From Branchinecta lynchi (lineage: Eukaryota > Arthropoda > Branchiopoda > Anostraca > Branchinectidae): a stretch of DNA of 64,000 nucleotides. Below, one piece after another: positions 1 to 64,000 of this stretch; position 1 is the first letter of the stretch, and the number at the start of each line of letters is the position of its first letter. The position numbers were made by a program, and so were the translations under genes. The notes beneath the pieces were generated by a model. The model did no database searches. It was given only the letters and a program-made list of their open reading frames with translations, and had not been told where the DNA came from. Where the stretch lies: assembly GCA_023053575.1 (NCBI GenBank), contig JAKZAP010000006.1:16067280-16131279 (forward strand), read 5' to 3'.

Positions 1-588
1 CTTCTTACCCCTATATCGAACATCTAATCAACTTCTGATAAAACTTTTACTTTTAACAAACTTTCCGGTTTCGGCCGAATTCCGGGCGAACTTCTTGCTT
101 TTAAAAGACTTTCCAGATTTTGCCGGATTCCGGGCTAACTACTTGTCCGGCGAAAAAACAGTTTTCACCATCGTGTTCAGCATGTCTTCTTACCCCTATA
201 TCAAACGTCTAAGAAGCTTCATATAAAACTTTTACTTTTAACAAATTTTCCGGTTTTGGCCGGATTCCGAGCGTAGTACTTGTCCGATGACAAAATGGTT
301 TCCATCATCGTGTTCAGCATGTCTTCTTACTCCACAATCAACTATCTCATCATTTGTTTAAAAATATTTAATTTGCCCCTTAATGTAAACCCCCTCCCCC
401 ACCCCTAAATGTAGGGCTACAGAGCCCATCTACAAACTGACCTTACTCTTGACCCAAAGAGTCCTCACACCGAGTTATATCAAAATACCTTATTTCCTTC
501 GAGAGTTATAGCGCACACAGACGGACAGACGGACAACTTTTGCGATGTCATAGGTATCCCTCCACTTACGTTTTAGGATCCCAAAAAG
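1..588 (+). mobile_element. Family A copy 1, left end outside window
   Basis: This is the right-hand part of a family A element. It has about two and a half degenerate units of the roughly 137-bp repeat (core CCGGTTTTGGCCGGATTCCG, then ACTTGTCCG, then CAGCATGTCTTCTTACC). These are followed by the unique tail: a C-rich stretch near 385-410, TCAAAATACCTTATTTCC, CGAGAGTTATAG, a GACGGACAGACGGAC tract, and the terminal GGATCCCAAAAA. The first G of the usual terminal palindrome has changed (TTTTAGGATCCC). No protein is encoded. Confidence 0.75.
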
Positions 589-1504
589 AATGAAAATAAC
601 TATGAAAGGAAAGTCAAAAATAGGGGGCTTGGTGATGATACTTGCTGCTGAGATGGAAAATAGCGAAACAGTATGTCAGTTCTGCTTTAAGCTCTCCAAT
701 GATTATAAGCCTGCGACTATATCCTCACGTTCCACCCTATCTCCTGTAGTAACTGTTGGTAGTTTTCTAGCGATTGACATACTTACACCAAATTACATGA
801 ACTTTAGTCGAACAGGGAGTATAATTAATGAAACTACTAAAAATGAGTGCTGAATCATTTCCAAAACAACATTTTAATTAGATTTTGGGCACCAAAATAA
901 AATACAAAATTAGAAACAAACGGAGCGAAACATGGAACAAATTAAACATGACTAACAAGAACAGAAAGGCTGTAACGTATTTTTTCTTGAGTCCGAGAGT
1001 TTCAAAGATATTTTCGGCAGCTTTTATTGTAAACCCAGGGGTCTGGTTTTGGACAAAAAGGATTCTGGCCTAAGAGCTTTTTTCATACCTTTCTCAAAAT
1101 GTACAGTATGACATGGCAGAAGGCAAAAAAAAGAGAATAAAGGTAACTTTTTATCGTCGTAAAAGCTCTTCTGTATGACGGGGGTTCTAGCCCAAGAACA
1201 TTTTTCATCTCCCTCGCAAAATCTACAGTATAATCACCAACACTTCTAGAGCGTCCAGTCTGAGAAGGCTTGGTGGTTAAAACGAAGGTTACTGATTAGT
1301 CTGCCTTGCGTCTAAAAGCACTCAAGATAGGGATCGACTAAAAAGAGACAAGGCACGGCACAACACGACTAAAAGAGGCACGAAAACAGAAAGGGCCCTT
1401 GAAAGCTCTTAGGCCAGAATCCCTAGACAATGTTCTAACGTGCCTTCTTTTAGGCTCTGGAGTTACGAACTCTCACTTACTTATCTACTTCTACTACTTG
1501 CTAA
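589..1504. other. No recognisable gene
   Basis: The stretch is AT-rich and holds only short open frames (87 and 62 codons on the plus strand) with no motif I recognise. I see no convincing splice-flanked coding island. It is probably intergenic or intronic DNA. Confidence 0.5.
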
Positions 1505-1806
1505 CCCGATGAAAAATTTGTAGCCTGCGTAGTAGTATGGTAGTAGACGAAAACGTTGCATGTAATACTATGTAATAGCAAAAAATACTATCATTTAATG
1601 TGCCTCAGACTGGTCCAATCTTATGTAGTAATGTCCAGTAGCACCCTGCCTTGCCCTAGTAGCATCCAGTGCTGCATATAGTTGCATATAGCAGTATGCA
1701 GTAACACGGTAGCCTTGAAGTAGAAGCATGTAGTAGTATCGTTAGCACTGCATACAACTTTTTCGTACTACTTCATAGTCCTATTTTGAGATAGATTTTG
1801 CATCGT
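1505..1806 (+). mobile_element. Family D MITE, copy 1
   Basis: The element begins CCCGATGAAAAATTTGTAGCC-like and ends with a decayed match to TTTTTCATCGGG (here TTTTGCATCG), so the ends are imperfect inverted repeats. The interior is built from variants of GTAGTAGCATCCAGT and a GCATG/CATGC-rich segment with TTTTTCGTAC. Three further copies lie at 31.2, 47.8 and 61.4 kb. No coding capacity. The call as a MITE rests on size (190-300 bp), inverted ends and repetition within the window. Confidence 0.6.
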
Positions 1807-1889
1807 GCCTCCTGCGCCACGCCGTGCCTCTTTTTAGTTGATCCCTCAATAGAGAAGTTCTGACTCACCAAAATAAGGCTAGTAAATTC

Positions 1890-2055
1890 CAAATCTCCAA
1901 AATCAATCACGGGATTTCGCCGGTTATATCCTCAGGAACCATCTTCAGCGGAGTTTTGGTTAGATTATTTTCAAGACGGGAGCGCAAGGAAACTGCGGTT
2001 CCCGGCAATCCTTCTCAGGCGACAACTCGAACGCTGGGATCAGGGATGCTGCGTT
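1890..2055 (-). mobile_element. Possible Penelope-like 3' region with hammerhead-like box
   Basis: Read on the minus strand, a CTGAAGA box (1,942-1,948), a short GGTT...AACC stem and a GAAA box (1,915-1,918) follow each other, which is the order of a hammerhead ribozyme core. A second CCTGAGAAGG...GGAACCGC segment lies upstream. Penelope-like elements are known to carry such motifs in their terminal repeats. The stems are imperfect here, so this is a fossil at best. Confidence 0.35.
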
Positions 2056-2277
2056 CTTGCATACGGTTCTAAAGAACCGACACCTATACAGAGCTGAAAT
2101 GGAAGATTTCTAATAAAATAATGAAACCAATTAATTGTGCGGTAACGGCAATTAACAGATAAGAACAAGCGGTGATAGAGTTACGGCTGAAACGAGGTAG
2201 AAGACCGGACTACTGAGGTAAGACAAGAAACAAAAAACGGGATTTTTGTGTTTTTTGTAGTTCAACTATCCCTCTAA

Positions 2278-2325
2278 GATGTTATACGAGGGATAAAGAC
2301 CGATCTTTATCCCTCGCACAACATC
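2278..2325. repeat. Strong 22-bp stem hairpin
   Basis: An inverted repeat with arms of about 22 bp (left arm contains CGAGGGATAAAGA, right arm TCTTTATCCCTCG) separated by about 4 bp. It lies directly before family B copy I. It resembles in design the terminal hairpins of families B and C and may be the end of another element. Confidence 0.6.
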
Positions 2326-2330
2326 TAAGA

Positions 2331-4815
2331 AACAAAAGCTCGAAGCTCATATTGGTCTTGCAAGGCTTGGTAAATGGATGAAAGTAGGAATTTGGCAATT
2401 CTTGGGTTTGTTGTGATCATTTGTAAGCAAAACCCCTGAGATAAGAATAACGATGAAACCTTGGAAATCACGAGAATGTATCGTTCGGTTAAAAGTATTT
2501 TTGTTTGCACTTGACTGTGATGATCCGCACTAAGGGTTCTAGGAATTCATCTGTAACTCTTAATGCAAAAATGATCCTGGGCCCTTTACGACCATGAATA
2601 TATATAGTCTGGTTTTTCACTCTTCGGTTAAGATGCGCACTTTAAGGTTGCTAAAAAGTCATTTCTAAGCAAAACCTTTGAGGCAAAAATAATCTCATGG
2701 GATAAGGCTCATGGGATGGGGATCATGAAAATGTAGAGTTTGCTTAAAAGTATTTTCTGTACTTAGCGGTGAAGAGAGTACTTTAAGGGATGGTCGGATT
2801 CGGAAAGTGACACTTTCTAAGCCAATCTCGTCAAGTCTCTGATGTCCAAGCCAAGTTTCGTCGTCCTAGCATATCTGGAAGTACCTTAAATCGCGATTAA
2901 CGGAATTCCGGACTACCCTCCAACTCGCCACAGAGTGCCCGAATCCGGTCCCGTTCTGTTACTGATGTGTCTAGGGCTTACGTTTATTCGAGGTAAGAAT
3001 GGTCATTGGTCTTTAGAATTCACGAGAATGTATTGTTCGTAAAGACTATTTTATTTGTGCATTTGGCCGTGATGATGCGCACTTTAAGGGATATTCATTT
3101 GTAATGAACACTACTGGAGCACAAATGATGATAAGCTCATTGGAATCATGAAAATGTATATTTTGCTCAAAATGTTGTTCGTATTTAAGAAATTCAGTTG
3201 TAAGCTAATCCCTTAAGGATGATCATGGGCCCTTTGGGATCATAAATGTATGTCGTTTGGTTAAAGTATTTTTTGACTTTTCGGTTAAGAAACGCACTTT
3301 AAGGGTACTAAAAAGTAGTTTTGGAGCAACACATTTGAGTTAAAATGTATACCTGGCAATATTACTTTAAGGTTAGGATTAGTACTTTAAGGTTAGGATT
3401 AGTACTTTAAGGTTGAGATTAGTACTTTAAGGGATGGTCGGATCTGAGAAGTGACAAATTCTAAGTCAATCTTGTCAAGTTTCTAATGTTCAAGCCAAGT
3501 TCCATCGCCCTAGCTCATCTGGAAGTACCTTAATTCGCGATCACCAGAGTTCCGGATCCCCCTCCCCCACCGCAGTGCCCAAACCCGGTCCGATTTTGTC
3601 ACTGATGTATCTAGTTCTTGTCTATATTCTTCCCACCAAGTTTCATCCCAATCGAGTGTCACAAGATTTCCGGTCCCCCCCGAAATTCATCGGATCCGTC
3701 CCGGACTTAAAAACGGGACATCCGATACACGAGGTCTTCCAAATATCAAGTTTCGTTAAGATTCGACTACTAGTTTAAAAGTTATACATACCTGAAGATT
3801 CCAGATTCCCCTCCCCCACGGTGGTTGGGTCGGAGAACTGACTATTTCTAAGCCAACCATGTCAAGTCTATAATGTTCAAGCCCAGTTTCATCGTTCTAG
3901 CACATCTGGAAATACCTTAACTCGCGATAGCCAGAATTCAGGGCCCCCCCCTCTAACTCCCCCACAGTGCCCAAATCTGATCCGAAAATATCACTGAAGT
4001 ATCTAGTTCATGTGCTTTCCGTCCTACGAAGTTTCATCCCAATCGCTCCACTCTAAGCGTGTCACAAGATTTCCGGTTACCCCTTCCGACTCCCCCCCCC
4101 CTCCCATTACATTCACCGGACACGGTCTTGACTTTAAATGGGCCATCCGAGACAAGTGTTCTTTCCAAATACCAAGTTTCGTTAAGATCCGATCACCCGT
4201 TCCAATTATATACATTCCTCCAGATTCCCCCTCCCTCCACTCCCCTCACGGTGGGTGGATCGGGAAGTTGACTATTAGCAGGTTTATCTGGTCGAATCAC
4301 TGGCTTGCCTGCCAAGTTTCATTGTCCTAGCCCACTTAACACCGGAATTGCCCAACCCCCCTCCAACTCCCCCCACAATGCACGTATCTAGTCCGGTTCT
4401 GTCAATGATGTACCTAGGGCTTGTTCTTCCCACCAAGTTTCATCCTGATTGCTCCACTTTAAGTGTGTTGCATGATTTCCGGTTCGCTCCTCCGACCCCC
4501 CCCCTCCATATTCATCAGATTCGGTCTGGACTTGAAACGGGACATCTGAGACATGGCCTCTTTCCAAATATCAAGCTTCATTAAGATCCGATCATCCGTT
4601 CGAAAGTTATGCATGTCACCAAATTTCGGATTCCGGTCCTCTCCCTCCCACAAAGATGGTCGGATCGGGCAAGTGACTACATCCAAGTTAGTTTGGTCGG
4701 GTTCCTAATACGCCTGCCAAGTTTCATCGTCCTAGCACATCTGGAAGTATCCTAACTCGCAAACACCGGACTGACCGACCGACCGACGGAAAAGTGATCG
4801 GTAATAAACACGATG
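2331..4815 (+). mobile_element. Family B copy I (diverged)
   Basis: The left end (AACAAAAGCTCGAAGCTCATA) matches the family B start AACAAGAGCTACGAGCTCATA. The body repeats modules of the type CCAAGTTTCATCGTCCTAGC, ACATCTGGAAGTACC, CCCCCTCC and CACAGTGCCC, alternating with TTAAGATCCGATCACCCGTTC. The right end has GACCGACCGACCGACGG then AAAAGTGATCGG, but the terminal hairpin is lost. Open frames of up to 106 codons inside are proline-rich by-products of the poly-C tracts. A short tandem array lies at 3,363-3,431. Confidence 0.65.
3363..3431 (+). repeat. Short 20-bp tandem repeat
   Basis: About three and a half head-to-tail copies of a 20-bp unit AGTACTTTAAGGTTAGGATT with one or two substitutions. 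It lies inside the left half of family B copy I and has probably grown from the ACTTTAAGG motif that recurs singly between 2.6 and 3.3 kb. Confidence 0.8.
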
Positions 4816-4899
4816 AAGAACTCTTAAACGAACGCACAAAGTACGGCACAAACGAGTTAACAAGTCTGTCAGTTGCAACAACTGGATAATTTGTTAATT

Positions 4900-4925
4900 G
4901 TGTTGCGAGAGCAACACTTTGGTTT

Positions 4926-4956
<31 letters not shown>

Positions 4957-7900
4957 CCTATGACTCCTATTTCATTTTATTCCTGGTAACTGAGAAGGGT
5001 CTAACCTGTGCGGTTTTTACGGAAAGTGTGGACCTTAGGCCGGATTGATGAATATGACATTACATTTTGGAAAGCTCCGTAGAACTCTTGCCTGGGGCCA
5101 ATAAGGATGGTTTTTGCTTGTCCTCGAGCCAGAGCCTACGGTTTGCGAAGTGAAGTGGAGTTGTATAGCCTATGTCAGAGAGGACTATCTGAAGTTGTGT
5201 AGCGAACCTTTCGTTTCATCAAAAGATGTTTCTGCTTTCGAGTGGAAAGCTCCGTTCTAGCACGCAAGCAGACAGGCACCAGTTTCAAATTGAAGACGGA
5301 CTAAAATCTATAAGTGTTAAATATATGCGGCAGTTACCCGGCCCCACAGCCAACATATCTTCTTTGAGTGATAAATAGAAAAATCTACAGAGACAAAAAA
5401 GTAGCTTTTTCCCACGGGTCCGAAAGTGCTGCCATCTATTGTTTCTGTCCATGTCTGCGACGATTTCAGCTGAGTTTATCATTATTTTTTTTTGCACTTT
5501 GGTTTGTGGTAGAGTAACGGTATCAGATGTGCCTCTTAAACTTTAAAAGTTCTCTCATTGCTAAAGAAACTAGAGCTTGTCCTTTGCTCCTTTCTAAGTC
5601 GTGACTTAAGAAAGTTGGCCTACGGCAAAAAAGTCAACTTTTGAACTAAGACAGGTAGAATTTTTTTTTCGACGGCAATCAATAGCCATTGATGAGCTGA
5701 TCAAAGTATATGTCATCCATTTTTTGGTACAAAAATTCCTTCATGAGATACACCAGTTTGAAAATAATTTTTTTTTCGACGGCAATCGATAGCCATTGAT
5801 GAGCTGATCAAAGTATATGTCATCCATTTTTTGGTACAAAAATTCCTTCATGAGATACACCAGTTTGAAAATTTCAAAGGGGTTGACAACTTCATAGTAA
5901 GGTACATTGAAACCAAAAATAGGCGATACCACTTATGATACATATAGGGGACTTTTAAGCAACAGTAGACTGTTAGCCCATAATCATATTCGGTAATGCG
6001 GGGTTTGCAGCTTTTGCTAGTTGGTATACCTGTTATTTGTTTCCGGTGTATTCGATGGTAAGAACAATTTGGTTCCCAATGGTAAGATATGCAAGGGACT
6101 TGTAAGTAATAATCGGCTGTTATGCTACAATCATCTTCTGCGATGATGGGTTTGCAGCTTTTGCTAGCTGGTGTACCCATTATTTGTTTCCAGTTAACTT
6201 AATGTATATCACGGGAGAGGGACTTGTAAGTAGGAATCGGTTCACGAGGGGCTAGGAATTTTTACAAATGGGTGCACATTGTATTCGATTTCTATAAATC
6301 TGACGGTAAGAAAGTTTGTGTCGATGGTCTATCAATGTAACCGAGGATTAACTGTTTACACAACGGATACAAACGAAAATGTAAAGCAATGAGGTAGTTT
6401 CATAATGATTAATAGTGTCATCTATGGTATTTTAATCCTGAAAAGTTACGGATAGCTTTCTATTACCAACTAGATTATATAAGATATTGTTCCAAGTTTT
6501 CATCCGTCACGATGTCTACGATTGAAAAGGATAAAGTACAACTGACTGCAAAGTTAATTTAGTCCCTTCTTCCTATATTATTTTGTTGTTGTTTTTACAA
6601 CGCTGAAGAATACCTTTTGATCATATGATTAATTTTTTTAGAACATCCCGTTTAAAAAGCTTATGCTATAATCATCGTCAGCGATGAGGGGCTTGCAACT
6701 TTTGATAGCTGGTATATCCATTATTTGTTTCCGGTGAATTTGATGTCAATCGAGGGAGACGGACTTGTAAGTAAGAATCGGTTCACGAGGGGCTAGAAAT
6801 TTTTGAAAATTGGTGCACATTGTATTAGATTTCTGTAAATATGACAGTAAGAAAGTTTGTATCGATGGTCTATCGCTATAACCTAGGATTAACTGTTTAC
6901 GCAACGGGTACAAACGATACGGTAATGTAAAACAATAAGGTAATTTTGTAATAATTAATAGTGTCATCTATGGTATTTTAATCCTGAAAAGTTACGGATA
7001 GCCGCTGATGAGCTGATCAAAGTATATGACATCAATTTTTTGGTAAAAAAAATCCTTTATGAGATACACCAGTTTGAAAGTTTCAAGGGGTTGACAACTT
7101 CAGTAGTAAGGTACACACTGAAACCAAAAATAGGCGATACCAGTTGTGAGACATTTAGGGGACTTGTACGCGACAGGCGACTGTTAGCTCATAATCATCT
7201 TCGGCAATGAGGGGTTTGCAGCTCTCGCTAGTTGGCGTACCTGTCATTTGATGAACAATTTGGTTCCCAAATGTAAAACATGCAAGGGACTTGTAAGTAA
7301 TAATCGGCTGTTATGCTACACAAATCTTCAGCGATGAGGGGCTTGCAACTTTTGCTAGTCGGTGTACCCATTATTTTTATCCGGTGAACTTGATGTCTAT
7401 CACGGGAAAGGGACTTGTCAGTAGAATCGGTGCACGAGGGGCTAGAAATTTGTGCAAATTGTTGCACATTGTATTTGATTTATATAAATCTGACGGTAAG
7501 AAAGTTTGTATCGTTGGTCTATCGCTGTAACCTAGGATTTACTGTTAACGCAACGGGTACAAACGATACTGTAATGTAAAACAAGGTAGTTTCGTAATAA
7601 TTAATAGTGTCATCTATGGTATTTTAATCCTAAAAAGTTACGGATAGCTTTATAATACCAACTAGATTATAGAGGATATTATTCCAAGTTTTCATCCTTC
7701 ACGATGTCTACGATTGAAAAGGATAAAGTTCAACTGACTGCAAAGTCAATTTAGTCCCTTTTTCCGATATGCTTTTGTTGTGGTTAGGGCAATCGATAGC
7801 CCTTGAAGAGCTGATCAAAATATATGCCATCCATTTTTTTGAACAAAAATCCTTCATGAGATAAACCAGTTTGAAAGTTTCAAGCGGTTGACAACTTCAG

Positions 7901-8724
7901 GAGTAAGGTACACACTGAAACCAAAAATAGGCGATACCAGTTGTGAGACATGTAAGGGACTTGTAAGCAACAGTCGACTGTAAGCAACAGTCGACTGTTA
8001 GCTCATAATCATCTTCGGCAACGAGGAGTTTGCAGCTTTTGCTAGTTGGTATACCTGTTATTTGTCTCAGGTGTATTCGATGGTAAGAACAATTTTGCAT
8101 GGGTAATGCGGTAATGCGGGGTTTGCAGCTTTTGCTAGTTGGTATACCTGTTATTTGTTTCCGGTGTATTCGATGGTAAGAACAATTTGGTTCCCAATGG
8201 TAAGATATGCATGGGACTTGTAAGTAATAATCGGCTTTTGTGCTATAATCATCTTCAGCGATGAGGGGTTTGCAACTTTTGATAGCTGGTGTATCCATTA
8301 TTTGTTTCCGGTGAATTTGATGTCAATCACGGGAGACAGACTTGTAAGTAAGATCGGTTCACGAGGGGCTAGAAATTTTTGAAAATTGGTGCACATTGTA
8401 TTCGATTTCTGTATATATGACAGTAAGAAAGTTTGTATCGATGGTCTATCGCTATAACCTAGGATTAACTGTTTACGCAACGGGTACAAACGATACGGTA
8501 ATGTAAAACAATAAGGTAGTTTTGTAATAATTAATAGTGTCATCTATGGTATTTTAATCCTGAAACGTTACGGATAGCCTTCTTCCGATATTGTTTTGTT
8601 GTTGGCTTTTGATTATGTGATTATTCTTTTTAGAACATACCGTTTTAAAAGCTTCGATAAGTTGACAATTTCAGCATTTAACCGACAGCGAAGAAACAAA
8701 ACCAAAATGTTGCTCTCGCAACAC
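4900..8724. mobile_element. Family C composite element with hairpin inverted ends
   Basis: The left boundary is GTGTTGCGAGAGCAACAC (4,900-4,917) followed by TTTGGTTTTGTCC. The right boundary (about 8,696-8,724) is its reverse complement, so the element has inverted terminal repeats that are themselves palindromic. A poly-T run follows the left end. Inside are three related blocks (about 5.69-6.55, 6.66-7.78 and 7.79-8.60 kb). Each contains 147-bp-spaced copies of a GGTTTGCAGCTTTTGCTAG motif, a GAGCTGATCAAAGTATATG motif and a TCTACGATTGAAAAGGATAA motif. The last recurs 1,195 bp apart (about 6,507 and 7,702), which gives the block period. No recognised protein. Confidence 0.6.
5690..8600 (-). 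repeat. 147-bp sub-repeats and about 1.2-kb higher-order blocks
   Basis: The repeat core of family C. On the minus strand the 147-bp unit is a multiple of three, so several copies stay open and translate to repeating peptides such as SKSCKPLIAEDDY followed by LQVPC and HWEPNCSYHRI. The longest runs are at 5,848-6,180 and 7,897-8,298. I do not recognise the peptide. Stops and indels interrupt most copies, so I infer the frame is a by-product of repeat length rather than a gene. Confidence 0.55.
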
Positions 8725-8832
8725 TTTAGCCGGCGAAGCCGGACAAAGGTTCCCGCAACACTTCACGTTGCCCGGGCAACGTAGGTCTAGTTTAGCTTTG
8801 TTTGAGTGGGTTTGAGTAGGCGTGCTGGGCCT
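8725..8832. other. Cluster of short palindromes
   Basis: Immediately right of family C are CCGGCGAAGCCGG and the perfect palindrome ACGTTGCCCGGGCAACGT (about 8,764-8,781). These GTTGC/GCAAC hairpins resemble the family C end and may be remnants of nested element ends. Confidence 0.5.
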
Positions 8833-9730
8833 GTTTTTATGGCACTTGCCTTCCGGCCAAGTGCCATATACCGATTACTTTTCCGTCGGTCTGTCCGGTG
8901 CTTGCGAGTTAGCGTACTTCCAGATGTTCTAGGACGATGAAACTTGGCAGGCATATTAGCGACCCGACCAAACTAACTTGGAAATAGTCACTTGCTCGAT
9001 CCGACCATCGTGGGGGGAGGGAGGGGAGCCGGAATTTAGTGACATGCATAACTTTCGAACGGGTGATCGGATCTTAATGAAACTTGATATTTGGAAAGAA
9101 GTCATTTCTCAGACGTCCCATTTCAAGTGCGGACCGAATCCGATAAATGTGGGGGGGGGGAGTAGAAGGGGGGAACCGGAAATCATGCGACACGCCTAGA
9201 GTGGAGCGATCGGGCTGAAACTTGGTGGGAGGAACAACCACAAGCCCTAGGTAGATCGTTGATAGAACCGGACCAGATTCGTGCACTGGGGGGGGGGGGG
9301 GTGTTCCGGTGATACAGAATTGAGTTACTTCCAGCTGGGTTAGGACAATGAAACTTGGCAGGCAAGTCAGGGATCCGACCAGATTAACCTGAAAATACTT
9401 AACTTCCAGATCCGGCCACCGTGGGGGAGTGGAGGGAGGGGGAATCCGGAATCTTTAGGAATGTATAACATCGGAACGGGTGATGGGATCGTAACGAAAC
9501 ATGATATTTGGAAAGACCTCGTGTCTCGGATGACCCATTTAAAGTTCGGATCGGATCCGATAAATATGGGGGGGGGGAGGGGGCGGGAATTTTGTGACAG
9601 GCTTAGAGTGGAGCGATTGGGATGAAACTTGGTGGGAAGGACAAGCACAAGAACTAGATACGTCAGTGACTGAACAGGGTCGGATTTGGACACTGTGGAG
9701 GGAGTTAGAGGGGAACGACTCCGGAAAAAT
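8833..9730 (-). mobile_element. Family B copy II (left part missing)
   Basis: Reading the minus strand, the right-terminal hairpin is intact in form (ATGGCACTTG...CAAGTGCCAT at 8,838-8,866), preceded by a CCGACGG tract and modules AAGTTTCATCGTCCTAG, CTGGAAGTA and the poly-C-plus-CACAG units. Poly-G runs at about 9,150, 9,291 and 9,570 on the plus strand correspond to the family's poly-C blocks. The characteristic left end was not found, so the copy is truncated. Confidence 0.65.
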
Positions 9731-10881
9731 TTGAGACATTTTGCTGGAATTTGATACACGACAGTGCCTAAATTAGAACCGGCTTTCCGAGAAAAAGACC
9801 GATCATCCAGAGAAAAGAACTTGAAACAGAACGGACCTGTTCTGAATATACAGTAAAAAAAAAAACAAAAAAAAAACTTAAATCAAATGACATGTTGCAA
9901 TTATCAGGCCCGTCATTACATCCTCATTGCTCATGAAATCCATTTTTTTTTCACCTCGCCCAGAAGGAAAATTCTAACTATCAAATTATTTATGTTAAAA
10001 TAGCCTGCCTGTTTATACCAATCAGCAACCTCGAGACATGCGACTGAGAAAAAAATTCTTTAAGTCCCCCGAACCACCCATGTCCAATCTTAGTTCAATT
10101 CACCTTCTTGGTGAACTAGCCTTACTGAAACATTCCGGGCGTACTGCCAGTCCCCTATCTAGCTTTCCTGGGTGGGCGCCCTGTTTAGCTAAATTATTAT
10201 AGTCGGGCGCTCTTCGAGAGCCAAGCTTAGCTCATTTATTTTGACTGCGACCACGCAGTTTAGCTTATTTATTTTGATTGCATGGGGGCTCTGCGAGCGT
10301 CCACTTAAGCTTTTTTCTTTCGAGGGGGGGGGGGGGGGGTACCCCCCCCCCCCACACACCCAAAGCGACGCCCCTGCACTTAGTGCCAGGTTTGGACAAA
10401 AAATCGGATTTGTAAGCACTGAGAAGAGGTCAAGTGAAGCAATGGTCACAGACAAAAGGACTGATCTATGATTTCATCCCTGATCCTTACTTTTATTTTG
10501 AATCCCAGAAAGACGCTCTGATCGTAAATGTTTCCAAAAATTCGCCTGCGGCGCCTTTTGTAATATTTTGTGGAAGAGCGCGTCATTTAGCTGGGGGTTT
10601 AAGCCGGTATAGGCTTGGGATTTCAGAAACATTAAAAGCTAGAATCTGAATGGAACTAGTTAAATTCGGCAAGAAAAGCTAAATTAAAAAAATTTCACAT
10701 GCGGCGCTCACTTTATGTAGTCGTAGGTATAACTGGGTAGCCTTGTACTTAATCTTTTCCGTTTAAGAATTTAAATCTCGAATTCTCATTTTCTAGGATC
10801 CGGTAGAATTTTTTGAAGATTCGGTACAAATTTTGGCTTGCACCCCCTCAACGAAAATGCACCTGCGACGCCCCTGGTTAA
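9731..10881. other. No gene; poly-G/poly-C block
   Basis: The stretch has A-rich runs at 9,855-9,880 and a G-run directly followed by a C-run at about 10,325-10,353, able to fold as a GC hairpin. The motif GCTCTGCGAGCGTCCA before it recurs near 52,030 (GCTCTGCGAGCGCCCA), so a short dispersed repeat is present. No coding island recognised. Confidence 0.5.
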
Positions 10882-11077
10882 AGGTCCATTTACACACTGC
10901 GTAAAATCCGAGCGTATTTTACGCACGTTTTGAGCTTGAAAACATTTCTAGCAATACGGACGTATTTGAGAAATCGGTCTGTTTTGTATCTAAATACGTC
11001 CGTATTACTAGAAATCTTTTCAAGCTCAAAACGTGCGTAAAATACGCTCGCACTTTACGTAGTGTGTAAACCCACCA
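10882..11077. mobile_element. Fold-back MITE, about 80-bp inverted arms
   Basis: The left arm (10,882-10,962) and right arm (about 11,000-11,077) are near-perfect reverse complements, sharing TTTACACACT, GAGCGTATTTTACGCACG, TTTTGAGCTTGAAAA and AATACGGACGTATTT. About 37 bp separates them. The compact symmetrical form and lack of coding are typical of MITEs. The outermost bases are GGTCCATTTACACAC and its inverted counterpart. No clear target duplication is visible. Confidence 0.75.
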
Positions 11078-12289
11078 TAACAGTTTGATTGATTTCGTTA
11101 AATAAGAAAGTTCGAGCTTAGGGCTAGGTTACTGAGATATGACAGAATAAATAGAAAAATCCTTTCAGAATGACGGGTAAAAACTTACCTTACTCTTCCG
11201 CGATCCCTTACGTTAGGTCGACTCCTCGGGCCCCTTCAGACTGGCATTCGCGTAGATTCGATGCGTTTCTTTCTTCGAATCAATTTGAGCACTTTCATCG
11301 AAAGCAACACTGTCTCTTTTTTCATCAATGCAAGGTGTCTCCTGGACAAACTGGTAAATCTTCTAATTAACCAAATCTATTTTATTCAATTTCTTCTCAC
11401 GCGACCTTACGTTCCGGCCTAACTCGCACTAAATACTTAATCTGTTCAGATGTTTAAAAAAAGTTGACCACTTTACAACGAAGCCATTCTTATAGAAAAT
11501 TATACACGGCATCGGCTTTTAGCCCCTTCCCATGTCCCTTGCATTGGATGACAATCATGGCAATAATTGCATAACCGGTCTCTGGACGAATAAGCTCCTC
11601 AAAAACAATTATTACGTGTATGAACTGTCATGTAAAGAGAACACATGTCGCATATTTGACACTGCTAAACTGTTACGTCAGCTGAATCTTCTTAGTGCTA
11701 TGTTTCTCTAGTAATATTAATAGTAGATAATAATATATTTCAGTAACAGAACTCAGCTGACGTATACGTTATGTACTGTCAGATATGATTCGCAGTCAAC
11801 TTGGGCTGAAGGAATGTTTACAAATATGGCGAGTGAGATAATCAATGTATTTCTAATACAGGTGATAGGATACACTCTTACAAGTGAGGAATCTCGGGAA
11901 CGAGAATGGATGGAAATACTACTGAAGTAGGATGAATTACTGTCATATGCACGACGCGTAGTTTGAGTTGGAAAAATTTCACCTCCAATTTCCGCAAAAT
12001 ATTTACATTACGGGGTAACGACCGTAAAGGGTGGGTACAAAAAACAGACTCAACGACCTTAAAGCACACAGGACAGTGCTTCCACTCACTTGCCTGCTCC
12101 TAAAGCCCAAAACCCTGCCGAGAAATGCTGTAAACAAAAAGAGAAAATGTTTCCATTTGAACAAGCGAACAAGCGCAGCTGAATTTTTCTTCTCTATCGT
12201 TTGGGAGGGCATGACGCCGCATCAAATAAAGAGGCTACATTTAAAGAGGGAGTCACTAGGATATACCGACAAAAGGCAAAGCGTCTACG
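11078..12289. other. No recognisable gene
   Basis: Short open frames only, the longest overlapping ones near 12.0-12.33 kb on both strands without recognisable motifs. A small inverted pair TACGTCAGCTGA / TCAGCTGACGTA lies at about 11,671-11,765. TACGTCAGCT also occurs at the tips of the Penelope-like fold-back at 12.65 kb. Confidence 0.45.
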
Positions 12290-12540
12290 ATTGTACCAAG
12301 GACAAATTTAAGCACCGCAGGCAAAAGTTTTGAAAACCCACTTTTTCTGGCAAAATTAACTTAAATTCTAGTTTTTACTCTGGTTTAAGCCCTCAAAAAT
12401 TCCAAACCTTCAACGCCAACTAAATAGCGCGCCCTTCTTTTAAATAGGGAAGACATCCTACAAAATGCACAGTAGGTGAAAATTTGTGTAAACACAGATC
12501 ATCAACGTGTCTTGTTGTGATCGGAAATCTGATCAGAAGC
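12290..12540 (+). repeat. Family F fragment
   Basis: The sequence parallels the family F copies at 46.66 and 49.27 kb: GACAAATTTAAG, a CTGGCAAAATTAA segment, CCTCAAAAATTCCAA, CGCCCTTCTTTTAAAT, then GAAAATTTGTG and CTGATGATCA-like ends. It is a diverged, partial copy without coding content. Confidence 0.5.
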
Positions 12541-12645
12541 ATAGCTTTCAAATTATTATTAGATGGCAAAAGTTGGACAAAAGCGGAATGTCGAATGTAG
12601 CCATAGGCTGTAAATATTCTTTGAGTCGAAGCTGACTTTGAAACA

Positions 12646-12898
12646 TTTATTCAAACAATGTTTACAACGGATACGTCAGCTACGATTCTTTGTCAGCGAT
12701 ATTTCGGCCCTTCTTGGCAAGGGTCCTCGTCAGGCTGTCAATCCTCTGGTTCAACTTCGTTGACTACAGGTTTGTTTCCTTCCCCGAAGTTGAACCAGAG
12801 GATTGACAGCCTGACGAGGACCCTTGCCAAGAAGGGCCGAAATATCGCTGACGAAGAATCGTAGCTGACGTATCCGTCGTAAACATTGTTTGAATAAA
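12646..12898. mobile_element. Penelope-like fold-back with hammerhead-like core
   Basis: Two arms of 114 bp (12,646-12,759 and 12,785-12,898) are reverse complements with about two mismatches, separated by a 25-bp loop. Each arm contains CTGACGA, a stem GACCC...GGGCC, and GAAA in that order (plus strand 12,811-12,842), the layout of a hammerhead ribozyme core. The surrounding CTTGCCAAGAAGGGCCGAAA resembles terminal-repeat sequence of Penelope-like retroelements as I remember them. The arm tips read AACAATGTTTAC and GGATACGTCAGCTACG. The open frame across it is a consequence of the palindrome. Confidence 0.6.
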
Positions 12899-13650
12899 CA
12901 TAGGCTGTAGCTAAACTAGAGCTTCCGTTTTCCTAAGATACCACTGCAATCTGTTAAAAATATCAGAAAATTCCGGGGAAAACTATGAAAAAGTACGGAA
13001 ATCCTGCCGGCATCCAAAAATCCTGAATTTCAGGATAAATCCTGGAAAATAGAAGCACTGCACAGGAAGTAATTTGTTATCTTTCCACTGGCTGATCTGT
13101 TCTTGTCCTTTGTATGTGAGTCACTGACTAACACAAAAGATATGTTTCCACGTAAACTAAGTAGAGGGCTTACCCGTCAGTATGATAACGTTTGCGGGGT
13201 CTAAGGTGGGAAGTTCAAATATGTGTGATCTTCTTTGTACTACTTAAAATTTGTTGGTCAACTTTCTGACAGCTTGTGTTCTAAAACCGGCTCATCTACC
13301 TCTCATATTTATTTTGCACTTTTTTTCTCTTCGTTTTTAATGTCCGAGAAGCAATAAAACTAAATTGTCAATTCATGCGTATGGCTTTCACAAGAAAATT
13401 CTCATAATCTTGTCGTCCTTTTTGAAGTCATCGGTTATCAGGTAAGGCCTATTCGATCCTTGCGAGAACAAAACATTTTGCTAAAAAATGGTCACGGTAA
13501 CAGGAAATATTTACAAGATTCCGGGTAGGAAACAAATAATGTGGAAACGAGAGTTGGTGACCGAATATACACAACCGGAGTTGAGGCAAAGAATGAATGG
13601 GCATAGTGAATGGTATGGCTGCTTTCCACAGCACGGTAGCGGCTAATGGC
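12899..13650. other. No recognisable gene
   Basis: AT-rich DNA with a 70-codon minus-strand frame (13,449-13,661) lacking known motifs. No repeat family recognised. Confidence 0.45.
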
Positions 13651-14560
13651 AACAAGACCAAGGGTTTCGACGGGATCCCAAGTATTGAATATTTATTGGA
13701 CCATTTGATCTAGACAAGCGATCTTCTAGATTTCTGGTTTTTGCCAAACTCCTTTAATATTTTGTTATAACCTATAACCAAGTTCAGCTTTGAATTCAAC
13801 ATATTAATGCAGGTTTACTCCAACATCTCATCTCTAACCGACATCAGACCAACTTGACCAAATTCCTCTTTTCAGCAGTTGGCTACTCTTGGCGAACTGC
13901 ATGGAGATCAAAAGAGCTAGCGACGTTGACAGGCGAATCTTTCGATCAAAATTTCCGGATTTTGGCAAATTTTGCCAGCTTACCCGTCAAGAAAATTAAG
14001 TTAAAAACTGGATTGAACATGTCTCCTTACCCCGTTGCAGAATCTCTAATCAATCTTTAGTATGTTCAACATGCAGCATGTTTCCACACCCTATTTCGAT
14101 TATATCATTGGTTTTAAAACTTCATCCTAAATTTCTGGCTGTAGTCGGATTCCTGGCCAACTACTTGACCGGCAAGAAAAAAAATGTCATGTTCGGGTTC
14201 AGCATTTCTCCTTAACCCTAACCCGAACCTGTAATCTACTTCAGATTAAACTTTTATTTTTCAAAAATTTCCGGTTTTTGCCGGATTCCGTGTGAACTAC
14301 TTGTCCGTCGAGAAAATAATTTCCATATTCGGATTCAGAAAAAATCAGAAATTATACAAAAAATCGACCCTTAGCTGAAGCCCCTCCCCCACCCCTAAAC
14401 GTCGACCTACAGAGCCCATCTTCGAACTGGAACTGTACTATGACCCAAGGAGTCCTCACGCGAAGTTCGGATAGAATACCTCAACCTCTTCAAAAATGAT
14501 CGTGCTAACAGGCGGACGGACAACTTTTACGAAATCATAGGTATCCCGTCACTTACGTTA
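13651..14560 (+). mobile_element. Family A copy 2 (diverged)
   Basis: Starts AACAAGACCAAGGGTTTCGA then CGGGATCCC, has degenerate 137-bp units (CCGGATT, ACTTGACCGGCAAG, CAGCATTTCTCC), the C-rich block before GACCTACAGAGCCCATC, and the tail CTCTTCAAAAATGATCGTGC, GGCGGACGGAC and CACTTACGTTA. The terminal GGGATCCCAAAA has decayed. Divergence from copies 3 and 7 suggests an older insertion. Confidence 0.7.
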
Positions 14561-14965
14561 GCAAAGAAATCTGATCAGCATCAGAATTGCAGCTTGAACC
14601 AAAAGAAGGATTTCTCCTGTAGAACTCGGTAGTTGACTTTGGGTGGTTGGTACGTATTGTTTTGTAGTGAAACTTCATGCTTCGATACTGGTATCTTTTT
14701 TTTTTTTTTTCTGGTGTGAACAGTATCCCATTTCATCTTCCACTCGATGTCGTACAGTCCTCGTCAACTCATTTTTTTAAAGGTTCAACTGTTTCACAGT
14801 TTACTGTGTTTTTTTCGGACAGGGCATAACAATTTAAAGGGGTATTGATCTGGTAGAGCAGATCTGATGTTGGATTCTTGTTGAAGCATGTTTTTTTTTC
14901 TCTTCTACTGTGTCCACGCGTTTTGATGGCTTGGTTTGGTGCGAAGACTTTGGAAGACTGGCTAG
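14561..14965. other. No recognisable gene
   Basis: Contains a poly-T run (14,697-14,711) and other T-rich tracts. It may include the 3' untranslated part of the minus-strand retrotransposon that follows, but no coding is seen. Confidence 0.4.
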
Positions 14966-15172
14966 TTCAGAGGATCGTATAGCCCTGGATGACGTCTCCT
15001 CTTTTTAGTCTGTATATTAGAGTTGGGAGATTCAACATCTGCAATCGCTTATTGTAGCCTTGGATCATTTTTGAGGCTCGCTTCTGCACACGTTCAAGCA
15101 GGAATTTATCCTTTCAAAAGCAGAACTGGCAAGAACCATACCAAACTCAACCCTTGGCCTGACTATTGGGTT
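14966..15172 (-). pseudogene. Non-LTR retrotransposon RT C-terminal fragment
   Basis: On the minus strand a broken frame reads IVRPRVEFGMV, then LLERVQKRASKMIQGYNKR, then LPTLIYRLKRGDVIQGYTIL and a stop. This matches the region after the palm of CR1/Jockey-type reverse transcriptases (V-R-P-x-x-E-F/Y-G, ERVQ-R-A-K-I, L-x-L-P-x-L-x-Y-R-R-x-R-G-D). A frameshift lies between the first two pieces. It continues the element whose YADD catalytic part lies at 16.08 kb, from which it is separated by an oppositely oriented piece. Identity as a non-LTR RT is firm; the clade is a guess. Confidence 0.8.
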
Positions 15173-15640
15173 TGTATAGCTTAGATATAGCTCAAGAGCT
15201 CAACCTACCAAGCCTTACCTACAGAAGAAGAAGAGGAGATGCAATCCAAACATTCAAAATACTTGACAAACAAGTAATGCCTCAACTCTTCAACTTCAGT
15301 ACAGCGGGAAGGAATAGAGGGCACTCAAAGAAGATCAGCAAGCCATCTACTAGTACCCAAGCTAGAAACCAGTTCTTCACAACTCGAGTGATCAACAACT
15401 GTCCGAGGATACTGTTAACGCAGGAACAGTAGAGGCTTTCAAAGTTAAGTTGGACAAGGAATGGTCGTCAAAAGCCTGGAAGTACGAATGGGATGCAGCG
15501 GAGTCAGCAACCAGACAATAGCTGTCTACAAACTAATTAGAAAATCCAACCAAAAAAATCATCACATCACCAGCGACTCTACAGGAGCATAGGCACCTTT
15601 GTCGCTGGACAATGCGATTTAAGGTAATTTAAGGTAATAT
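15173..15640 (+). pseudogene. Second non-LTR RT 3' end, opposite orientation
   Basis: The plus strand reads LPSLTYRRRRGDAIQTFKIL, then RGHSKKISKPSTSTQARNQF and FTTRVINNCP, and after a frameshift VEAFKVKLDKEWSSKAWKYE to a stop at 15,521. This is the conserved extreme C-terminus of the same RT type (Y-R-R-R-R-G-D, R-G-H-S-K-K, F-x-x-R-V-I-N). The segment ends in TTTAAGG TAATTTAAGG TAAT repeats (15,618-15,636), as expected of a 3' tail with short tandem repeats. It interrupts the minus-strand element on both sides. Confidence 0.8.
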
Positions 15641-16218
15641 AACAAAGGCTTGTGAAGCTGCTGCGCATGGTTCCAAGGGCATGGTTTGCACCAGATGCAG
15701 AGGAATTTGCGTGCAGATCAAATTTATCTTGTTATCAGTAATGACGTTGACACCAACATCCCTCTCATGAGTGACCGAATCCAGGTTATGTCAAAGACCC
15801 TGTCCATCTACCATTGAACACACATTTTCAGGATTTTTGTGTGCAGAACTTTACATTTTTCAACGTTGAATTCAAGTAGCCAGGCGTGCGCCCAATCAGA
15901 AAGGCGATCCAGGTCTATCTGCATGGATGCGATCCTGGTTGTATTTTCGACTGATCCAATGATGATTTTATTTACAACCCGTCAAAATAAGCACAAAGCA
16001 CGAAGACTGAATAAATAATAGCGAAAGAAAGAGAAAAAGAAAAGAAAACACTACAGAAAATTAACTAACTAAGCTTGGAGTCATCAGCGTACAGGTATAT
16101 GTTGTTTTCTACCACCTTTGGGGCGTCGTTGAAGTAAAGGTTGAAGAGCGCAGGTCCTAATTTCGTGCCTTGCGGTACTCCACTTGTAAGTGGCTGGATG
16201 CTTGAGAATACTGGCTTG
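15641..16218 (-). pseudogene. Non-LTR retrotransposon reverse transcriptase core
   Basis: Minus-strand frames read [25 protein letters not shown] and YLYADDSKL (YADD catalytic box at 16,080-16,091). Then, after about 98 bp of purine-rich plus-strand sequence that breaks the frame, come IGSVENTTRIASMQIDLDRL, SDWAHAWLLEFNVEKCKVLH, a stop, and remnants ending ANHALGTMRSSFTSL. These are RT palm and thumb motifs of a LINE in correct order. Stops and the internal insertion make it a pseudogene. Upstream RT and endonuclease parts were not found, so the element is 5'-truncated. Confidence 0.85.
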
Positions 16219-16755
16219 AAAATACCTTGTAAGCAGGGGAAATTTTTACCGTATCTCTAAGATATTCTACAGAATCCTAGAATCGAATAATTCGTGCTTT
16301 CAATTATCAAATACAAAAATGACAAATTACTACGTCCAAAAAGTAACACTAAAAGCACGAAAGCTTATTTGACTGATACTAGGCATCGGTTTTGCGAAGA
16401 TCACTTGTCAGTATATAGCTGGGCACGACTTCTTCGGTGAGGTCTTGTTCTGAATGAAGGATCAGTAAACAGTTCAGGCGCATGTTTGACCTCAGATTTC
16501 ATGGTCGACTAACTTCAGAGTTGTAGGACACAGGCTCACGCGAGGAGTACGTGCCTCTAGCCTTGTCCTGAGAGCCTGACATATATATACAAGCCGGAAA
16601 CATTTTCACGTCAGACTAGATCAGATTCGCCTATGCTATACATCTATTTGTAAATACTAGTGCAATACAAATTTATTCTTTCGTACCACCGTCAGTTACT
16701 GCATAGACGAAAGCCTTACCACCCTACATCTTGCCTTACCACTCCCAACTTGACA
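16219..16755. other. No gene; possible LTR-like promoter stretch
   Basis: A TATATATAC box (about 16,581-16,589) followed by AATACAAATTTATTCTTTCG about 85 bp downstream would fit the TATA and polyadenylation parts of a solo LTR, but no TG...CA boundaries or target duplication are evident. Nothing else recognised. Confidence 0.25.
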
Positions 16756-17640
16756 TCAGACGCGTCTTTCACCTTCCGCGGATGTTACTGGGAAAGTCTT
16801 TGCCAAAACGAAAGCGCGAGCAATCGAGGGAAGACATCTACGGCTGATCAGAGCAAGCTGAAAGATATCGTCGAACTCAACTGATGCCTTCGATTCCAAC
16901 AAGCCTCTGGAAATGCTCCGTCTCCAAACAGAACACCTCATCATCAACACTGAACGACGGGAATTTTTCCACGAATGAGGTGCACTTCTAAGGGTCACAT
17001 GTCATCAGACAATCGAAAATTGCGAAAGTGGTCTCTCAAATGTCTTTGTGCGATTTGTCCAGCTCGTCGATCATGATCTTTAAAACAGCAGTAAACCTTG
17101 ATTTATGGAATTCATGAAACCCTTCACTCCCTTTTCTTCGTTCTCGGGCTCATTTCCTCGGAGTCTGGAGGGTCGTCGTCTTGGACGATGCTTCCTTCCG
17201 AATTGCTTCTTCGATGTCAAAACCTTCTTCGAATGAGTTCAGTCGGACAGTCAAGATTCTTGCCGCGTTCATCATATTTTGGAGCTCACGAACACGCCAT
17301 TGTTTTCTGAGAATTTCCGACGTGCTTCTGACAAGATTTCGTCGCACCAACTATGTTCAAGTTTACTGCCTGTAAATTTGCGATCAAGATCTTAGCCTTC
17401 ATCGAAATATGCTTCATCACCATGAGTTGGCTCACAAAATCATAGCTAAGAGCATGGACCAAAAGGCCTGCGGCTTTATCTTTCGAATCTGCGTCAAGGA
17501 CTGAGTATTGAGACATTTCTCGAAGCAAACTGACGAACTCAAGCAGTGTCGACCAGATGTCTTCAATTAATTCCGACCGAGCTATCCATCGTGTTTCAGA
17601 CAAGCTTTTAAGTTGAAGTTTCATTTCAACTGGATACTCC
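16756..17640 (-). pseudogene. hAT-like transposase pseudogene (C-terminal half)
   Basis: Three minus-strand frames lie in order. The first (17,624 to 17,286) reads LQLKSLSETRWIARSELIED and continues with VSLLREMSQYSVLDADSKDK. The second (17,350 to 17,150) contains ELQNMMNAARILTVRLNSFE. The third (16,998 to 16,756) contains ARAFVLAKTFPVTSAEGERR. LSETRW is a common signature of hAT-family transposases and ZMYM1-type domesticated relatives, and P-V-T-S-A-E-x-E-R marks the C-terminal dimerisation domain, where S usually follows E-R. Frames are joined only through frameshifts, and a stop lies near 17,070. The N-terminal DNA-binding part is absent. Family by recognised motifs; loss of function seen directly. 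Confidence 0.75.
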
Positions 17641-17654
17641 TGGTTTGTTATAAC

Positions 17655-17960
17655 TATGTATTGAAACCTAGTTAATTATAACGGAATAATTATGAGCTGA
17701 TGTTCTGCATTCGGTATACTTTCGTCGAAAATGGACTCGGATTCGTGAAATCTACCGAATCCTGGCAATTATACCGAATAATTATGGGCCGATATTCGTC
17801 ATTCGGTACGCCTATAATTACCGAATCCTGGTGATTATACCTATAACAACAGATCGATAGCCTATTTAGGATTCTGTAGAACTACCGAATCCCGCTGGTT
17901 ATACCGAATAATGCTGGTTTCGGAAAATAAACAAAGAATTACCGAATCTAAAAAAGTTGG
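17655..17960. repeat. Minisatellite of CCGAATAATTAT units
   Basis: About four irregular units of roughly 70-75 bp, each carrying TATACCGAATAATTATG, a GATnTTC segment, TCATTCGGTA and ACCGAATCCTGG. The unit is part-palindromic (ATTCGGTA / TACCGAAT). Family F at 46.5-50.3 kb also carries many ACCGAATTC / GAATTCGGTAA motifs, so the two may be related. Confidence 0.6.
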
Positions 17961-18807
17961 GTCGGGAGGGGTGCTGCACCCCAAGCACCCCCCCCTCCCT
18001 GCGACGCTCCTGCTTATAAGTCGTTTTTCCCGCGGTATGTGTCCCACACAGTCAATCCATAAATTGGGACTCGCGGAAAAGTAATTTTCACGTTAAAAAC
18101 ACACTTCCTCAGAAACGAAACGAGGAAAACAGGTTTGCAATGCATTTAAAAAAAAAAAATGCGGATTTACGGATGTAAAACTTTTGGTCTTCGCCCGACA
18201 GGGGTTTACAGATAGAAAAAGACGCCGGTTCGCCGACGAGACTTATTTTTTTTTTCCGGGTGTAGTTTCACTGTAGTTTTGATGCACTTTTGTTTCATTA
18301 TGAAAGTACCGAGTACCGTTTTATTTTTCATTCGACACACAGTACGTTCATGACGAAAACTAAAGATGGTAAAACTACAGTGAGCTACATCTGAAAAATT
18401 GCAACTTAAAACAGGTTTGCAGTATTTGATTCTTTCTGTGTAAAAACAAACCCTGATTCATTGACGAAACAGACTTTCGTCTTTTGCCCGATAGAAACAC
18501 TATATCTTTCCCCAATGCAGCATTTTCAAGCAGGTATGAAAGGTTTATATCTGTCTCAACCTTCATCTGCGACCTTACCACAAAATTAGGTCCAAGTCTC
18601 AATACGCGACACAGCAAATGAAGAACGAGAAGTTCGCTTTTAGAATAACTTAAACATACAAGAGATCATTTTCGAGTTGTATGTATCCTGAATTTTACGA
18701 AGGCTTCTCAGATGTGCTTCAACACTAGCATACACGGGCGTCACGGATGAGGGGGGCGGACGACACCCCCCCCCGTTGTCGTTCATTCGGTAAGAAATAG
18801 GTCAATC
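17961..18807. other. No gene; poly-C tracts and short repeats
   Basis: Contains GGGTCGGGAGGGG...CCCCCCCCTCCC near 17,960-18,000, GCGACGCTCCTG (compare GCGACGCCCCTG at 10,866), a minus-strand 80-codon frame without recognised motif (18,375-18,617), and GGACGACACCCCCCCCCC near 18,758. Confidence 0.4.
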
Positions 18808-18990
18808 GGCGTCGCGATTTTCGTAAAAACTGTCGATTTTACGTAAAACAGTCGATTTTTTCGGAAACAGTCGATTTTTCGTAAAAACAGTCGGTTTGGC
18901 GTAAGTCGATTTTCTCAAAAACGGTTGGTATTTCCTAAACATCAGTCGATTTTTCATCAAAACATGGGTTTTTCCGATAAAAAAAAGTCG
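18808..18990. repeat. About 20-bp minisatellite, GTCGATTTTTCG units
   Basis: Eight or so imperfect copies of AAACAGTCGATTTTTCGTAA, with variants GTCGATTTTACG and GTCGGTTTGGCG. A single unit (CGATTTTTCGTAAGAACAGTCGA-like) also occurs at 33,030-33,053, again after a GGACGCCCCCCCC run, so the array belongs to a dispersed repeat. Confidence 0.75.
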
Positions 18991-20296
18991 GTAAAAATGA
19001 CCAGCCAGTATGTAAGCACCTTGCTCCCCCCCCAAAAAAAAAAGATTTTTGATAGTAATGTCTCTGCTAGCACGATACGAGGCCAAAAATTTACTACCCG
19101 ACTAGAATGAGCTATTCCAGCGTCTGCAGAACCCCTCCCTTCCTGTCCTGAAGCCTTTTTTCACTTGTAGTCAAAGTTTGACAATAATCCCCACAACCTT
19201 GTCTCTCACTTTAACAACCAACGTATTGTAATTTTGACAGGCTAAAATCTGAAACACCTAAGTGAGGCAGAGACAAATCACAGGGGTGTAGAACAGGTAG
19301 CCGTATTGCTGCCCCCATGAATCGGGGTTATGAAACCTGGTTTAAACGACTCGACTTGTCTTTAGGGACGGGCTTACGACTGAAGCTGTACAGAGCCCAA
19401 ATTTTTTTTTTTTTTTAAACGACTCGGATTATTTTTTATTACAATAAACACCCGGGACCTCGGCGAGGACAAAATAAACGACTGATACGACTTAGCAAAA
19501 GGAAGGGGGGGGGGGTGAATCACCTCCCTCACCCCCCTTCGAGCCACCCCTGGCCCCCTTCGAGCCATTCCAGATTCCCAAATGTCCGCGGCTTCCGCAT
19601 AGTGAAGCATTTTCCTATTTTCCAACTTTTACTAGATGTTCGCACTTCAAATATCTCTTACATCCCAGGGTAACTACCAATCACTTTCCCTTTTTCTTTC
19701 TAAATTTGCACATTTGTTGTGTTTGGTCTCGACGAAAACGGCTGTCCGGAATCCGGAAGCAAAATCTGGAAGGTGAAACCTAGCTTTTAGCATGATAAAC
19801 CTATAAAGACTTTGGTTTGGAAACGCTCGCAAGAAACGCATTTGCGTTTGAAAATGCTCTGTGCTCGTGCACGCCAGGCACTATCAACGGGGGAAGATCG
19901 GTGCGATCGGGGGTTTTCTTCTTAGAGCGTGATTGAAACAGAATTACCTTAAGTTGCTCAAGCAACAGGACGTGGTATCCCGACGAGTCGCTTAAAGCTG
20001 CTATGGTGATTATATCCGGATTATAGCTTCAGGGACTCTCCATGGTTACGCCTGAAAGTCTTAATCAATCCCCTTCTATAAGCTCTTTGACATCTTGTTG
20101 GTGATAGTTGTTTCGGACAGGCCATCCCGCGAAGGGATAGCTTGAGTAGAAAAGAAGCAATGTGCAAGAGAAAAGCAGAATGGGATTGACCCCTGTTCCA
20201 CCATAGGCAATCAGAAAGAGGCGGAGACATTGGGGGTTCAGGCAATGTCTGAGAGGTCTGGACAAATGTGAACGAAGATATCACTTAGTGCTTTTC
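18991..20296. other. No recognisable gene
   Basis: Includes a T-run (19,399-19,414), a G-run followed by GGTGAATCACCTCCC (19,504-19,531) and short frames. Nothing coding recognised. Confidence 0.4.
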
Positions 20297-20689
20297 TTAC
20301 CAAGTATTCTTACTCGGTTCTACTCTTAAATAAAAAAGGAAGCTAGAATCAATAAACCCAATACACACATCATCCCTATGAGATAAATAATGCTGAGCCA
20401 GGACTTTTGGATTTGCCGATTCCGCTTTGCTGCCTTTAAAATCCTTATTGATTGTGGCACTGGAAAAGTACAAAAAACTCTTGAACATACAATCCATACT
20501 TCTCGGAGGAACAATCAGCTGACAAGACCTAAAAAGAACAAAGGTTTCAGCAGCAAAGATATCAAGGAGAATAATCTGATCAGCGATTCGATAAAAAATA
20601 AATGTCATCTCAAAACATCCGGAACTCGCATGAGGCAACTCAACACCATTAGAGATCCGACGAAGAAACGAACCACGCTTATTTACCAT
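20297..20689 (-). other. 130-codon ORF, unknown, ends at a splice-donor-like site
   Basis: An intact minus-strand frame from ATG at 20,689 to a stop at 20,297, longer than most frames here that are not in repeats. Its last codons read into CTTG|GTAAGA, a good donor site, so it could be part of an exon. A second minus frame over 20,326-20,514 encodes a basic stretch followed by IIYLIGMMCVLGLLILASFF and a stop, resembling a tail anchor, preceded by TTTTCCAG, a good acceptor. The two readings exclude each other. I recognise neither. It may be chance. Confidence 0.2.
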
Positions 20690-21180
20690 AGTTTATGTTA
20701 GTTTGTTTTGTAAGGCAATTTATGACGAAAAACACATTCAAAACCCCTTGTTTTTATACAAAACCCAGAGGATTCAACAAATTGGTGATTTACAACTGAA
20801 GGAACACAGCATAAGCACACCTGAAGCTACAGGCCAATAAAATCAAACTGGACATATTCGCCCTTCTCCGTAATCAAACCATCGTTAGGGGTTAGAACAA
20901 ATCGTATTAATTTCGGGTCTCCGGGTTTAAGAATGGATGGACCGATACGGGAGTAGGTTGAATTGACACGATAGCTGTAAGACGGGTCCAATAAACTAAT
21001 CCAAAGCTTCTTTTCAGCTCGCGCCGTTGGTCCAGCCACGGCTTAAGGTAGCAAGCCTCGAACAGTAACGGCCCTAACAAGTGCCCCATCGTTTTTAGTG
21101 GAGTGTTCCTTGAAACAATCCACTATTGCGAGCGCTGTCGCAGCTTTCGGTTTTCACCGTTTTTTGTGGAGCTCATAACT
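20690..21180. other. No gene recognised; weak minus-strand frame
   Basis: A minus-strand frame (21,039-20,827) reads SILKPGDPKLIRFVLTPNDG and ends FDFIGL then stop. It looks protein-like but an in-frame stop lies just upstream and I cannot place it in a family. It could be a decayed gene or transposon fragment. Confidence 0.25.
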
Positions 21181-21189
21181 CGTGAACCA

Positions 21190-21890
21190 ATACAGGTACA
21201 AATTCAAACTTGGTACACCTGTGGGTATTGGGGTCTAGTCTTGCCTTTTGTCCCCCCCCCCCCCCACACCCACCCGGTACAGGGGCAAATGGGCCCAGAT
21301 TGCCCATAGAATAATGTTCATAACTTGACCTCAGCTGGACAGAGGACGATGAAATTCCTTGCACTTGTGACCCTATGTCTGGAAAAATAATTTCGAAGTT
21401 GCGCCTTCCCCACCCACCCAGTTCATGGGTAACTGGGCCCAGATTGCCCAAGAGTAAAGTTCGTGACGCTTGGCTGGAACCAACAGATATCACGTTGACA
21501 TTTGGTAGGCTTATGAGCGTTGGAGTCTCTTTTTCGGGTCCCAAACCCCACGCTCCCACTTGGTTCAGCGGCAATTGGGCCCCGATTGCCCATTTTTTTT
21601 ATCTTTTTAACTTGATAATAACCGGAGATAGGGCGACGAAATTCCTTGTGCTTTTAGATCTTAGGGTTGGGAATATACACGTTGATCTGAACAACCCTTC
21701 TACCCTCCAAGTTTATGGTCAAGTGGGCCCAAATTGCCCATGAGTGAAGTTTATGGCCAGTACGACTGGAATCAAACTCCAAGCTGGTAAACTTGAGGAT
21801 TTATAGGTCTCGATACACATTTTGATGGTCCCCCCTCCCCCTCCTGTTCATGGGCAGCTGGGCCCAGATTTCCCATGAGTTACTTCGTCT
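21190..21890. repeat. Family H minisatellite, about 135-150-bp units
   Basis: Five units are marked by TGGGCCCAGATTGCCCA at about 21,289, 21,437, 21,573, 21,724 and 21,859 (steps 148, 136, 151 and 135 bp). Each is followed by AGTGAAGTTCATGAC-like sequence and preceded by a C-rich run and GTTCATGG. The alternating step lengths suggest a dimeric higher-order unit of about 285 bp. The modular look (C-run plus GACGAAATTCCTTG) parallels family B units. Confidence 0.75.
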
Positions 21891-22278
21891 ATGACAGGCC
21901 TATCTTCCGTTTTGTTGCGAATGGGGTATTAGGCTCCTCCAATTTGTTTTATTGCACTTGTTATTTTCTGCTAACTGAAATGAGGTTTAGACGGTCGATT
22001 GGCTGACAAGACATTCAGTACTGAAATTGAAACTGGTCTTGCAAGATCTTCAAGATCTCTCTGAATTTGTCCATGCGGTTTGTTTACATTAAAAGCATTT
22101 AAAGTAGGATGGTATCGAATTAGGTTACTTCAATACTAGTTTGGTTATTGGGGACGTGAATTCTCTTGCCTCTAACGCTGTTTGTATATAAGATGTGATA
22201 AACATTTTACTTTCACACTCCACGTCGATGAAAACGCACTTGTATGAAATCTCTCCAGGACGGATTTGTTGTCTTTCC
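21891..22278. other. No recognisable gene
   Basis: Unique-looking AT-rich DNA between the family H array and family A copy 3. No coding island or repeat recognised. Confidence 0.4.
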
Positions 22279-23713
22279 AAACAAGACCAAAGGTTTCGAT
22301 GGGATCCCAAAAATTCAATATCTGATCCAGACAACTGGGTCTTGTCTTAGCCAGATCCAGTCTTCGCCAGACTCCTTGAACATTTTTACAATTAAAATTC
22401 AGAAACAGATTAAGGCCAAATAGCTAATCACCTGAGAAAACCAAGTTCAGATTTGGATTCAGCATGTGTGTTTACCCCTATAAGTCATATCTGTTTTGAC
22501 GAAAACTTCCTGCCACTTCTGCCAATTTCCCGGTTCCGGCCGAACTCCAGAACTACTTGTCCGGCGAAAAAAGAAAGCTCAAAGACGAAATCAGGGTATC
22601 TTCTTTCCCCAGTAATGAACATCTAATCAACTTCAAATAGAAATTTAGCTTATAACAAATTTTCCGATTCCAGCCGGATTCCGGTCGAACTATATGTCCG
22701 GGTAAAATACGATTGTGACACAGGGACTCAGCATCTCTTCTTACCCCTAAATCGCTTATCTAATCAACTAGAAATAAAACTTTGACTTCCAACAGTTTTC
22801 CGGTTTTGGCCGGATTCCGGACGAACTACATGTCCGGGTAGAAACTTATTTTCACATAAGTGTTCAGCATGTCTTCTTGCCCTAAATCGAACATCCAATC
22901 AACTCCAAATTATACTTTTAATTTTGACAAACTTTCCGGTTTGGGCCGGATTCCGGTCGAAATACTTGTCCGTCGAGAAAATAGTTTTCACCATCGTCTT
23001 CAGCATGTCTCCCTACCTCTAAATCGAACATTTAATCAACTTCAAATAAAACTTTTACTTTCAACAAACTTTCCGGTTTGGGCCGGATTCCGGGCGAAAT
23101 ACTTGTCCATCGAGAAAATAGTTTTCAACATCGTCTTCAGCATGTCTTCCTACCCCTAAATCGAACATCTAATCAATTTCAAATAAAACTTTTACTTTCA
23201 ACAATCTTTCCGGTTTTGGCCGGATTCCGGACGAAATACTTGTCCGTCGAGAAAATAATTTTCACCATCGTCTTCAGCATGTCTTCCTACCCCTAAATCG
23301 AACATCTAATCAACTTCAAATAAAACTTTTACTTTCAACAAACTTTCCGGTTTTGGCCGGATTCCGGGCGAACTACTTGTCCGATGACAAAATAGTTTTC
23401 ACCATCGTGTTCAGCATGTCTTCTTACCCCATAATCGACTATCACATTAGCTGTTTCAAAATATTTTGTTTGTCCCTTAATTTCAATCCCCTCCCCCACC
23501 CCTAAATGTAGAGCTACAATGCCCATCTACGAACTTGACTGGTCCGACGACCCAACGAACCTTCTCACCAAGTTTCATCAAAATATCTCATTCCCTTCGA
23601 GAGTTATCGTGCTTACAGACGGACGGACAGACGGACGGACGGACGGACGGACAGACGGACAACTTTTGCGATGTCATAGGTATCCCTCCACTTACGTTTT
23701 GGGATCCCAAAAA
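22279..23713 (+). mobile_element. Family A copy 3, complete, 1.43 kb
   Basis: A full element. The left end is AACAAGACCAAAGGTTTCGA then TGGGATCCCAAAA, with an internal match ACTGGGTCTTGTC that can pair with the first bases to form a subterminal hairpin. A unique region follows, then about seven units of the 137-bp repeat (CCGGTTTTGGCCGGATTCCG, ACTTGTCCGTCGAGAAAATA, CAGCATGTCTTCCTACCCC, CATCTAATCAACTTCAAATA). The tail has TTTCATCAAAATATCTCATT, TTCGAGAGTTATCGTGC, a GACG/GACA tract (about 23,616-23,659) and the terminal palindrome TTTTGGGATCCCAAAA. It is nearly identical over its length to copy 7 at 54.6 kb. No coding. No obvious target duplication at the flanks. Confidence 0.85.
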
Positions 23714-24398
23714 GTTAAATCACTCTTCACGCCAGAATGAGGTCGAGTTGAAGGTGGATTTTAGTAAATCAACCCCTATGCATAGAAGTTTAGCATGAAA
23801 AAGAGTATCTGATCCGGAATCCACTGAATCTAACCGGAAACAATTGAATGAACCTAACTGCCTAACAAATATGATTAGGGGGATGACTGGGACAAACAAG
23901 ATAGTGAGCCTGGATATGGTGTTAGTTCCTGAGTCCAACAGATAGAAATAATACTGACCGAGGAAACTCACCAGTCAGACATATGAGTAAAATAAACCGC
24001 TGAGTTAAGGTATCCTGTCGATTTTCAGCTCTTTTGGACTGTTCGATCCAAATTCCGAGAAACCTGGAAACTAGATATAGAGCCAAAGCTGACAGGAGTG
24101 TAAGAAGACACGCTTCAAAAGCTCCCTGTTTGAGATACCACCGAAACCGTAGGTCTTGCTCTTCTACGGCTAGGCTAATTCTCATTTAGGCTACGCGCAT
24201 TTAGGTTAAAAAGATACGTTCAGTCCGGTTACCACAGAGGCAGATCTCATTTGAAAAATCGAAATGAGGCTATACTGGGCATGATCGTAAGGCGTGAGGT
24301 ACAGGGTTTCGAGCTTCCCTGTGGGTTTCCAAGTAAATACATGGAGTATAGAGTAAGAAGCTCGAAGAAAAGAAAGAAAAACTGAAAAATCAACTCAC
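23714..24398. other. Unique DNA; RPB7 intron or 3' region
   Basis: Lies downstream of the last RPB7 exon found. A minus-strand frame (24,185-23,922) has two hydrophobic stretches (LLTLLSALALYLVS and RFILLICL) and meets a GTGAGT donor-like site, but I recognise no protein. The final RPB7 codons were sought here and not found. Confidence 0.35.
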
Positions 24399-24432
24399 CT
24401 AGATAGTCATCCATGAGGGTTCCAATCGCGAA
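24399..24432 (-). CDS. POLR2G: RPB7 (POLR2G) exon, near C-terminus
   Basis: A 34-nt exon on the minus strand bounded by TTATTCCAG (acceptor) and GTGAGT (donor). It reads FAIGTLMDDYL plus the first base of a Gly codon. This matches the end of RNA polymerase II subunit RPB7 (FAIGSLMDDYLG in human, from memory), the C-terminal part of the S1/OB domain. RPB7 pairs with RPB4 as the stalk of Pol II and binds nascent RNA. The phase follows exactly from the exon at 33,830. Only about four codons (usually LVS and stop) should remain in a last exon; I could not locate it. Short exon, but exact phase and splice sites make the call strong. Confidence 0.85.
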
Positions 24433-24480
24433 CTGGAATAAGAATATACAGTTAAGCAGGGTTCAAATGTTCCCCTGACA

Positions 24481-25573
24481 AACAAGACCAAAGGTTTCGA
24501 TGGGATCCCACAAATCTAACATTTGATTTCAAACAATTGGGTCATGTCTTCGCCATTCAGTCTTCGTCAGATTCCTTGAATATTCTTACTGTTAAAATAA
24601 AGTTCAAAAATGGATTCAGCATGTCTCCTTACACCAATACCGAATCTCTAATCGATTTCAAAAACAACTTTGAGCTTCAACCAAATTCCCTGTTTCAGCC
24701 GAATTAGTGATGAGCCATTTGTCCAGCAAGAAAACTAAGCTCACATATGGATTCAGCGGACCTCCTTACCCCCTGAATGAATATCTTCTTAGCTTATAAA
24801 GCATGGGCCTACATGTTTTTACCGTAAATTCAAAACCCCTCCTCTGCCTCTAAAGATAGGACTAAAGGACCCATCTACGAACTTGACCTGTACTTTACCA
24901 ATGAATCCTCATTGAACAACATATTTCCTCGTTCCAACATTATTTTTAACCCCTTCGACCTTCGATTACACCAGATTTCTCCGACGTCCATAGAATAAAC
25001 ACAATCCACGCGCAGAGCTATACCGGTTTGAAAATAAAGGGGTAGGGACTGCTATAGCCGAGAATTGGTCGACAAATTTTGTGTTCGGTTTTCGCCAGAT
25101 TCCGGGTGAACTACTTGTCCGGCAAGAAGATAACTTTCATATTCGGATTCAGCGTGTCTCCTTACCTCTATATCAACTATCTCAATAGCTTTTAAAAAAT
25201 ATCTTTTTTTGCCCCTTAATTTGAAACCCCCTCCCCACCCCTAAATGTAGGGCTACAAGGCCCACCGACGAACTCGACCTTACCCTTTGACCCAAAGAAT
25301 CCTCACATCCACTTTCATCAAAATATCTCACTATCTTCGAGAGTTATTGTGCTCACATACAGACGGACAACTTTTATGATGACATATGTATCTCTCCACT
25401 TACGTTTTGGAACCCATCGACGAACTCGACCTTACCCTTTGACCCAAAGAATCCTCACACCCACTCTCTTCAAAATATCTCACTATCTTCGAGAGTTATT
25501 GTGCTCACATACAGATGGACAACTTTTGTGATGACATATGTATCTCTCCACTTACGTTTTGGGATCCCAAAAA
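24481..25573 (+). mobile_element. Family A copy 4, duplicated tail
   Basis: Starts AACAAGACCAAAGGTTTCGA and ends TTTTGGGATCCCAAAAA. Few 137-bp units remain recognisable (CCGGGTGAACTACTTGTCCGG). The tail segment CGACGAACTCGACCTTACCC through CATATGTATCTCTCC occurs twice in tandem (from about 25,266 and 25,422, period about 156 bp), including the spot where the terminal GGGATCCC would be (replaced by GGAACCC at the first end). The GACG tract is shortened to CAGACGGACA. Confidence 0.75.
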
Positions 25574-27190
25574 TGATTATTCGTTGAACAAGAATTAACA
25601 GTCAGCCGCTGAATTAAAGTACCAGACCCAACGGCATCACTGCCATATCTGCACTCTCGATTAGGTTATTTAACAGACAGATAAATAAGTAAATCTTCTC
25701 ATTCTGAAAAACTCCAACTCCAAGATTACAATTCGTTAAAAAGGTAACAAAAGAGGGGACAAAACTCTTCGAGCGTTTTCCCCCTTCAACTAGTTGCTAG
25801 TACTTCCGTTCCAACAACACGGAAAGTTACTACGCTGACCGTTCCAACCTTCTCCAAATAGTAACTAATAGTAACTACTTGCTTACCATGCTCGGGAGCG
25901 TAGTTATCGTGGTAGCGCGTAGTTACCTCTGTAACCTGATTGGCTGGATTACCCCGTGATATTTTGGCAAAAATAGAACAATGCATTCCAGCCTTGAAGC
26001 CAAAATTCGTGATGTCACGCATAGTAACTACGGTAAGTAGGGTGGAACACACTCTTCGTAACCTCTGACCGAATCGTATAGGGGTTGGAATGTTTATACC
26101 GCAGTAGCTGCCTTGGGATACTTCCTCGATTTTTGTTCTCCTAAATGTAACACTGTTCGACATTATTTGTCACTTTTCTCTTACTTTACCAGTCCGTTAA
26201 CGTCTGTACACCTAGCCAAATCACTTACCGACATTGATTGTTTTTGTCGGCATTTTGCTATTTTTGCCAGGCTAATAGTCTAGTGAAAACACCTTAATCA
26301 ATAGTTTAACAATTAATTTTTTGTAACCCATTTTATTTACTTTTATGCTACTCAAGTGCGTGTTCGAGGAGACATCAACAATTACGACAATAATGAATAT
26401 CATCTTGGTTCTGAGTTCGTAAATGAACTCACAAATCACCAACCGGATCCGCCCATGCGCAAACATTCAGACTGGACATAAAACTGTACCAGAGTATAAT
26501 TCTAGCGACGTGAATATTTTTTTAGACGGTAAAAGCTGCAGACTACGCTAAGATACAAACTGTAAGTAAACTGCAAACAACTGATCTTTTGCCCTTTTCC
26601 CCTCTTTCATTATAGCACGAGTGTCATTACCTTTCCCGCTTGAGTGGGTTCGGATTAAACTTGATCACGTTTAAACGAATCCCAAGTGTGCCTTTGACGA
26701 AAAAGGCGACAGACGGGAAGAATTTGCTTCTAACGCAAACAACGTAGTCTCGAATCTAAGCTCGATCGATCAGCTCAAGCTTCTGACGAGCTTCTCAAGA
26801 ATAATCCTTCTAAGAGGGCGCTGTCGGGAACGACAAAGCTGTATTAGACCCAGGGGCAGCTTGAAGAGGACAGTTACTCGGCACTCATGAAAGTTTGTCA
26901 TCAAACGAGTCCAAGGAATCAACAAGGGGGAAACCCGGGTAAAAACAAAATTAAGCTTGAGAAAAAATACTTTTACGAGTGTTTCCAACGACTGTGATTG
27001 GCTCGATCTCAAATTAATGATCTTATATCGGACTTCCGAAAGGTCAGATCGCCATTTTTTTGTGGGCGGTTAGGCACTTTGACCCTCCGATCCGAATCGC
27101 AGCCACCTCCGTTCAGAGTAGTAGTAGCTCATCCAACAATACCGATAGTTCTTAGTATGTAAACAAGAACTGGTTAAAAGATCTGGTGCA
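25574..27190. other. No confident gene; possible GC-richer island
   Basis: Presumed RPB7 intron. The minus strand has an intact 125-codon frame (26,163-25,786) over sequence with repeated GTAACTAC/GTAGTTAC palindromic motifs. I recognise no domain. A second frame of 80 codons lies at 27,012-26,770. No family assignment. Confidence 0.35.
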
Positions 27191-27290
27191 NNNNNNNNNN
27201 NNNNNNNNNNNNNNNNNNNNNNNNNNNNNNNNNNNNNNNNNNNNNNNNNNNNNNNNNNNNNNNNNNNNNNNNNNNNNNNNNNNNNNNNNN
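27191..27290. other. Assembly gap of 100 N
   Basis: Exactly 100 N. The ten bases before it (ATCTGGTGCA) are identical to the ten bases after it, which suggests that two contigs overlap here and that the gap size is a placeholder. Confidence 0.95.
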
Positions 27291-27785
27291 ATCTGGTGCA
27301 GTGGTTGACTAGGTCTCTGTATCATACTCTAGAAGTCTGACGAAGATCGGAAGTCTACAATACCCAATTGCCTGGATGATGACAATTAGTGTTTCCATCG
27401 GTACCTTTGGCCTATGTCTGTTTTTTGTCAATTGACTGAAATTTAGCCTATACATACGTAGGCTAAGTTGTGGGATCAGCGAATTACCAACAACTTACTA
27501 ATTACTGAGATCTTTCCGAAGCCTAATCCGGCACAGTTTTTGCATACTACCCTCCAGTGACGCATGATCCCCGTGCCTTACTCATATAGAATAACAACAT
27601 TAACCTCCCATATTTAAAAGGAGTGTTAAACCGGGACTCAATGAACTTAGCAGAAGATAGCGGAGAAATTATAGCAGTAGGATACGCTTGGGAATCGCAG
27701 ACGATGACTGAACTTATGATCGAAAACCAACCCTAGCTACGGCCGGCAAACTCGTTTAGCGGTTGCATCACCGCTTGAAATGTCC
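27291..27785. other. No recognisable gene
   Basis: Unique-looking DNA between the gap and family B copy III, within the presumed RPB7 intron. Confidence 0.4.
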
Positions 27786-30166
27786 TTTTTATGGCACTTG
27801 AGCTTACTCAAGTGCCATATAGCGATTGTAATTTCTGTCCGTCAGTCGGTCTGTCGGTCCCGGTTTTGCTAGTTCGGGCACTTCCAGATAAGCTAGGACG
27901 ATGAAACTTGGCAGGCATATCAGGAACTGGACCAGATTAAATTAGAAATTGTCGCTTCCCCGATCCGACCATCTGGAGGGGAGTGGAGGGAGGGGGAATC
28001 CGAAAAAAATAGGAAAAATGAGATATTTTTAGCTTACGAACGGGTGATCGGATCTTAATGAAACTTGATATGTGGAAGGACTTCGTGTCTCAGACCCTCC
28101 ATTTTAAATCCAGACAGGATCCCGGTGACATTGGGGGGAGTTGGAGGGGGAAACCGGAAATCTTGGAAAACACTTAGAGTGGAGGGATTCGGATGAAACT
28201 TGGTGGAAAGTACAAGCGAAAAGTCCTAGATACGTGACTGATATAACCGGAACGGATCCGCTTACTTTGGAGGAGTTGGGGGGGGGGGGGGGGGGGGGAG
28301 AAGTCCGAATTTGTAGTGATCCCGCGAGTTCCGTGCTTCCTGATGTGCTGGGATGATGGAAATTGACAGGCCATGTCTGGGACCCGACCAGATTAAATAG
28401 GAAATCATCAATTCCCCGATTCGACCATCTGGGGGGGGGAGTGGAGGGAGGGTGAAGCAAAAATTTGAGGTATTTTTAGCTTGCGAACGGGTGATCGGAT
28501 CTTGATGAAAGTTGATATTTAGGATGACCTCGTGTCTCAGACATCTCACTTTAAATCCGGGCCGGATCTGATGACACTGGGGGGAGTTGGAGGAGGGAAC
28601 CGGAAATTTTGAGAAACGCTTAGAGTGGAGGGATCGGGATGAAACTTGGTGGGAAAAACAAGCACAAGTCCTAGACACATCATTGACATAACCGGACCGG
28701 ATCAGGGCACTGTGGGGGAGTTGGGGTGGGGGTCCGGATTTCTAGCGATCCCGCGAGTTCGGCATACTTCCTGATGTACTAGGTCGATGAAACTTTGCAG
28801 GTATGTCAGGGATCCAAACAGATTGACTTGAGAACAGCCGTTTCCCCGACCCGACGATCGTGGGGGGAGTGGGTGGATGGGGAGTCCGGAATCTAGTGGC
28901 GTGCATAACTTTTGAACGGGTTGATCGGATTTGAATGAAACTTGTCTGGTGAGCTATCACCTCGGACGTTCAGTGTCACGTCCGGGTCGGGTCCGATACC
29001 TGTGGGGATGGGGGGGGGGGGGGGGGTGGAAAACTCCAGAAACTCTAAAAGCAGAGGGATTGGGACGAAACTTAATGGATGGAACAAGCATTAGGCCTAG
29101 ATGAAATTGACGGAGCAAGATGGTTTCGGGGCTCTGTGGGGGAGTTGGAGGGGGTTTCCTGGAATTCCGGTAGTCGTGAGTTAGAATAGTTCCAGATGTA
29201 AAACGACAACGAAACTTTGCAGGCATATTAGCGACCCGAATTATCTTGACTTAAGAACCTGACACAACCTACCCCAGGAAACTTCCGTTCCTAGATCCGA
29301 GCATTTTTTTGGGGAGCAAGAGAAGAGAAATACGGAAATTGACTTCTATAAATTGCAAACGAGTGGTCTGATTCGAGTGAAACTTCATGGGTGATACGAA
29401 TCGATGGCCTCGACAGGTAAAACATGCGTTCGAACCATATGCGACCACGATTAGGGGAATTGGGGGTGGGGGGGACTTTTGACATGCACAAAAACCAAAC
29501 GGATGGACCGAATGAGATGCAAATTCGACAGTGCCGAGTTTATGCGGCCTAGATTTGTTATTTGGCGTCCGGGCCGGATTCGGCCAAGGTAGGGGGGGGG
29601 GGGGTACTGGAAACTTGCAGATAGGCTATGCTCCAATGTCAGTAAAACTTGATGGACAGGGAACAGGGAATTAAGAGATTGGGGCCGAACCGGCTCCGAC
29701 AACGTTGGTGGGAGGGGGGGGGGGGGGGGGGGGGTACCGGAACTTTCCAAAAATGCTCAGATTCGAGTGAAACTTGATAGATGGTACAACAAAAGATGCT
29801 TTACGTGGTCGATTTTTTTTTATTCCGAACCAGTCTCGGCCACGGTAGGTGGAGATAGAGTGAGTACCGGAAATCGTGTAGCACGTCTAGGGATCAAACA
29901 AATGGATTTATTTGGATGAAAGTTTGAACAGTCATGTGCATTTGCTACAGACAATCGAGACGATGCCGGAAGTGCTCACAAATGAGTGAAATAAATATCC
30001 AGATCCAGATAACCGGTTTTACGCATCTGTAGCATGAGACGCGAAAACTCTTTCGGAGCATAACGAACACGGAAAATAGTGAAATATGGCAAATGCAAAG
30101 AATAGTGAGGTGTCGTTCTTGTACAGCCTACTCGTACAAGTGCCATATGAGCTCGTAGCTCTTGTT
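27786..30166 (-). mobile_element. Family B copy III, complete ends
   Basis: Read on the minus strand it starts AACAAGAGCTACGAGCTCAT (plus 30,147-30,166) then ATGGCACTTGTACGAGTAGG, and ends in the hairpin GGCACTTGAGTAAGCTCAAG followed by TGCCATAAAAA (plus 27,786-27,815). Between are about fifteen module repeats of the AAGTTTCATC... type with CCCCCTCCAACTCCCCCCA blocks. Plus-strand G-runs reach about 20 bases (28,278-28,298; 29,714-29,734). It is the inverted counterpart of copy IV at 34,724-37,700, matching unit for unit. No coding. Confidence 0.8.
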
Positions 30167-31243
30167 CAATTAGGCTACTTCTTCTGTGCTTGAGAACTGG
30201 TACACCTGCTCTAGTACATTTTTCGCGGGGGAATCTGAGCTTCTATCGCCACCGTTATCTTCAACACAAGATTTTTTGTTTGTTCGCTATCTCAATTTCG
30301 CTGAAAGGACCCATTTGAGGTCTTGCCTAGCCCAAAGAAGTGTTGATCCTTATCCAGAAAAATCTGAGAGTAAAGGGAGTGGGAAAAACTCGCTAGAACC
30401 TTTGAGACATTTCGTTATGACCTGGGAAAGAAAAGTAATCACCCATCTGTTCGGCACGCTTACGCTATTCTCGCACCACCTCGGAAGCCACGTTGCCAGA
30501 TATCTGACATAACGACAAAATACCCCCCCCCCAGGCTTCATACGCTAACCAAATAGCAAGAACTTATACAGCATGAAAACTGCTTTCTCTCGGCTGTTGA
30601 TTGGTGGAATCGGACTGATAACAGATTAGCCATTGACAACATGGATAATATGGCTTTTGCCAGTCGGTGACTGTTGAAGCAAACCAGATTCGGGGGTCAG
30701 CTGCGTGAAGACACTCGCGTTCTACAGTTAGAAAGCGGTAGAAAACTTTAACCTAATAAGAATAGGACAGTCCTCATGTTACATCTTCTCGTTTTCAACC
30801 GAGGAAACAGGCCGATCCATGTCTCGCCTCACGAAATGGAAAGCTGTATTTGGCTTATCGCCGATTCCAGAAGGACGAAAAACTTCACACTCTCAGCGAC
30901 TGCCTATAATCTTTCCAGAGAAAGTGAAAGTGCCTCAGCCAGGCCGTACCGAATTTCGTTCTTTCTGGATCGTTTCTTTCTTGAATGATGGAGTGAATCT
31001 TATATTGAGCTAAGAGTTGTTATCCAGCTTGTCTCGCGACCTTTAAGTTTTCAGCTCCGAATAGTCAATGCGATAGCACGGTTCTAGTAAGAAACATTTA
31101 AGGCTGGTGCGCTTGGCAACCCTTAAGCAAGTTCAGTACGAACTAAACCGATACCCTGGTAACACCAGCCTGCAAAATCAGACGTTCCCTAACGCAACTG
31201 TCAGCCGGTATCTAAAGAATGGAGTGGTTACGGAATGGGCGAT
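30167..31243. other. No recognisable gene
   Basis: A 108-codon plus-strand frame (30,186-30,512) and two overlapping frames at 30.78-31.01 kb show no known motif. Presumed RPB7 intron. Confidence 0.4.
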
Positions 31244-31529
31244 CCCGATGAAAAAATTGTAGCCTGCGTAGGTGTACAAAAAAGTTACATGTATCGATAT
31301 ATAATAATAAAGAATACTATCATTTACTGTGCTTCATACTGGGCCAATCTTAAGCAGTAGTATCCAGTAGCATCCTGTCTTGCTATATTAGCATCTAGCC
31401 TTGCTAATAGTCGCATACAATAGAATGCCGTAACACGGTAGCCTTGACATAGAAGCATGCAGTAGCATCAGTTCTGCTAATTTTTCGTTCAACTTCATAC
31501 TACGATTTTAAGACAAATTTAGCATCGGG
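31244..31529 (+). mobile_element. Family D MITE, copy 2
   Basis: Starts CCCGATGAAAAAATTGTAGC and ends GCATCGGGA, with the same interior as copy 1 (ACTATCATTTACTGTGCTTC, CAGTAGTATCCAGTAGCATC, GTAACACGGTAGCCTTGA). Colinear with 1,505-1,806. Confidence 0.65.
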
Positions 31530-31702
31530 AATGATATGAGCGATTTCGCACAACCATCCGTCCACTACATCTAATTGCTTATATCTATCAGTCACAAACT
31601 AGAGAACCCAATGATTCAGAGAAAAGTTGTTTCTTTAGGGTACTGGCAAATGGTGTACGAAAGTTTGTACCTCTTGCTAATTTTCGAAAGGAATTTGAGT
31701 GA

Positions 31703-32709
31703 TTTTTGGGATCCCAAAACGTAAGTGGACGGATACCTATGACATATCAAAAGCTGTCCGTCAGTCCGTCTGTTAGCACGGTAACTCTCGAAGGGGTTGA
31801 GATATTTTGATCAAACTTGGCACAAGGACTCTTTAGGTCAAAGTACAGGTCAAGTTCGAAGACGGGCTATGTAGCTCTATATTTGAGGGTGGGGGAGGGG
31901 TTTGGAATTAAGGGGAACATAAACTATTTGTTAAAAGCTAACGAAATAGTCGAATTAAGGGAAAAGAGACATGGTGAATCCGAATATGAAATGTATTTTC
32001 TCACCGGATAAATAGTTCACCCGGAACCCGGCGAAAACCGAAAAATTTGTGAAAAGTAAAAGTTTAATATGAAGTTGATTGGAGGTTCGATTTAGGGGCA
32101 AGGAAACGTGTCGAGTCCGAATATGAAAATTATTTTCTCGCCGGACAATTAGTTCGGCTGGAATCCGACCGAAACCGGTGAATTTGTTTTAAGTAAAAGT
32201 TTTATTTAAATTTGATAATATGATCGATTTGCGGGTAGGCAGATGTGCTGAATTCGCATATGGCAATGATTTTCTCACCGGATGTATAGATCACTCGGAA
32301 TCCGGCTGAAACCGGAAAATTTGTTAAAAGTAAAAGTTTAATCTGAAGTTGATTAGAGGTTGGATGTAGGGGTAAGGAGACATGCTGAATTCGTTTTTGA
32401 GCTTTATTTTTTCGCCGGACAAGTAGTTCCGAAATTCCGCCAAAACCAAAAAATTGGCAGAAGTAAGGCAGGGAGTTTCGATCTGCTTCGTCAAAATAGC
32501 TGTGTCTTGAAGTGGTGAACACACGTGCTGAATTCATATCTGAACTTGGTTTTCTCATATCGTTAGCTATTTGGCCTTAATATGTTTTTAAATTTTAATA
32601 GTAAAATTGTTCAAGGAGTCTGGCGAAGACTGGATCTGGCGAAGACAAGACCCAATTGTCTGGATCAAATTTGAACTTTTGGGATACCATCAAGACCTTC
32701 GGTCTTGTT
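31703..32709 (-). mobile_element. Family A copy 5, inverted orientation
   Basis: On the plus strand it opens with TTTTTGGGATCCCAAAACGT (the family right end) and closes with GGGATACCATCAAGACC and GGTCTTGTT (the family left end). The GACG tract is reduced to CCGTCAGTCCGTCTGTTAGC. Four to five 137-bp units lie between. It sits in the intron downstream of the 33.8-kb RPB7 exon. Confidence 0.8.
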
Positions 32710-33051
32710 TTCCTGGTCATGCTACACATTTTCTGGGACCTCCCCCCCAGCTCCCTCACCTTAGCTAGTTTTGTACGCATAAATAGTCTGAACCTAGGGC
32801 ACCCGCTCCTAACGAAGTTCGCACTACAAAGGTTTATTATGCTCTGAATTGCTCTGTATGGGCCATTTTCAGGTAAGTGCCAGATAGAAACGAGCTCGAT
32901 AGGCACAGTTGCATCCTCGAGTCGTAGCATTTTCCAGGAAATATCCGGTAGCACCCTCAAACTTCCTGGATCAGGGGCGTCACGTCTAAGGGGGTGGACG
33001 CCCCCCCCCCCCGAACGTTGTTTGATACGCGATTTTTCGTAAGAACAGTCG
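32710..33051. other. No gene; poly-C block
   Basis: Contains GGGGCGTCACG, a GGACG plus C-run at about 32,997-33,012 and one unit of the GTCGATTTTTCG minisatellite. The same combination occurs at 18.74-18.99 kb, so a dispersed repeat ends here. Confidence 0.45.
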
Positions 33052-33156
33052 ATTGTTCAAGGAGTCTGGAGAAGACTGGATCTGGCGAATACAAGACTCA
33101 ATTGTCTGGATCAAATTTGAACTTTTCGGATCCCATCGAAACGTTTGGTCTTGTTA
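33052..33156 (-). mobile_element. Family A left-end fragment
   Basis: About 105 bp matching only the left end of family A on the minus strand (TTGTTCAAGGAGTCTGG...GATCCCATCGAAACG and GGTCTTGTT). It abuts the GTCGATTTTTCG repeat with no family A body, so it is a truncated copy or recombination product. Confidence 0.65.
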
Positions 33157-33462
33157 CCATTTGTTTCTAACTTAAAAAACAAATTCGTTTAAATTGATCT
33201 CTCGTTCATTTTCCTTTCTATTTTCTTAAAAACAAATAAAAACAAGACTTTCCCTCTCTCTACTTTACACGCTTCCGACAGTTCTATCGTCGAACCGACA
33301 AAAATGGTAGCCGAAGTGAAGGAAAACTACACACAGAAGTTGCGTTCCAACAGTACTTATACTTACTCTTTGATCCGGAAAAAGAAATTCCATACTGACT
33401 AGCCTAATACAAGAATACAAACAAAAATAATAACAGTAACAGAAACAATAGCTGCGTGTTTG

Positions 33463-33731
33463 CTTTGCTGATACCATGGTATCTGTTACCACGGTCTAAA
33501 GTCGTTTTTGCAGTTATCGTGGTATCTGGCCAGTTATCGTGGTATCAGATATTCAGATACTACAGTCCGACCGTGGTAACTAGTCGTGGTATCTGAATAG
33601 TCATCTCACTTCCATCAAATTTTGTCAGATTGGTGAGAAAGAAGCTTACCACTTAGTGATGTGACTGGTTTTTCTTTTGGGACGACTCCGAAAAGTGCAA
33701 TTTCGGCAATAGTCGTTTTTGCAGAGCACCA
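33463..33731 (+). mobile_element. Family I element, truncated copy
   Basis: Starts with GCTGATACCATGGTATCTGT then TACCACGG, continues through several TTATCGTGGTATC repeats, a CTCACTTCCATCAAATTTTG segment and GTGATGTGACTGG, and stops at GCAGAGCACC. The complete version, at 34,582-37,958, carries the same start sequence inverted at its other end. This copy lies about 100 bp from the RPB7 exon. Confidence 0.65.
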
Positions 33732-33829
33732 AAAATGTAGGATTAATGTAACACAGTCGGTTGGGTTAGTGGCAGGCCCTTCGTAAACGACTTTTACACA
33801 TTAAAAGATGTCAAGAAAAATTAACTTAC

Positions 33830-33901
33830 GAAATCGTTTGCGTCTATCCTTGTTCCTACGACTTTTAGTCGGACTTCATCGTCCTGCTGAATGACTACAT
33901 C
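33830..33901 (-). CDS. POLR2G: RPB7 (POLR2G) exon, S1/OB domain
   Basis: A 72-nt exon (24 codons, both ends phase 0) on the minus strand. It is bounded by CTATTTTTCAG and GTAAGT. It reads [13 protein letters not shown] then [11 protein letters not shown], matching the RPB7 segment DIVIQQDDEIRLK...VGTRVD (human, from memory) in the RNA-binding S1/OB domain. The preceding exon (51,080) ends with the residues expected just before it, and the following exon (24,399) begins with FAIG as expected. The one unusual residue is F for I before FAIG. The exon lies between inverted copies of family B and of family I, which could affect its splicing. Confidence 0.92.
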
Positions 33902-34581
33902 CTGAAAAATAGAAACGTGTTACGTTCAGTGACATTTTTCTTCCTTCAAACAAAATTGCAAAAGCCCCTGGAGATGTCGAGGAAAATGAGCCAATATTAG
34001 GGAGAAGGTCCAGGTCTTCCACAGAAAGTTCCCCAGCATCTTGTCAACACAATTAGGAGAGCAGGCCTAACAAGATGAATCCGACTAACATCTGTCAAAG
34101 AACTCTTTGCATTCATAGATGATGGAGAGACAACAAGTCAATAATTATAAAGAAAACCAGTATTCAATACGTCTATTTATCAAAATGGACTACTGCCTCT
34201 CAAATCGCCTCCAACATTAAGCCGCGTTCACACTGATGCGTTGAGCCTTTCACGCTGAGCTATGCAACCTCTGAGTCGCGCTTGCGGTGACGCAACGCAG
34301 GGCTTACGCAGATGAATAAAATTGCGTTGCGTCGAAGCGCAGCAACATATTTTTCAGTGAAAAATTCAAGTTTTTGAATAGAAACTTGAAAAAAAACCTA
34401 CTACTGATGAAGAAAAATAATGAGAGAAAAGAAAATTCAGCAGAAGAAACCGAGAAAGGAAAACGTGATACAAATCCAGCGTGAAAGTTTCTCGCGCAGG
34501 TGTGAAAGATACGCTATGCAACCTGTACGCCAGACAAGATAAACGCATACGCAACGCATTGCAGGCCATATCAATAGTTGC
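33902..34581. other. No gene; GCAACGC-rich stretch
   Basis: Begins in the RPB7 intron upstream of the exon. From 34,222 to 34,580 there are several GCGTTG/CAACGC motifs, GTTCACACTGATGCG and two copies of CTATGCAACCT; it may be a further decayed MITE. No coding recognised. Confidence 0.4.
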
Positions 34582-34723
34582 GTTTTGCTGATACCATGGT
34601 ATCTGTTACCACGGTAACTGGTTCTGCAATTAGTCGTTTTTGCAGTTATCGTGGTATCTGATACACGGTGCTCTGCAAAAACGACTATTGCCAAAATTAC
34701 CCTTTTCGAAGTCATCCCAAAAG
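34582..34723. mobile_element. Family I element, left part (split by family B copy IV)
   Basis: Starts GTTTTGCTGATACCATGGTA and TCTGTTACCACGG, then GGTGCTCTGCAAAAACGACT and ends CATCCCAAAAGAA exactly where family B copy IV begins. The rest of the element resumes at 37,701. Confidence 0.7.
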
Positions 34724-37700
34724 AACAAGAGCTACGAGCTCATATGGCACTTGTACGAGTAGGCTGTACAAGAAAGTAGATGAAAACGTCACAAAATACA
34801 CCCGCCATCCAAAAAGGCGGTTCGGAAATAGAAATAGGATATTTAGTTTCACTCATTTCTGAGCAGTTCCGGCATCGTCTCGATTGCAAATGCACATGAC
34901 TGTTCAAACTTTCATCCCAATAAATCCATTTGTTTGATCCCTAGACGTGCTACACGATTTCCGGTACTCACTCTATTTCCACCTACTTTGGCCGAATCTG
35001 GTTCGGAATAAAAAAAAATTGACCACCTAAAGCATCTTCGTTTATACCATCTACCAAGTTTCACTCGAATCTGAGCATTTTTGGAAAGTTCCGGTACCAC
35101 CCCCCCCTTCCCACCAACGTTGTCGGAGCCGGTTCGGGCCTAATCTCTTAATTCCCTCATCAAGTTTGACTGAAATTGGAGCATAGCCTATCTGCAAGTT
35201 TCCAGTAACCCCCCCCCCCCCCTACCTTGGCCGAATCCGGCCCAGACGCCAAATAACAAATCTAGGCCGCATAAACTCGGCACTGTCGAATTTGCATCTC
35301 ATTCGGTCCATCCGTTTGGTTTTTGTGCATGTCAAAAGTCCCCCCACCCCCAATTCCCCTAATCGTGGTCGCATATGGTTCGAACGCATGTTTTAGATGT
35401 CGAGGCCATCGATTCGTATCACCCACGAAGTTTCACTCGAATCAGACCACTCGTTCGCAATTTATAGAAGTTCATATTTCTCTTCTCTTGCTCCCCCAAA
35501 AATGCTCGGATCTAGGAACGGAAGTTTCCGGGGGTATGTTGTGTCAGGTTTTTAAGTCAAGATAATTCGGGTCGCTAATATGCCTGCAAAGTTTCTTGTC
35601 GTTTTACATCTGGAACTATTCTAACTCACGACTACCGGAATTCCAGGAAACCCCCTCCAACTCCCCCCACAGAGCCCCGAAACCATCTGGCTCCGTCAAT
35701 TTCATCTAGGCCTGATGCTTGTTCCATCCATTAAGTTTCGTCCCAATCCCTCTACTTTTAGAGTTTCTTGAGTTTTCCACCACCCCCCCCCCCCATCCCC
35801 ACAGGTATCGGACCCGACTCGGACGTGACACTGAACGTCCGAGGCGATAGCTCACCAGACAAGTTTCATTCAAATCCGATCACCCGTTCAAAAGTTATGC
35901 ACGCCACTAGATTCCGGACTCCCCATCCACCCACTCCCCCCACGATGGTCGGGTCGGGGAAATGGCTGTTCTCAAGTCAATCTGTTCGGATCCCTGACAT
36001 ACCTGCCAAGTTTCATCGCCCTAGGACATCAGGAAGTATGCCGAACTCGCGGGATCGCTAGAAATCCGGACCCCCACCCCAACTCCCCCACAGTGCCCTG
36101 ATCCGGTCCGGTTATGTCAATGACGTGTCGAGGACCTGTGCTTGTTTTTCCCACCAAGTTTCATCCCGATCCCTTCACTTTAAGCGTTTCTCAAAATTTC
36201 CGGTTCCCTCCTCCAACTCCTCCCAGTGTCATCGGATCCGGTCCGGTTATGTCAATGACGTGTCTAGGACCTTTGCTTGTTTTTCCCACCAAGTTTCATC
36301 CCGATTCCTCCACTTTAAGCGTTTCTCAAAATTTCCGGTTACCTCCTCCAACTCCCCCCAGTGTCGTCGGATCCGGCCCGGATTTAAAGTGAGGTGTCTG
36401 AGACACAAGGTCATCCTAAATATCAATTTTCATCAAGATCCGATCACCCGTTCAAAAGTTATGCACGCCACTAGATTCCGGACTCCCCATCCACCCACTC
36501 CCCCCACGATGGTCGGGTCGGGGAAACGGCTGTTCTCAAGTCAATCTGTTCGGATCCTTGACATACCTGCCAAGTTTCATCGCCCTAGGACACCAGGAAG
36601 TATGCCGAACTCGCGGGATCGCTAGAAATCCGGACCCCCATCCCAACTCCCCCACAGTGCCCTGATCCGGTCCGGTTATGTCAATGACGTGTCTAGGACC
36701 TGTGCTTGTTTTTCCCACCAAGTTTCATCCCGATCCCTCCAGTTTAAGCGTTTCTCAAAATTTCCGGTTCCCCACCCCAACTCCCCCACAGTGTCCTGAT
36801 CCGGTCCGGTACGTCAATGACGTTTCTAGGACCTGTGCTTGTTTTTCCCACCAAGTTTCATCCCGATCCCTCCACTTTAAGCGTTTCTCAAAATTTCCGG
36901 TTCCCTCCTCCAACTCCCCCCAGTGTCATCGGATCCGGCCCGGATTTAAAGTGAGGTGTCTGAGACACGAGGTCATCCTAAATATCAATTTTCATCAAGA
37001 TCCGATCACCCGTTCGCAAGCTAAAAATACCTCAAATTTTGGCTTCACCCTCCCTCCACTCCCCCCAGATGGTCAAATCGGGGAATTGATGATTTCCTAT
37101 TTAAGCTGGTCGGGTCCCAGACATGCCTGTCAATTTCCATCGTCCCAGCCCATCAGGAAGCACGGAACTCGCGGGATCACTACAAATTCGGACTTCTCCC
37201 CCCCCCCCCCAACTCCCCCAAAGTGAGCGGATCCGTTCCGGTTATATCAGTCACGTATCTAGGACTTTAGCTTGTACTTTTCACCAAGTTTCATTCGGAT
37301 CCCTCCACTCTAAGTGTTTTCCAAGATTTCCGGTTTCCCCCTCTAACTCCCCCCAGTGTCACCGGATCCGGTCTGGATTTAAAATGGAGGGTCTGAGACA
37401 CGAAGTCCTTCCATGTATCAAGTTTCATTAAGATCCGATCACCCGTTCGTAAGCTAAAAATATCTCATTTTTCCTATTTTTTCCGGATTCCCCCTCCCTC
37501 CACTCCCCTCCAGATGGTCGGATCGAGGAAGCGACAATTTCTAATTTAATCTGGTCCAGTTCCTGATATGCTTGCCAAGTTTCATCGTCCTAGCTTATCT
37601 GGAAGTGCCCGAACTAGCAAAACCGGGACCGACAGACCGACTGACGGACAGAAATAACAATCGCTATATGGCACTTGAGTAAGCTCAAGTGCCATAAAAA
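34724..37700 (+). mobile_element. Family B copy IV, complete, nested in family I
   Basis: Starts AACAAGAGCTACGAGCTCAT then ATGGCACTTGTACGAGTAGG and ends GGCACTTGAGTAAGCTCAAG, TGCCATAAAAA. It has about 18 modules; the CCGGTTATGTCAATGACGTG to TTTCATCCCGATC segment is amplified four times between about 36,105 and 36,880. The right tail carries GACAGACCGACTGACGGACA. Predicted frames of 166 and 182 codons are proline/serine translations of C-rich tandem units and are not genes. It is the inverse of copy III at 27.8-30.2 kb. The insertion into family I shows that this is a mobile unit with defined ends. Confidence 0.85.
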
Positions 37701-37958
37701 CAGATATCCAGTTACATCACTAAGTGCTAAGCCTCTTTCTCACCAATCTGACAAAATTTGATGAAAGTGAGATGACTTTTCAGATACCACGACCAGTTAC
37801 CACGGTCGGACCATAGTATCTGAATATCTGATACCACGATAACTGGCCAGATAACACGATAACTGCAAAAACGCCCTTTGACCGTGGTATCAGATACCAC
37901 TATAACTGCAAAAACGACTTTAGACCGTGGTAACAGATACCATGGTATCAGCAAAAAC
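37701..37958. mobile_element. Family I element, right part
   Basis: Continues with CCAGTTACATCACTAAGTGC, CAGATTGGTGAG in inverse, multiple GATACCACG repeats, and closes with CCGTGGTAACAGATACCATG then GTATCAGCAAAAAC, the reverse complement of the left end at 34,582. Together the parts form an inverted-repeat element of about 400 bp before the family B insertion. It is the reverse complement of the copy at 33,463-33,731. Confidence 0.7.
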
Positions 37959-40583
37959 ACAACTAATGTGAAAGCGGATTTACTTGCAAGCAAACTGCTT
38001 AAATAGAAGACAGACTGGAGGAGAATTTTGGCGAGATTCCAGAATCACTTTCCAGCAAACGAAGCGCATCGCAAAAAATTTGGGTAAGTGATTCCAGGAA
38101 TCGCTTTCCACTATCCAGCTGGGCTGATGGTGAAAACGCACCAAAAGTCGAAATCGCAGTGAAAAAACTGAATCCCGAACTTTAAGAATAAAACAAAAAT
38201 TCATAGGACATTCCTTTGTTCTCTATTCATATGTTTCAACGAATTCACCCTTTCTGACACTTGCCTTCTTTTTTTCATTTATTAGTGGCACTTACCGGGG
38301 TTTTCCACACTTTAAAATCTCCGCCGAACCACCAACTTTCGGCGGAGCTTTCATTTAACTCTCTGGAATCACTATCCGAAAGAGCTGCTTCCCTTTCAAA
38401 AGCGCGGAAACCGGGCGGAAAATTCGGCTACTTTCCAAAGTAGCTAAAAAAAAATACTGGAGTCATTCCGATTTCGCTTTCCAGCTCGCGAAAACCCTCC
38501 TTAGTGGTAACTGCGCCTATTTTGTGTCTCTGTCTACTGTGTACCTTCGGGCTTGTAAAAGCCTTTCTTAGAAGTTTTCCAAGTTGACTTTTTGTTTCCT
38601 TTCCAAATTCTCTTCTAATCGAACGTACACAACTCCTTTCCTCAGTTCAAACGCGTTAAGCAGGGTTTTATCCAATAAGTGAACTTCGACCCCTCTACAT
38701 ATATCATAGAGGATGGGATATTTGCGGAAATAGCAAGCTATTTCAGACTAGAGACTTTCAAACTATTTCATTTTAGCAAAACTGGCTCAACTTTCTCCTA
38801 GGGTCCCTAGCTCTAATATTATTCGGCACGGTCCTGATGAGTTCGAACTGCCATTGGCGTTTTGCTCCCCCTCTAATAAATGTTGAACTCTCGTGACTTG
38901 GTGATTCCTAGAAAGACAAACCTTCCAAGGGGAATCCGGTTGGAATCGTGTGCGTTTCCAACTGGCCGAATATTTGTTCGTGATCTAATGGATCTCTTTT
39001 GATTATTTATTTGTTTGGTAATCAGTAGAAACCAAGCAAAAGGGAGCAACAGCATAGACACAATTAAGCCTTCTAAGAGATTCCCAAAACTTCCGCAGCT
39101 TATCAGAGAATCTCACAAGGGGGAGGAGTAGGGTTCGAGGGTTTTCACAGCAGTTTTCTGGTACAGTTTACTGGAGATAAAGAACAAGTGTGCACACAGT
39201 CCGCAGCAGATCTGGACTGACAGACCCCGCAGTAGCAGTTCCCATGTCAGTCGTGAATATCCAAAATAAGTTCCAGACTCTATGGTTCATCTTTGGGTGA
39301 CTCTCCAGCAGAGCAAAATAACTCTAGAGAGTAATACTCGAACTTTGAAAAAGTTACACACAGTCAAATCGCAGCGACACTAGCTCCGCTAGAGACACGA
39401 ACACGAACATCCGTACTGAAACTCAACCAGTCGTTAACGAGCTCTGGCTCTGGTCTGATCCTCGATGTTTGCACAGCATCTTGCTAGAGTTTTCTACGTC
39501 CGCCACTGCAGCCACAAACAGTTTGCTGACGCTTCTCGCGCTGCGACGGAGGCCCATTTTTGATGCACGGGAAGGATGGTTTTGGCATTACTCTATAGAG
39601 TTATTTTGCTCTGCTGTCCAGAGACCGTTTTATACTGTAAAATCTATAGAATTGTTGACCGTTGACTTTATTGGGTCCGTTATATATCTGTATTTAACTG
39701 TATTTTGTTGCCATTTTTCTCATATACCCTGCACTCTATTACACCTTGTACAGTCTTGGAAACACCTATACTCACATCGCTGAAGCGGGCTACATGCAAG
39801 GGGGTGCTCACTCCCGAAATATCTGCTTAACAAGTGCCTAGCCGGCGCCTGCGGAGGCTGTACAGTGATGCCGACTAATTGAGATCCCCCCCCCCCCCCC
39901 CCCCCCTCGGTTACAGAGGATCAGCGATACGGTTGACGAGCGAACTTTGAGAGAACTTCATCACATGCTATGGGAGTAAACAAACTTCAGAGACTGTGAC
40001 GTCATTTATTCGAATCCAGATGTCTCAGATCCCAATCGTGGCCATTCGTGGGTCTGTCTGGCGACTGTAGTGGTTTGAGAACTACGCTCAAATCCCCTCG
40101 GTGACTCAGTTGGTAGTTCACCGGTACTGTTAAGCCAAAATCACTTTGTCTTTCCGTTCCTTAGTTTGTATCTACAGATAAACAGAACTACCAGTACCAA
40201 GTTTGCTGTCTTTTCCTGGATAAACAACCCAAAAGTTCACGATGAGATCTGCAGCTGTTATCCCCCGGCTTGATGCTAAACTTCAATGGCTTAGATATAA
40301 ACTGAGTTACCTATTTCAACGACATATGCCCTAGTTAGCACTCTCGTTGTTAGGAAGTTTCCAGCTAGTTGGCTGGCAAGCTGTTGTGGAAATTTCCACT
40401 ACCAACTGACTAATATAGCTTCGAGGTACTAATCTCTATAGACAACGTGAGTCTTTGAAATCAAAATTGACAACTGATGACGATAGTGATGAATCTTATC
40501 ACAAACTGAAACAACAAGAGAAAATTCTACAGTCACAACAAAAATAAACTGAGCTATCGATAACATGGCGAGAGCAAGATCTA
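37959..40583. other. No gene; inverted repeat and poly-C run
   Basis: Presumed RPB7 intron. At about 39,300-39,335 and 39,588-39,623 lie inverted segments sharing GAGCAAAATAACTCTAGAGA, about 250 bp apart. CTCCGCCGAA / TTCGGCGGAG is a hairpin at about 38,321-38,350. A C-run lies at about 39,888-39,907. A 104-codon plus frame (39,469-39,783) has no known motif. GTGACTCAGTTGGTAG at 40,101 looks like a tRNA A-box, but the rest does not fold. Confidence 0.4.
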
Positions 40584-40935
40584 AACAAGAGCTGAAAGCT
40601 CATATGGCACTTGTAAGAACAGTTAGCATGTTTGTCAGATACGGTTTGCAGTTTTCAAGGCTGGATCTCTCTCCCGATATTCATTTCATCAGAAAATGGG
40701 CTTGATCTAGTAGATCTGAAATGGTTATACCACTCATTGACAACTGTATCTTCCTCCAACGATGATCGGATCGGGGGAGGGACTATATTTTCAAGCCAAT
40801 TTAATAGAGTCCCTAACATGCCTGCAAAGTTTCACGGTCATAGCACATCTGGAAGTACCCTAACTCGTGATCATCGGAATTAGGGAAAACCCCCTCCAAC
40901 TCCCCCCACTGTGACACGATCGGTCCTGTTTTGTC

Positions 40936-40998
40936 AATAATAATAATAATAATAATAATATATTTGCAAATTGAGTGGCAGGCCGTTAAGCCTCTACA
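40936..40998 (-). mobile_element. Retroposon 3' tail, heavily truncated
   Basis: On the minus strand reads GTAGAGGCTTAACGGCCTGC, CACTCAATTTGCAAATAT then a (TTA)n tract. The GCTTAACGGC-like motif before a short repeat tail resembles the LINE end at 53.5 kb (GCCTAACGGCTAAAATTAAA). It interrupts a family B module between GTCAAT and GTATCTATGG, with CAAT on both sides as a possible duplication. Confidence 0.5.
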
Positions 40999-42687
40999 AT
41001 GTATCTATGGCTTACGCTTGTTCTTCCCTCCAAGTCCCATCCCGATCTCTCGACTCTAAGCGCTTCAAGAGATTTCCCCCCCCCCGCCTTCAGCTCCTCC
41101 CGATGTTATCAGATCCGTTCCAGACTTGAAATTGATCATCTGAGTCACTTGTTCTTGACACTTGACAAGTTTCATGCACGTCTGATCACCTGTTCCAAAG
41201 TTATGCATGTCAATAGAATCTCCCCCATGATCATCGGATCGGGAAAAGAACTATTTTCAGTACCGAATATGTCTGCCAAGTTTCATGATCCTAGTACATG
41301 TGGAAGTACCCCTCGAAGTACCCTAACTCGTGATCACCGGAAATCCGGGAAAACCCTTTCCAACCCCTCTACTGTGACATCCCGATCCATCGACCCTAAG
41401 CATTTCACGACATTTCCGGCCCCCCCTCTAATCCCCCTCTCTTCGGATTTGGTCCAGATTTGAAATTGAAAATCTGAGACACTTGTTCTTCACAATTGTC
41501 AAGTTTTATGCATGTCCGATTATCCATTCCAGAGTTATGTATGTTTCTAGTTTCCGGATTCCCCTTCCCTCCACCCCCCCACCCCCCACCGCGATAGCAG
41601 GATCGGGGAAGCGATTATTTCCATGTTAATCTGGTTGGTTCCCTCATATGCTTGTCAAGTTTTATTGTGCTACCTTATTTGGAATCGTTTCACCAGACTT
41701 CAGGTTGCCCCTCCAGCTCCCCCCCCCCCAGTGATCGGATCTGGTCTGGATTTGAAACTGAGCATCTGAAGCACTTGTTCTTGACATATGTCAAGTTTCT
41801 TGCATGTCTGATTACCCGTTCCAAAGTTATGCATGTTACTAGTTTCCGGATTTCCCATCCCTTCGCTCCTCCCACAATGACCGGATGGGGAAAGTGATTA
41901 TTTCCAAGTTCTTCTGGTCGGTTCCCTGACATGCCTGCCAAATTTCATTGTCCTAACTTATGTGGAAGCGTTTCATGAGATTTCCGGTGCCCCCTCCAGC
42001 CCCACCCCAAGTTATCAGATCTGGTCCGGATTTGAAATTGAGCTTCTGAAGCACTTGTTCTTGACATATGTCAAGTTTCAGGCATATCTGATTACCCGTT
42101 CAAAAGTTAGGCATGCTACTACTTTCCGGATTTCCCATCCCTCCACTGCCCCCAAGATGGCCGGATCGGGGAAGTGATTATTTCCAAGTTAATCTGGTCG
42201 GTTTCCCAACACGCCTGCCAAGTTTCATCATTCTAGCTTATGTGGAAGCGTTTCACGAGGTTTTGGGTGCCCCCCTCCAGCCCCCCCCCCCAGTTATCGG
42301 CAATTGTTCTTGACATATGTCCGATTACCCGTTCTAAAGTTATGCATGTTACTAGTTTCAGGATTTCTTGTTGCTCCACCCCCCCCCTCCCACGATGGCC
42401 GGATTTCCATGTTAATCTGGTTCGGTCCCTTATACGCCTGCCAAGTTTCATCGTCCTAGCTTATGTGGAAGTGCCCAAACGAGCAAAACCGGGACAGACC
42501 GACAGACCGTCGTTTCCGGATTTCTCATCCCTCCACTCCCCCCACTATGATCGTATCCGGAATATGATTATATCCAAGTTAATCTGGTCGGTTCCCTGAT
42601 ATTCCTGCTAAGCGTTTCACTAGATTTGTGACTTGGACTGACCATCTTTAAACCGTATCTATTCTCGCATTCGCTTTTTATACATCA

Positions 42688-42730
42688 TGGCATGGCTCAG
42701 TGGTAGAAAACTGGACTGGCAACACAAAGG
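42688..42730 (+). repeat. tRNA-like fragment (truncated copy)
   Basis: Carries GGCTCAGTGGTAGAAAACTG and GACTGGCAACACAAAGG, parallel to the fuller copy at 42,954, and then breaks into family B sequence. Part of the tandem duplication in this element. Confidence 0.5.
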
Positions 42731-42953
42731 TCAAGTTTCACGTATGTCTGATTACCCTTTCCAAAGTTATGCATGTTAATAGTTTCAGGATTTCCCATTC
42801 CTCCACTCCCCCCACTATGATCGGATCCGGAATATGATTATATCCAAGTTAATCTGGTCGGTTCGCTGATATTCCTGCCAAACGTTTCACTAGATTTGTT
42901 TGACTTGGACTGACCATCTTTAAAGGTAGATCCGCGTTCGCTTTTTGTTACAT

Positions 42954-43025
42954 CGTCGCATAGCTCAGTGGTAGAATACTGGACTGTCAACCCAAAGGTT
43001 CCTGGTTCGATCCCGCGCTCGGCCA
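42954..43025 (+). tRNA. tRNA-derived pseudogene / SINE head
   Basis: A tRNA-like sequence with A-box TAGCTCAGTGGTAGA, anticodon loop CTGTCAA (anticodon GTC, Asp by position), and B-box GGTTCGATCCC. Pairing is poor: I count about 4 of 7 acceptor pairs, 3 of 5 anticodon-stem pairs and 4 of 5 T-stem pairs, so it is not a functional tRNA. A near copy 266 bp upstream and the embedding in a repeat favour a SINE head or tRNA pseudogene. Confidence 0.5.
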
Positions 43026-43297
43026 GCGCTTTGTTTTGCTCCCATTTTACTTTTTGCTCCCGTTTTACTTTATAGTTTCCGGACTCCCGGATTCGGGGAA
43101 AGTTGGATTGGGGAAGTGATTATTTGTAAGTTGATCTGGTCGGGTCCCTGATATGCCTGTGAAGTTTCATCGTCCTAGCTTGTGTGGAAGTGCCCAAACT
43201 AGCAAAACCTGGACAGACCGACAGAACGACAGACAGACAGACCGACAGAAATTACGATCGCTATATGGCACTTGAGTATGCTCAAGTGCCATAAAAA

Positions 43298-44417
43298 CTA
43301 AAATAGGAAAAAGGGCTAGTCGGGACTGTAAAAAAACAACTTCTCCCTAAATGATAAGTTGAAAAACAATCAAAAGCAGAGACGTGAAAGGCTTCCAGAT
43401 ACACATCGAAACACAATTTGCACCCTTGACAAATAAAAATCATTCTTCATAGTATAATAATAGGCTACTATCTACTATCCTCGGAAGTCTAACCGGAACT
43501 AAACTGCTGTAGCACTTCCAGTCTGAGAATTGATAACTACTCTTCGCGGAACCGAGTCAACAATTCTTCACGCAAGTTCGTTTTTTCCCGAACCTATCTT
43601 ATCCCTTGAAAATTCAAATTTATGTTTCATTACACATCAACACTTGTCCATTGCACCCCAACTACCGGAATGCCCAACAGGAGGACGCACCTGACCTATT
43701 CAAGTCAAGAATGTCAACCCTCTTTGCTCCCTCACAAGTTCCTTAACTTAATCTCGCAGTGCTCGGCTGGAAATTGCATTCCAGGATACACACGGCAAGC
43801 TTGCCAAAATTCGATTTCTCCTGCGCTAACTGAATTTCCCGCCATATAGCCTACTTATTCGTTGAGCTCCTTTGCGACGGTTCAATTTTCCCCTTGGTTT
43901 CCCCTCCCTAAAAAGCTGAGTGTTTCACATCGATTCGATTCTCTCGTAATATTAAAGGAACAGGTTTTCTTTTTCCTCCAAGGTGTCTAATAGCTGTCTC
44001 TCTGCTTTCTCATTCGCCAAGAGGTTGGTCGTTACAGATGGCACACACACATGACCTGCAGCATTACTGTTTTCTTCAGACGGCTTCCCGACGTTGCCAG
44101 GATGGCTTTCGAAGTCGAACTGACAGCAAAGTTCAGCGTAAAGCTAGACAGCAAGTAAATCCTTAATGACGTGACCGAGGACGTGACATGAGTGAGCTTA
44201 TTGCACCCGCCTGAGCGCCGCTTAAATTACGTTCACACACAGTCCAATCAGTGTTTCCAGATGGCGCGCACAATTTGGGCAGTTTTCTGAGGCGGCTGTG
44301 ATTTTAATTTTTCAGGTGTGCGCATCGCGCCATTTATGCGCACTTCCCTAAATCTCGGCGCAAATTCGGCGCTTCTGATATTTTTTTCCAAGTTTATTTT
44401 TTCCCATGGCCTCTGTG
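43298..44417. other. No recognisable gene
   Basis: A 75-codon plus frame (43,622-43,849) lacks motifs. Otherwise unique-looking DNA in the presumed RPB7 intron. Confidence 0.4.
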
Positions 44418-44462
44418 CTTTTAGTGGAATAAATCTTAAATCTTATCTATCTTATCTAATTA
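44418..44462 (+). mobile_element. LINE-like 3' tail
   Basis: TTTAGTGGAATAAATCTTAA followed by ATCTTATCTATCTTATCT resembles the end of a non-LTR element with a short tandem tail. No coding is attached. Confidence 0.35.
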
Positions 44463-44711
44463 TCCGCATCTCTTAAAAGTGAAAACCAGATGGATTTGTA
44501 AATACCACTTAGTCATTTTATATTCAAAGTTCAGGGTTGCGGGGATTCCAAAATGTAAAATTTCATCCGAGAACACCGTGTAGGCTTGGGTTCAAAATGT
44601 GACGTCCCCCTCTACTAAACCTGGTAAGATTTACCGAATATGTAGCGTACCTGATTTTTACAGAATCTATTAGTTTTTTTGCCTCGTCTTTTTATTTTAA
44701 ATGTCCGTCAG

Positions 44712-45015
44712 ATTAGAGACTGGAATATTGCAACACTTGTTTACCGTTAGCTGCTAAAAGATTCACTACCTGCTGATTTTAAAAATCTTTTTTGCCTGAA
44801 CAGTCAATTTCATGACTACAACATAATACGGCAGTCCAATCTTTCTACCATTTGTTATCCTTCTACAAGGTCTAGCTTTTCTATTCGTCATACAATACAG
44901 GTGTAAAGTATGGAATTCATTGCCTGAAGCTCTTGGAGTGTCTGAAGATAGGAAAGTTTTCAAAAGAGCTCTAAAAAGATTTATGTTATCTAACAATCAT
45001 ATTTCTTCTGTCTGA
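44712..45015 (+). pseudogene. Non-LTR retrotransposon RT C-terminal fragment
   Basis: Shifted plus-strand frames read NIATLVYR (then a stop), LPADFKNLFCLNSQFHDYNI, STRSSFSIRHTI and, in another frame, CKVWNSLPEALGVSEDRKVF, KRALKRFMLS and a stop at 45,013-45,015. This is the typical tail of RT proteins of I/Jockey-like LINEs (Y-N-x-R, W-N-S-L-P, F-K-x-x-L-K-x-F). T-rich 3' untranslated sequence follows to about 45,250. Frameshifts and a stop make it inactive; upstream RT is missing. Confidence 0.8.
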
Positions 45016-45324
45016 TTTAATTGATTCATTTTTATTTGTGCTCGGAGGAAGATCAGACCCATGTCGCAAACCTTTTTTATTTTTTCTTTAGTCATATGTC
45101 TGTTGTCGTAAATTCTCGTGTTGTCCTTAAATTTTAGTGTTGATGTGTGATAGCTGTTCGTTTGTTTTTTCTTTTCAATGCCTTAGGTTAGGATTGTATT
45201 AATGATTTTTACGAACCCATCAGAATCAGTGAAGCGTCATTTTTTATGTCACTGACATGTCTGATGCTTTTGAGAAACACCAGGTTTATTTATATTCGCC
45301 ACTAAAATTGTACCTTACCTTACC

Positions 45325-46179
45325 AACAAGACCAAAGGTTTCGATGGGATCCCAAAAGTTCAAATTTGATCCAGACAATTGGGTCTGTCTTCTCCAGATC
45401 CCGTCTTCGCCAGACTCCTTGAACACTTTTACTATTCAAATTTAGAAAAAGATTAAGGCAAAATAGCTAATCATATGAGAAAGCCAAGTTCAGATAAGGA
45501 TTCAGCATGTGTGTTTACCTCTTTAGGTCATATCTATTTTGACGAAGTAGATCGAAACTTCCTGCCTTACTTCTGCCAATTTTCCGGTTTCGGCGGAATT
45601 TCGGAACTACTTGTCCGGCGAAAAAATAAAGCTCAAAAACGAATTCAGCATGTCGCCTTACCCCTACATCCAACCTCTAATCAACTTCCAATTAAACTTT
45701 TCCTTTAAACAAATTTTCCGGTTTCAGCCGGATTCCGAGCGATCTATATGGTTGTCATATGCAAGTTCAGCATGTCTACTTACCCGCAAATCGAACATCT
45801 TACCAAATTTAAATAAAACTTTTACTTTAAACAAATTCTCCGGTTTGGCCGGATTCCGGCCGAACTAATCGTCCTACGAGAAAATAATTTTCATATTCGG
45901 ACTCAGCACGTTTCCTTGCCCCTAAATCGACTCTTTCATTAGCTTTTAAAAAATATTTTTTGTTCCCCTTAATTTTAAACCGCCACCCCTAAATATAGAG
46001 CTACATAGCCCATCTTCGAACTTGACCTGTACTTTGACCTAAAGAGTCCTCATGCCAAGATTGATCAAAATATATCAACCCCTTCGAGAGTTATCGTGCT
46101 AACAGACGGACGGACGGACAGACGGACAACTTTACGATGTCATAGGTATCCCTCCACTTACGTTTTGGGATCCCAAAAA
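45325..46179 (+). mobile_element. Family A copy 6
   Basis: Starts AACAAGACCAAAGGTTTCGA, TGGGATCCCAAAA, three to four 137-bp units, and ends with GACGGACGGACGGACAGACG, CACTTACGTTTTGGGATCCC, AAAAAC. Complete ends. Confidence 0.8.
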
Positions 46180-46384
46180 CACAGCGAGTTGCCTTCAAGA
46201 AGCTACAATGTGAAAAGTTGCAATACACACTGCTACTTTGACCTAAAGAGTCCTCATGCCAAGATTGATCAAAATATATCAACCCCTTCGAGAGTTATCG
46301 TGCTAACAGACGGACGGACGGACAGACGGACAACTTTACGATGTCATAGGTATCCATCCACTTACGTTTTGGGATCTCAAAAAC
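46180..46384 (+). repeat. Tandem duplication of copy 6 tail plus flank
   Basis: The last part of copy 6 (from TACTTTGACCTAAAGAGTCC) together with about 50 bp of its right flank (CACAGCGAGTTGCCTTCAAG) is repeated once with a 205-bp period. The second terminal palindrome has one change (GGGATCTC). Because flank is included, the duplication came after insertion. Confidence 0.8.
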
Positions 46385-46489
46385 ACAGCGAGTTGCCTTC
46401 AAGAAGCTACAATGTGAAAAGTTGCAATAAACACTGCACTATTTTCCTCTTCTTAAGTGCGTAAATAAAATTTCATCATCATCATCATA

Positions 46490-47740
46490 TAGTATATACA
46501 AAATCAAGTCTAAAGAGAAAATTTGGCGCGTTTTCACGCCCTTCCACTTCTTCTTTTCCAGGGATACGCTGTCCCTCGCCTTTTACCTTTGAAGGACGTC
46601 CAGTTTCTGCCAATAGGAAATTAAGAATGTGCCAAGAAAAACAGCTGCAACGCCGCTTACGGCTGTACCCAGGACAAATTAAAGAGCCACAGGCGAAATG
46701 TTTTTAATCCGCCATTTTTCCTGGCAACATTAAACTATCAACCCTCCCAAAATTCCAAGCCTCAAACGCCAAATAAAAGACACACCCTTCTTCTAACTAG
46801 TAAAGACTGCGAAATGCGCCGCGGGCGAAATTTTGTGGACACACTGATGATCAAAGAGCCTTTTTGCGATCACAAGACCAGCTATTGAACCAAATACCTG
46901 TCCGGCGTAAAAAGAAGTGTCGATCCAGGTAAAGTAAATACAAAGTACGTTTATTCTGAATTTACAGGAAACACAAAATAGTTTTCATGTCAAGAGACGT
47001 GCTTATTCCTGAACTACTGCAATCATTACAAGTAAAGTTTAGGTAATGGATAGTAACCAGCTGAAGCTACCGTTAACCGGTAAAGAACAAGAGCTAAATA
47101 AATGCCACTTAAATCACCGAACTCAATTTCTTGAACTTCAATTATTTGGTTCATTCAAGTTATAACTTGAGTGAACCAAATAATCAATTCGTACTACCGA
47201 AAAACTAACTAAATAAATGAGAAACAGGTCGGGAGCGGTATAACAACAAGCAACAGAATTTCGTAATGGAATAAAACTCCCGTACCACCTAAAACAACCG
47301 AATGTGACAAGTCTACTAAGAGAAATCCGGTGTACCGAATTCGGTAACGAATTAGCACCAAATGAATATGATAAATTACCGAATTGTGAAATGGCATGAT
47401 CAAATGCCACGGCACAGATAAGGACTTGAATTAAGTCCGGTGAATTACTGAATTCGGTAACGAATGGTGCCAAATAAACATATTAAATCACCGAATTTAC
47501 AAAGCGAAGCGAATGCGTTGAACCGAATGCGTTGAAATTGATGCGAAATGAACAAATGTTGCACGAATTACCAAATTCGGTAAATGGGAACTAAAAAATC
47601 ACACAATTTGGAAATGTGAGGAAAAATATTTTATTATAAGGACATCACTGCTTCGCCGAGATGCCATTTTCTACCGGAATTTTCACCTGTGGCGAATTTT
47701 TTACCGAATGCTCAAAACGTAGGGGGAGCGCTGCGCTCCC
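46490..47740 (+). repeat. Family F copy
   Basis: Begins near AAAATTTGGCGCGTTTTCAC, passes through CAGGGATACGC, GACGTCCAGTTT, CCCAAAATTCCAAG, CACACCCTTCTTC and GCGAAATTTTGTGGACACAC, then an irregular array of ACCGAATTCGGTAACGAAT motifs, ending near CGAATGCTCAAAACGTAGGG. Colinear with the copy at 49,080-50,330. Minus-strand frames (up to 111 codons) cross the array without recognised domains. Confidence 0.65.
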
Positions 47741-47999
47741 CATGCAAATTTTTCGAGACTTGGTCGTATGTAGTTTTACGAAAAAGTAGCATGCACTAGT
47801 AACTGTTGCCACTGCATGCTACTACTAGCAAACTGGATGCTACTACAGCTAGATTGGATGCCATTGGATACTACTAATTAAGATTGACCCAGTCGGAACC
47901 ATGTTTAATCAAAGTATTCCATACTACTACATATCAATGCATGCAACTTTTTAGTACAACTACCATACAACTACACAGTCGAAGAATTTTTCATCGGGC
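47741..47999 (-). mobile_element. Family D MITE, copy 3
   Basis: Ends GAATTTTTCATCGGG on the plus strand with the inner GCATGCAACTTTTTAGTACA, ATCCAGT-type units and GACCCAGTCGGA, i.e. the reverse orientation of copy 1. The other end is decayed (GCAAATTTTTCGAG). It directly abuts the end of family F. Confidence 0.55.
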
Positions 48000-49079
48000 C
48001 CCCTCCCCCCTCGGGACCCCCTGACCGTTCCTATTTCTCTCCTCACAAGAGAAAAGACCTGATTAACTTTTCTCATGTTTTGCTCATAACAGAAACTGAT
48101 GCGTCTCTAGCTAAAACGGATGGGGAGAGGGGGGGGGGGCTCAAGGTATAGGCTATTTGTTATTTACCGACTTCTTTTAAAAACAATCGACTGTATTTAC
48201 GAAGAAAAAAAATCAAACGTTTCAAAAAATCGTGGCGCCTTTTTTTTGTTTTACCGGCTGACGACAACATTGGGGGGGGGGGGGGCATCTAAAATTATAA
48301 GCCCATTGGTACACTGGTTTGGGATAGTAGTCACAAATCCTTTAGGGAAGCTGACAGCACAGGTCTTGGGACCAGATTCGAGGAGAAACTTTTCTTGGCA
48401 TGTCCACTTATTCATTCCCATCTCAAGGCATTCGTCCCTACTTCATAAACAATTACAGTCGGAGAGTTTAAGAGCAGGAGCCTAATTTCTCTCTGCAATT
48501 TTCTCTCCACACTGTTCCACTTCTATCCGAATTACTTGCAATATTTGGAATTTGAACTATTAAACTATTCCTATCCCTCCACCGCATTCTCATCTACTTC
48601 AAAAGGGCTTATTTTTCAAACCGGCTTATTTTTCAAATCACGTGGCGTTGCCAAAACTTAATCGATGATGGGAAAATAAACGACATCGGAAGATATTGCC
48701 ATTCAAACTTCTGGCTAAATTCCAGCTCAAGACTGCACTCGTTCTAATGTAACTGTTGGAAGGAAGTCAATCCCAAAACCCTTCATAAACTTTAAAAGTT
48801 GTGCACCGCCAGAGACGATTATACCAAACGTCACTAGCCAATACTTTGTTTTCAACGTTTGTCTATTCATGCTTTGTTTTCAGTGTTTGTCTATTCGCAC
48901 AATAAAGTGGAAGAATTTCCCCCTCCGAGGGAATACCAATGTGGGCAAGGGCGTCCTGAGCCTTTCTTCATTGGGGGGGGGGGGGGGGAGGATCTGGGAA
49001 AATTGACCGAACCGGTACCTGATTTTTACCAAATTTATTAAAAATGTTTCTAAAAACAGAGGGAGTTGCTTTTAAGAGG
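48000..49079. other. No gene; poly-G runs
   Basis: G-runs at about 48,129, 48,273-48,285 and 48,974-48,987. A 121-codon plus frame (48,120-48,485) crosses two of them and lacks motifs. Presumed RPB7 intron. Confidence 0.4.
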
Positions 49080-50330
49080 CTAGAATGTAAAAAGTTCCAT
49101 AGTAAGTAAGAAATCAAGCATAAGGAGAAAATTTGGCGCGTTTTCACGCTCTTCCACTTACGTTTTTTCAGGGATACGCCGTCAGTTAGCTTTTACCTTT
49201 GGGAGACGTCCAGTTTTGCCAACATGACTTGAAAATGTGCCGACAAAAAACGCCGTTGCTGCAAAGCGACAACGACCCAGGATAATTTAAAGCGCCGAAG
49301 GGGAATTTTTTGGATCCGTCTTGTTTTTCTGGCAACATTTAACTACGTTCCATGCGAACTCTAGCTTTTAATGTGATTCAAGCCCCCTAAAATTCCAAGG
49401 CTAACAAAAATAAATATAAATGACGCACCCTTCTTCTAAATAACGAAGACTGCGAAATGCCCCGCAGGGAAAATTTTGTGAAAATACTGATGATCAAAGC
49501 GCCTTTTTGCCATCCCAAAACTACCCATTAAACCATACAGCTGCAGTCTGGCGTAAAAAGGGGCCATCCAGGGCAAAGCAGATACAAAGTAAATTTATTC
49601 TGAACTTACAGCAAACAAAAGTAGTCTAGTTTTCACGTCAAGAGACGAGCTTACTCCTGAAGTACTGCAATCATTAGAAGTAAAAGTTAAAGTAATGAAT
49701 GGCAACCAGCTGAAGCTACCATTGTTAAATGGTAAAGATCAAGTGCTAAATTAATGCCACTTAAATTACCGAACTCAGTAACTGGGGTGAACCAAATAAT
49801 GAATTCGTATTACATAAATCTAACTAAAAAAATAAGGAATAGATCAGGAGCGGTATAACAACCGGATCTCATAATGGAATAAAACTCCTGTTAGAACCAC
49901 CTAAAACAAACAATGTGGCAAGTCTTGTAATGGATACAGGCTAAGCAAAATCCAGTGAACTGCCGAATTCGGTAATGAATCAGAACCAATGAATCTGATT
50001 GTCACCGAATTATGGAGTGGACTGACCGAATACAATAGAGCAGATACGGACTTGAGAAAAGTCCGGTGAATGACTGAATTCGGTAACGAAAGAAACCAAA
50101 TAAACACGCTAATCACCTAATTTACGAAGGGACGGGCTGAATGCGGTGAAATCGACACAGACTGAAGAAAAGTTGGATGAAATATCAAATTCGATAAAGA
50201 ATGGGAAACAAGGAACACCTTAAATCACCCACTTTGGAAATGTGGGGACAAGATTTTATAAAACGGGCATCGCAGCTTACGGCAAAAATTTGACGGAATG
50301 CCCAATACGTAGGGGGGGGGGCGCCCCCCC
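49080..50330 (+). repeat. Family F copy, second
   Basis: Same order as 46,490-47,740: AAAATTTGGCGCGTTTTCAC, CAGGGATACGCCGTC, GACGTCCAGTTTTGCC, GACGCACCCTTCTTC, the ACCGAATT / GAATTCGGTAA array, and an end at CAATACGTAGGGG. It lies about 2.6 kb from the first copy in the same orientation, either a segmental duplication or two insertions. Confidence 0.65.
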
Positions 50331-51079
50331 CCTCGGGACGTCCCTGTCCGTGGGCACTGGCCGGGCGCTAGCTTCTGAACTAACCGAGTCCGGTTTTATT
50401 TCACCGGTTTGGACTGACCAGAACCTGCTCGGGAGCCCGGCTTTACCGAGAAGTTGGAAACTTTCCGCACGGTTCCGCGCAAAACCCAGAATTTAGGCCT
50501 TTTTGCACTCACCTTTGACTACTTTTTCACGTTTTTGACAGCCCGGAGTATAACGAACGCAACTTTTAACTGTTTGGCTCATAGCCTGTCTCTCCATTCT
50601 GCTGTTAAGCAACGCCGGGATTCTCAAACTCCATCCATAAGCACAATCAACTATCAGACAATAATAAGTAATGTCATGTTTTTGGTATTCAGTATCGACT
50701 TTCTCATTGTTTGATATATTTCGTATGTCTTCTTTCATTTTATCATTGCCGGCTATTGACAAAAAAAGGTGTGATTCTATGAAGCAAAAGTTGATGTTTT
50801 GATTACGAAGCCCAGGTTTGGATACGGACCGTAACCGGACAGACGGATGCCGATTAGGAGGTCCCATTACAGCATGATCCGATCTGAGTGCTTGAGCACA
50901 GGTGTGCTCAGAGTGCTTGACCTCTACCTCAGGTAGAACCAAGCTAAAAGACGAGTTTTCTTTGGCTCAAGAGTTTTGGGCAATGGATGAGGCTACCATG
51001 TTACCTCGAATATTCATAACATGCCTGTATCCTCTTCAGCTAAACTTTAAGCGACTCTGGATTTGAAACGCCGGCTTAC
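50331..51079. other. No confident gene
   Basis: A 149-codon minus frame (50,942-50,493) is the longest outside a repeat but contains GTGCTCA...TGAGCAC palindromic stretches and no recognised domain; GTGAGT at 50,504-50,509 (minus) could be a donor. Immediately downstream (minus sense) of an RPB7 exon, hence intron by position. Confidence 0.35.
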
Positions 51080-51145
51080 CTCATCTTGAGTCTTGTAGCA
51101 GGGGGGAGTTGAATTGGGATCGAATTGCATATCGGCTGGGATGGA
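51080..51145 (-). CDS. POLR2G: RPB7 (POLR2G) exon
   Basis: A 66-nt exon (22 codons, phase 0 at both ends) on the minus strand between GTCTTTCAG and GTAAGC. It reads [12 protein letters not shown] then [10 protein letters not shown], matching RPB7 SIPSEMEFDPNS...PPCYKTMDE (human, from memory), the segment after the ISRH motif at the start of the S1/OB domain. RPB7 is the RNA-contacting half of the RPB4/RPB7 stalk of RNA polymerase II. It continues in frame to the exon at 33,830 across a 17.2-kb intron. Earlier exons (about residues 1-110) were searched for by eye up to 64,000 and not found. Confidence 0.92.
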
Positions 51146-53218
51146 CTGAAAGACAAGAAGAACCTGTTAAAACTCGTTATATTACAACTATAATATCAGT
51201 GACCAATGCTGCGACCCATTCGTAAAATTTGTTCTAGACTGACTGTCTTTAGCACTTAGCCCCTGCACTGATCGTAAACGTAGAGCAAGTCTCATGGGAC
51301 TTTTTGTTTATAAAGTCAAGTGTAATGTGGTTAGTTCAGTTGGTATCAGTTCCCAGTTAGTTCTGTCTGTTTACTGTCTGCCAATAAACTGTACAATAAA
51401 GCTAAGCGAACCTGGTCCTGTCGATTATTCAATTTCAATTCTCTTTACTTTTCCAAAAATTCCTGGTAAAAAAAAGTAGCCTCGGAAATATCAACAGAGT
51501 CACAGAGATGCATTAATATGCGAGTAAATAGCATTTTTGTTAATTTTATTATATGAAAACAATCGCCCCAATCTCATTGAGATTTTCCAAACTCTTTGCT
51601 GGGATCCCACCATTTCTGACTTTTCCTTGGTTTCATATTGCTGCGGATTTTTTCTTTGCTTTTTCGACTTACGACAGAATCGCACGAACCTTCCCACCAC
51701 AACGAAGACGCAGAGGGAAAACGAAATTTTTCGTCGAAATTATCCTGAACAAGGACAAAGTAGCCCTTGAGAAAACGACCTATAAAGATGCTGGGAGATT
51801 ACCCATCTGAATACCACCCACTCAGGAAGTTTTCAGTCAAACCCTACATGCCATAATATGTCATCTTGGTCAAAACAGCTTAATGAAGGTTTATTCAAAA
51901 GATATTTTACGTTCAGCTACAGTGTTTTGTTCTAGAACAAGGTAGAACGATTTCTAGTCTTGAAAATTAATTGGATGTTTTATCCCGGAGCACTAGCTCC
52001 ATTTGAGTTCATTTTTATTTCGACAGAAAGCTCTGCGAGCGCCCAGTTTAGCTTTTTTTTTCCTTTCTTAGAGGAGGAGGGGGTCCCAGCCCACCCCATA
52101 TCGAGACAGACGAGGGAACCTCTCGGCGGGTAGCTATTTTCTTTTCTTTCCCTCACAAAATCGCGTGAGGTATGTCGGATCAATGAAATTTTTAACGCAT
52201 CCGACAATGCAACAAAACGCAAAGTTCTGCGATGCTTGTCGCACGACTTGTGTCGTATGTCACATGACGCAGAGTTTTGCGCGAAATTGCAGTAGTTTGA
52301 ACCATGAGTTCCAAGTTTCTAAACATTTAATGTCGGACGGAGGTATGTTCCCCAGTTCCAATTCCAAAGTTAGCTGATTGCTAGCTTGTTTTGCCTGTAT
52401 CGCAGACTCGCAGCCGGTCCAAGCCTTTCATTCTTCCCTCTCGAAACTTAAAGCGACTATAGAAAGCGGCTTGCTAAGAGACAAGCTATCTCCTTGTAAA
52501 AGTTGGCGGAAATATAACAGTCCCCCCCAAATCGAAAACTGTTAAGTGAAGCGCCATCAATCTTCGACGACAACATAAGAAATCAACGGAGCGGACCTCC
52601 CTGTTGATTAGCGTTGTTTTATCTTGATAGCTTCCACTTTAATTTGGCACAACTTGGGAACCAAATATCAAAGACGCCCCCCCCCCCCCCCCACCTCAAC
52701 GACTCTCGGACGATTGTGACATTTTCACCCTGTACAGCCTGTTTAAGTCAAAAGCGAGGTCGAATTCACAGATAGCCTACATCAACATTTGACGAAGGAC
52801 GCATGAACAACAATCTTGAAGGAAAAAGTTCTCAAGTTTCGTTTATTGGTAAAACGACACAAAGAATCAGGAAATGCAGCATGTAATCCTTGCCCGAGAT
52901 GCATATTTTGTTCGAGTTCGTCAAAAATTGAGTTATTTCTTACGTCTCACAAGCTCAGGTCTTTTCTTTAGTGACAACAGCTCACCAAGGTACAACAGCT
53001 GCTAAACTGTGTAAGGGATGAAAAGCATGGCTCAATTTTACCGGTTAGAAGGTCGACTATCAGAAAGCTCAGTCTTATCAGAAAGCTCAGCAACTACAAG
53101 ATTAGCTTCTCGAAGCTACCGAGGAAGCTACCGATAGCCTTTGATTCTGGAAGCTACCGATAACCTTTGATTCTGCCGACCAGTTATGTCACTCAAGTAA
53201 AGTTATATATGTTATACT
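51146..53218. other. No recognisable gene
   Basis: Overlapping plus frames at 51.54-51.81 kb (77 and 85 codons) lack motifs. The GCTCTGCGAGCGCCCAGTTT repeat is at about 52,031. A C-run lies at 52,677-52,692. Tandem TCAGAAAGCTCAG and GGAAGCTACCGATA motifs occur at 53,060-53,170. Presumed RPB7 intron. Confidence 0.4.
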
Positions 53219-53540
53219 TGCTCGTTATGTGGTTTGGAAGAGGAAAATCTGTCTCACTTCCTGTCAAGATGCAAGGGGCTCTCGGATTTGAGAGTAAGAT
53301 TTTTTGGTGAAGATGGGTTGCTCTTTCCTGGTATCCTAAAGTCATCTTCAAGGTCACCGATAATAGCAGTTACAGGTTTTGTTAAAGAAGCGTTAAAGAG
53401 ATGTAAATAGTTATTGGTAGTGGGAGTTTAAATCGTTTTACATGTGAGTTTATATAATCGCTCTCTCGAAGTGTTTAAAAATGTATGATTTTGTGTATGG
53501 CCTAACGGCTAAAATTAAAGTATCTATCTATCTATCAATC
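53219..53540 (+). pseudogene. Non-LTR retrotransposon 3' end, zinc-knuckle C-terminus
   Basis: A plus-strand frame of 63 codons to a stop at 53,408-53,410 reads CSLCGLEEENLSHFLSRC and later FGEDGLLFPGIL and KEALKRCK. The C-x2-C-x8-H-x4-C pattern followed by L-R...F-F-G is the RT-associated zinc-binding end of I/Jockey-type LINE proteins. The 3' untranslated part ends GGCCTAACGGCTAAAATTAA then a (TATC)n tail at 53,518-53,536. A stop lies shortly upstream in this frame, so the copy is 5'-truncated or decayed. Confidence 0.75.
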
Positions 53541-53564
53541 TCTACAAAAGATTTTCCTCCCTAA

Positions 53565-53815
53565 GGTTGCGTTGTCAAGGGCGGATGCCCCCCCCCCCCA
53601 CAACCCCTCGCTATATACGATGTAACAATGGCCAGTTCCGTCCAGAACCCTCCACGCTCAGGGTGCCACAATATATTCCCCGCTCTGAGGACAGTCAAAT
53701 CCGGAAATAAGAATTTCCGACTGATCTGGTCAGATCCCTAATATGCTAGGCAATCCTCATCTTAATTCCTAGCCCATCTGGAGGTACCCCAATTCGTGAA
53801 CTACAGACCAAGGAC
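53565..53815 (+). mobile_element. Family B fragment (decayed)
   Basis: Shows a C-run, CAGTTCCGTCCAGAACCCTC, GATCTGGTCAGATCCCTAAT, ATGCTAGGCAATCCTCATC, TAGCCCATCTGGAGGTACCC and AATTCGTGA, i.e. the order of a family B right-hand module. No ends present. Confidence 0.5.
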
Positions 53816-54594
53816 GAAAATCGATCAATATGTAGCAGTTGAAACGAAGGCTGCGTGTACCATAAAAGGCATTATACTCATGCCTTGTGGCGTATAATTA
53901 CAGTTCCAACCTGACACACTATTTGTCAATTTCCAATCAATATTTCATCCATCCTCTTATTTATCTTCTCCCATTGGAAGATTACTAGCTGTCTACGAAT
54001 CAGTCTCTTTGGTTCTCACTCTCGTCTTACTTTGATCACTCAACATTGTTAAAGTTTAACTGAAAAGCAAACTTATGTTTGTATCATTTAGTTGAATACA
54101 CTGAGTTATTAAGATTCTGCTAAGAGATTTTTTTATTTTCCACTAGCTGCTCTAGTAGTGAGGTTCAGAATATCTACGACTGTCCCCACAGCGCAAATTC
54201 TACTATGACGCGGAATATCTAGATCTGAACACAAACGCGGCTTTTTAGTGAGCGGTGATAAGGTTGGTGAAGACTGCTTAGTGCCTGAACAAAAAAGTTT
54301 CAAAAATCTTTTTCGTCAAGCATACGACACGGGTAGTACCACAACTCTGATAGGGAAATTCCACTATTTGAAAACTGATTATTCGTGAATAGCGGAGCAA
54401 CGAAGTAACGCATTTTCTTCGGGTCTTCAAGCCTCTTTAACTGAATAGATGAGGGGTAACAAGACTGTCCCATCTCTGCCCTTTTCAGTTAAACTTTAAT
54501 GTTTCTCCCTCGCCCATGTCGTAACCCTACGTTAGTTCAGAAATTCGGAGTGCAATAGGTTATTCGATCAGTGAAGGACGTCGGTGTCTCTTCT
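53816..54594. other. No recognisable gene
   Basis: AT-rich DNA with no coding island or repeat that I recognise. Confidence 0.4.
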
Positions 54595-56028
54595 AACAAG
54601 ACCAAAGGTTTCGATGGGATCCCAAAAATTCAATATCTGATCCAGACAACTGGGTCTTGTCTTAGCCAGATCCAGTCTTCGCCAGACTCCTTGAACATTT
54701 TTACAATTAAAATTCAGAAACAGATTAAGGCCAAATAGCTAATCACCTGAGAAAACCAAGTTCAGATTTGGATTCAGCATGTGTGTTTACCCCTATAAGT
54801 CATATCTGTTTTGACGAAAACTTCCTGCCACTTCTTCCAATTTCCCGGTTCCGGCCGAACTCCAGAACTACTTGTCCGGCGAAAAAAGAAAGCTCAAAGA
54901 CGAAATCAGGATATCTTCTTTCCCCAGTAATGAACATCTAATCAACTTCAAATAGAAATTTAACTTATAACAAATTTTCCGATTCCAGCCCGATTCCGGT
55001 CGAACTATATGTCCGGGTAAAATACGATTGTCACACAGAGACTCAGCATCTCTTCTTACCCCTAAATCGCTTATCTAATCAACTAGAAATAAAACTTTGA
55101 CTTCCAACAGTTTTCCGGTTTTGGCCGGATTCCGGACGAACTACATGTCCGGGTAGAAACTTGTTTTCACATAATTGTTCAGCATGTCTTCTTGCCCTAA
55201 ATCGAACATCTAATCAACTCCAAATAAAACTTTTAATTTTGACAAACTTTCCGGTTTGGGCCGGATTCCGGTCGAAATACTTGTCCGTCGAGAAAATAGT
55301 TTTCACCATCGTCTTCAGCATGTTTCCCTACCTCTAAATCGAACATTTAATCAACTTCAAATAAAACTTTTACTTTCAACAAACTTTCCGGTTTGGGCCG
55401 GATTCCGGGCGAAATACTTGTCCATCGAGAAAATGGTTTTCACCACCGTCTTCAGCATGTCTTCCTACCCCTAAATCGAACATCTAATCAATTTCAAATA
55501 AAACTTTTACTTTCAACAAACTTTCCGGTTTGGGCCAAATTCCGGGCGAAATACTTGTCCGTCGAGAAAATAATTTTCTCCATCGTCTTCAGCATGTCTT
55601 CCTACCCCTAAATCGAACATCTAATCAACTTCAAATAAAACTTTTACTTTCAACAAACTTTCCGGTTTTGGCCGGATTCCGGGCGAACTACTTGTCCGAT
55701 GACAAAATAGTTTTCACCATCGTGTTCAGCATGTCTTCTTATCCCATAATCGACTATCACATTAGCTGTTTCAAAATATTTTGTGTGTCCCTTAATTTGA
55801 ATCCCCTCCCCCACCCCTAAATGTAGAGCTACAAAGCCCATCTACGAACTTGACTGGTCCGACGACCCAACGAACCCTCACACCAAGTTTCATCAAAATA
55901 TCTCATTCCCTTCGAGAGTTATCGTGCTTACAGACGGACGGACAGACGGACGGACGGACGGACGGACAGACGGACAACTTTTGCGATGTCATAGGTATCC
56001 CTCCACTTACGTTTTGGGATCCCAAAAA
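54595..56028 (+). mobile_element. Family A copy 7, complete, 1.43 kb
   Basis: Left end AACAAGACCAAAGGTTTCGA, right end TTTTGGGATCCCAAAAA. Open frames starting at 55,256, 55,393 and 55,530 show the exact 137-bp step of the array. Same length and unit number as copy 3 at 22.3 kb, with only scattered base differences by eye. Tail GACGGACGGACAGACG tract at 55,934-55,975. No coding; the repeating peptides read from the units are by-products. Confidence 0.85.
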
Positions 56029-58027
56029 CATCTATTAATCCTGCTCATCGTCTACATACTTTTTTTCCATGAATTTTGCAGGCCCAGTTAGAGAATCAGT
56101 CTAAGTTGTTATGCTTATGTTGTTTTTCCTTTTTTCCCTTATGCTAAAGAGTCGCCTTCTACATTTGGCGAGTCCTAAATTAATATATATATATTAGTGA
56201 ACAGCATTTCTGGAATTGCTTGAGTGTTCTGTTATTTTTATATTTCATTATACTGCCTTAGCTTCTGCATTTGGGCACTGTAATATCAATTATACAATCA
56301 TTCCGTTGCTTGGATTTACAACAGAATACAAGCATTGTGCACAAACATGTTAAAAAAAGCCAACCTGCTCCACTTGTCGAAAATGTCACAACCATACATT
56401 GATGGAGAAGTTCAAGTTGAAAATGTACCCTTTTGGATGTTTTGTTGTCGCTTTCAAAAATCATGGACAACATATAGGGCCCAACCAGCGCCCGACCTTA
56501 TCCACTGCTTCCTGTCCGAAGATTGAAAATTAGCGTATTTTATGTATTTTATTTATTTTCTTAAATTTACTCCGCTTTTAAAAATGGCGGGTAGAAAATA
56601 AGCTATTTACTTACTTACTTATTACTCACTAGGCACCGCTAGAAAACTTTTAACCGCGTCCTGAAAGTTGAAGAAAATGGTGTAAACTACGAAAGTTTTA
56701 GTCAACTTGCCCCCCACCCCCATCCCACAATTTTTACCACTACCACGACAACAAGGTGTTATTCTTTCTGACCCCCCCCCCCCCAAATAATGAACATTAA
56801 ATCGAAATAAAGGATAAAAAGGGCTGTCAAAAGGTTGTCGACCCAGTCGCAAAAACAGAGTTAAATAGAGGAAGCCAATTGCCAACCCCCTGAAGACGCG
56901 AATCACATCTGCTTAAAGGATCTGTCTTACCTATAATACTAACGCAACCTACTTCCATAATCGCTCCATATATTGCTAAACCCACAGCCCCAATTTCCTA
57001 CGGTACATTCTAATCCCTATAACAAAACCACGGTGATTTTCTCACTTGCCGTCTTTTGCTACCTTCGACGTGTATCACACTGCCACCGGTTGTCTGCAAG
57101 AAGTTTTTCCGTCAGAGAAACCGGTTATGTAAATTGTTTCCCTGTTTTCGCTGTAAGTCAACGGGTCCCGGAAAAGGCTTAAAACATTCAAAATCGTGGG
57201 TTATTTGTTGAAAGCAAAGTCGAGCTTAAAAGTATTCAAATATTTTAAAAGACTGCAAGTTGAAGAGCAAATAGTGCGAGGGGTCCTTTAACACTTTTAT
57301 TTCATTTTCAATTTTGTTTTTATTTCAAGCGTGCCAGTGCGTAACGAGGTACCGCAGATTGTCTGCACTAGTCTGTCGGACGTTATAGAGAAAGTAGAAC
57401 TGTGCTTCCAAAGAAAGCACAAGTCTTCAGCACAGATTCATCGTACAATTCATATGACCTCTTTCCAACCTTTTCTGTTACACGGTTCAATGCGTTGAAG
57501 AAGTTCATCTATCTTGCGAAATGGCCACCAACTTTTCTTACGAGTTTCATTCCAGTCAGTGAAAAGTCCGACAAAAGAAAATGCTCCTCCCGATCGAATG
57601 AGATACCTTATTGGTCGGCAACGGCGTGTTTGTTTTAAAAGCAATTGGAAATCGACCCGTCACCCAAATGGAATGTATTAAAATATTCGTGCGGTGCACA
57701 ATTAAGCCCAAGATTAAGAAGATCGTCGAAAGAGGAAGAAAAGACTAAGGAGAAAGGAAGGCTAAGACAAGAAGGAGAGAGTCTGAGTTACGGCGGTCGA
57801 CGAGTCTAACTAAGAAGAAGACAAAACTAAGAGATAAACATGGAAGTGGATACCTCCAACCGTTTCGACTAGCAGACGAACACATCTCAATCAGCGGAAA
57901 TCGGTACTAGATATGCAGACAGAGCCAATGAATAGGCTAGGTCACCAAATTGAGACCAAAGTAGGACTTCAAGAGTGGCGAACTTAGCATTCAGAATTAC
58001 CTCTACGTAAAATCTGGACTAACGCCT
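56029..58027. other. No gene; LINE-like tail near 56.6 kb
   Basis: At 56,570-56,630 GGCGGGTAGAAAATAAGC precedes a (TTAC)n tract, resembling a LINE 3' end on the plus strand; the 63-codon frame at 56,335-56,526 could be its last coding part but I do not recognise it. A C-run is at 56,773-56,784. Frames on both strands at 57.40-57.64 kb have no motif. Confidence 0.4.
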
Positions 58028-58899
58028 CGATGACCTTATGGAATTTACTTCGTAAAGTTTTCCGTCTGTCTGTTAGCAAGATAACTCTCGAAGGGATTGT
58101 GATATTTCGTCCAAACTTGGTGAGAGGACCCTTTGAGGCGAAAGAACAGGTCGAGTTCGTACATGGGCCTCACCTCATAGCTGTATATTTAGGGGTGGGG
58201 GATGGGTTTCAAATTAAGGGGCGAAAAACATGTATTTTTTTAAAAGCTAATGAAATAGTCGATTTATGTCGATTTATGATAATAGTCGAAAATGAACACT
58301 ATTTTCTCGCCAGACTAGTTCACGAGGTAGTTCACCCGGATTCCAGCAAAAAACGGAAAAATAAAAGTTTAATCTGAACTTGATCAGAGGTTCGATTCAT
58401 GGGTAAGGATACATGCTGAATCCCAATATATATTTTCTCACAGGACAATAAGCTTGCCTGAAATCCGGCCAAAACCGGAAAATTTGTAAAAAGTAAAAAG
58501 TTTTATTTGAATTTCCGTACCGGAAACTTGCTAAAGTAAAAGTTTTATCTGATTTAAGTTGATTCGAGGTTTGGTGTAAGGGTAAGGAGACATACCGAAT
58601 TCATCTTTGAGCTTTATTTATTTTGCCAGCTTAGAAAATTAGTTTGCCCGGAATCCAGCCGAAACTGCAAATTTGGCAGAAGTAAGGCAGGAAGGCTCAA
58701 TCGCATTCGAAAAAGCAGATACGATGTAGGCTATAGGGTTAAACACACATGCTGAATCCATATCTGAACTGGTCTTCTCAGATGATTACCATTGGCCTTA
58801 ATCTGTTTCTACATTTTAATAGCAAAAATGTTTATGGAGTCTGTATGTCTAGATCAAATATTACATTTTTGGGATACCATCGAAACCTTTGGCCTTGTT
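58028..58899 (-). mobile_element. Family A copy 8, inverted, diverged
   Basis: On the plus strand the tail region (TTTCCGTCTGTCTGTTAGCA, AACTCTCGAAGGGATTG) comes first and GGGATACCATCGAAACC plus TTGGCCTTGTT last. About four units between. The terminal palindrome at the 58,028 end is lost. Confidence 0.7.
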
Positions 58900-59009
58900 G
58901 CCAGAGACATAAAACCGCGTTTCGTTGTTTCTAGTTCGTTCCTAACTTCCTGTTTCACCGTTCTGCTTTGTTCTACAAATATTATTTAGTCCCAGCTGAC
59001 TGGGAAACA

Positions 59010-59090
59010 TATATTAAAACAATGCACAAAACGGAAACGGATACGGATACATAGCTGACGTATCCGTTTTATGCATTGTTTGAATATGTG
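59010..59090. repeat. Short fold-back related to the 12.65-kb tips
   Basis: Inverted segments AACAATGCACAAAACGG and ATCCGTTTTATGCATTGTT surround ATAGCTGACGTATCCG. The string AGCTGACGTATCCGT plus ATTGTTTGAATA also forms the tips of the Penelope-like fold-back at 12,646-12,898, so this is probably a remnant of the same element's ends. Confidence 0.5.
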
Positions 59091-59971
59091 CTTCGTTCTG
59101 ATCGGTCCCGTTGGATTCATGCCGTTGCATGACTAACAAGACCAAAGGTTTCGATGGGATCCCAAAAATTCAATATCTGATCCAGACAACTGGGTCTTGT
59201 CTTAGCCAGACCAGTCATCGCCAAACTCCTTGAACATTTTTACTATTAAAATTCAGGAACAGATTAAGGGCAAATAGCTAATCATCTCAGAAAAAAAACT
59301 TCTTGCCACTTCTGCCAATTTCCCGGTTCGGCCTAACTCCTGAACTACTTGTCCGGCGAAAAAAGAAAGCTAAAAAACGAACTCAGGGTATCTTCTTTCC
59401 CCAATAATGAACATCTAATCAACTTCAAATAAAAATTTAGCTTATAACAAATTTTCCAACTCCAGCCGGATTCCGGTCGAACTCTATGTCAGGGTAAAAT
59501 ATGATTGTCACACACAGATTCAGCATCTCTTCTTACCCCTAAATCGGTTATCTAATCAACTACAAATACAACTTTAACTTCTAACAATTTTCCGGTTTTG
59601 GCCGGATTCCGGGCGAACTCCATGTCCGGGTAGAAAGATTGTTTTCACATAAGTGTTCAGAATGTCTTCTTGCCCTAAACCAAACATCTAATCAACTCCA
59701 AATAAAACTTTTAATTTTAACAAACTTTCCGGTTTGGGCCAGATTCCGGGCGAACTACTTGTCCTCCGAAAAAATGGTTTTCACCATCGTCTTCAGCATG
59801 TCTTTCTACCCCTAAATCAAACATCTAACCAACTTCAAATAAAAGTTGGACTAGACTGTCCTTTAGTCAAATTGCCTCTTCAGTCAAAGAAATAGCAAAT
59901 TTGCTCTGTGAATGTGGTCAATAGTTCTGTAGGCTACTCCTTCCCCCTGATATATTGTTTGTATTTGCTAG

Positions 59972-60206
59972 GAATGGACGAGGATGAAGAAGAAATTGTT
60001 CCAATGCCGAATGTCAACCCTGCAATTTTGCGGAAAGTACTGCAATGGGCCACCTACCACAAAGATGACCCTCCTCCACCAGAAGATGATGAGCTCAGGG
60101 AAAAAGAGGACAGATGATATTTCAAGCCGGGATGCAGATTTCTTGATGGTTGACCAGGGAACATTGTTTGAATTGATCTTGGCAGCAAATTACCTTGACA
60201 TTAAAG
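59972..60206 (+). pseudogene. SKP1: SKP1 exon fragment, frameshifted
   Basis: SKP1 is the adaptor of SCF ubiquitin ligases, bridging cullin-1 and F-box proteins. The segment begins after TTTGCTAG (acceptor) and ends before GTGAGA (donor). It reads [20 protein letters not shown], then [20 protein letters not shown] and, after a one-base insertion in an A-run near 60,105, RTDDISS and [20 protein letters not shown]. This is the central POZ-domain-to-C-helix region. The length is 235 nt where 234 would keep frame. Besides the frameshift, a Trp normally found before Asp-(Ala/Gln) is Arg here and a conserved Lys is Met. Both splice sites and intron flanks are present, so it derives from genomic DNA, not a processed mRNA. 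No other SKP1 exon was seen. A single-base assembly error cannot be excluded, but the added substitutions favour a pseudogene. Confidence 0.88.
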
Positions 60207-60608
60207 GTGAGAACTCTTGTTAAAGCACAACTCTTACTAGAAATGATCTTTTCAAGATGAATGGCTCAGAAATCTTCTTTTCAAAAATATGATTACTTCC
60301 CATTTTCTTGTTAGTGTTTGTTCACTCTATCCAGCCTTTCCTCTCTCCAACGCAGGGGCTGGATCCAAAATATTTGAAAACTAAACCTGCCTTGGTTAAA
60401 AAGTGGGAAAACCATGCAAAACACAACATGTCTAAAACAGAAGGTACACCTGGTGGTCTATCATATCCTCCAAAATGAACAACACTTTGAAGCTTTTCTT
60501 GTCCGAATTTGTGAAAGTATCCTTGACGACCTTGAAGCTTTCGTGACTGTAAAAACTTGGTTATGCCAGGAAAAGGGCTAAAACATTGTAGGTGCAAAAT
60601 GAACAATT
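60207..60608. other. Intron-like flank of the captured SKP1 segment
   Basis: Follows the donor GTGAGAACTC. A 94-codon minus-strand frame (60,606-60,322) crosses it; I looked for the next SKP1 exon and for a ribosomal protein match and found neither. The segment ends where the family A unit resumes at 60,609. Confidence 0.5.
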
Positions 60609-61007
60609 ACATCTAATCAACTTCAAATAAAACTTTTACTTTTAACAAACTTTCCGGTTTTGGCCGGATTCCGGGCGAACTACTTGTCCGATGACAACAT
60701 GGTTTTCACCGTCGTATTCAGCATGTCTGTTTACCCCACAATAGACTATCACATTAACTGTTTCAAAATAATTTGTTTGCCCCTTAATTTGAACCCCCTC
60801 CCCCACCCCTAAATGTAGGGCTACAAAGCCCATTTACGAACTTGACTGGTCCGACGACTCAACGAATCGGCACACCGAGTTTCATCAAAATATCTCATTC
60901 CCTTCGAGAGTTATCGTGCTTAAAGACGGACGGACAGAAGGACGGACGGACGGACAACTTTTGCGATGTCATAGGTTTCCCTCCACTTACGTTTTGGGAT
61001 CCCAAAA

Positions 61008-61400
61008 ACTTGGCATTCAATGGAGTTCTGATTTTCTCAGTTCTATCAAACAGGAATAAGATTCAATTAAGGAAACGGAATAAACTTAAGAGGAACAGGA
61101 CTCACAAATACAAGGACATCAGTGAAAAGTGACATAAACGAGAACCTCAAAATGCGTAATTGCTGCTTAATTTTTTTTTTCATTTCCTTCCAAGAAAGAA
61201 CCATGAAATAACTTGCAACGGTATATCTACGAGATCAAATGGTCGGTGTGTAATCGAGTTCAACAGTGTAATTTTTAAATGTCTCCTTTCACTTTTACTT
61301 CTGTTCTTGCTCGCAAACGGCTGCAATGTCGGGCAAGAATGTTTCATGCTTGAAATTTCCCAATGATCGATACTGATGATGACTCCAAGGGCAAGGACAG
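61008..61400. other. No recognisable gene
   Basis: Overlapping frames of 68 and 88 codons on the two strands at 61.16-61.45 kb, no motif. Presumed intron. Confidence 0.4.
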
Positions 61401-61596
61401 TACCCAATGAAAAATTTGTAGCCTGTGTTGTACGAAAAAGATGCATGTAGATTTACAGTAGTATTAAATAGCATCCCGCCTTGCTCCAGTAGTATCCAGT
61501 TTTGCTATAGTAGCATATAGTAGCATCAGTTGGTACTGCATGCTTCTTTTCGTACAACTTCATACTACTATTTTGAGATAATTTTTCATCGGGTAC
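61401..61596 (+). mobile_element. Family D MITE, copy 4 (best ends)
   Basis: Bounded by GTACCCAATGAAAAATTTGT and its inverse ATTTTTCATCGGGTAC, giving inverted ends of about 16 bp with one mismatch. Interior units TAGTAGTATCCAGTTTTGC and CGAAAAAGATGCATG as in other copies but shorter (about 195 bp). Confidence 0.7.
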
Positions 61597-61639
61597 AGGG
61601 CCAGTCAAGTTTCTTGCAATTGTTGCTTGATTTGTTAAT

Positions 61640-62063
61640 CTCGGTCTGTATGAATGAATGAATGAATGAATGTATTCCCAAAAAAGCCCTATTGGCTATG
61701 GCGGGAAAAATACAAAAATAAACAAGCACTCCAGCTGCAATGTACCAGTCCAAGTGTTCAACACTCGAACTCATACTTCTAATAACTAAATAACTATTAA
61801 ACAAACTAATACCTATCCCTACCGCAACATCAACCTACAATAAAACGTTCACGGTGCTCCATGGCAACCTTCAGGAATCTACCCAACTGACGCAACTCTT
61901 GGAAAACTTTGCTACCCATCAAATCTTTCAAAGACCTCCCTTGAAGAACCTCCTTACCAAAGTCCGTCTTTGCCCTTTCTGCTAAGCTTGTGCCCCCAAA
62001 AATGATTAATTCTGTTTTACTTGAGTGCAGTATTTTCGCGTGTGCGTAAACAAATTCATTCAT
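61640..62063 (-). mobile_element. Probable LINE 3' end fragment
   Basis: A minus-strand frame (62,063-61,830) begins with ILHSSKTELIIFGG, resembling the S-K-T-E-x-x-x-F-G box of LINE reverse transcriptases. The remaining residues do not match well. Downstream on the minus strand come GCCAATAGGGCTTTTTTGGG and a (TTCA)n tract (plus 61,651-61,671), typical of a LINE 3' tail. Confidence 0.4.
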
Positions 62064-62196
62064 TTATTCACATTTCTTTGTGACGATCCTGCTGATCGAA
62101 CTTATCCAGTCAATTATTTGTCTATTTGCTCACTATAGACAGAACAAAAAGAACCACACTAGACTGAACCCACTGCCTTCTCCCCAAAAATTCCAG

Positions 62197-62308
62197 GTCA
62201 AAAGATACATTACTCAACAACAGCCAACAATAATACCGCACCACTTGAGGATATCAGTCAACCAGAGCCTAAGAACGTTTCCCTTCAGGCGGCTCAAGAA
62301 AGGAAATG
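62197..62308 (+). other. Possible exon, unrecognised
   Basis: A plus-strand segment preceded by AAAATTCCAG and followed by GTAATT. In one frame it reads QKIHYSTTANNNTAPLEDIS then QPEPKNVSLQAAQERK without stops. The charged, low-hydrophobicity composition and the acceptor look gene-like, but I do not recognise the protein, the donor is weak, and no neighbouring exon was found. It could be a piece of a nested gene, a captured fragment like SKP1, or chance. Confidence 0.3.
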
Positions 62309-62404
62309 GTAATTAATTGCCTTCCCCCCTCGGTTCCCCGATTTCCGGCTACGCAATTATTGTCAAGTGTTTATATACAGTGTTCACAGTAGAAAGCGCC
62401 TTGG

Positions 62405-63269
62405 AACAAGACCAAAGGTGTCGATGGGATCCCAAAAATGTCATATTGGATTCAGACAATATGGTCTTGTCTTCGCAGATCCAGTCTTCGCCAGGCTAAT
62501 CACCAGAGAAACCAAGTTCAGATATACCTCTATGAGCCATATCTATTTTGACGATACTGACCGAGACTTCCTGCTTTACTTCTGCCAAGTTTCCGGTTTC
62601 TCCCGAATTCGGAGCAAACTATTTGTCAAAAAAAAAAGAAAATTAAGAAACAAATCCGGCGTCAAATCCCTATAAAGAACATCTAATCAACTTTTCATAA
62701 AAGTTTGACTTAGAAAAACCCTGGTTACAACCGGAGTCCGGACTAATTATCTGTCCGGGTAAAGAATGATTGTCATATACAGACTCAGCCTGTCTTCTTG
62801 ATACTTATTTTATTAATTAACACAATTTAACTCTTTTCTATTTGCATCTACTGCATTAATGGAAAAACCTACGTTTTTGCTGGCGTGCAGTAGTAAAGGT
62901 TAACCATTTTCTAAACACACTTTTACTTTTAACCAACTTTCCGGTTTTCCGGATTCCGGACGAACTACTTGTCCGACGAGAAAATGGTTTTCACTATCGT
63001 ACTCAGCATGCCTTCTTACACCATAATCGACTATCAAATTAGATGTTTAAAAATATTTTGTTTGTCGCTTAATTTGAACCCCCTCCCCCACCCCTAAATT
63101 TAGGGCTACAGAGCCCATCTACGAACTTGACCTTACCCTTGACCCACAGAATCTTCACACCAAGTTTCATCAAAATATCTCATTCTCTTCGAGAGTTATA
63201 GCGCGCACAGACGGACAAATTTTGCGATGTCATAGGTATCCCTCCACTTACGTTTTTGGATCCCAAAAA
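62405..63269 (+). mobile_element. Family A copy 10
   Basis: Starts AACAAGACCAAAGGTGTCGA, TGGGATCCCAAAA and ends CACTTACGTTTTTGGATCCC, AAAAAC. Contains three degenerate 137-bp units. About 115 bp around 62,800-62,920 (CTTGATACTTATTTTATTAA to GTAGTAAAGGTTAACC) do not match the family and may be a small insertion. The GACG tract is reduced to ACAGACGGACA. Confidence 0.75.
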
Positions 63270-63299
63270 CATGTCAGAAAAATTGATACGGAGTTGTGC

Positions 63300-63505
63300 C
63301 TTTGTGGTGAAAATGTGCTAAGATGTGCTAAGGACGATAAAACTTGGCAGGCCCGAGCCAAGTGACCCGACCAAATAGACTTTGGACCCTACACAATGGC
63401 CTTGGAAGACTAGTGACCCGACCAAATAGAGTCTTGGAAGACTAGTGGAAGGCTAGTGACCCGACCAAATAGACTTTGGACCCTACACAATGGCCTTGGA
63501 AGACT
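63300..63505 (-). repeat. Family B module with tandem duplication
   Basis: Minus-strand family B pieces (plus: AGGACGATAAAACTTGGCAG, AGTGACCCGACCAAATAGAC) appear with internal duplication: AGTGACCCGACCAAATAG begins at about 63,361, 63,412 and 63,452, and TTTGGACCCTACACAATGGC appears twice. No element ends. Confidence 0.6.
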
Positions 63506-64000
63506 TCCGTTCCTGGTGTAACGACACGAAATATTTAATTCCAAATCTTTGTAACAAATCTCGCGAAGCGCCTTTTCTCGAAGTGGCATTTCCGTCACTT
63601 ATTTCCTCACAACTCTTTTATGTTTTCAAAAGTGAAACGATTAAGCAAAGGAAAAAATTAGGTATATAAGGATCAACGTAACTTGATTAAGAGGCAGTCT
63701 TAAGTGGTAGTGATCGTTGGATTAACAGATGTATTCGATGTATGCAGAACTTCAATATTAAAAGTAAGTGTGTTTTCTAAACACTGATTATTGGATATAG
63801 GACCCAGGACCTACCGTCCGAACTTCCCCCTCCAGAGTTACGAACAAACCCTTCCAGGATTAAGAATAGAGTACCGGTATAGTATAATATGTACCAACCG
63901 CTCGGGTACACGCTAAACTTAAATTAGATACTCGGTTTCGGACAACATGTTAAACGTAAAGGTACACGAGAGCCATAACATAATTTAAAACTGGATCTGC
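63506..64000. other. No recognisable gene
   Basis: A 62-codon minus frame (63,598-63,410) overlaps the duplication. Otherwise AT-rich DNA without recognised content; presumed RPB7 intron or upstream region. Confidence 0.4.

Follow-up and report, generated by a model that had tools for sequence, protein, structure and literature searches.

The window, by which we mean the whole 64,000-nt stretch of the Branchinecta lynchi genome analysed here (C19:16067280-16131279, from an assembly of 575.7 Mb in 216 contigs), holds a copy of an abundant repeat family, family A, whose central tandem array is interrupted by a piece of the host gene SKP1. The features of this composite are as follows (window coordinates).

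59135..61007, + strand (HINE reading on the - strand): composite family A (HINE-like) element with SKP1 cargo, recognised by profile and BLAST
59135..59302, + strand: terminal module A5, which forms the 3' end when read as a HINE; TGGGATCCCAAAAA occupies 59155-59168
59410..59847, + strand: left part of the 137-bp tandem array, ending after ~27 bases of a unit
59848..60608, + strand: SKP1 cargo from the native gene on C11, by genome match and alignment with the native copy
59972..60206, + strand: SKP1 exon, human residues ~35-113, with splice sites intact, frame broken and four missense changes
60220..60608, + strand: part of interspersed repeat B, captured with the exon, by genome matches
60609..60758, + strand: resumption of the array, the last 137-bp unit and a link
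60759..61007, + strand: terminal module A3, which forms the 5' end when read as a HINE
60924..60955, + strand: GACG-type microsatellite
60992..61007, no strand assigned: terminal palindrome TTTTGGGATCCCAAAA

A SKP1 exon within a tandem array

Both ends of the composite element are present, at 59,135 and 61,007. TRF reported the left array at 59,410-59,844; the array stops at ~59,847 and restarts at 60,609 in phase 1 of the unit, and 24-27 bases of the array unit thus stand on both sides of the cargo. This agrees with the first-pass annotation, made from the letters of the window, which had described an array that stops and resumes at the same 24-bp unit sequence. Within a tandem array, every offset resembles a duplication or a deletion, and an overlap of 24-27 bp is indistinguishable from a target duplication; by itself it identifies no mechanism. 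We place the start of the cargo at 59,848 (± ~3). The 764-bp block drawn earlier from 59,845 is indeed foreign, but begins about three bases later, and its part from 60,220 to 60,608 belongs to an interspersed repeat. Just outside the composite, at window positions 59004-59094, lies an inverted repeat with 36-bp arms (86% complementary) and relatives near 12,612-12,896; by eye, similar sequence also flanks an inverted repeat at C19:16145187-16145785.

The exon retains both splice signals (acceptor AG at 59,970-59,971, donor GT at 60,207-60,208). Its first 44 amino acids matched SKP1 chains of the PDB with an E-value of 3.3e-16, and human SKP1 aligned to the window in two frames (59,872-60,105 and 60,020-60,208), which indicates one frameshift in the exon. 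Compared with the native exon described below, 5 of the 235 bases of the cargo exon are substituted, 4 of these substitutions change an amino acid, and one base is inserted. The ratio of 4 nonsynonymous to 1 synonymous change compares with a random expectation of 0.80 nonsynonymous, and the cargo exon is decaying without visible constraint. The first reading of the locus, as a SKP1 exon with intact splice sites and a one-base frameshift that interrupts the array of a two-ended family A copy, was therefore correct; its two unusual residues did mark an altered exon, but one with four amino-acid changes.

Intron sequence is kept on both sides of the exon, and no A-tail or retroelement tail was seen at either edge of the cargo. 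The donor was consequently DNA, and a processed retrocopy is ruled out. Besides the cargo exon, the window contains no further SKP1 exon, and an Rfam scan of the window at the gathering score found nothing.

The native SKP1 gene as donor

In a genome-wide search, the 764-bp block had one other near-full-length match, at about C11:16272913-16273710 (92% identity with gaps). The exon together with its 5' intron had exactly two matches in 576 Mb, namely the cargo itself and C11 (2/2 candidates scored), and this search revealed no second SKP1-bearing composite in the genome. On C11, stretches corresponding to human residues 4-36, 34-114 and 109-163 follow each other in order and in frame over ~7.5 kb. 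As the native gene lies elsewhere, and as the unique part of the cargo matches only itself and that gene, host DNA was copied from SKP1 on C11 into C19, direction included. The earlier proposal that the element had acquired genomic DNA of a host gene is hence borne out, by an unspliced exon with its flanks and a native SKP1 on another contig; the genome-wide search it had suggested located that gene on C11 and no other family A copy with SKP1 cargo.

Among the 758 aligned bases, cargo and native copy differ by 25 substitutions (5' intron, 6/125; exon, 5/235; 3' part, 14/398), plus the frameshift and a 38-bp unit. The latter is a tandem duplication found in the native copy only; it is absent from the cargo and from five other aligned copies of repeat B. 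By comparison of six repeat B copies, the 14 differences of the 3' part could be polarised: five fell to the cargo, eight to the native copy, and one was ambiguous.

Repeat B is ~500 bp long and was already present in the native intron, where about a dozen bases separate its start from the exon. The 39 further genome matches of the block query all lay within its repeat B half (best 40 of 3,701 candidates). The captured tract ends inside repeat B, ~90 bp short of the end of the repeat, which shows that repeat B did not carry the exon; transposition by repeat B is ruled out.

The native SKP1 intron also harbours a family A copy (C11:16273950-16275110; L009, L010). It is separated from the captured tract by 240 bp, and its relative orientation is opposite. 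Given how dense family A is in the sample described below, proximity of this order has an 8% chance, and we therefore gave it no weight. Capture by end-bypass from this copy was rejected, since the cargo sits inside the array and the relative orientation is wrong.

Family A and its other inserts

Family A was sampled in 282 kb, comprising 118 kb around native SKP1 and 164 kb around and including the window, which are neighbourhoods rather than random sequence. This sample contained 36 A5 starts, 33 A3 ends and 22 two-ended elements with a median length of 1,036 bp; the SKP1 composite (1,874 bp) was the longest of the 22. Merged family A matches made up 13% of the sample; if this density held across the genome, family A would number tens of thousands of copies. 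Two copies in the window (22270-23713 and 54585-56028) are 98% identical over 1,444 bp within unrelated flanks, and together with copies at C19:16133115 and C11:16259669 they look, from their sequences, like a young subfamily. Two long repeat pairs between window positions 27786-30000 and 34837-37700, in opposite orientation and 93% and 95% identical, point to either an inverted duplication or paired copies of an element.

When read opposite to the strand on which it was first drawn, family A resembles, at the level of sequence, a HINE (non-autonomous Helentron), and we call it HINE-like rather than a proven HINE. As outlined in two reports (PMC4067079, PMC7492417), HINEs carry a sub-terminal repeat on either side, the 5' one palindromic, and between them a tetranucleotide microsatellite and central repeats of satellite type. 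Family A is like the HINE/DINE-1 Helentron group covered there, including the oyster Cg_HINE, in being non-coding and in having palindromic sub-terminal repeats, a tetranucleotide microsatellite on the 5' side and central repeats. Of the 22 two-ended copies, 19 have the palindromic GGGATCCC (≤ 1 mismatch) no more than 45 nt from one end, and 21 have TTTTGGGATCCCAAAA (≤ 2 mismatches) at the other; the GACG-type run and the central 137-bp array correspond to the microsatellite and tandem repeats of HINEs. The sub-terminal repeats of family A lie ~1 nt from the 5' end and ~21 nt from the 3' end. For mite HINEs, the same source gives 2-4 nt and 38-60 nt respectively (PMC4067079), such that family A departs from them in its 3' distance, as other HINE families do too. 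HINEs further have a hairpin near the 3' end and insert at TT with no target duplication. The 3' hairpin of family A is a weak fold only (-3.3 kcal/mol), which, like the 3' distance, speaks against full membership. No target duplication was seen by eye at the flanks of the 22 copies; at one occupied site, deduced by comparing paralogous copies of repeat B, a family A copy lies within repeat B, in an A-run (L007).

A search for Rep/Helicase sequences yielded nine PF14214 (Helitron_like_N) matches from 11 candidates. Two of these Helitron-like Rep matches lie in stop-free open frames of 2,787 and 2,783 aa (L032, C4:9641102; L033, C13:6010539), and may possibly represent an intact giant Helitron-like element in this genome. 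We found no autonomous partner for family A, whose ends were absent from the fetched stretches around the two long frames. At two near-identical loci on C1 (L035, L036), family A matches occur ~1 kb beyond decayed Rep sequence; given the density of the family, this proximity may be due to chance.

The first-pass annotation had further suggested that family A could be a shuffler of gene fragments. From a gap list of 46 rows (SKP1 included), we followed six in-array inserts besides SKP1. Three proved to be interspersed repeats, and none was shown to be gene-derived. The insert at C19:16056358-16057151 (794 bp) is an interspersed repeat and was accordingly rejected as a second gene capture; that of L007 is likewise an interspersed repeat, and its tail is A/T-rich. 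In the insert at C11:16320421-16320612, a tRNA-Thr-like sequence is present, and the 282-kb sample includes a relative of the insert with 81% identity. This second copy argues against a gene-like capture, which we rejected; judged by sequence, the insert is probably a tRNA-derived repeat, its tRNA-Thr(TGT)-like stretch lying inside another family A array at C11:16320514-16320586 (L020:8015-8087). A 310-bp insert (L003) had no match elsewhere in the genome and hence no known donor, the insert at C19:16038862-16038930 has a LINE-like tail by eye, and a further one was followed at C19:16130080-16130180. Five peptides from three of the followed inserts matched no Pfam family at E-values up to 1. 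Among the other rows of the gap list are C11:16308145-16308809, between array and A3, and C19:16145187-16145785, by eye an inverted repeat, inside an A3 module.

The 39 best other places for the left arm of the composite were all 91-92% identical (best 40 of 10,684 candidates), and the best other match of the A3 end was 96%. With the cargo in one copy only and no gene-derived sequence demonstrated in the six other inserts, gene capture as a habit of family A is not supported, nor is it excluded by so few inserts.

We also considered whether the array has a preferred entry point at unit phase ~24-28, between CAAATAAAA and CTTTTAC, through which gene fragments and retroelements enter repeatedly, making the minisatellite a landing pad. 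The edges that fall at this phase, as assigned post hoc and by eye, are the left one of the SKP1 cargo, the two of the L007 insert and the right one of the insert at C19:16038862-16038930; the other followed inserts have no such edges. This stretch is A/T-rich and may be favoured by retroelements; in many copies the array's first units, which are diverged, likewise start near that phase. We regard a general entry point as improbable.

Junctions, timing and route of the acquisition

At the left junction, the array sequence CTTCAAATAAAACT resembles the donor sequence TTGAAGTCAAAACT in the 16 bases that lead up to it; among random array/donor points, 0.2% score as high (P = 0.002), or 2% when a displacement by 2 is allowed (P = 0.02). 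A 6-base in-register run is found at 0.2% of random points, although the letters of the window then require two later changes; in the simplest reading, the overlap is 1 base only. At the right junction, array-donor likeness was tested and none was found. The tandem units, which the first-pass annotation proposed as the exchange site, are a candidate for that role. One-sided short likeness combined with an unlinked, collinear donor fits repair by filler DNA, a model that has been invoked for internal acquisitions in Helitrons (PMC6544945).

To date the cargo relative to the landing of the element on C19, we compared their changes, whose rates should agree since both sit at one locus. The arms carry 38 changes private with respect to nine relatives, over 1,110 sites. 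The cargo lineage has ~13 changes in 758 bases (range 10-16), made up of the 5 polarised in the 3' part, all 5 exon differences, which were assigned to the cargo, and about half of the 6 in the 5' intron. Fisher's test of arms versus cargo gave P = 0.03 for 13 changes, 0.004 for 10 and 0.12 for 16; taken singly, the left arm differed from the cargo (P = 0.007) and the right arm (9/399) did not (P = 0.5). Exchange between array units may inflate the private changes of the left arm, and unfetched sister copies would lower them. This weak dating leans towards a cargo younger than the landing.

Our preferred account is repair of a broken array from SKP1 after the element had landed, which we consider probable as a whole. 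To the donor, direction, junctions, element ends, single composite and exon decay observed above, it would add three inferred steps: a break within the 137-bp array of the HINE-like element, its patching with ~0.8 kb copied from SKP1 on another chromosome by the filler-DNA (templated-insertion) route, and the placing of this event after the insertion on C19. The copied filler would comprise one exon, both intron flanks and part of the intronic repeat B, and the cargo would never have been mobilised. Against this account stand the right junction, which lacks likeness, the overlap of 1 base only in the simplest reading of the left one, the weak dating, and the array overlap, which may equally be a target duplication.

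If the cargo had been taken up during rolling-circle transposition, or within a source copy, and the composite had landed on C19 as a unit, both element ends would be intact around the cargo, as they are. Gene-fragment capture by Helentrons is on record (PMC4067079), and the private changes of the right arm do not differ in frequency from those of the cargo (P = 0.5). However, the genome holds no other composite, the cargo lies internal to the array rather than past a missed terminus, and dating by the whole arms leans towards a younger cargo, so that we find this route rather unlikely. A retroelement enzyme that inserted a copy of unspliced SKP1 RNA could account for the identical 24-27 bases on both sides as a target duplication, and in other copies the same array phase adjoins two repeat inserts that have A/T-rich tails. 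Yet neither edge has an A-tail or retroelement tail, the introns are kept, and repeat B is cut ~90 bp before its end, which therefore did not prime; we judge such an origin very unlikely. Nothing was found in favour of two family A insertions flanking 59,848-60,608 as the native SKP1 locus or as an artefact of assembly. The gene on C11 has its exons ordered and in frame, and no other SKP1 exon occurs in the window, including beyond the element ends, where ordered exons would have refuted the first-pass annotation. The block has diverged from the native gene (25/758 bases plus indels) and is thus not a misassembled native copy, and the only N run of the window lies near 27,190-27,290. We attach almost no probability to this explanation.

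The SKP1 capture is real but single, decayed and unamplified, and the kind of event is already known. What it offers is a clear-cut case in which the donor gene is known: an exon with both its splice sites, together with a portion of an intronic repeat, entered the tandem core of a very abundant HINE-like family. It also fits the filler-DNA route in an animal. The case further raises the question of whether the minisatellites of HINE-like elements are break-prone collectors of foreign DNA.

In the published Helentron survey, the mite Helentrons and HINEs examined showed no gene capture, while Helentron-Cq-32A of Culex carries histone gene fragments in eight copies (PMC4067079). The SKP1 composite shares with the latter the presence of broken host-gene fragments inside an element of the Helentron group, but its cargo is single copy, keeps its intron flanks and lies inside a tandem array. 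With the insect Hel1 Helitrons (PMC6544945), it has in common an internal acquisition from an unlinked locus and short likeness at a junction; it differs from those filler acquisitions in that the likeness is confined to one junction and the acquired sequence was not amplified.
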